A stretch of 35,219 bases of DNA from Parcubacteria group bacterium GW2011_GWA2_51_10 (GTDB lineage: Bacteria; Patescibacteriota; Minisyncoccia; Phycocordibacterales; UBA2100): positions 1 through 35,219 of the forward strand of contig LCQS01000003.1 of the NCBI GenBank assembly GCA_001004265.1. Direction: 5' to 3'. This document shows positions 1 through 35,219 of the stretch, in pieces. The first letter of the stretch is position 1. The number at the start of each line of letters is the position of its first letter. The translations under genes and the position numbers were made by a program. The notes beneath the pieces are model-generated. The model had not been told where the DNA came from and did no database searches. It saw only the letters and a list, made by a program, of their open reading frames with translations.

Positions 1-1
1 T

Positions 2-1666
2 CTTCGAGGCGAACCGCACAATCTTTTCTGGGAACTCTCGACACTGATCGCAATCATGCTCCTTGGGCACTGGATAGAAATGCGCGCCGTGCAGGGAGCG
101 CAAGGCGCTCTGAAAGAACTTGCGAAGCTGCTTCCCGACACTGCAGAAGTTTTGCGCGGCGGCACTTCACTCATTATTTCGCTTTCCGAATTGCGAGAGG
201 GTGACATCGTCCTTGTGAAGCCGGGCGGGAAAATTCCCGCTGACGGAACTATTATTGAGGGAGATTCGGAACTTAACGAATCAATCGTGACAGGGGAATC
301 GCGGCTCGTCTCTAAAACGAAGGGCTCCGCCGTTATCGCCGGCTCAATAAACGGCGACGGAAGTCTCAAGATTCAAGTTGCGAAAATTGGCGAGCGCACA
401 TTTCTTGCTGGAGTGATGCGTCTTGTTGCCGATGCACAGGCGAGCAAATCCCGTCTCCAAATGCTTTCAGACAAAGCCGCTTTTGTTCTGACTGTAGTAG
501 CAGTTGCCGCCGGAGGGTTGACATTTTTGGTATGGATTTTTGCAAAAGCTGGAATTGTATTTGCGACCGAGCGCCTCGTCGCGGTTCTTGTGATTGCATG
601 CCCGCACGCTCTTGGGCTCGCGATTCCACTGGTTGCTTCAATTTCTACAACGATGGCGGCGCGAAATGGACTCCTGGTGCGGCAGCGTCTCGCACTCGAG
701 GCGGCGCGCAAAGTTAGTGTCGTTCTTTTTGATAAGACCGGCACGCTCACGAAGGGCGAGTTTGGAGTCGACACTGTTATCGCAGGCTCTGGCGGCGCGG
801 AAGAAGAGGTACTGCGGCTTGCCGCGTCCGTGAACAGTCATTCCGAGCATTCGATAGGGAAGGCAATTGTTGCGGAGGCGAGGAAAAGAAACATCACTCT
901 TGAGGAAGTTACAAATTTTGCGCGCATTCCCGAGGGAGGCGTGAAGGGGCTCGTTGCCGGGAAAGAGATTGCAGTTGGCAACGAAAGAGCACTTGGTGCA
1001 AAAGGACGGGGCGAAGAATTCAAAAGCCGCGTGGATGTTCTATCACAGCAGGGAAAAACCGTCGTATACATTACTTCTGATGGTTCTCTCGTCGGTGCCA
1101 TTGCGCTAGTAGATGTCATCCGCGAGGAGTCGCGCGATGCCGTGTCGGCGCTCAAGAATCTCGGCGTGCGTGTTGCGATGGTCACTGGCGATTCAGAAGA
1201 CGTCGCTTCATGGGTTTCCAAAGAGCTGGGCATCGACGAATATTTTGCGAAAGTTCTTCCGCATGAGAAATCGGAAAAGGTAAAACTGCTCCAATCTCGT
1301 GGCGAGAAGGTCGCTATGGTCGGAGATGGCGTGAATGACGCGCCGGCTTTGACGCAATCAGATCTCGGAATCGCAATTGGCGCGGGCACGAACGTTGCGA
1401 TCGAATCAGCGGGAATCATTCTTATCAAAAGCGATCCGCGCGACATCCCAAAAATAATCCGGCTCTCACAGCTTACGTACTCGAAAATGATCCAGAATCT
1501 TTTCTGGGCGACTGGTTACAACGTCGTCGCGCTTCCACTTGCGGCTGGCGTGCTTGCGTTTAAAGGAGTCATTCTTCAGCCGGCCGTTGCGGCGATTCTG
1601 ATGTCGCTTTCCACAGTCGTCGTCGCTTTGAACGCGCTCCTTCTGCGGCGTCGCTCGCTCACGTAA
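2..1666 (+). CDS. Heavy-metal (Cu/Ag, CopB-like) P1B-type ATPase, 5' truncated by window edge
   Basis: Frame open from base 2 (LRGEPHNLFWELSTLIAIM...); TGES, ACPHALGLAIPL (CPH metal motif), DKTGTLT, GDGVNDAPAL motifs. Confidence 0.95.
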   Translation, partial: LRGEPHNLFWELSTLIAIMLLGHWIEMRAVQGAQGALKELAKLLPDTAEVLRGGTSLIISLSELREGDIVLVKPGGKIPADGTIIEGDSELNESIVTGESRLVSKTKGSAVIAGSINGDGSLKIQVAKIGERTFLAGVMRLVADAQASKSRLQMLSDKAAFVLTVVAVAAGGLTFLVWIFAKAGIVFATERLVAVLVIACPHALGLAIPLVASISTTMAARNGLLVRQRLALEAARKVSVVLFDKTGTLTKGEFGVDTVIAGSGGAEEEVLRLAASVNSHSEHSIGKAIVAEARKRNITLEEVTNFARIPEGGVKGLVAGKEIAVGNERALGAKGRGEEFKSRVDVLSQQGKTVVYITSDGSLVGAIALVDVIREESRDAVSALKNLGVRVAMVTGDSEDVASWVSKELGIDEYFAKVLPHEKSEKVKLLQSRGEKVAMVGDGVNDAPALTQSDLGIAIGAGTNVAIESAGIILIKSDPRDIPKIIRLSQLTYSKMIQNLFWATGYNVVALPLAAGVLAFKGVILQPAVAAILMSLSTVVVALNALLLRRRSLT

Positions 1667-1685
1667 TGCTATGTATACTATGAAT

Positions 1686-2081
1686 ATGGCTAAGAGCGTG
1701 GCGTTTATTCTCGCAATCAGCTTCCTCGCAGTTGCGCTCTTTGGATTTTCTGACGCGCATCTCGGGATGCAGAGCCATGGCTCGGACTGTGTCGCAGCGA
1801 CCGTACTCTCGGCTGATTGCCCAAGAGGGGGGAGTTTATTCGCGAGCTTCGCATTTCACATGGATGCGTTTAAGGATTTCACTGCGGCGACTGCTTCCTC
1901 CGCTGCCCTCTTACTTTTTGCGCTCGCTTTCGCGCTCGTTCTCGTTTTTGTGGGAAGTTCACTTTCTCCGCCCCAGTTCAAAGACAGGATTTTCTATTCA
2001 CTCTACGCATTCAATCGCTCGCGCGACCGATGGCTCCTCCGCTGGTTAGCCCTTCACGAAAACAGTCCCGCGACTCTCTAG
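1686..2081 (+). CDS. Small membrane protein of unknown function
   Basis: ORF with two hydrophobic segments; start chosen at ATG 1686 because TATACT lies 6 nt upstream (ORF track starts at 1671). Confidence 0.6.
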   Translation: MAKSVAFILAISFLAVALFGFSDAHLGMQSHGSDCVAATVLSADCPRGGSLFASFAFHMDAFKDFTAATASSAALLLFALAFALVLVFVGSSLSPPQFKDRIFYSLYAFNRSRDRWLLRWLALHENSPATL

Positions 2082-2097
2082 AGTGGTGCATGCTTCC

Positions 2098-2112
2098 TCC
2101 ACCGCCGGTGGA
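2098..2112. repeat. Inverted repeat TCCACCG-c-CGGTGGA nested in outer ATGCT/AGCAT arms (2090-2125)
   Basis: Read directly; lies in the 1671/2169 intergenic gap. Confidence 0.6.
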
Positions 2113-2168
2113 AGGCGGCGAGCATCGCTTCTTCGATTTAGCGGCGCTTGTAATCAAAGAAATTAACC

Positions 2169-2717
2169 ATGAACAACATAGGGAGCGACATATCGCCTAA
2201 ATTCATAGTCGTGTTAGTCGCATTTATAGCGATTCTTGTTGGGGTTGTCTGGATAGCGCGCCCGCAGGAAGACGTTCTTGGCGCTGGCGAGAGAGAGCAG
2301 AGCGAAACGACGCAGCAAGACGGCTCTACGGGCGAGGCATCACTCGTCGTGGAAGGTGATTCGAATTATGATTTCGGCACGATCAGCATGGCGGCTGGAA
2401 AGGTGAAGAGAGAATTCAAAATTAAAAATACGGGGGAAGGGCCGGTAACGATCGAGAAAATGTACACATCGTGCATGTGCACCGAGGCCACTCTATCCGC
2501 CGGGGGAAAACGATTCGGGCCGTTCGGCATGCCGGGGCATGCCGCAGTTCCCACGATCCGCTACACACTCAGTCCGAATGACGAGGGAATCGTCGAGGTT
2601 GTCTTCGATCCCGCGGCCCATGGGCCATCGGGCGTCGGCCCCATAGAGCGAGCGGTCCGGATTGAAAACAGCGGCAAGCCGATAGAGCTGACATTTTCCG
2701 CGATGGTGAGACCCTAG
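2169..2717 (+). CDS. DUF1573 domain protein (membrane anchored)
   Basis: N-terminal TM helix; YDFGTISMAAGKVKREFKIKNTGEGPVTIEKMYTSCMCTEA is DUF1573-like. Confidence 0.85.
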   Translation: MNNIGSDISPKFIVVLVAFIAILVGVVWIARPQEDVLGAGEREQSETTQQDGSTGEASLVVEGDSNYDFGTISMAAGKVKREFKIKNTGEGPVTIEKMYTSCMCTEATLSAGGKRFGPFGMPGHAAVPTIRYTLSPNDEGIVEVVFDPAAHGPSGVGPIERAVRIENSGKPIELTFSAMVRP

Positions 2718-2719
2718 CT

Positions 2720-3502
2720 ATGAGAAACACTTGGAAACTTCTGGTCGCAGCCGCGGTTCTATTTGCAGGAGCATTCGTGCTCTTCAATTCCGGCGCTGCC
2801 GGCACGGAGGCACTTTGGAATCTAAGCAGGGAGGGAGCGTGGCTGCTTCCCTTGGTGGCAGTTGCGGCTCTCCTCGATAGTGTCAATCCGTGTGCATTCG
2901 GCATCCTACTTCTTACGATTGCGTTTCTCTTCTCGATCGGAACGATGCGCGCAGGGATTCTCAAGATCGGTGCAGCCTACATCCTCGGCATCTTCGCGGT
3001 TTATCTCTTGATCGGCCTTGGGATTCTGCAGGCGTTGCACCTGTTTAACACGCCGCACTTTATGGCGAAGGTAGGAGCGGGACTTTTAATCGCACTTGGT
3101 TCCATCAACGTGCTCGGTGCGATATTCCCATCGTTTCCGATTCGGTTCCACATTCCGAAAGCCGCGCACGACAAAATGGCGCACCTGATGGAAAAGGCAT
3201 CCATGCCGACGGCCTTTCTCCTCGGCGCGCTCGTGGGGCTGTGCGAATTTCCCTGCACGGGAGGGCCGTATCTCATGGTCTTGGGTCTTCTCCACGATAC
3301 GGCAAGTTACCTCACGGGTGTCGCGTACCTTCTACTCTACAACCTTATCTTTATCGCACCGCTTGCGATAGTGCTCGCGCTTGCAAGCGAGAAAACGCTC
3401 ATTGAGAAGGTGCGGCAGTGGAAGAGCGCGGAGAATACCACTATGAAGATATGGGCCGGCGTGGGCATGATCCTCCTCGGGGTTATAATCTACCTGCTTT
3501 AA
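2720..3502 (+). CDS. Cytochrome c biogenesis/thiol-disulfide transmembrane protein, CcdA/DsbD-like
   Basis: Polytopic; DSVNPCAFGILLLTIAFLFS and GLCEFPCTGGPYLMVLGLL paired-Cys TM motifs. Confidence 0.85.
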   Translation: MRNTWKLLVAAAVLFAGAFVLFNSGAAGTEALWNLSREGAWLLPLVAVAALLDSVNPCAFGILLLTIAFLFSIGTMRAGILKIGAAYILGIFAVYLLIGLGILQALHLFNTPHFMAKVGAGLLIALGSINVLGAIFPSFPIRFHIPKAAHDKMAHLMEKASMPTAFLLGALVGLCEFPCTGGPYLMVLGLLHDTASYLTGVAYLLLYNLIFIAPLAIVLALASEKTLIEKVRQWKSAENTTMKIWAGVGMILLGVIIYLL

Positions 3503-3506
3503 AACC

Positions 3507-3941
3507 ATGTTCTTCTACGCAACCATCGCTGCCATACTTGTGTTGACGGTTCTCGTCTACCTTCTCAACCGAGCGAATTTCTTCCGCGTGTGCTCGATCT
3601 GTGCGGGCATTGCAGGGGTATGGATCGGCCTTGTAGTATTGCGCCTTGCAGGACGGTCAGTAGACCCAGTCGTTCTCGCGCTCCTCCTCGGTGGCTCTGT
3701 CGTGGGCGCTATGTACCTCATTGAGAAAGAAGCCCACGAACTGCATCTGTATCAGAAAACTGGACTCGTTCTTGCAGGATTCGCAGGCGCATACGGTATT
3801 GTCGTCGAATCATGGGTAGAAGCTGCGCTCGGCATCCTCGCCTTCGCGCTGCTCTACATGCTTGTGCGCCGCGGTACGGGAAGGCACGATGCGGCACCCG
3901 CGAATAAAGATCTCATTAAAAAAATGGAAGACTGCTGCTGA
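3507..3941 (+). CDS. Membrane protein of unknown function with CxxC and C-terminal CC
   Basis: ORF of 144 aa immediately downstream of the CcdA-like gene; VCSIC and ...KKMEDCC. Confidence 0.65.
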   Translation: MFFYATIAAILVLTVLVYLLNRANFFRVCSICAGIAGVWIGLVVLRLAGRSVDPVVLALLLGGSVVGAMYLIEKEAHELHLYQKTGLVLAGFAGAYGIVVESWVEAALGILAFALLYMLVRRGTGRHDAAPANKDLIKKMEDCC

Positions 3942-3970
3942 CAGACAGGCTTCCGTAAACTTCTAACACA

Positions 3971-4849
3971 ATGGAACAGTCGACAGAGGAAAACATTAAG
4001 CAACACATTATACCGTGGGCGGCCATAGTTGCTGTTGCCCTCTTCTTGGGATTGTGGCTTTCAGGGCAGGATATTTCGGCAAGAGCCGCACAGGCCTTTC
4101 CCAGCAGCGCGCAGTGGTCGGAGTCACTTCCGACACTCTCAATCGAGTGGGGTGACACGGGCAGAAAATTAGTAGAAAGTGGTGCAATTGATCCGGAAAA
4201 ATTCGAGCAGCTCTACGAAGAGCGAGGAGGCCTTTCGACAGAAGAGCGCGCTCTCTTGTACGAGGATAGCGGCGCTGTTGTCGTCACGAAGGAAAACGCC
4301 GGCGTTTTTTTGAATCTTTTGTGGGCCGTCGGCATTGCGAACGAAAATCCAATCCTTTTCGATCCAGACGAAATGATGAACCCGGTATATGCGAATGCGG
4401 GTTCGCCAGCTAGCGGATTCGCCTCAACGGGCGGCTGGACGCTCGCGCACGGAAGCGCAATGAATCACTACGGGAAACACTCGATCATTTCGCTTACACC
4501 GCATCAGCAGAAGCTCGTTGATGACGTGTCGCGAAATATCTATCGTCCATGCTGCAACAATTCAACGCATTTTCCGGACTGCAATCACGGCATGGCGATG
4601 CTCGGCCTCTTAGAGATTCTCGCGAGCCAAGGAGCGAGCGAGGAGGAAATGTATTCGGCCGCACTCGCTGTAAATTCGCTCTGGTTTCTAGATGCGTACG
4701 ATACGATCGGTGCATACGCGAACGAGAAGGGGTTGCTGCTCTCGCCACAAGAAATGCTATCCGCTTACTATTCGAGCGCATCGGGATTCGCGAAAGTCGC
4801 CGAGCAGGTTTCCACGCTGCGGCAGGGTGGAAGCTCTTGTTCCGCGTGA
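3971..4849 (+). CDS. Conserved-looking hypothetical protein, N-terminal TM anchor, Cys/His-rich central motif
   Basis: 292 aa ORF; NIYRPCCNNSTHFPDCNHGMAMLGLLEI motif. Confidence 0.75.
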   Translation: MEQSTEENIKQHIIPWAAIVAVALFLGLWLSGQDISARAAQAFPSSAQWSESLPTLSIEWGDTGRKLVESGAIDPEKFEQLYEERGGLSTEERALLYEDSGAVVVTKENAGVFLNLLWAVGIANENPILFDPDEMMNPVYANAGSPASGFASTGGWTLAHGSAMNHYGKHSIISLTPHQQKLVDDVSRNIYRPCCNNSTHFPDCNHGMAMLGLLEILASQGASEEEMYSAALAVNSLWFLDAYDTIGAYANEKGLLLSPQEMLSAYYSSASGFAKVAEQVSTLRQGGSSCSA

Positions 4850-4893
4850 GGTGAAGTGTAATATTGAACGCTTAATCGATTAGGGTTACTACT

Positions 4894-5286
4894 ATGGATA
4901 AAAATTCTAATTCAGTGATCGTTGCTCTTTTGGTTCTTATTATCGGATTCGGAGCCGGATATTTCGCGCGAGGCGCACAAATGCCGTCTATGGGAACTCA
5001 TATGATGGGGGATGGCCGTATAATGGGAGATTCCTCGATGGAAATGGGCACGGGAAACGCTATTAGTGACATGGTGAATGGGCTTTTCGGGAAGAGTGGA
5101 GACGAATTCGATAAGGTCTTTCTTACGATGATGATTGTTCATCATGAGGGAGCCGTTGAAATGGCGCGCGCCGCTCTTCGCGATGCAAATCGGGAAGAGA
5201 TAAAAGACATGGCGGATAGCATCATTTCCGCACAGAATGCCGAAATAGTTCAAATGCGAGAGTGGCAACGGCAGTGGTACAAGTAG
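4894..5286 (+). CDS. DUF305 family protein
   Basis: FLTMMIVHHEGAVEMARAAL...SIISAQNAEIVQMREW is DUF305-like. Confidence 0.9.
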   Translation: MDKNSNSVIVALLVLIIGFGAGYFARGAQMPSMGTHMMGDGRIMGDSSMEMGTGNAISDMVNGLFGKSGDEFDKVFLTMMIVHHEGAVEMARAALRDANREEIKDMADSIISAQNAEIVQMREWQRQWYK

Positions 5287-5341
5287 GCCTCGTCAACGAG
5301 TTGCCGCCGCTTGCGGTCGCGGGAGACGCTATAATGCTCTT

Positions 5342-5833
5342 ATGCGCACTATTGAGCGGGATATAGTCGCTGCAGTCATATTCTCGAAGGACGGCAAGAT
5401 TCTGCAGGCGCTTCAAGATCCACTTGGCCGCGGAGTGTATCCGGGGTGCTGGGGCATCGTCGGAGGCGGCATCGAGGATGATGAAGATGAGCGAAGCGCA
5501 CTCGATCGGGAAGTATTAGAAGAATCGGGCATCGACATTTCAGGATATCCGGTTGAATTAATCCATCTCGCAGATGGAGAGGGTATAAAAAAGTTAAAGG
5601 GGACCGGCGAGCGGGTATTTTGTAAAATGAAATTTCACACATACAAAGTTCTCATTCATGACAGGAATGCCGAAGACATATCCGTCACGCTTGACGATGA
5701 GCATACCGAATATCGTTGGTGTGATCCGTCGGAGCTGATCGCCCTAAAGATCACGCCGCCGTCAGTGGATCTCTTCACGAAGCTCGGGTATCTCAAGACT
5801 AGTATGTTGAAAGTCGTAAGTAGTAGTAAGTAG
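5342..5833 (+). CDS. Nudix hydrolase
   Basis: Nudix box GGGIEDDEDERSALDREVLEESGI; TATAAT 6 nt upstream of ATG. Confidence 0.93.
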   Translation: MRTIERDIVAAVIFSKDGKILQALQDPLGRGVYPGCWGIVGGGIEDDEDERSALDREVLEESGIDISGYPVELIHLADGEGIKKLKGTGERVFCKMKFHTYKVLIHDRNAEDISVTLDDEHTEYRWCDPSELIALKITPPSVDLFTKLGYLKTSMLKVVSSSK

Positions 5834-5887
5834 TAACAATCCAAATTCGTAAAACTTGCGAGCTCATGAAAGATTCATGTACCATTC

Positions 5888-8002
5888 ATGGTGATGAATT
5901 ATTCTTCATCAATGCCCCGATTTCTCCGCACCATCCTCAATACTTTGATGCGCGATATTCGGGAGCAGAAAATACTTCCATTTCTTATAGTTTTTGGCGC
6001 TTTCTTCCTTGGGGCAAAATTCGGACAGTATTTCTACTTAAACTATGAGACTTCTCCGGCTCTCATCTTGCCGACCGCTGGAATCGCCCTCGCTGCGGTG
6101 CTCCTCCGCGGTTACCGCATGTGGGTGCCGATCGCTCTGGCGTCTCTCATCGCATCGCTCACGAGTCCTCAAGATCCTCCGACTATCGTTCTCTTAGCGG
6201 CGACGCTCGGCCAGACGCTGCAGCCTATTGCGGGCGCCTTCTTTTTGAAAAAACTTGGGTTTGAAATGACATTCGATAGGACACGTGATGTCCTTTTCTT
6301 TACTGGTGTCGCTTTTGTGAGCGCCACCATTGCACCGACTATCATTGTCGCGGCGCAAGCCGCCGCAGGATCGCTCATGGATTCGCTCTATCTTACGTGG
6401 AGCAGAGGCTGGGCGGGGCGTCTCCTAAGCATGCTCATCATAACGCCGCTTCTTCTCTCATGGCTCCTGAACAATGCGAAATCATTGTCTCGCAAAGAGG
6501 TCGTAGAAAATATGCTCGCATTTGGCCTCTTATTACTCTCGACGTATCTCCTCTTTTGGCTGCCGATCGCGCAATCTTTGGCGTTCCTTTTCCTGCTGCT
6601 CCTCATGATGACTCTGTTCTGGGTCGCACTGCGAATGAACTTTCGCCTCATGGCGCTTGCATTTTTCCTAATAACCTCGCTTGGCATAGCCGGAGCGATT
6701 GAGGTCGCGGACGCGCTTCCGATGCCGCTCAATCAGCGACTATTCTCGATTGAGCTCTTTATGACTCTCATCGCACCGATTTTCTTTTTGTTTTCTGCGC
6801 TTGTGAAGGAACGTCGTATCGCCCTTGCGATATCTCGTCGGCGGGCGCAGGAGCTCGAAGAGGCGATGCTGCAGCTTGAGAAATCAGATCGCGCAAAAGA
6901 TGAATTTATCGCCACCCTGGCGCATGAATTACGCAATCCTCTCGCGGCTCTTCAGCACGAGCTCGAACTCATAAAGTTCCTCGGTATGCGCAGGCGCGGC
7001 GCGGCCGATTCACTATCTGCCGCGATGCGCCAAACAAAGCAGATCGATCGGATGCTCAGAAATCTGCTTGATACTGCGCGCGCGCAACAGGGCAAGATCG
7101 AGCTTCGGCTCAAGGCCATCGACGCGGCACAGGTGGCATCACATGCTATTGAAACGGTAAGGCCGCTTCTCCTCTCGGGCAATCAGATATTCACGCACAC
7201 GGTCACGCCGAAATCCTTTTTCATCGTCTGCGATCCGATGCGCATCGAGCAAATTATCGTAAACCTTCTCTCAAATGCCGTGAAATATACGGCGGAAGGT
7301 GGGCGCATTGAGTTCATCGTACGTCGGCAAGACAAGGTTGCGGAATTTATCGTCAAAGACACCGGGCGAGGCATCGCGGCAGACATGATCCAGAAGATAT
7401 TTGACATATTCGTACAAGCTGCACACACTAACCTTATACAGGCAGGGCTGGGGATTGGACTTACACTTTCGCGCAATTTGGCGCAGCTCCACGGAGGAAC
7501 GCTCACGGCGGTAAGCGGCGGAGTCGGGAAGGGAAGCGAGTTCACACTGCGCATTCCGCTTACGAACGATCTTGCTATGCCTCACAAAGAAAGAAAAAGA
7601 AAAGCAGCGACACAAAAGAGTCGAACTCCGCGCCGAGTTCTTGTGGTTGATGACAATGTGGATCTTGCGACCGCATTCGAAAAAATCCTCGGCATGCTCG
7701 GCCATGACGTGCGTACTGTGCACGATGGAAATTTGGCTCTGAAAGCGGCGCTCGAGTTCCATCCGTCAGTCGTCTTTCTCGATCTCGCCATGCCGAATAA
7801 AGATGGGTACGCTATCGCACGGGAGATGCGTTTGGAGCCGACGCTCGAGGATGTGTCGATCATTGCTCTGTCTGGCTACGGGCAAGAGGAAGATCGTGCG
7901 CGAACTGCAGGAGCGGGATTCGACGGTCATGTCGTGAAGCCCATAAGCATTGAGAACATCAGGGGGATATTGAAAAAACCGCCGCAGAGGGTCAACAGAT
8001 GA
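5888..8002 (+). CDS. Hybrid sensor histidine kinase: MASE1-like membrane sensor, HisKA, HATPase_c and receiver domain
   Basis: N-terminal TM bundle with PTAGIALAAVLLRGYRMWVPI; H box FIATLAHELRNPL; N box IVNLLSNAVKYT; G boxes; C-terminal receiver VLVVDDNVDLA...VVFLDLAMPNKDG. Start may be 5891 or 5894. Confidence 0.92.
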   Translation: MVMNYSSSMPRFLRTILNTLMRDIREQKILPFLIVFGAFFLGAKFGQYFYLNYETSPALILPTAGIALAAVLLRGYRMWVPIALASLIASLTSPQDPPTIVLLAATLGQTLQPIAGAFFLKKLGFEMTFDRTRDVLFFTGVAFVSATIAPTIIVAAQAAAGSLMDSLYLTWSRGWAGRLLSMLIITPLLLSWLLNNAKSLSRKEVVENMLAFGLLLLSTYLLFWLPIAQSLAFLFLLLLMMTLFWVALRMNFRLMALAFFLITSLGIAGAIEVADALPMPLNQRLFSIELFMTLIAPIFFLFSALVKERRIALAISRRRAQELEEAMLQLEKSDRAKDEFIATLAHELRNPLAALQHELELIKFLGMRRRGAADSLSAAMRQTKQIDRMLRNLLDTARAQQGKIELRLKAIDAAQVASHAIETVRPLLLSGNQIFTHTVTPKSFFIVCDPMRIEQIIVNLLSNAVKYTAEGGRIEFIVRRQDKVAEFIVKDTGRGIAADMIQKIFDIFVQAAHTNLIQAGLGIGLTLSRNLAQLHGGTLTAVSGGVGKGSEFTLRIPLTNDLAMPHKERKRKAATQKSRTPRRVLVVDDNVDLATAFEKILGMLGHDVRTVHDGNLALKAALEFHPSVVFLDLAMPNKDGYAIAREMRLEPTLEDVSIIALSGYGQEEDRARTAGAGFDGHVVKPISIENIRGILKKPPQRVNR

Positions 8003-8026
8003 CAATCCACAGTGTGCTGCCGACAG

Positions 8027-8044
8027 GTCCTCATTAATGAGGAC
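8027..8044. promoter_or_regulatory. 18-bp perfect palindrome GTCCTCATTAATGAGGAC
   Basis: Read directly; between hybrid kinase stop and the next start codon. Confidence 0.5.
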
Positions 8045-8062
8045 TGATGCTACCATTTTCAT

Positions 8063-8566
8063 GTGGTATATACGCTTCTCATAATCGGCCATATTATTGG
8101 GACCGTACTTGGTGCGGGGGCTGCCACGTTTGCAGAGATACTGCACATGCGCGCCATGCGCGACGGCGTCATGGATCCGGAAGAAAGCGCGACGCTCTCT
8201 CTCGTGTATCGCGTGATCCGGATCGGGCTTTTTATCGCGATTCTGACGGGCTTTGCATTCTTGATAGACTTTCGTTTTATTACCGGACACGAAGAGCGGC
8301 TGTATAGCGAAAAACTGTGGGCGAAAATGACCATTGTGCTCCTCATACCAGTAAATGCACTTCTCCTCCAAGCGAGAAGAATACCGTTCTGGCTCGGCTC
8401 GGCGCTTTCGCTCACTGCATGGTACGCCGCTATTGTTTTGGGCGTCTTCCGCGCTATTCCATATTCATACCTAGAGATAATGAGTGCCTTCATTGTTGCT
8501 GTCCTCGTCATGTCCGCCATTTTAGAAGCCATTCGGCGCGCGTATCATAAAATGACCACGGCATGA
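8063..8566 (+). CDS. Polytopic membrane protein (GTG start)
   Basis: 167 aa, hydrophobic, 4-bp overlap with next gene. Confidence 0.75.
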   Translation: MVYTLLIIGHIIGTVLGAGAATFAEILHMRAMRDGVMDPEESATLSLVYRVIRIGLFIAILTGFAFLIDFRFITGHEERLYSEKLWAKMTIVLLIPVNALLLQARRIPFWLGSALSLTAWYAAIVLGVFRAIPYSYLEIMSAFIVAVLVMSAILEAIRRAYHKMTTA

Positions 8567-9012
8567 GCTTCACAATTGCAGTTGTCGTTCACGTTCTTCT
8601 TGGGGTGACAGGTGTTGCCTTTTCCTATGCAGTCGCGCTTGGAGTTAAGAAGCGCGTACCCAATGTTGCATTTCTAAAATGGTCATCGGCAATCGCACTT
8701 ATTTCATATCTACTGTCGTGGGCGACGGGCGCATACTATTACGTGCTGAACTATGGAACGGCGGTCAAACCGAGAATTATGGAGGGTGCGTATCCATGGG
8801 CACACTCAATTTTTATGGAGTCCAAGGAGCACATTTTCCTCTTCCTTCCATTCATGGCGCTAGTTATTGCTCTTATTATCTTTGTGCGCGGAGAAAGAAT
8901 AGCGGCAGATGTCTCAATGCGAAATTCACTGTTCATTCTGTCGCTCACGACTTTCTTTCTCGGAGTATTCATAACACTCTCTGGTGTTCTCGTATCTGGA
9001 GCTGTGCGGTAA
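8563..9012 (+). CDS. Polytopic membrane protein with intramembrane His residues
   Basis: 149 aa; VVVHVLLG, YPWAHSIFMESKEHIFLFLP; ATGA overlap with upstream gene. Confidence 0.75.
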   Translation: MSFTIAVVVHVLLGVTGVAFSYAVALGVKKRVPNVAFLKWSSAIALISYLLSWATGAYYYVLNYGTAVKPRIMEGAYPWAHSIFMESKEHIFLFLPFMALVIALIIFVRGERIAADVSMRNSLFILSLTTFFLGVFITLSGVLVSGAVR

Positions 9013-9032
9013 GACAATTATTTTGGATCTAT

Positions 9033-9371
9033 ATGCCTACACATTCCGCTTCAGAATTAGGAAACAGAATTCTTAGAGCATACCTCATCGCTGCGATTGT
9101 TACAGTGCTCTTTATTACCATCGTTACGGTTGCGGCGGATATTTATCTACCGCTGAAGGATTGGCTGAAGACAGTCTTTTTTCATCATTGGCTCGGCAAG
9201 GGGGCTTTGGCGGGCCTCGTCTTTTTCATTTCCGCGGCGGCGCTTTCATCCGTATCGCCGCGGCGAGATGAAGACGTATCATCCGCAATGCGTCTCCTTT
9301 CTATCGTGAGCATACTCTGCGCTCTTTCTCTTATTGCTTTCTTCTTTCTCGAGGCGTCCGGCCTCATCTGA
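9033..9371 (+). CDS. Small two/three-TM membrane protein
   Basis: ORF-track extension to 8679 overlaps the upstream CDS out of frame; ATG 9033 gives a clean TM protein MPTHSASELGNRILRAYLIAAIV... Confidence 0.7.
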   Translation: MPTHSASELGNRILRAYLIAAIVTVLFITIVTVAADIYLPLKDWLKTVFFHHWLGKGALAGLVFFISAAALSSVSPRRDEDVSSAMRLLSIVSILCALSLIAFFFLEASGLI

Positions 9372-9385
9372 ATCAATTGGACAGT

Positions 9386-10810
9386 TTAGGATACGTACGA
9401 ACTTTTTTGCGATGGATCCTCGAGTGGCACGCTCCTCCCTTCGCAGAGCTCCGCCTCCATTTTCTTTTTGTCGAAACTAAATTCGCTACCGAAAAATTGC
9501 GTTACTATGTTGCAATCACGCATCGCGTTATAGAGGCAAACCGATGCGCCGGGCGAGGGCGTCATATTGAAGATAATCCGCTCTCCAATGATTTTGCCCT
9601 CTCCCAATAGAAGCTCGTGCGTATTTGTATTGACGCGCTGAAGACGCATGCCGCCGAAGCCTCTCGCGCGCGTGAAGTCGCGACCGCGAGCGGTCGGCAC
9701 GATTTTGCGGACCTGCCGCGCAAAATAATACTTTCCTAATAGAGGTATTTCGTAGAAGATATTCCGGATCAAATACCACGCACGCAAGGGATCGAGGAGG
9801 ATGATAATGAATGAGAGCCATGTCTTTGGCTTCGCGAGGCCCGAAACGCGAAAGTAATCGAGCATGCTCGCCCAATTGCGCGCCTCGAGAACAGGAACGA
9901 ACCTCGCCGTCGGCCCCCAGCGTGTCGCATCCGGAACGCGCACATCCGGATCGCCGTGCACGGCCGCGAAGGGAAGGCGCGGATCCTGCACGGTGTAGAC
10001 TTTGCCACGCAAAAGCTCGCGGCTGAAAAAGAACGTGCCCGCAACGGGTATGAGTGAAAACTCGTGTCCATATCTGAGCCGCTTCGCAAAAAGGAGCGAA
10101 TACGCATCCGCGTCGAAAACGACTGCGCGTGCACGGATAGAGTGTGGCGACGCACCATCGCGTCGTATGATATCCAGTTCCCAGACATGATCCTCTGCAC
10201 GGCGAATATTTTTGACTGCTGCGCCAAGAATTATTTCCGTACGTTCGCGAGCCTCATCTTTCGCCCGTGCTGCAAGCGATCGGGCGAGCATTCCATAATC
10301 AACCGCGTGTCCGTGGTTCACAAGAGCGAGCACGTTCTCGTGTTGCGCCCGCCCGCGAATGATGTTTGGCTCGACTTTTTCTATTTCCCCTCGATCGAGC
10401 TTCCTTACGTTCGGGAATATTTCTTTGAGCGCGGAGAAGCGCTTCGAGAGGAATTCCACTTCTCTTTCTCCTACCGCGAAAACCATTTTCTGCATCGGAA
10501 AAAGTATGCGTTTATTCTCTTCCACGGGAAGCCGCATGGCGTACTCTACGACCATCGATGCTCCCGCTTTAACCTCCCTTACTTTTTCGATTGAGTAGTT
10601 CGTCTCGATATCGCCGACGTGCAAGGTTTGGCTGTTGTTGTTTGATCTCGAATTCACCTGGCCACATTCCTCGTGCTTTTCAATAAGGACGATGCGGCGC
10701 AGATTCGTATATCGTACGAGCGCGTAGAGAAGCGCGGTGCCGGAAACGCCGCCGCCGACGATGGCAACATCGAACGGTTCAGCGCGGGCGCCGGGTGACT
10801 CTCTCTCCAT
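9386..10810 (-). CDS. mqo: Malate:quinone oxidoreductase (short, epsilonproteobacterial-type)
   Basis: N-terminal FAD motif VAIVGGGVSGTALLY; NSQTLHVGDIETNY; GKVYTVQDPRLPFAAVHGDPD; FNMTPSPGASVCLYNA. Confidence 0.88.
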   Translation of the reverse strand: MERESPGARAEPFDVAIVGGGVSGTALLYALVRYTNLRRIVLIEKHEECGQVNSRSNNNSQTLHVGDIETNYSIEKVREVKAGASMVVEYAMRLPVEENKRILFPMQKMVFAVGEREVEFLSKRFSALKEIFPNVRKLDRGEIEKVEPNIIRGRAQHENVLALVNHGHAVDYGMLARSLAARAKDEARERTEIILGAAVKNIRRAEDHVWELDIIRRDGASPHSIRARAVVFDADAYSLLFAKRLRYGHEFSLIPVAGTFFFSRELLRGKVYTVQDPRLPFAAVHGDPDVRVPDATRWGPTARFVPVLEARNWASMLDYFRVSGLAKPKTWLSFIIILLDPLRAWYLIRNIFYEIPLLGKYYFARQVRKIVPTARGRDFTRARGFGGMRLQRVNTNTHELLLGEGKIIGERIIFNMTPSPGASVCLYNAMRDCNIVTQFFGSEFSFDKKKMEAELCEGRSVPLEDPSQKSSYVS

Positions 10811-10860
10811 AGAAAATCAGCGTACTCTTTTGGAGCAAAAGCGTCCATGAATGGATTAAC

Positions 10861-10924
10861 CCGCACACTAACTTCGCGATAATTTCCGCCAAGAAGTTAT
10901 GGCAAACGTATAGTTAGTGTGCGG
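10861..10924. repeat. 13-bp perfect terminal inverted repeat CCGCACACTAACT ... AGTTAGTGTGCGG with 38-nt spacer
   Basis: Read directly (10861-10873 / 10912-10924); sits in the divergent mqo/lmo0937 intergenic region. Confidence 0.8.
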
Positions 10925-10964
10925 ACTTAATTTAAAATTCACCGGCGCCCGATTTAATACGTAA

Positions 10965-11117
10965 ATGCTTACTTCCGTTTCAGCGGGGCTCGTTATTCTG
11001 TGGCTTTTAGGAGTTGCAGGCGTGTATGATATCGGGGCGTTTGTGCACGTGTTGTTAGCGGCGGCCATCATCATTTTTCTCATTCGTGTCATAGAGGGTA
11101 CAGATACTGCACAATAG
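10965..11117 (+). CDS. lmo0937-family small membrane protein (50 aa)
   Basis: Below the ORF-track cutoff; MLTSVSAGLVILWLLGVAGVYDIGAFVHVLLAAAIIIFLIRVIEGTDTAQ*. Confidence 0.75.
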   Translation: MLTSVSAGLVILWLLGVAGVYDIGAFVHVLLAAAIIIFLIRVIEGTDTAQ

Positions 11118-11187
11118 GTACATTGCAGGTCTATTGCGGCCCCAATCAATGTCGCTCATCGTTGCGAACTGTAGGGAATATGGTCCA

Positions 11188-11607
11188 ATGCTACACGTGC
11201 GTGATATCTTAAATAACTTCAAGAAGTTCATTTTGCGCGGCAACGTTCTCGATCTCGCGGTCGGGGTCATGATGGGTTCCGCGTTCACTGCCGTCGTGAA
11301 CGCACTCGTCAAAGATTTAATGACGCCTATTGTGGGCGCTATTGTAAAAACTCCGAACCTCTCCGAGCTCACACTCACGATTCGCGGCAGTACGATTATG
11401 TACGGCGATTTCGTGAGTGCACTCGTGTCATTCCTCATTATTGCGGCGTCCATCTATTTCTTTGTCATCATCCCTATGAATATGTTCGTAGAGCGGATAC
11501 GAGGCCCGCAGGAACCAAATCCCACGACCAAGAAATGTCCTGAATGCAAAAGCGAAATTCCGATAGACGCTACACGATGTGCTCACTGTGCGATACAATT
11601 ACCATAA
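11188..11607 (+). CDS. mscL: Large-conductance mechanosensitive channel MscL with C-terminal zinc ribbon
   Basis: FKKFILRGNVLDLAVGVMMGSAFTAVVNALVKDLMTPIVG; C-terminal KKCPECKSEIPIDATRCAHCAIQL. Confidence 0.95.
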   Translation: MLHVRDILNNFKKFILRGNVLDLAVGVMMGSAFTAVVNALVKDLMTPIVGAIVKTPNLSELTLTIRGSTIMYGDFVSALVSFLIIAASIYFFVIIPMNMFVERIRGPQEPNPTTKKCPECKSEIPIDATRCAHCAIQLP

Positions 11608-11613
11608 AGCGGG

Positions 11614-12681
11614 ATGCTTTGCGCCCACATGGATCGTATAAAATTACAACCTTATTTTCTTCTCGCGCTCCTCGTCGGCGCGCTCGTTCTTACGTACGTG
11701 ATTTACAGGCCATTTTTGGCAGCCCTCGCGCTTGCCGCTGTCCTTTCCGTCATCGTCTCGCCTCTCTATCAGCGGATATTGCGCGCTATCCCAACTCGGG
11801 ACGGCCTTGCCGCTCTCGCGACTGTAGCAATCAGCGTCATACTCATTCTTGTGCCGATTTCGTTTCTTGTGTCGCGTATCGCGATTGAATCCGAACAGCT
11901 CTACGTGTCGCTCACGCTTCTCGAGGGAAGGGCGTATCTCGATGCTACTCTCACGAGTCTCGATCGCACGCTCGGGACCTACATTCCGGGCCTCTCTGGT
12001 TTTTCGGAAACGGCATCTGCCGATATTGAAAACTATGCACGGCAAGGACTCGCGTGGCTCCTCAGGGAGTCGGGCCGCATTTTTTCGAGCATCGCGGCAC
12101 TCGCGCTGAATTTCTTCATTTTTTTCATCGCCCTCTTTTATTTCCTTCGCGATGGCGGGAAGTTTAAGAGAAAAGTCATCGAATTCAGCCCGCTTCCCGA
12201 CAGCGCCGATGAGAAGATCGCGCAGCGCTTAGAGGCCGCCATACATTCCGTCGTCAAGGGAAATCTCGCGATAGCGCTTATTCAGGGCGTGCTTGCCGCC
12301 GTGGGATTCGCTATTTTTGGAGTGCCGCACAGTATTCTGTGGGGGACCATCGCCGCTGTTGCAGCGCTTATCCCCGGTATCGGGACCGCGCTCGTTATTA
12401 TTCCTGCGATTATCTTTCTTTTTGTAACAGGATCAACCGGCGCGGCACTCGGGCTGCTCGTGTGGGGCTTACTTGCCGTCGGGCTTGTTGACAACTTTTT
12501 AGGGCCGAAGCTCATCGGACATGGAATGCAGTTGCATCCACTCTTAGTTCTGCTTGCGGTCCTCGGTGGAATACTTTTTTTCGGGCCGCTTGGTATTTTC
12601 CTCGGGCCGCTCACGTTGAGTCTTCTGTTCGCGCTCCTCTCTGTCTATTCGGAGACGACGCGGGAGTCCTTCAGAGCATAA
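11614..12681 (+). CDS. AI-2E family transporter (YdiK/PerM-like)
   Basis: 355 aa polytopic; FFIALFYFLRDGGKF, GNLAIALIQGVLAAVGFAIFGVPHSILWG, LIPGIGTALV, GPKLIGHGMQLHPLLVLLAVLGG. Confidence 0.93.
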   Translation: MLCAHMDRIKLQPYFLLALLVGALVLTYVIYRPFLAALALAAVLSVIVSPLYQRILRAIPTRDGLAALATVAISVILILVPISFLVSRIAIESEQLYVSLTLLEGRAYLDATLTSLDRTLGTYIPGLSGFSETASADIENYARQGLAWLLRESGRIFSSIAALALNFFIFFIALFYFLRDGGKFKRKVIEFSPLPDSADEKIAQRLEAAIHSVVKGNLAIALIQGVLAAVGFAIFGVPHSILWGTIAAVAALIPGIGTALVIIPAIIFLFVTGSTGAALGLLVWGLLAVGLVDNFLGPKLIGHGMQLHPLLVLLAVLGGILFFGPLGIFLGPLTLSLLFALLSVYSETTRESFRA

Positions 12682-12761
12682 ATCCTGTGTGATTGTTTTT
12701 TCTGGCGTGCAAAAGTGCCACGTGGTATACGTGTAAGTTGCGACTCCACGAAGGAGGTCCC

Positions 12762-13046
12762 ATGGAACTACAGCAATGTGATTTTTGCGCCAAAGGAATG
12801 GGTTCGACGACCACCAAGATGGTCAACGGAGTGCAGGTCGAGCGGAGCCAACGCGCGAGCTGCATTTCGGAAAAGCGCGCCGCGCGGTGCCTGCATTTGG
12901 ATGATTGTTCGTGTCCCTGCGACCAATTTTCGTTTGCGCATCAGTTCGGAATGCACAGCGCGGAAGAATGCCAGCGAATACTCAACGCTATGTGCTTCGG
13001 GATGAGTGCCGAGATTCCGATGCCGTTACAGTTTGGTTCCATCTGA
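12762..13046 (+). CDS. Small Cys-rich protein of unknown function
   Basis: Strong SD (aaggaggt) 6 nt before ATG; MELQQCDFCAKGMG...CLHLDDCSCPCDQ...EECQ...MCFG; followed by a terminator hairpin. Confidence 0.7.
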   Translation: MELQQCDFCAKGMGSTTTKMVNGVQVERSQRASCISEKRAARCLHLDDCSCPCDQFSFAHQFGMHSAEECQRILNAMCFGMSAEIPMPLQFGSI

Positions 13047-13061
13047 GCCGGGTGTCGAGAA

Positions 13062-13090
13062 GAGCTGTCGACGGGCAGCTCCTCTTTTTT
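13062..13090 (+). terminator. Rho-independent terminator
   Basis: GAGCTG-tcgacggg-CAGCTC followed by cctctttttt. Confidence 0.7.
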
Positions 13091-13107
13091 GTAATATAAT
13101 AAGCTCA

Positions 13108-13509
13108 ATGGATACCTCGAAAATGAGTCTTTACGGGCCCACTGTGCTTCGGCTCGGGCTCGCCATACTTTTTTTGTGGTTCGGCTTTTCGCAGATCACG
13201 AATACTGTGGATTGGATCGCGTGGGTTCCGCCATGGGCAGCGGCGCTCTTTGGCTTGTCAGAACATACGATTGTTCTCGTGAACGGCTGGTTTGAAACTG
13301 TTGGAGGCTCGCTGCTCCTTCTCGGTCTATGGACGCGCATTGCCGCATCTGTGCTTTCGCTCCATCTTTTTTCTATCGCGTGGGCGGTTGGCTATAACGA
13401 CATCGGCGTGCGTGATTTCGCGCTCGCTGTATCTACTCTCGCACTCGCGCTCTTCGGTCCCGATAGATGTACGGTTGATTCTCTAAGAAAACGCAATGAG
13501 GGATTGTAA
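13108..13509 (+). CDS. DoxX-family membrane protein
   Basis: RLGLAILFLWFGFSQI...LVNGWFETVGGSLLLLGLWTRIAA; TATAAT 7 nt before ATG 13108. Confidence 0.8.
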   Translation: MDTSKMSLYGPTVLRLGLAILFLWFGFSQITNTVDWIAWVPPWAAALFGLSEHTIVLVNGWFETVGGSLLLLGLWTRIAASVLSLHLFSIAWAVGYNDIGVRDFALAVSTLALALFGPDRCTVDSLRKRNEGL

Positions 13510-13548
13510 CTTGCATTAAACATGCCGAGAAATTTGATACTATAAGGT

Positions 13549-14985
13549 ATGCACTCGCAGGAGCTCGGGGAAAAGTGCGGGGTGTTTGGGGTTTTTGGGC
13601 GCGGTCTCGAAGTAGCGCGCCTTACGTTTTTTGGGCTGTTCGCGCTACAGCACCGCGGACAGGAGAGCTCCGGCATTGCCTCGGCGGATGGTGACCGCCT
13701 CCGCTCTCACAAGGGAATGGGTCTTGTTTCTAATGTCTTTACAGAGAAAGATATAGAGTCACTTTCTGGCCATATCGCCGTCGGGCATAATCGCTATTCA
13801 ACAGCTGGCGGATCCCACCTCGATCATGCACAGCCGATTATTATCGGCGATGGCAGAGAGGAGATCGCACTTGTGCATAACGGCAATCTCCCGAGCACTA
13901 CTGCACTCGAGAAGTTCCTGCACGGGAAAGGAGTAGATCCGAAGGGTCTTTCCGATTCGCGCATGATCGCCGAGGCACTCGGCGTGTACTTAAAGGAGGG
14001 AAGTACGCTCTCGGAGGCGGTGAAATCCACGTATCCGCTTCTCACGGGCGCTTTTTCAATTCTTATCGCCTCGAAAGATACGCTCATTGCAGTGCGTGAT
14101 CCCTGCGGCATCCGGCCGCTCTCGCTCGCCTCTCTCAATGGCGGCTTTGTCTTTTCTTCGGAAAGTTGCGCACTCTATCCTGTCGGCGCGGAATTTCTGC
14201 GCGACGTCAAGCCCGGCGAGATGGTCGTCGTTGATGAAAAAGGTCTGCGGAGCGAGCAGCTTGCCTCCGCGAACCCGAAGCTCGACATATTTGAATTTGT
14301 CTATTTTTCGCGACCGGATAGTCACCTTCTCGGCAAATCGGTGTACGAAGTGCGTAAAAATTTCGGCGTTCAGCTGGCGCGCGAATATCCACTCCGAGCC
14401 GATGTGGTCATTCCCGTTCCGGAAACGGCGATTCCCGTCGCCATCGGCTATGCCGCGGAATCTGGCATACCGCTACAAATGGGGCTTGCAAAAAATCGCT
14501 ATATTCATCGGACGTTTATCCAGCCGGAGCAGCATATCCGCGATCAGGGAGTCAGAGCGAAACTAACTCCCATAGTCGAGGTCATCAAAGGGAAGCGCGT
14601 CGCGGTTGTTGATGATTCCATTGTCCGCGGAACGACGTCGCGGAAAATCGTGGAGATGCTCTTTAAGGCAGGAGCTTCGGAAGTTCACTTTCTCGTATCG
14701 TCGCCACCTATCATCTTTCCCGATTTTTACGGTATCGACACGCCACGGCAAGGCGAGTTACTCGCGGCGACAAAGTCCGTTTCCGAAATGAAAGCATATC
14801 TCGGCGCGACTTCACTTCAGTTTCTTTCGTATCGGGGCATGATTGACGCAACCGGCGTGCCCGAAGACCAGTTTTCGGCATCATGCTTCACGGGCGAATA
14901 TCCGATTGACATACGAGAGCGTGCGAAGGAAATCACCGCAACCTCAGTGTGCTACACGCCATTTCCAAATCCCGAAAAAGTGTAG
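13549..14985 (+). CDS. purF: Amidophosphoribosyltransferase
   Basis: KCGVFGVFG, LQHRGQESSGIA, HNRYST, DSIVRGTTSRKIVEML PRPP motif, ETAIPVA. Confidence 0.96.
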   Translation: MHSQELGEKCGVFGVFGRGLEVARLTFFGLFALQHRGQESSGIASADGDRLRSHKGMGLVSNVFTEKDIESLSGHIAVGHNRYSTAGGSHLDHAQPIIIGDGREEIALVHNGNLPSTTALEKFLHGKGVDPKGLSDSRMIAEALGVYLKEGSTLSEAVKSTYPLLTGAFSILIASKDTLIAVRDPCGIRPLSLASLNGGFVFSSESCALYPVGAEFLRDVKPGEMVVVDEKGLRSEQLASANPKLDIFEFVYFSRPDSHLLGKSVYEVRKNFGVQLAREYPLRADVVIPVPETAIPVAIGYAAESGIPLQMGLAKNRYIHRTFIQPEQHIRDQGVRAKLTPIVEVIKGKRVAVVDDSIVRGTTSRKIVEMLFKAGASEVHFLVSSPPIIFPDFYGIDTPRQGELLAATKSVSEMKAYLGATSLQFLSYRGMIDATGVPEDQFSASCFTGEYPIDIRERAKEITATSVCYTPFPNPEKV

Positions 14986-15070
14986 CGACTAACAGCGGTC
15001 GCTGAAGACTGCCACGGCATCGCCAGCAATCACCACCGGGTAATATATACTTGTTTCTCGCGTCATATAT

Positions 15071-15565
15071 ATGGGAGATCAGAAGAAAGAATTTCTTTTT
15101 GGCTATGAATCGCACGTTGACGAGCTCTTTCGCTACTCCCTCTCGAAAGTGAGCGATAGGGAATTGGCGAAGGACATCGTGCAGGAGGTCTTCGTAAAAA
15201 CGTGGGAATATATCGCGAGTGGTCACGAGGTGACGAATATGAAAGCGTTCCTCTACCGGTCGCTAAACAATCTCATCGTTGATACGTACCGGAAAAAGAA
15301 GTCGTCCTCATTGGATGCGCTTCGGGAAGACGGTTTTGATCCTCCTGATGATACGCAGCGACCTCCGGATGAGAAAATAGATGGTCGGCGGGCACTCGAG
15401 CTTCTCTCGAAACTTTCGAGACCCTACAGCGACGTGATCATCATGCGCTACGTGAACGGTCTTGAGATCTCCGAAATCGCCGAGATTACCGGCGAGTCTG
15501 AAAATACAATTTCCGTGCGCATCCATCGAGCGATCAGAAAATTGAAGACACTGTACGACCGCTAA
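15071..15565 (+). CDS. RNA polymerase sigma-70 factor, ECF subfamily
   Basis: Region 2 (RELAKDIVQEVFVKTWEYI) and region 4 (ISEIAEITGESENTISVRIHRAIRKLK). Confidence 0.93.
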   Translation: MGDQKKEFLFGYESHVDELFRYSLSKVSDRELAKDIVQEVFVKTWEYIASGHEVTNMKAFLYRSLNNLIVDTYRKKKSSSLDALREDGFDPPDDTQRPPDEKIDGRRALELLSKLSRPYSDVIIMRYVNGLEISEIAEITGESENTISVRIHRAIRKLKTLYDR

Positions 15566-15569
15566 GAAT

Positions 15570-16457
15570 ATGAAATATACCATTGAACAATTAATACAAA
15601 AGGCAAAAACCATCGCCCTTTCTGGCGGGGAGCGAGCCGCTATGCGCCATAACTTGGAGCGCATCATGGAAGTGGGGGAAGCGAAAGAGACACTCGTTGT
15701 ATCCCCCATTTCGGCAGCATCGGTTCACGCGCGAGCTCGTGTTCCGGTCTTCGTGTGGAGGAGATTTGCGCCGCTTACGCTCGGTCTTGTCCTGACGCTT
15801 GGCATTGGCACGTCATTTGCAGCTGAAGGAGCCCTGCCGGGAGAGCCGCTCTATCCCGTGAAAATTCACGTCAATGAGCGAATAGAATACGCGCTGGCCA
15901 CCTCCCCTCACGCCGAGGCGAAGGTTGAAGCGACCCATGCCATCAAACGGCTCGACGAAGCCGAGAAGCTGGCGCACGCAGGGAAGCTCGACGCGAAAAT
16001 CAACAATGAGATACGAGAGAGCTTTTCCAATAAAGTCGAAGCGGTGGACGAGCGTATCCAAAATCTAAAGGAGAGGGGTGATCTCGCGGCGAGTGTGGAA
16101 GTACGAAAGGGATTCGAAAAATCTCTCGCGGCACGTAGTCGCATACTCGCTGAACTTATCGACGACGGGGAGACGCCAGTAGCTACTGCCGCGGCCGCAC
16201 TTGAGGTTCGCGCTATGAGGGTCGAGATCGTGCAGCACGCGGAACCAAATGCTAGTTCGACGCTCGAAGAAAGAGCATCTCTTAGAGCGGAGTCGGAAGA
16301 CGAAGACGATGATGCAGATGAGGAGGTGCAAAAGGTCCGTTCTCTTCTCGAGAAAATACGCCACGAGAGGGGTGGGAAAGAGAAAGGTAGTGAGGAACTG
16401 GGAAAATTACCTCAGTTACCGGAGAATATTGAAGTGCAACTGCCAATACGCAAATAA
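15570..16457 (+). CDS. DUF5667 domain protein (putative ECF-sigma partner)
   Basis: GALPGEPLYPVKIHVNERIEYALATSPHAEAKVEATHAIKRLDEAEKLA; 4 nt after sigma gene. Confidence 0.8.
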   Translation: MKYTIEQLIQKAKTIALSGGERAAMRHNLERIMEVGEAKETLVVSPISAASVHARARVPVFVWRRFAPLTLGLVLTLGIGTSFAAEGALPGEPLYPVKIHVNERIEYALATSPHAEAKVEATHAIKRLDEAEKLAHAGKLDAKINNEIRESFSNKVEAVDERIQNLKERGDLAASVEVRKGFEKSLAARSRILAELIDDGETPVATAAAALEVRAMRVEIVQHAEPNASSTLEERASLRAESEDEDDDADEEVQKVRSLLEKIRHERGGKEKGSEELGKLPQLPENIEVQLPIRK

Positions 16458-16637
16458 AATACCTCGCAGCAAGCTGACGAGATATTTTATTTTTTGAGAA
16501 CCGTCGGTTCTCAACGCTCGCTTCGCTCGCTGCTTTCCTCTACGGGGAACCGGATGCGGTTCCCCGACCCCCTCCACCCTTTGCGCAGTCAACCCCGCAG
16601 CAGCGCTTCGGGGAACCCTACGCAAAGATTGGAAATT
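16456..16637. repeat. Composite palindromic intergenic element (REP/terminator-like)
   Basis: AAAATACCTCGCAGC arm with imperfect complement; TGAGAACCG-t-CGGTTCTCA (16495-16513); cgctcg direct repeats; GGGGAACCG-gatg-CGGTTCCCC (16544-16565). Confidence 0.65.
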
Positions 16638-16734
16638 GAGCACCTAATGGACTTTTCAGGGTTTTACCTGCCAAAATTGCTGCCTTCGTTTTCGTGACTT
16701 TTAGGCGATTTCGTGTGTAATGGAGATATGCACT

Positions 16735-16794
16735 CTACGTCTACATGTGCGTAGATCCCCCGCCGAGAAGGTGCATCTTCAAGGAAGGGGGATC
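16735..16794 (+). ncRNA. Putative structured leader (5' UTR) of the downstream secreted-protein gene
   Basis: CTACG/CGTAG hairpin (16735-16754) then GATCCCCC (16754-16761)...GGGGGATC (16787-16794) enclosing GAAG-gtgcat-CTTC. Confidence 0.35.
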
Positions 16795-16829
16795 GATCAG
16801 AAAATTTACCAGTTTGTTAATAAACAAGT

Positions 16830-17624
16830 ATGAAATTACTCACAAATGTTATGAGCGCGACGGCGGTGGTGGCGTTATCATTCGCTCTTGTTCTCCCGGT
16901 ATCGGCGGTTTCGGTTAATCTCTACGGCGAGACTGACGCTTCTGGCGGAGCTTCGGGAAATACGTCAGGAAATGCAAACGTCTCCGGTGAGCTGGGTGTG
17001 ACAGGTAATGCTGGGAATTCTGGGACGACCAGTGCTGGCGTCTCCGCAGGCGCGCAGGCAAGCGGCAATGTTGAGGCGAAAGACGATAGCGATTCTGAAG
17101 AGGTCCTTGTGATCAGATTGTCCGACGTTGTTGCGGGGCGCGTAGATGCACAAGCGTCATCTGCCGCGGACGTTGATTCAAGAGCAGAGTTGTCTGGCTT
17201 CGTTGCGGCGCAGATGCAAAGCGATGATAATCTGTCTAAAGTCGAAGCGGGAGGCGAAGCAGTGGCGGTTAGCTACAAGCAAAATGCGAAGCTCTTCGGA
17301 TTCATCCCGGTCACTGTTGATGCGACTGTTCTGGTTCTCGCAAGTGGAGATGTGACAGTACGTTACCCGTGGTACAGCTTCCTCATGGTCACAAACAGAG
17401 CAGATCTCGAAAGTAGGCTTCAGAGCCGTGTCGATGCGGTTGTCTCGGGTAGTGCAGGTGCATCTGCCCGCGCAGAGGCAAATGCTGATGCGGCGGCCGA
17501 GTTCACAGCAGAAATGCAGGCACGAGTGATCGAGTCAGTTCGCGCGACTCTTGAAAGCGAATTTGCCGCTTCTGCGAGCGCGAGCGTTGATGCGAATGCA
17601 AGCGGTAATGTAAATTCCCAATAA
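16830..17624 (+). CDS. Secreted Ala/Ser/Gly-rich low-complexity protein
   Basis: Signal-peptide-like N-terminus; GASGNTSGNANVSGELGVTGNAGNSG and C-terminal ASASASVDANASGN low complexity. Confidence 0.75.
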   Translation: MKLLTNVMSATAVVALSFALVLPVSAVSVNLYGETDASGGASGNTSGNANVSGELGVTGNAGNSGTTSAGVSAGAQASGNVEAKDDSDSEEVLVIRLSDVVAGRVDAQASSAADVDSRAELSGFVAAQMQSDDNLSKVEAGGEAVAVSYKQNAKLFGFIPVTVDATVLVLASGDVTVRYPWYSFLMVTNRADLESRLQSRVDAVVSGSAGASARAEANADAAAEFTAEMQARVIESVRATLESEFAASASASVDANASGNVNSQ

Positions 17625-17640
17625 CGATTGATTCTGTCTC

Positions 17641-17680
17641 GCAAAAAAGCCCTCTGCCAGTCGGCGGATGGCTTTTTTGC
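17641..17680. terminator. Bidirectional rho-independent-type terminator
   Basis: GCAAAAAAGCC (17641-17651) / GGCTTTTTTGC (17670-17680). Confidence 0.85.
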
Positions 17681-17720
17681 ATTCTGGACAAATTGGAATC
17701 GCGACTGTATTCTCATCCGA

Positions 17721-18956
17721 ATGTATACACCAAGTCGGGAAGTTTTAAAAAAATACGCCGACGTTTTAGTCAATTTCGCTCTCGGCGGAGGAAAGGGGAT
17801 TAAAAAAGGAGAAGTTGTGCGTGTCTCTGCGAGCGAATCGTCAAAGCCTCTTTTCCTTGCCGTCCATAACGCAATTGTCGACGCAGGCGGACATGTGATG
17901 TCGCACTATGCGCCGGATGATGAACAAGGAGACAAGCGCCGTAACGAAAGCTTTACGCGCTATTTCTACGAACACGCTGCGCCGCATCAGCTCGATTATT
18001 TTCCAGCGAAATATTTGCGCGGTGTAGTTGAAGAGATGGATCATTCGATGTACATCGTCGCCGATAAGGATCCGCATGCACTGAAGGGTGTCGATCCGAA
18101 GAAAATCATGCGGCGTGGCGTTGCGCTGAAGCCCTACAAAGATTGGCAGCACGAAAAGGAATGGAAGGGAAAGTTCACATGGACTATTGCGCTTTATGGA
18201 ACGCCGGCCATGGCTAAGGAGGCGGGCCTTTCCGAAAAAGAATATTGGAACCAGATAATCAAGGCGTGCTTTCTCGATCATAAAAATCCGATCGCGAAAT
18301 GGAAAGAGGTATATAAGCAGATCGAAACATATCGCCGGAAATTAAATGCTCTTGCCCCGAAGACGGAGCGCTTACATGCCGTGGGCCCCGATATGGATTT
18401 GTGGGTTAAGCTCGGGGAAAAGCGCAATTGGCTCGCGGGCTCCGGCAGGAACATTCCGAGCTTCGAGATTTTCACATCGCCCGATTGGCGAGGCACCAAT
18501 GGTTGGATCCGCTTCAATCAGCCGCTCTATCGCTACAGCAACAAAATCACAGGAATCGAGCTTTGGTTCAAGAATGGGCTTGTAGTCAAGAGCAAGGCGA
18601 AGACGAATGAGAAATTATTGAAAGAAATGATCGCAACGAAGGGCGCAAATAGGATCGGAGAATATTCGCTTACCGACCGCAGGCACTCGCGCATCACGAA
18701 ATTCATGGCGGAGACGCTCTTTGATGAAAACATGGGCGGGCGTTTTGGAAACACGCACCTGGCACTTGGAATGTCCTATCGCGATACCTATGCGGGCGAC
18801 GTATCAAAGCTCACGACAAAACAGGCGGAGGCCCTCGGTTACAACGATTCATCCGTTCACACGGATATCATTTCGACGACTCGGCGCACTGTTACGGCGC
18901 ATCTCAAAGACGGGAAGACAAAGGTTATCTACAAGGACGGCGCGTTCGTGCTGTAA
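17721..18956 (+). CDS. M29-family (thermophilic/AmpS-like) aminopeptidase
   Basis: VLVNFALGGGKGIKKGEVVRVSASESSKPL; GRNIPSFEIFTSPDWRGTNGWIRF; GGRFGNTHLALGMSYRDTY; HTDIIST. Start set to ATG 17721 after the terminator. Confidence 0.9.
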   Translation: MYTPSREVLKKYADVLVNFALGGGKGIKKGEVVRVSASESSKPLFLAVHNAIVDAGGHVMSHYAPDDEQGDKRRNESFTRYFYEHAAPHQLDYFPAKYLRGVVEEMDHSMYIVADKDPHALKGVDPKKIMRRGVALKPYKDWQHEKEWKGKFTWTIALYGTPAMAKEAGLSEKEYWNQIIKACFLDHKNPIAKWKEVYKQIETYRRKLNALAPKTERLHAVGPDMDLWVKLGEKRNWLAGSGRNIPSFEIFTSPDWRGTNGWIRFNQPLYRYSNKITGIELWFKNGLVVKSKAKTNEKLLKEMIATKGANRIGEYSLTDRRHSRITKFMAETLFDENMGGRFGNTHLALGMSYRDTYAGDVSKLTTKQAEALGYNDSSVHTDIISTTRRTVTAHLKDGKTKVIYKDGAFVL

Positions 18957-18989
18957 CCCCTTACCACTTTTATTAAAAGTGGTAAGGGG
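18957..18989. terminator. Perfect 15-bp stem hairpin CCCCTTACCACTTTT-att-AAAAGTGGTAAGGGG
   Basis: Begins immediately after the aminopeptidase stop codon. Confidence 0.75.
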
Positions 18990-19063
18990 TGTAATGAGAC
19001 GCGCTGCGGTGCGTCTTCATGGCGTGGGGTCGATTACAACCTACATTAACTAATATTGATTAT

Positions 19064-19849
19064 ATGAGACGTTTAACTCTTAAGCGCGCGACTCAATTTG
19101 TTTCGCGCAATGTCATTCTCGTTCTGGCGGGTGCAGTGATTGCGCTCGCGCTTGGTGTGGCAGTTGCAAATGCGGCCTCGAATAACGTCGGCGTGAACAT
19201 TTCGGGTCAAACAAAAACAGAAATGCACATAGCGCCGAGTGGGCAGGTCCTCGTGCGCGGCGCGAAGGTGACGGCAGTGGCATCGAGCACGATTACCTCA
19301 ACAGTCAGTTTCGGCTCTGTGAATCTGGCATTCGTAGTGAAGACTGATGGCTCGACGCACTTCGTAAATCGAAACGAGCGGCGCGCTTCCGCGAGCGACG
19401 TGAGCGTAGGAGATACGATAAATTTCTCCGGAGCACTCGACACAAGCGTTTCCTCGCTGACGGTAAATGCGCGAGTTGTGAAGAACGTGTCGCTGCCGCC
19501 CACAGCGGCAGTGACGCTTCGTGGAACTGTAGAGAGCGTAAGCACTTCGACACAGACCATGGTCGTTAGGACAAGTTCGAGCACGACGACAATCACTATT
19601 TCTGGCAGCACGAGTCTTAGACTAGACGGTCGGACTGCGGCGCTCGCCGATTTAAGGGCTGGAAGTGCGGTGCATGTCGTTGGTTCGCTGAATACTGCAA
19701 CGAACACAGTGGCAGCCGAACGGGTCGTGATCTCGGAGGACGATGACGACAGAAGGGAAGGTATGAAAGAGGAGATTAGAGGAAGCGTCCGTGGTTATCT
19801 CAAAAGTCTATTCAACGGCATTGGACCGTTCAAGTTCAGAGACAACTAG
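19064..19849 (+). CDS. DUF5666-like secreted/membrane-anchored repeat protein
   Basis: N-terminal TM; repeated units VRGAKVTAVASSTIT.., LRGTVESVSTSTQTMVVRTSSSTTTITIS.., LRAGSAVHVVGSLN. Confidence 0.75.
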   Translation: MRRLTLKRATQFVSRNVILVLAGAVIALALGVAVANAASNNVGVNISGQTKTEMHIAPSGQVLVRGAKVTAVASSTITSTVSFGSVNLAFVVKTDGSTHFVNRNERRASASDVSVGDTINFSGALDTSVSSLTVNARVVKNVSLPPTAAVTLRGTVESVSTSTQTMVVRTSSSTTTITISGSTSLRLDGRTAALADLRAGSAVHVVGSLNTATNTVAAERVVISEDDDDRREGMKEEIRGSVRGYLKSLFNGIGPFKFRDN

Positions 19850-19867
19850 GCGTTATTGACAGCCGAA

Positions 19868-19924
19868 AATACCTCGCAGCTCTGCTGCGAGGTATTCTGA
19901 AGACGGCCCCTCTCGGGGCCGTCT
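19868..19924 (+). terminator. Tandem hairpins: AATACCTCGCAGC/GCTGCGAGGTATT and AGACGGCCCC/GGGGCCGTCT
   Basis: Read directly; downstream of the DUF5666-like gene. Confidence 0.75.
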
Positions 19925-19969
19925 TTCCACATATACCCTCATAGATCCATGCTAGAGTAGTGATCCACT

Positions 19970-20500
19970 ATGAATTTTTCCATTCCTACAGGTTCTCTAA
20001 AGTTTGCTATCGGCTGGATCCTTGTTTTTCTGTTTCGCCTCATACCCTTCCGGCCGCCAAATTTTGAGCCGATGCTCGCGACGGTGATGCCATTCTCGAA
20101 GCGCTATGGATATGTGGGAAGTTTTCTATTTGGATTTTTAGGAATTGTGCTTTATGACGCCATCACAAGTGGTTGGGGGGTATGGACGGTCGTCACCTCA
20201 ATCGCCTACGGTCTCCTTGGAATTTGGGCGCATTTTTATTTCAAAAGTCGGGAGGCGACACGAGGGAATTTCGTCATATTCGGGATTTTTGGAACGATCG
20301 CGTATGACGCAGTGACAATGATGATCGGGCCCCTTTTCAATGCGCAACCGCTTGCGGTCGCACTTCTCGGTCAGATTCCGTTTACGCTCATGCACCTTCT
20401 TGGCACTGTTGTATTCGCCGCGCTCGTAAGTCCGCTGATATACCGATGGATAGTGCAGAGCGAAGCACTCGAAATAAGCTTGTCCCCGAGACGGGCATAA
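19970..20500 (+). CDS. Membrane protein, possibly ECF-transporter S-component-like
   Basis: 176 aa with about 5 TM; NFEPMLATVMPFSKRYGYVGSFLFGFLGIVLYD. Confidence 0.5.
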   Translation: MNFSIPTGSLKFAIGWILVFLFRLIPFRPPNFEPMLATVMPFSKRYGYVGSFLFGFLGIVLYDAITSGWGVWTVVTSIAYGLLGIWAHFYFKSREATRGNFVIFGIFGTIAYDAVTMMIGPLFNAQPLAVALLGQIPFTLMHLLGTVVFAALVSPLIYRWIVQSEALEISLSPRRA

Positions 20501-20542
20501 TTTTCTGTTCACTATTTACTCATCGCTGTATACTTCCTCCTA

Positions 20543-21460
20543 ATGCATCACCTCACGCGTACACAGCAATTCACTCGGAGTTCGCTCGATCAATTGTTTG
20601 CGCTGGCCGGCTCTCTGGAGAAACAACATGACGATTCTCTACGAGGGAAAATACTTGCCTCTCTTTTTTATGAGCCGAGCACGAGGACGCGGTTCTCTTT
20701 CGAATCGGCGATGATGCGGCTCGGGGGAAATGTCCTCACTGTTGAGAACGCACGCGAGTCGTCATCAGACGTGAAGGGAGAAACGCTTGAAGACACGATT
20801 CGTGTGATGAATCATTATGCCGACATTATTATTTTGCGTCATCCGGAAGAAGGCGCGGCGGAGCGCGCGGCCAAAATTTCGCGAATCCCCGTTATCAACG
20901 CGGGCGATGGCACAGGCCAGCACCCGACACAGGCGCTCCTCGATCTGTATACGATTGAGAGGGAGCGCGGAAAGATCGATGGCACGCATATAGCCATCGT
21001 GGGTAATCTTAAATACTATCGCGCTGCGCGATCACTTTCGTACCTCTTGGGAAAATTCAATAACATTCATCTCACACTGGTCTCGTCGCCGGAGCTACGA
21101 ATGCGCGATGACATCAAGACGTATTTGAAAAAGCACGATGTCACGTTCGAAGAAACAGACAACATGGAGGATGCGATGAAGCGCGTGGATGTCATCTACC
21201 AGACGCGCATGCAAAAGGAGTGGATGAGCGAAGAAGAGTATGCGCGCTTGCGCGGCCGCTACATCATCACGCGGCCCTTGGCGGATTCAATGAAGGAGGG
21301 CGCGATCATCATTCATCCGCTCCCGCGCGTGGGTGAGATAATGGCGGATGTAGACGATTCGCCTCACGCTGTCTATTTCAAGCAGGTGGGGTACGGACAC
21401 TCCGTTCGAATGGCGCTTCTCAAGACAATTTTGAACGGGAAAAGCGGTCGACGCGATTAG
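20543..21460 (+). CDS. pyrB: Aspartate carbamoyltransferase catalytic subunit
   Basis: FYEPSTRTRFSFESAMMRLGG; INAGDGTGQHPTQALLDLYTI; HPLPRVGEI. Confidence 0.96.
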   Translation: MHHLTRTQQFTRSSLDQLFALAGSLEKQHDDSLRGKILASLFYEPSTRTRFSFESAMMRLGGNVLTVENARESSSDVKGETLEDTIRVMNHYADIIILRHPEEGAAERAAKISRIPVINAGDGTGQHPTQALLDLYTIERERGKIDGTHIAIVGNLKYYRAARSLSYLLGKFNNIHLTLVSSPELRMRDDIKTYLKKHDVTFEETDNMEDAMKRVDVIYQTRMQKEWMSEEEYARLRGRYIITRPLADSMKEGAIIIHPLPRVGEIMADVDDSPHAVYFKQVGYGHSVRMALLKTILNGKSGRRD

Positions 21461-21983
21461 TAATTGCGATACCGATCGAAAGAAAGACTGCCCCAATAAC
21501 GAGTCCCCCGAGGACGTCAGTAAGATAGTGCACGCCCAAATAGAGCCGGCTGAACGAAACGAGTGTGATTATGAGCGCGGAGAGCGCGAACCAGAATATT
21601 CGCTCGCGCCGAGGACGGCGGGCGGAGATTGCCCACGCGATGAATCCGTAGAGCGCAAGCGAGAATGCAGCGTGGCCACTGGGAAAGGAAAACGTTTGTT
21701 CGAGATATGCCGAGATGTCGAGCTCTGGCCGCGGTCGCTCGACCAGCTCTTTGACAACATACACCGCGGCTGCCGCGCCACCGACACTGACAAGAAGTCC
21801 CGTTGCATAGGAAAATTGTCTGCGCATGAGAAAGACGAGCAGGGCGACGGCCGTAAGGGCGATTATCGTGTATGTACGGCCGAATTCGGAGATGCCGATA
21901 AAAAAGTCAACCGCGGGCTGCGTGTGCCATTCGTAGAGAGCTAGCGCGAGCGGGTTATCAAAGAGTGTCAAAAAATTTACCAT
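21420..21983 (-). CDS. PAP2-superfamily phosphatase (undecaprenyl-diphosphatase-like)
   Basis: KELVERPRP, FSFPSGHAAFSLALYG, SRLYLGVHYLTDVLGG signature motifs. Confidence 0.92.
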   Translation of the reverse strand: MVNFLTLFDNPLALALYEWHTQPAVDFFIGISEFGRTYTIIALTAVALLVFLMRRQFSYATGLLVSVGGAAAAVYVVKELVERPRPELDISAYLEQTFSFPSGHAAFSLALYGFIAWAISARRPRRERIFWFALSALIITLVSFSRLYLGVHYLTDVLGGLVIGAVFLSIGIAITNRVDRFSRSKLS

Positions 21984-22339
21984 AGCGTGATGAGGTATGG
22001 AATAAAGATCACGCAGCCGACAATAAATGCTGCAATTGCAGCAATAAAAACGGCGGCTGCGGCAAGGTCTTTTATTTTCGCGATATGAGGATCCTGCGTC
22101 GGCTGGAATTTATCACAAAGTTCTTCGAGTGCGGTATTCAGAGCCTCTGCGGCCAGCACAAATCCGATCATAAAGAGGATAATCAGCCACTCGGTTGCTG
22201 ATATACGGAAGTAGACGGAAAAAAGAAGCGTGATTACGCCCCACAGAACTTCGATACGAAAGCTTGGCTCCTCCTGCCATGCGATCTTGAGGCCGCGGAG
22301 TGCATGCAGAAAACTTTGGCTTCTTTTTTCGGACAACAC
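21977..22339 (-). CDS. dgkA: Diacylglycerol/undecaprenol kinase family protein
   Basis: FLHALRGLKIAWQEEPSFRIE; LAAEALNTALEELCDKFQPTQDPHIAKIKDLAAAAVFIAAI; GTG start. Confidence 0.93.
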   Translation of the reverse strand: MLSEKRSQSFLHALRGLKIAWQEEPSFRIEVLWGVITLLFSVYFRISATEWLIILFMIGFVLAAEALNTALEELCDKFQPTQDPHIAKIKDLAAAAVFIAAIAAFIVGCVIFIPYLITLW

Positions 22340-22344
22340 TCACG

Positions 22345-22356
22345 CAGTATATACTG
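22345..22356. promoter_or_regulatory. Palindromic divergent -10 element CAGTATATACTG
   Basis: Supplies TATACT on both strands; minus-strand TATACT is exactly 6 nt from the dgkA GTG. Confidence 0.5.
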
Positions 22357-22415
22357 TGTATGCTTCGCATTAAAGGTCGATGAGTGCTCTGAATTATTTA
22401 CGACTATTCACGACT

Positions 22416-22646
22416 ATGCCAAACAATACAGTACAAACGGGCGGCGGCGGAAACGGCACCATAAAAGCGCTTCTTGCGATTCTTGTGATCGCAGTAATTG
22501 CCTTCGGAATTTGGTTCGTGATGCGCGACAATGCGCCGGCGACCCAACAGCAGAATGAAAATGGGGGAGCATTGGAGATAGAAATAGGGACTGGTGGTCA
22601 GAATCAAGACGGCCAAGAAGGCGGACAGCAGCAACCGCGATATTGA
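22416..22646 (+). CDS. Small single-TM protein with Gln/Gly-rich C-terminus
   Basis: MPNNTVQTGGGGNGTIKALLAILVIAVIAFGIWFVMRDN...; followed by terminator. Confidence 0.55.
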   Translation: MPNNTVQTGGGGNGTIKALLAILVIAVIAFGIWFVMRDNAPATQQQNENGGALEIEIGTGGQNQDGQEGGQQQPRY

Positions 22647-22665
22647 CGGATTTTTCGAAAAAAAA

Positions 22666-22687
22666 CGCCCGCACTGCTGTGCGGGCG
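22666..22687. terminator. Hairpin CGCCCGCAC-tgct-GTGCGGGCG flanked by A-tract and TTTT
   Basis: Read directly; between converging genes. Confidence 0.85.
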
Positions 22688-22716
22688 ATTTTAAAACGAA
22701 CGGTCAGGCACCTGAT

Positions 22717-23664
22717 CTACTTTGCAAGGCCGGCGCGCTCGCGGCTAGCCGCTTTTATCTCTCCGATTTTCCCAAACAGGAGGTAGAGTAGGCAGCAAGC
22801 GATCCAGACTGTCACGATTGTTTCGGTCCTCAACAGCCAATCTGATTCACTGAAGGTGTACAGAAAGTACACGCTGCCGAACACAGAAAAGTAGATGAAG
22901 ACCGCAATCAGACCGAGGACACCCCACCAGTCGAACTGGTGCACACGCCGCGAGATCGCTTCGCGATGCTCGACGAATGCTTTGAGCGCGAGAACGATCA
23001 ATCCGCTAGCGAAGACAAGGACGAAAACAAACGTCCCGATCCACACGAAGGACAGGAGAAAATCTGCTGTCGTATAGCGTGCCATAAATCCAATTTTGCC
23101 GGGTCCGACCATGAGCGCATCGATCGAGACCGCGAACACGGCGGGAAAGACCTGTACCATGCCTTTCCACGTCATAACTGGCGCTGCTGGCTCCACGACA
23201 TCGGCTTCACCTTCGCGGGCTTTCTTGTGCACTTCCCACAAATGGTCAGTGACAAAGGCGAACGCTACGAAGTAAATCGCTGTTTGTGCTCCACCCGCCA
23301 AAACTACTGGAAGCCCGAGTGCGTCTGAAGCAATCGCTGTCCCCGCTGTCACAGCAAACGTGAACAGCGGAAAGAAAACATGCGTTGCCCCGACAAGCGA
23401 CGCGACTCCTACTGCGTCCTTCCAATCACGCAAGTGATTCCACGACAACAGCACCAACAGCATCGCGTCGATCGCGATGAGGAACGAACCCAAAACCACC
23501 ATGGTCCAGTAGTCGCCCGCGCCGGCCTCGCCGACCCGAAAAACAACGATCTCGGGATTAAATAAGGCGCGGAGTGCAGTCATTATTAGAAGACTTGCCA
23601 CCAGCAATCTCCACAACCCGCCCTTCACGTCAGATGGCCGGAGCCATTCTAAAGCCGTCAGCAT
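22717..23664 (-). CDS. Polytopic membrane protein with internally repeated IDAM/IDAL segments (MntP/LysE-like fold possible)
   Basis: 315 aa; LIAIDAMLLVLLSW and FAVSIDALMVGPGK at similar positions in two halves; GGAGGT SD on the minus strand. Confidence 0.6.
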   Translation of the reverse strand: MLTALEWLRPSDVKGGLWRLLVASLLIMTALRALFNPEIVVFRVGEAGAGDYWTMVVLGSFLIAIDAMLLVLLSWNHLRDWKDAVGVASLVGATHVFFPLFTFAVTAGTAIASDALGLPVVLAGGAQTAIYFVAFAFVTDHLWEVHKKAREGEADVVEPAAPVMTWKGMVQVFPAVFAVSIDALMVGPGKIGFMARYTTADFLLSFVWIGTFVFVLVFASGLIVLALKAFVEHREAISRRVHQFDWWGVLGLIAVFIYFSVFGSVYFLYTFSESDWLLRTETIVTVWIACCLLYLLFGKIGEIKAASRERAGLAK

Positions 23665-23782
23665 CTCGACCTCCGTCTATGTGAATGAGAGGGGTTCTGC
23701 CCCTCCCGAACAGAAACTAGGCAGCACTATGACACAGCACAGCACTCGCGTCAACGACCGGCCGTGCTACAGTGCTTTCCGT

Positions 23783-25303
23783 ATGATTCCCACGTTACTT
23801 CGAGTAAAGGCAATTGTCGCTGCGCACCCGTATATATCTAGTGGCGTTGCGATCGCATTTGTGGGAAGCATCCTATGGTTCGCAAATTCGCGAGATAACA
23901 ATTCTAATTCTGAATACGCTACTGTCACTCGCGGGACCGTTAGTCAGACAGTATCTGTGACGGGCAAGGTTGTCCCGGCAAGCGAGGCTGACCTGTCGTT
24001 CGATCGCAGTGGTCGCGTCGGCGGCGTCTATCACGCTGTGGGCGATCGTGTGGCAGCGGGGACCCTGCTTGTCTCACTCGAGAGCGGAGAGCTTTCCGCG
24101 CAGCTCGAGGCGGCGCGCGCGACAGTGCGCGCCCATGAGGCGCGTCTTGCGGAGCTCCTGCGCGGCGCGCGGGCCGAAGACATCAATGTCTCTGAAGTCG
24201 AAGTGCGGAATGCGATAGATGATGTTGTTAACGATCTTAAGAGTGCAGAAATCAAGGCGGACGATGCGATTCGAAATAAAGTTGACCAGCTGTTCAGTAA
24301 TCCGCGGAGCAATTCGCCGCAGCTCAAAATATTGACGTCAAATTCGCAGCTAGAAATTGATATTGAAGCGGGAAGAGTCGTCGTGGAGGCAATGCTCGAA
24401 TCATGGCACGCATCTCTTTCAAATGCATTTTTCAACGCGAACATGTATCAATACATCGGGGAAGCAAAGGCAAACCTTCGGACACTACAACGATTTCTCG
24501 ATCAGATTGCGCTTGCCGTGAATACACTTTCGCCTTCGAGCACGCTGTCGCAAACAACAATCGATTCATACAAGGCCGATACGCTTGCGGCGCGGACGAA
24601 CATAACGAGTGAACTTTCCGGCTTAACAGCGTCGGAGGAAAAGTTAGCTAATGCTGAATCTAAGCTTGCCTTGAAGAAAGCGGGGTCGACGCAGGAGAGC
24701 CTCGCAGCACAGCAAGCGGAGGTGGATGCGGCGAAGGCGAACGTGTCCAACCTCGAAGCGCAGCTTGGAAAGACCGTTATTCGATCTCCTATCGCCGGCG
24801 TCGTCACAAAAATGGAAGCGAAGCGTGGAGAAATTGCTGTGAGTGGCTCTGATCTAGTGTCGGTGATCTCCGACGCGAGATATGAAGTGGAAGCATTCGT
24901 CCCCGAAGCAGACATCGCAAAGATACGAGTCGGAAATGACGCGGAAGTGACGCTCGATGCGTATGGAAGCGGTGTTGTATTCGAGGCGACGGTAGTGAAA
25001 ATCGATCCGGCGGAAACAATCATTGATGGTGTGGCGACGTACAAGACGGCACTTCAGTTCAAAAAGTATGACGCGCGCGTGAAGCCCGGCATGACGGCGA
25101 ATACCGATATTGAGGGAGAAAAGCGCGAGGACGTTCTCTTTGTTCCCGGGCGTGCGATATCACAGAAGGGCACCGATAAAACAGTTCAGGTTCTCGAGGG
25201 CGAAACGGTGCGCGAGGTCAAAGTAGAGACAGGCATTCGCGGCTCGAGCGGAGATGTCGAGATTGTTTCGGGACTCAATGAGGGTGACAAAGTTAAGATC
25301 TAG
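23783..25303 (+). CDS. HlyD/MacA-type efflux periplasmic adaptor (membrane fusion protein)
   Basis: N-terminal TM; VTGKVVPASEADLSF, long coiled coil, TVIRSPIAGVVTKMEAKRGEIAVSG, FVPGRAISQKGTDKTVQVL. Confidence 0.92.
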   Translation: MIPTLLRVKAIVAAHPYISSGVAIAFVGSILWFANSRDNNSNSEYATVTRGTVSQTVSVTGKVVPASEADLSFDRSGRVGGVYHAVGDRVAAGTLLVSLESGELSAQLEAARATVRAHEARLAELLRGARAEDINVSEVEVRNAIDDVVNDLKSAEIKADDAIRNKVDQLFSNPRSNSPQLKILTSNSQLEIDIEAGRVVVEAMLESWHASLSNAFFNANMYQYIGEAKANLRTLQRFLDQIALAVNTLSPSSTLSQTTIDSYKADTLAARTNITSELSGLTASEEKLANAESKLALKKAGSTQESLAAQQAEVDAAKANVSNLEAQLGKTVIRSPIAGVVTKMEAKRGEIAVSGSDLVSVISDARYEVEAFVPEADIAKIRVGNDAEVTLDAYGSGVVFEATVVKIDPAETIIDGVATYKTALQFKKYDARVKPGMTANTDIEGEKREDVLFVPGRAISQKGTDKTVQVLEGETVREVKVETGIRGSSGDVEIVSGLNEGDKVKI

Positions 25304-25307
25304 TTGC

Positions 25308-26024
25308 ATGCCATTGATCGTCGTCGAACAACTTGAGAAGACGTATTCGGAAGGCGATATTGTGACGCCAGTCCTCCGCGGCATATCGCTTGCAATCAAT
25401 AAGGGGGAATTCGTGGCCATCATGGGGCCAAGCGGCTCCGGAAAATCCACCCTCCTGCACATTCTCGGATTTCTCGACACACCCACGGCCGGCTCGTACC
25501 GTTTCGACGGGAAATCCATCGAGGAGCATTCAGAAGAAGAATTGGCGCGTGTACGCAATAAGAAATTCGGTTTTGTATTTCAGGCTTTCAATTTACTTCC
25601 ACGAACATCGGTTCTGGAAAACGTAAAATTGCCGCTCCTTTATTCCGGCGTCAACGAGGGAGAGTGGGATGCTCTTTCGCGACAGGCAATCGGCGCTGTC
25701 GGCCTCTCGCACCGCGCCGAATATGAGCCGTCACAGCTTTCGGGAGGCGAGAAACAGCGTGCGGCGATTGCTCGAGCGCTCGTGAATACGCCGCAAGTGA
25801 TTTTTGCAGATGAGCCAACCGGCAACTTGGATTCGAAATCCGGCGAACTCGTCATGGGGACAATTCAAAAAATGCACCAGGAGCGGGGTCATACGATCAT
25901 TCTTATCACACATGAGACGTACACGGCGGAATATGCAGAGCGCATCATCCGGCTCAAGGATGGCCGTATCGAAAGTGATACGAAAGTAGCGAATCGCCGA
26001 ACGGGTGATTCGTTTGTGAAGTAG
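25308..26024 (+). CDS. MacB/LolD-type ABC transporter ATP-binding protein
   Basis: Walker [11 protein letters not shown]-loop [31 protein letters not shown], Walker [13 protein letters not shown]. Confidence 0.96.
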
Positions 26025-26026
26025 AT

Positions 26027-27265
26027 ATGACAATAAAGCATATCATCAAGAGCTCGGTCGTTGGTCTCAAGACTAATAAAACTCGTTCCGCCCTTACGAT
26101 CCTTGGCATCGTGATCGGCGTGACGGCAATCATCATGGTCGTCTCGCTCGGGCAGGGCGCACGGAATCTCATTCTCGGACAGATTCAGGGTATCGGCGCG
26201 CGCGTGATTGCGATCGTGCCGGGACGTATTCCCAAAGGGCCGACTGATATTCTTGCGACACTTACCGCCTCTCTCAAAGAGCGCGATCTGTCAACGCTAA
26301 AGCGAACAGAAGATGTTCCGCACGCCGAAGAAATAATGCCCGTTGTTTTTGGAAGTGAGACAGTGTCATTTGAGGGCCAAACGTATCGTCCTACGATATT
26401 CGGAGGCACTGAACTCATGGCAGAGATTTATGACGTGTATCCCGAACGCGGGCGAAATATCTCGGAGGACGATGTGCGTGCCGCGGCGGACGTTGTAGTG
26501 CTCGGCACAAAGGTGTTAGAAACGCTTTCACCGGATCGCGATCTATTGGGCGAGCGCGTAAAAATTAAAGGCAGGAATTTTCTCGTGATCGGGATCTTGC
26601 CGAAAAAAGGCGCCGCGTCTCTCTTTAATTTCGATGACATGGCGATGGTGCCCTACACGACGGCACAGCGCTACATATTCGGAATTAAGCACTACAACCG
26701 CATCATTATCCAAGCAGATTCAGAAGAGCATGTCGCCGCGACAGTGAACGACGTGAAGGCGGCGCTACGCGCGGAGCACGGCATAACTGATCCCGAAAAA
26801 GACGACTTTGCCGTAGAAACGCAAACTGATGCCATACAAACGGTTAGCACGATCCTTAGCGCGCTGACTGTGTTTCTTGCGCTCGTCGCGGCGATATCGC
26901 TCGTTGTCGGCGGGATCGGGATCATGAACATCATGCTCGTTTCGGTCACCGAGCGCACGCGGGAGATAGGATTGCGCAAAGCGCTCGGCGCGACGAACAG
27001 AAATATTCTTGCTCAATTTCTTCTCGAGGCAGTAATCCTGACGGGTATCGGCGGGCTCATCGGCATTCTTCTCGGAGCATTGCTTTCATTCGCGATATCG
27101 CTCGTCATAACAAATGCGTTCGGTCTCCTCTGGTCGTTCACCTTCCCGATATTCGCGGCGATTCTTGGAATAGGTGTATCAAGCGCTATTGGTCTCATAT
27201 TTGGCTTGTACCCCGCACGAAAAGCCTCACGCATGAATCCTATCGAGGCACTGCGATATGAATAG
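26027..27265 (+). CDS. MacB-type ABC transporter permease
   Basis: NKTRSALTILGIVIGVTAIIMVVSLGQGA; GGIGIMNIMLVSVTERTREIGLRKALGAT; PARKASRMNPIEALRYE*. Confidence 0.95.
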   Translation: MTIKHIIKSSVVGLKTNKTRSALTILGIVIGVTAIIMVVSLGQGARNLILGQIQGIGARVIAIVPGRIPKGPTDILATLTASLKERDLSTLKRTEDVPHAEEIMPVVFGSETVSFEGQTYRPTIFGGTELMAEIYDVYPERGRNISEDDVRAAADVVVLGTKVLETLSPDRDLLGERVKIKGRNFLVIGILPKKGAASLFNFDDMAMVPYTTAQRYIFGIKHYNRIIIQADSEEHVAATVNDVKAALRAEHGITDPEKDDFAVETQTDAIQTVSTILSALTVFLALVAAISLVVGGIGIMNIMLVSVTERTREIGLRKALGATNRNILAQFLLEAVILTGIGGLIGILLGALLSFAISLVITNAFGLLWSFTFPIFAAILGIGVSSAIGLIFGLYPARKASRMNPIEALRYE

Positions 27266-27320
27266 ACAGATCACCATTCGATAATGGCGCCCATCTCACT
27301 GGCTTTCATACGGGGCGGGT

Positions 27321-27374
27321 CCTGCTCGTCGCGCCTCAAAGCTCAATCCCATTGAAGCTCTGCGGTACGAATGA
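27321..27374 (+). pseudogene. Orphan C-terminal tail of a second MacB-type permease (PARRASKLNPIEALRYE*)
   Basis: In-frame tail with own stop, 55 nt after the intact permease stop; no start codon/upstream domain in frame. Confidence 0.85.
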
Positions 27375-27386
27375 TAAGATCTCGCA

Positions 27387-27776
27387 ATGCCCGACTTCGA
27401 CAAATTTTTCAGCGACTACGGCAACATCGTGAAGCCCGCGCTTACGGTGCTCGCAGCGCTAGTGCTTTTTATGATTTGGTTTTTTTCGACGCAGGATATG
27501 CCGTCGGTGAATGTGGCAGAAGACAATGTAGCGACAACTGTACAGAGCGGCAGTACCGAGATGCAGACATTTCGATGTCAAAGCGGAAAAACAATCAAGG
27601 CTCTGATTTCTGCAAACGAAGCGCAACTGGAACTTTCGGATGGGCGCGAGATCATCATCCCGAGATCTGGTTCGCAATACGCCAATCCCGATGGAAGTTT
27701 CATTTTTTCGAGGGCAGGCAATGCCGCAACGATACGTGAAGGCGGCAGGACTACGTATACGTGTTCCTCTGCGTGA
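27387..27776 (+). CDS. MliC-like (membrane-bound lysozyme inhibitor of c-type lysozyme) domain protein
   Basis: N-terminal TM; FRCQSGKTIKALISANEAQLELSDGREIIIPRSGSQYANPDGSFIFSRAGNAATIREGGRTTYTC resembles the MliC domain. Confidence 0.65.
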   Translation: MPDFDKFFSDYGNIVKPALTVLAALVLFMIWFFSTQDMPSVNVAEDNVATTVQSGSTEMQTFRCQSGKTIKALISANEAQLELSDGREIIIPRSGSQYANPDGSFIFSRAGNAATIREGGRTTYTCSSA

Positions 27777-27788
27777 TATCATTAAAAA

Positions 27789-29258
27789 ATGTCTGAAGAA
27801 GACATTCGAAATGAGCGGCTAAAAAAGCTGCGCATACTGCAGGAAGCGGGGATGGAAGCGTATCCCTCCTCGTCAAAGCGCACGGAAGAGGTCGCTCAAT
27901 TTCTTAGTAATTTCGAGAAGCGAGAAGAGGGTGGCGAGGCCGCGACTCTTGCTGGCAGAATCATGTCGCTACGCAGGCAGGGAGGGATTATCTTTGCTGA
28001 TATATATGATGGTTCGGGCAGAGTTCAAATTGTTCTCCTTGAGTCGGAAGTGGATAAGGAGCTTTACAATCTTTTCACGGAGTCCGTTGATATTGGCGAT
28101 TTTATCGAATGCACAGGTATCGCATACAAAACGAAGCGAGGAGAGCGCTCGCTCAAGGTGTCTTCGTGGCGGATGCTCGCCAAATCGCTTCTTCCAATTC
28201 CGGACGAGTGGTATGGAGTAAAGGACGAAGAAACGAGATTGCGGCAGCGGTATTTGGACCTCTTATTGAATCCCGATTTGCGGTCGCTCTTTGTACGCAG
28301 AGCAAAATTTTGGCAGTCGGTGCGCGATTTCTACCTCAAGAGAGGATTTCTCGAGGTGGAAACGCCGATTCTCGAAACGTCGCCCGGAGGAGCAGATGCG
28401 CGGCCTTTCGTGACACACCATAACGCACTCGACATAGATGTCTTCTTGCGCATTTCGGGAGGAGAGCTGTGGCAGAAAGAGCTACTTATCGCAGGTTTCC
28501 CAAAAGTGTTCGAGGTAGGGCGGATCTTCCGCAATGAAGGGCAATCGCGCGAGCACCTGCAGGATTACACGCAGGTCGAAAGCTATGAGGCGTATAAAGA
28601 TATGCACGAAGGAATGAAATTCGTGCAGGAACTGTATCGGCACATCGTGAAAGAGGTGTACGGGCAGTACTCATTCACAGTTGGCGAACACGAGATTGAT
28701 TTCGCGGCGGAGTGGCCGATCATCGATTTTTCCGAGAAGTTGAAGAGCCGTTATAAAATTGATCCACGAACATGCACAGATGCAGAAGCTATCACTGCGG
28801 CGCGCGACGCGGGCCTCTCCTTTTCTGACACGCCGAATAAAGTCCGCGCACTTGATTTGTTGTGGAAGCAATTACGTAAAACGATTTCGGGGCCGGCATT
28901 CCTTGTAGGAGTTCCCGTCGAACTTGAGCCGCTCGCAAAACGATCGCCGTCGAACCCGAATCAAGTCGAGCGCATTCAGGTCATCATTGCCGGCTCGGAA
29001 GTAGGAAAGGGCTACAGCGAGCTCAACGATCCGTTAGATCAGGCATCCCGCTTTGAAGAACAGCAAAAATTGCGCGAGGCAGGAGATGAGGAAGCACAGC
29101 GATTTGATCGGGAGTTCGTTCGCGCGATGGAATACGGTATGCCACCGGCATTCGGCTTCGGCGTTTCCGAGCGCTTATTCGCATTTCTCGAGAACAAGCC
29201 TGTGCATGAAGCGCAACTTTTTCCACTGATGCGCCCGCGATCCGACGATTCTTCATGA
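27789..29258 (+). CDS. lysS: Lysyl-tRNA synthetase, class II
   Basis: Class II motifs; RQRYLDLLLNPDLRSLFVRRAKFWQSVRDF, FRNEG, GFGVSERLFAFLE. Confidence 0.96.
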   Translation: MSEEDIRNERLKKLRILQEAGMEAYPSSSKRTEEVAQFLSNFEKREEGGEAATLAGRIMSLRRQGGIIFADIYDGSGRVQIVLLESEVDKELYNLFTESVDIGDFIECTGIAYKTKRGERSLKVSSWRMLAKSLLPIPDEWYGVKDEETRLRQRYLDLLLNPDLRSLFVRRAKFWQSVRDFYLKRGFLEVETPILETSPGGADARPFVTHHNALDIDVFLRISGGELWQKELLIAGFPKVFEVGRIFRNEGQSREHLQDYTQVESYEAYKDMHEGMKFVQELYRHIVKEVYGQYSFTVGEHEIDFAAEWPIIDFSEKLKSRYKIDPRTCTDAEAITAARDAGLSFSDTPNKVRALDLLWKQLRKTISGPAFLVGVPVELEPLAKRSPSNPNQVERIQVIIAGSEVGKGYSELNDPLDQASRFEEQQKLREAGDEEAQRFDREFVRAMEYGMPPAFGFGVSERLFAFLENKPVHEAQLFPLMRPRSDDSS

Positions 29259-29317
29259 AATCAATAGGGGGTTGGCGTGTATAATGACCGTCGTCGCCAA
29301 AATCATGGAGGTCTTTT

Positions 29318-29644
29318 ATGAGGCAGCGGAATCGCTTTTCCGCCCTCACGATCATGCGAAACGTTCGCGCTGTGCTGTGGCTTCAAACGCTCGCCTGGTA
29401 TTACCAGCGGCGAGTGAACCTGGCGATCTGGATGTATTCCAATCTCTACGATCGGCTCTATAGGCTGAGCGGAGGCAGGGTTGGGCATCTGTGGGGGCCG
29501 GGCGAAGTCCGCGAGATTCTACGCAAATCTCGGCGCATCACTGTCGGCGAGATGATATCCACGGGAATTAACCGCTGGCAAATCAGGATCTCGGACAGGC
29601 GCCAGCGAAGATTTCGAAAGATCGTGATTGCATTCAGGAAGTAG
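29318..29644 (+). CDS. Small, strongly basic orphan protein (108 aa)
   Basis: SD (ggagg) 6 nt upstream of ATG and its own terminator; MRQRNRFSALTIMRNVRAVLWLQTLAWYYQRRVNLAIW... Confidence 0.6.
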   Translation: MRQRNRFSALTIMRNVRAVLWLQTLAWYYQRRVNLAIWMYSNLYDRLYRLSGGRVGHLWGPGEVREILRKSRRITVGEMISTGINRWQIRISDRRQRRFRKIVIAFRK

Positions 29645-29676
29645 CCGCGGCGCTTTAATGGCCGCGGCTTTTTTTG
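29643..29676 (+). terminator. Rho-independent terminator
   Basis: AGCCGCGGC-gctttaatg-GCCGCGGCT followed by T-tract; starts in the upstream stop codon. Confidence 0.95.
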
Positions 29677-29689
29677 GTACGATACAAGT

Positions 29690-30229
29690 ATGAAGACGTC
29701 GGTTTTCGGGGGAGGGTGCTTTTGGTGCACCGAAGCGGTGTTCCGGATGCTCAAGGGTATTTCAAATGTTGAACCTGGGTATGCAGGCGGATCAACTGAG
29801 AACCCGACATATGAAAATGTTTCAAGCGGTGCTACGGGACATGCGGAAGTCATTCACGTCACGTATGACGAATCACAAATTAGTTATGATGATTTACTGA
29901 CCGTTTATTTCGCTTCGCACGACCCAACGACGCCGAACAGGCAGGGGAATGATGTCGGTACTCAATATCGGTCAATAATTCTTTACGAAACGGAAGAGGA
30001 GCGGATCGCGGCCGAGCGGATGATCGCGGATTTGCAGAAGGAATTAAAGGGTGAGCGTATCGTAACGGAAGTTAAAAAACTCGAGAAGTTTTATCCGGCA
30101 GAGGATTATCACAAGAAATATTTCGAAAACAATAAAAGCGCTGCATATTGTCAGATTGTTATTGAACCGAAAATCGAAAAGATAAAAAAGCGATTTACGA
30201 AATTGCTAAACGAGCATGGAACGCAGTAA
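29690..30229 (+). CDS. msrA: Peptide methionine sulfoxide reductase MsrA
   Basis: FGGGCFWCTEAVFRMLKGISNVEPGYAGG; HDPTTPNRQGNDVGTQYRS. Confidence 0.97.
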   Translation: MKTSVFGGGCFWCTEAVFRMLKGISNVEPGYAGGSTENPTYENVSSGATGHAEVIHVTYDESQISYDDLLTVYFASHDPTTPNRQGNDVGTQYRSIILYETEEERIAAERMIADLQKELKGERIVTEVKKLEKFYPAEDYHKKYFENNKSAAYCQIVIEPKIEKIKKRFTKLLNEHGTQ

Positions 30230-30581
30230 ATTTGAGGATCTTGTGCAGGAAGGGTTTGAGCTGCTTCCGGAATGGGTGAGGAAAAAAATTAAAAATGTCG
30301 CAATTTTGATAGAAGATGAGGCGTCGGCCGAAGTTCGTCGGCGCGAGCATTTGAGGAAAAACGAAACGCTTCTCGGGCTCTATCAAGGCATACCGCTATC
30401 AGCTCGAGGGGAAAATTACGGAGTCGGCGCGACGATGCCGGATACGATTACGCTCTATCAACTGCCGATTGAAGAAGCGGAAAATAGGAAATTCCCATAT
30501 AACGCTCCAATACGCGGCCGCGTATTGGAGCGTTATATAATATCTGGCATTTCGGCAAACCCGCCGCGGCGGTCATGCTAG
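30216..30581 (+). pseudogene. 3'-truncated PF06262-type (zincin-like) metallopeptidase
   Basis: FEDLVQEGFELLPEWVRKKIKNVAILIEDE...ETLLGLYQGIPLSARGENYG...MPDTITLYQLPIEEA, but no HExxH follows; ORF runs into a palindrome. Confidence 0.7.
30497..30538. repeat. 42-bp perfect palindrome ATATAACGCTCCAATACGCGGCCGCGTATTGGAGCGTTATAT
   Basis: Base-by-base checked; centre between 30517 and 30518. Confidence 0.97.
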
Positions 30582-30590
30582 TATGCGTAA

Positions 30591-31856
30591 ATGGCGAAAT
30601 TGTCAGAAATTCTGAAGGAACGCGGCTACGTATATCAGCACTCGAGCGAGAAACTTGAGGAAATAACTGATCCACCTACTGGCGAGAAACGCACGATCTA
30701 CTTCGGTATTGATCCAAGCGCGGATTCTCTTCAGGTGGGCCAGCTGCAGGCCTTTCTTGTGCTACGCCGCTTTCTTGAGGATGGGCACAAAGTAATTCTT
30801 CTCGTCGGAGGCGGCACTGGAATGATAGGGGATCCGAGCGGCAAGGATAAAGAGCGTGCGCTCTTGGATTCTGAGACAGTCCAGAATAACGCAGAAAAGA
30901 TCTCGGCGCAGTCACGAAAACTCCTTGGCACAGAGGACCTCGTGCTGGTTAATAATTCGGAATGGCTTGGCGAAATTAAGCTGATCGATTTTCTGCGCGA
31001 TGTCGGCAAGCATTTCTCAATAAACGCGCTCATCCAGCGCGACTTTATAAAAGAGCGCTTGGTCGAGAAGGATCAGGGGATTTCTTATGCGGAACTTTCA
31101 TACGCGCTTCTGCAGGCCTATGACTATTGGCATCTATTTAAAAAGCATGGCTGTGATCTCCAAATCGGCGGTTCGGATCAGTGGGGAAACATCGTCTCTG
31201 GCGTGGATTACATTCGGCGCAGGGAAGGGAAAGTAGTCTACGGGCTTACGTGGCCGCTTCTTGTAAACAAGGCGACGGGAAAAAAATTCGGGAAGAGCGA
31301 GGAGGGGACGATATGGCTCGACCCAGCGAAAACGTCGCCGTTCAAGTTCTATCAATTCTGGCTCAATACGGATGATGAAAGCGTCGGCGAGTATCTACTC
31401 AAGATGACGCTTCTCTCCAAAGAGGAGATTGACGCGGCGCTCTTCATGCACAAACAACATCGCGCTGCCCGAGGCGCGCAAACGACACTCGCATATGCCG
31501 TAACGTCTCTTGTGCATGGCGAGGAAACCGCGATTGCGGTTCAAGATGTTTCCGCTGCGTTGTTCGGCGAACGGGAAATACGAGAATTGAGCGCCGGTGA
31601 GCGCGAGCTTTTGGAGCGCGAGGCGCCGACGTTTTCTGTGCGGCTCGGTGCGTTTCTAATCGATTCATTGGTGGAATCGGGGCTTGCTTCGTCAAAACGA
31701 GAGGCGAGACAATTTATTGATGACGGAGCGATTACGCTAAATGGCGGCAAAGTTTCCGACACCGAGCGCGTTCTCATGCATGAGGATTTTCAAGACGCTC
31801 CGCTCGCGATACTTAAAAGGGGAAAGCGCAATATAGTTGTTTTAAAAGCGAGCTAA
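30591..31856 (+). CDS. tyrS: Tyrosyl-tRNA synthetase
   Basis: YFGIDPSADSLQVGQL; QIGGSDQWGNIVSG; KFGKSEEGTIWLD (KFGKS); C-terminal S4 domain. Confidence 0.97.
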   Translation: MAKLSEILKERGYVYQHSSEKLEEITDPPTGEKRTIYFGIDPSADSLQVGQLQAFLVLRRFLEDGHKVILLVGGGTGMIGDPSGKDKERALLDSETVQNNAEKISAQSRKLLGTEDLVLVNNSEWLGEIKLIDFLRDVGKHFSINALIQRDFIKERLVEKDQGISYAELSYALLQAYDYWHLFKKHGCDLQIGGSDQWGNIVSGVDYIRRREGKVVYGLTWPLLVNKATGKKFGKSEEGTIWLDPAKTSPFKFYQFWLNTDDESVGEYLLKMTLLSKEEIDAALFMHKQHRAARGAQTTLAYAVTSLVHGEETAIAVQDVSAALFGEREIRELSAGERELLEREAPTFSVRLGAFLIDSLVESGLASSKREARQFIDDGAITLNGGKVSDTERVLMHEDFQDAPLAILKRGKRNIVVLKAS

Positions 31857-31863
31857 AAAAGAA

Positions 31864-31982
31864 CGGCTAGCAAATCTCGGGGGAGGGGGCGAGATTTTAG
31901 CGCTAGCCGCCGAAAAAGAGCTCGACAGCGCTCCTCAGCTTTGTCGAGCCGTAAAGAGCAACATGAACCGAGCGCTCTTTAT
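31864..31982 (+). ncRNA. Candidate structured RNA: three consecutive hairpins between tyrS and uvrB
   Basis: H1 CGGCTAGC-AAATCTCG-(GGGGAGGGGG)-CGAGATTT-tagc-GCTAGCCG; H2 GCTCGACA/TGTCGAGC (31920-31949); H3 TAAAGAGC/GCTCTTTA (31952-31981). Confidence 0.5.
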
Positions 31983-32020
31983 ACCTTAAATATCAGGACG
32001 CGCTAGTGTACAGTACTCGA

Positions 32021-32128
32021 ATGGCAATTTTCAAAATACGATCAGAATTCAATCCAGAAGGTGAGCTCAGTACCATGAGTCCTGCGGACTTGGCTACAGG
32101 GCGAGACGCATTGGACCCGAGAGTATGA
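32021..32128 (+). CDS. 35-aa small ORF overlapping uvrB start (ATGA)
   Basis: MAIFKIRSEFNPEGELSTMSPADLATGRDALDPRV*; TACAGT exactly 6 nt upstream; stop overlaps uvrB ATG at 32125. Confidence 0.45.
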   Translation: MAIFKIRSEFNPEGELSTMSPADLATGRDALDPRV

Positions 32129-34149
32129 CATCAGCGACTGTATTCAACCTAAAGAGTGATTTTAAGCCTGCGGGGGATCAGCCGCAGGCAATTGAGGCTC
32201 TTTATCAGGGTCTTAAAGAAGGCAAGCGACATCAGACGCTTCTCGGCGTCACTGGCTCCGGTAAAACGTTCACCGTCGCCAATGTTATCGAGAAGTGGCA
32301 GAAACCGACGCTTGTTATCGCGCATAATAAAACACTTGCCGCGCAGCTCGCGGCGGAATATCGGGAATTTTTTCCAGACTCCGCAGTGCACTATTTCGTT
32401 TCCTACTACGATTTCTATCAGCCTGAAGCATATGTTCCCGTGTCGGACACGTACATCGAGAAGGAGGCGGACATCAATGAAGATATCGAGCGGCTGCGTC
32501 ACGCCGCCACGCAGGCCCTTCTCTCGCGCAAAGATGTCATCGTGGTTGCTTCTGTTTCTTGCATTTACGGGCTCGGCAGTCCTATCGAATATGAAAAGGT
32601 GAACCTAAAGTTGAAATTGGATGAACCCTGTACTCGCGCAGAACTAACACGCCGACTCATCGGCATGTATTTTGATCGTGTGAAAGGGGATCTAACTCCA
32701 GGCACTTTTCGTGCCCTCGGTGCACGGGTTGAAATCATGCCGGCGAATGAACGCACTATATATCGTGTCGATTTGTCGCAGGGGAAAGTTTCGAAAATCG
32801 ACGAGATCAATGCGATAACGCGAGAAATCTTGACGGCTGTTGATTCGGTATTCATCTTTCCTGCGAAACACTACGTGACGCCGAAAGGCATCCAAGATGC
32901 AGCGCTTGCCGACATTGAATTCGAGCTCGACGAGCAATTGAAGCGATTCGAACGCGCTGGAAAGATTTTGGAGGCAGAGCGCTTAAAGCGCCGAACGCGG
33001 CAGGATATAGCGATGATACGGGAATTTGGATTCTGCAATGGTATTGAAAATTATTCACGGCATTTTGACCGGCGGAAGCCCGGCGAGCCGCCCTATACGC
33101 TTCTTTCGTATTTTCCTAAAAAGGCAGACGGATCGCCGGACTTCCTCACTGTCATAGACGAGTCGCACGTCACGGTGCCGCAAGTTGGTGCGATGTACGC
33201 TGGGGATCGCGCGCGTAAGGAAACGCTTGTCGAGCACGGGTTTAGACTTCCGAGCTGTGTTGATAACCGGCCACTCACGTTCAAGGAGTTCGAAGTGCGT
33301 ATTGGCGAGACGCTTTACACGAGCGCAACACCCGGCACGTATGAGTTGGAGCGTAGCGGTAAACCAATAGAGCAGGTAATACGTCCCACTGGCCTCATCG
33401 ATCCGGAAATTATCGTGCGTCCCATTGTGAGCGGGAGCGACTATTCCGGACAGGTGAAGGATTTTATACGCGAAGCGGAGGAGGTGACGATGCGCGGAGC
33501 GCGCTCAATGGTTACCGTTCTTACCAAGAAAATGGCCGAAGATCTGACAGCGTTTCTCACCGAACGGAATGTGAAGGCGAGCTATATACACAGCGACGTA
33601 AAGACCATCGAACGCATCGAAATACTCACTAACTTTCGGAAAGGCGTGTTCGACGTCCTTGTCGGCGTAAACTTACTGCGAGAGGGCTTGGATTTGCCGG
33701 AGGTGGAACTTGTCGCAATTCTCGATGCCGATAAGGAGGGATTCTTGCGAAGCGAAACATCGCTCATCCAAACAATCGGACGCGCGGCGCGCAATGTGCT
33801 GGGCCGAGTGATCCTCTACGCGGACACAGAGACAACCTCGATGGAGCGAGCTATCGGGGAGACGAATCGCCGTCGAAAGAAGCAGATAGCGTACAATACA
33901 AAGCACGGCATCACGCCGCAGACGATCAAGAAAAAAATACGAGACATCGTCGGAGACATCGAAAAGTCGAGAAAGAGGGCTATCAGCGATTTGGCTCAGC
34001 TCGATACGGAAGCGTTCGGCGGGAATAAGAAGAAACTGCTTTCTGCAAAAAAGGCGGAAATGCACGATGCGGCAGATCGGCTCGACTTCGAGACGGCCGC
34101 AATGTTACGAGACGAGATACGTGTACTGGAATCACGAAAATCATCATGA
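32125..34149 (+). CDS. uvrB: Excinuclease ABC subunit B
   Basis: FKPAGDQPQAIEAL, GVTGSGKTFTVANV, SYYDFYQPEAYVP, GVNLLREGLDLPEV, C-terminal UVR motif. Confidence 0.98.
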   Translation: MTSATVFNLKSDFKPAGDQPQAIEALYQGLKEGKRHQTLLGVTGSGKTFTVANVIEKWQKPTLVIAHNKTLAAQLAAEYREFFPDSAVHYFVSYYDFYQPEAYVPVSDTYIEKEADINEDIERLRHAATQALLSRKDVIVVASVSCIYGLGSPIEYEKVNLKLKLDEPCTRAELTRRLIGMYFDRVKGDLTPGTFRALGARVEIMPANERTIYRVDLSQGKVSKIDEINAITREILTAVDSVFIFPAKHYVTPKGIQDAALADIEFELDEQLKRFERAGKILEAERLKRRTRQDIAMIREFGFCNGIENYSRHFDRRKPGEPPYTLLSYFPKKADGSPDFLTVIDESHVTVPQVGAMYAGDRARKETLVEHGFRLPSCVDNRPLTFKEFEVRIGETLYTSATPGTYELERSGKPIEQVIRPTGLIDPEIIVRPIVSGSDYSGQVKDFIREAEEVTMRGARSMVTVLTKKMAEDLTAFLTERNVKASYIHSDVKTIERIEILTNFRKGVFDVLVGVNLLREGLDLPEVELVAILDADKEGFLRSETSLIQTIGRAARNVLGRVILYADTETTSMERAIGETNRRRKKQIAYNTKHGITPQTIKKKIRDIVGDIEKSRKRAISDLAQLDTEAFGGNKKKLLSAKKAEMHDAADRLDFETAAMLRDEIRVLESRKSS

Positions 34150-34208
34150 ATCGAAATAGTCTGCAAACGAGTCGATGCCCCGTAGTCAGCTTGCTGTACT
34201 TCTGGGGC

Positions 34209-34262
34209 GAGACGGCTGCAATGTTAAGGGACGAAATCAGGGTCTTGGAGGGTAAAAAATAG
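34209..34262 (+). pseudogene. Orphan C-terminal tail of a second UvrB (ETAAMLRDEIRVLEGKK*)
   Basis: Matches intact UvrB C-terminus ETAAMLRDEIRVLE 14/14 aa with 8 synonymous codon differences. Confidence 0.9.
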
Positions 34263-34263
34263 T

Positions 34264-34854
34264 ATGGCCATAGAAATAAAAGAGAATGTTCCTCTCGCGT
34301 CTCTCACGACATTTGGAATCGGCGGGGGCGCCAAGTACCTCACGGAGGTCAAAACGGACGTCGAACTTCGCGAGGCCATTATTTGGGCGCGCGACCGCAT
34401 TACTTCGTTTCATATTCTCTCGGGTGGCAGCAATGTACTGATTCCTGACGAGGGGCTTCGCGGCCTCGTCATCCGGATAGTATCGGACTCATATGTATTC
34501 AATGGGCTGAATCTTATAGCAGATGCGGGCTGCAACCTCACGATGCTGATACGGGAGGCAGGCAGGCGCGGTCTTGGTGGCTGGGAGAGTCTCGCGGGCA
34601 TTCCGGGATCGATCGGCGGAGCGATACGAGGTAACGCTGGCGCGTTCGGCAGTGAATTAAAAGATTACACGTTCGCGGTGAGGGCATACAACCACGAAAC
34701 TGGTGAGCTAAGGACGTTCGTAAACGAGGCGTGCCACTTCGCATATCGGAGCAGCTATTTCAAACAGCATTTCGAGTGGATAATCTTGAACGTGGAAGTT
34801 GCACTTCGGGAGATCGGCCCGCAGGAAAGTGCTGAAGGGCACCATGCGGCTTGA
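34264..34854 (+). pseudogene. murB: UDP-N-acetylmuramate dehydrogenase, 3'-truncated
   Basis: LTTFGIGGGAKYLTEV, LSGGSNVLI, GWESLAGIPGSIGGAIRGNAGAFGSEL, FAYRSSYFK, then lost; the C-terminal catalytic domain is absent. Confidence 0.8.
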
Positions 34855-35056
34855 CATCAAAGTAGTGGCCGTAAGCAATAGTTTCCTTGAGGATGCGGGA
34901 TGCCTCGAGCATCGACCGGCCGGAGAGATGGTGTTTTGAGCGCGCGCTGTCGAACTCCTTGCCCTTGCTGCGCAGATGAGCGTGCGCCATCTGATTCCAG
35001 AGCCGTTCAGAATCGAGGATGACGCCGTCCATGTCGAAGATGATCGCGCGCAGCAT
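34760..35056 (-). pseudogene. HAD-family hydrolase (beta-PGM-like), 3'-truncated
   Basis: MLRAIIFDMDGVILDSERLWNQMAHAHLRSKG...GRSMLEASRILKE; downstream HAD motifs absent; overlaps murB remnant. Confidence 0.7.
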
Positions 35057-35077
35057 ACAACCAAGAAACCGTGGATG

Positions 35078-35219
35078 TTATTTCAGCGTTTCGAGCGGGT
35101 AGAGCGTCGTCATGATGCCCGCGATGTACTCCAAACACTCGATGATAACAGCACGTCGATGCAAGAGCTCGTCGCACGCGCCCTGCGTCAGGATGATATC
35201 GCAGCCGCCCGCGTGACGG
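35078..35219 (-). CDS. Partial ORF running off the window edge, unknown function
   Basis: Open frame RHAGGCDIILTQGACDELLHRRAVIIECLEYIAGIMTTLYPLETLK*. Confidence 0.4.
   Translation of the reverse strand, partial: RHAGGCDIILTQGACDELLHRRAVIIECLEYIAGIMTTLYPLETLK

Follow-up and report, generated by a model that had tools for sequence, protein, structure and literature searches.

A second 3′ end behind the permease gene

The locus studied here raises a simple question: why is an intact MacB-type permease gene followed, a short distance behind its stop, by what looks like a second version of its own 3′ end? The locus lies in the window, by which we mean the whole stretch of 35,219 nucleotides that was analysed, and comprises the following features.

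25308..26024, + strand: ABC-transporter ATPase gene (LolD/MacB type), the permease's upstream partner (ORF, translation)
26027..27265, + strand: MacB-type permease gene, intact (ORF, translation)
27212..27265, + strand: intact permease 3′ end, PARKASRMNPIEALRYE and stop (sequence, translation)
27266..27320, + strand: spacer, whose minus strand holds a putative palindromic element in degenerate form (GCCCCGTAtgaaaGCCAG; comparison with G013 and G024)
27321..27374, + strand: putative displaced older permease 3′ end, PARRASKLNPIEALRYE and stop (last 17 codons plus stop, reading CCTGCTCGTCGCGCCTCAAAGCTCAATCCCATTGAAGCTCTGCGGTACGAATGA)
27387..27776, + strand: small-protein gene before lysS, with one membrane stretch predicted by eye (ORF, translation)

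Walker A, ABC signature and Walker B motifs are present in the translation of the first gene, whose LolD/MacB type was named by eye and not by profile search. The figures given for the two ends by an earlier, sequence-only reading of this DNA hold on re-reading. The gap between the permease stop and the remnant is exactly 55 nt (27266-27320), 14 of the 17 residues are identical, and in the NPIEALRYE stretch six of nine codons differ, every change being synonymous. The remnant was also said to abut the next gene, which is loose, as the next long ORF begins 12 nt further on, at 27387. In the other direction, the remnant frame is open further 5′ (WLSYGAG, then PARRAS).

Orthologues of the permease were found in 27 of 41 relatives, and G013, G019 and G022 likewise have the small gene between permease and lysS. 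The remnant is present behind the orthologue in two other genomes of the genus, G013 and G024, where the spacer is partly conserved, and is absent in G019 and G022. The nucleotide identity of the tail pair is 54/54 in G013, 42/54 in G024 and 35/54 in the present genome (G000). The full identity of the G013 tails calls for recent homogenisation or a separate event. Placing both permease tails phylogenetically by nucleotide identity gave no signal, the sites being saturated.

Gene-end pairs in the genome and in relatives

The sequence-only reading had proposed a recurrent replacement process, detectable as further tail fragments behind intact genes and in the substitution pattern of the pairs. 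In the genome (711,659 bases in 25 contigs, one of which is the window; 79% complete), every ORF 80 codons or longer was scanned for a match between its last 45 codons and the 450 nt that follow. The scores were 88 for the permease, 72 for uvrB, 66 for C4:39982 and 59 for a YqeY-like gene (C13:12137), against a maximum of 46 in one round with shuffled downstream DNA; tandem-repeat genes also scored and were excluded by eye. An excess of gene-end pairs over shuffled controls was found in relatives as well as in the genome itself, and the pooled pairs gave pN 0.185 against pS 0.86. Recurrent replacement is a fair name for the process.

A palindromic element between the two ends

In most pair loci, a hairpin with the consensus GCCTGCCCCGTAGCC-stem-GGTACYGGG lies between the intact end and the leftover. 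The spacers of the C4 and C13 pairs and of the uvrB tail in G017 have GCCCCGTAGC-stem-TGGTAYYGGG or a near form in common, and the palindromic repeat occurs at several unrelated loci, with seven strong matches to the covariance model R1 in the genome itself. In an alignment of 51 copies, all pattern-matching and of one length class, 98.5% of the cells at the 14 base pairs are paired, and two-sided changes number 109, compared with 31 in shuffles. Because the copies were chosen by pattern, the invariant outer columns are partly built in, which does not hold for the covariation of the inner stem. No Rfam family matched at the hairpins.

The pattern was found in 30 of 52 genomes of the genus, with none for the reversed-pattern control; across the class it is sparse, at 17 of 384 genomes. 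A stricter pattern searched in the genomes of 85,462 species retrieved 51 stretches, all from records titled Patescibacteria or from MAGs of unnamed bacteria. The named records belong mostly to Ca. Kaiserbacteria, with other Patescibacteria besides, and one of them, CP066682, is titled a chromosome. This distribution bears on the idea that the second ends are an assembly artefact or stem from a mixture of strains. An incomplete assembly in 25 contigs leaves some room for it, but orthologous structures occur in separate assemblies and the element family is found in many independent MAGs and in CP066682, so that we regard this explanation as highly improbable. Moreover, misassembly at the permease is unlikely because G013 and G024, which are separate genomes, share the remnant behind the orthologous gene. 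The sequence-only reading was to be given up if the genome held no other tail pair and both sites proved misassembled; further pairs were found.

Several variants were seen beside the main form. At C21:2337-2373 of the present genome stands a variant hairpin, CCCCGCACC...GGTGCTGGGG, whose GTA/TAC step, invariant in other copies, is altered by paired changes; the family thus includes looser members. A second type of hairpin, CCCCGTTAGAAGC-GTA-GCTTCTAACGGGG, directly adjoins the main one at L195 and L197 of G024. Viral contigs from IMG/VR (L316-L324) hold a related hairpin of lesser length, CCCCGTAGCTCCGGGAGATGGTACCGGGG and then TGAGAG, and some contigs have it as an inverted pair.

In-frame insertion into native gene ends

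Comparison with relatives that do not carry the element showed that it is an in-frame insertion of about 39-45 nt with native codons on both sides. At the dnaE start (L270 and L242), ATGGCGAGCCGCTTCATCCAC is followed by the element, CTCCACAC and then the new start, while element-free relatives read, for example, ATGGCCTCGCGATTCATCCACCTCCACACG. The tail of rny gives the same picture at a gene end (L262 against the empty relative L273). More generally, the native protein resumes in the three codons beyond the element, with 61 of 126 residues identical over 42 loci against a mean of 9.4 and a maximum of 22 in shuffles; these loci had been preselected by the duplication filter and for phase 0, and the shuffles were drawn from the same loci. 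Thus, at dnaE and rny, the leftover is the older end of the same gene, as had been read from the permease locus, where we infer the same.

The element also lies in frame inside dnaG, leuS, dnaE, rarA, rnhB and sufC (named by eye from translations) with no duplication, which indicates that the insertion can exist alone. At L188, one copy seems to be inserted in another, in frame near a sufC-like start (PSTTGLRAGYPSTTQAATGHGGAG). The orthologous element stands near a gene start at L246 and L247, from two species of one genus, and one of the two loci has about 112 nt more, slightly downstream, which makes the pair well suited to timing the events.

Protein-level duplication flanking the element exceeded the control maximum of 48 at 14 of the first 78 copies. 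When exact position and frame were added to the filter, 62 of 126 copies qualified, a fraction that depends on the filter; as its low-scoring members qualified by position and phase, the 62 is the outcome of a filter and no independent estimate. The data were already in view when thresholds, controls and the good-pair filter were chosen, and several search patterns preceded the final one. In the filtered set, 30 loci are of the start type and 28 of the tail type, and starts are thus hit as often as tails. At qualifying loci, for either gene direction, the hairpin has the intact gene on its 5′ side and the leftover immediately against its 3′ end. Junctions of the tail type keep codon phase. Of the sequence-only reading, the recurrent replacement of gene ends is supported; it missed the gene starts and the in-frame palindromic element between the ends.

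An RNA gene appears to be affected too. In a tRNA-Thr-like gene that is apparently split (C10:1-300, minus strand, and L227), the order is 5′ piece, complete tRNA-Thr between inverted repeats CCCCGTTAGA...TCTAACGGGG, hairpin and 3′ piece; this looks like an RNA-gene version of the displacement of gene ends.

The uvrB locus

The nearest parallel to the permease lies in the window itself, at uvrB:

32021..32062, + strand: displaced uvrB start, MAIFKIRSEFNPEG (read from sequence)
32065..32106, - strand: palindromic element at the uvrB start (R1, 13.9 bits, E 0.24; relaxed hairpin search)
32125..34149, + strand: uvrB, intact (ORF)
34173..34208, + strand: palindromic element at the uvrB tail, degenerate (R1, 10.7 bits, E 1.3)
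34209..34262, + strand: displaced uvrB tail, ETAAMLRDEIRVLEGKK and stop (sequence, tail scan)

The two elements are the best R1 matches of the window, but weak ones; the equivalent place at the uvrB tail of G017 scores 41.1 bits. Start-type leftovers of uvrB in L230, L254 and L303 end on the same terminal codon as the remnant at 32021-32062. The two loci had been called structurally identical; the same arrangement does recur 7 kb away, and uvrB has an element and a remnant at both ends. Its two elements suggested that whole genes could move as cassettes between inverted hairpins, an idea that we dropped, as partner hairpins are rare (51 loci, up to 8 kb).

It could be that both copies of an end are in use and under selection, the leftover start serving for initiation and coupling translation to the intact gene, or the leftover tail ending a small ORF. 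In about 10 of 28 start-type loci, the stop of the leftover ORF overlaps the intact start (ATGA), and an ORF that begins in the uvrB stop of the present genome crosses the hairpin and enters the old tail. Junctions of high-scoring pairs fall nearly always at a codon boundary, and the old ends of glyS keep their protein sequence across species (L286, L291 and L297). All these observations would suit such a use, but most of the other tail-type leftovers have neither a start codon nor a fixed frame relative to the gene, and an old shared device is disfavoured by the sporadic presence among relatives. We consider it unlikely that selection on both copies is the explanation. Two general rules tried in this connection were likewise abandoned: a bridging ORF was seen behind uvrB, where most other tail-type leftovers lack a start codon, and the frames of the leftovers relative to their intact genes show no preference.

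Does the permease spacer belong to the family?

The permease spacer is the less obvious case. The covariance model R1 gave no match at 27266-27320 in the present genome and a weak one, of 11.8 bits (E 0.61), in the spacer of G013. A conserved stretch, GGCTTTCATACGGGGC at 27301-27316, is found at the orthologous place, exactly in G013 and in a close form in G024. Read by eye on the minus strand, the spacer has GCCTGCCCCGTA in G013 and GCCTGCCCGGTA in G024, after which come GCC and TACYG, the internal loops being enlarged. The reading frame of the leftover also encodes SYGAG (G000 and G013) or SYRAG (G024), for which canonical copies oriented this way have GYGAG. From its position, this partial sequence match and the orthologues, the permease copy is probably a degenerate member of the hairpin family. 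Compared with the usual copies, it is turned round relative to the leftover. As a conserved motif of its own (2 mismatches), GGCTTTCATACGGGGC was rejected, since only the permease loci look real and the remaining matches look like chance.

For the permease taken by itself, the leftover might instead be the stump of a deleted tandem paralogue, outside the hairpin family. Tandem MacB-type permeases do occur in the taxonomic order (G035 C10), and the failure of R1 to find a hairpin in the spacer here fits this explanation. However, uvrB, at a distance of 7 kb, and many single-copy genes of the same clade show the same arrangement, and the spacer partly matches the family at the exact boundary, in common with G013 and G024. 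A tandem stump is thus, in our judgement, very unlikely.

Old and new ends differ in their codons

Intact and displaced ends agree at the protein level in 396 of 527 codons (75%). Among 375 degenerate codons, 142 are common to both ends, where 143.8 are expected from codon usage. In a simple scenario, the insertion would be a plain duplication of its target, with one copy functional and the other decaying neutrally. Some pairs are indeed nearly identical beside the junction, with 37/39 nt at L260 and 22/23 nt at the noncoding L170. These few pairs indicate that short tracts may be shared when the event happened. In a neutral copy, protein sequence and codons should nevertheless erode at the same rate, whereas here codons are random while the protein is 75% identical, and differences are mostly synonymous even in pairs of at least 80% nucleotide identity (20.5 synonymous against 9.5 non-synonymous). 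Neutral duplication is therefore disfavoured and appears quite unlikely. At the synonymous differences, new ends are A+T-richer in 26 pairs against 11, a weak trend.

At dnaE, the displaced end has the relatives' codons and the first 12 codons of the new end do not, later codons being ordinary. This 12-codon patch (ATGAGCCGTTTTGTCCATTTACACACTCATAGTCAT in L270) shares 2/10 and 1/10 codons with two empty relatives, against a baseline of 7/11 between the relatives and 9/11 and 8/10 in the next window. Such a patch, re-spelled to either side of the insertion site and no further, would be predicted by a drive-like element of about 40 nt: the native end would be cut or invaded, and only a re-spelled, non-matching end would escape, so that every insertion would bring a protected rescue copy with it, as in a natural cleave-and-rescue analogue with no nuclease gene in the element. 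We find this scenario improbable, and the codon differences, random and not maximal, give it no particular support. Local re-spelling was rejected as a general rule, as it is clear in dnaE alone; EF-Tu is suggestive with no clean baseline, and rny and EF-G are uninformative on a local foreign patch.

Our preferred reading, held with somewhat better than even confidence, is an in-frame palindromic insertion followed by re-creation of the gene end from a diverged allele, the interrupted end being left as debris. First, GCCTGC with the covarying hairpin would insert in frame in a native gene end, a step seen in the hairpin family and presumed for the permease copy. A new, uninterrupted end would then, in what is the likely order, arise between the element and the body of the gene. 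As the new end encodes about the same residues with unrelated codons, it would most likely come by recombination, with one loose junction, from a diverged uninterrupted allele. The interrupted old end, made of a few native codons, the element, the remaining codons and the old stop, would stay outside and decay. Several observations count against this sequence of events: the same insertion codon is used in distant species at uvrB, dnaE, ychF and glyS, R1 misses the permease element in the present genome, that element has the reverse orientation, the two permease tails of G013 are identical, and a local foreign patch is clear in dnaE alone.

Comparison with known systems

Imperfect hairpins with GTAG near the 5′ foot are reminiscent of the REP/BIME sequences that go with RAYT transposases. 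REPs are extragenic, whereas the Patescibacteria hairpins are few per genome, have no linked transposase and are inserted in coding sequence (58 of 126 copies are unassigned). No RAYT-type transposase flanked by repeats was found: the sole Y1_Tnp match of the incomplete genome, C2:21523-21780, is adjoined by no convincing hairpin, and a relaxed hairpin search gave one weak candidate on C2, at 20411, in a list near control level (32 against 19). As for MITEs, near-identical flanking repeats were seen at two noncoding copies, L170 and C11, and the search for a parental transposon covered Y1_Tnp only. In the C11 case, at about 3900-4000, the hairpin-like GCCCCGTAGCCAGC beside a YidC-like gene has on either side of it a copy of a nearly identical, noncoding repeat in direct orientation, about 36 nt long.

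The proposed second step, with a homologous junction on one side and a loose one on the other, resembles homology-facilitated illegitimate recombination and the curing of mobile elements by transformation; a locus can be restored by foreign DNA that is uninterrupted (PMC3240628, PMC4795794). In contrast, the interrupted end would here stay behind, repeatedly and within about 80 nt.

A further parallel is offered by the mORFs of fungal mitochondria, in which a foreign-looking inserted end is accompanied by the displaced native end; for atp6 of Glomus, identity between the ends is 63.5% at the DNA level and 91% at the protein level (PMC3630166). The atp6 genes of Glomus and Allomyces share with our loci the body, the C-terminal end of similar protein and diverged DNA, the mobile element and the displaced native end matching relatives. 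Both a foreign-looking end and a displaced native end were found at dnaE and rny by comparison with empty relatives. A homing endonuclease lies between the ends of mORFs, whereas the examined loci have no endonuclease ORF there and only the hairpin of about 40 nt with spacers of about 10-60 nt. Moreover, gene starts are also affected here and the hairpin also occurs alone inside genes. The two systems thus work alike, and ours is not a member of the other.

The Rickettsia palindromic elements (RPE) are about 150 bp long, form ten families and are in many cases in frame in ORFs (PMC10969869). Like the present elements, they are short palindromes that sit in frame in conserved genes of unrelated kinds and encode a recognisable peptide, and RNA genes are also hit, as in the tRNA-Thr case. 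Ours have 39-45 nt, another sequence and another phylum, so that we call them RPE-like and claim no membership of RPE proper. About half of the Patescibacteria copies also adjoin a second, re-spelled gene end, which to our knowledge is not known for RPE. In the partial open-access literature, we found no paper on such elements in Patescibacteria/CPR, which is weak evidence of novelty. For annotation, conserved-gene starts and stops are accompanied here by plausible false duplicates. Since hairpin, old end and new end are adjacent, the sequence lets one read in what order events took place, where the new end came from and how old each insertion is. Altogether, with these elements the range of in-frame palindromic insertions would reach beyond Rickettsia into Patescibacteria, and the gene-end displacement of fungal mitochondria would have a bacterial counterpart.
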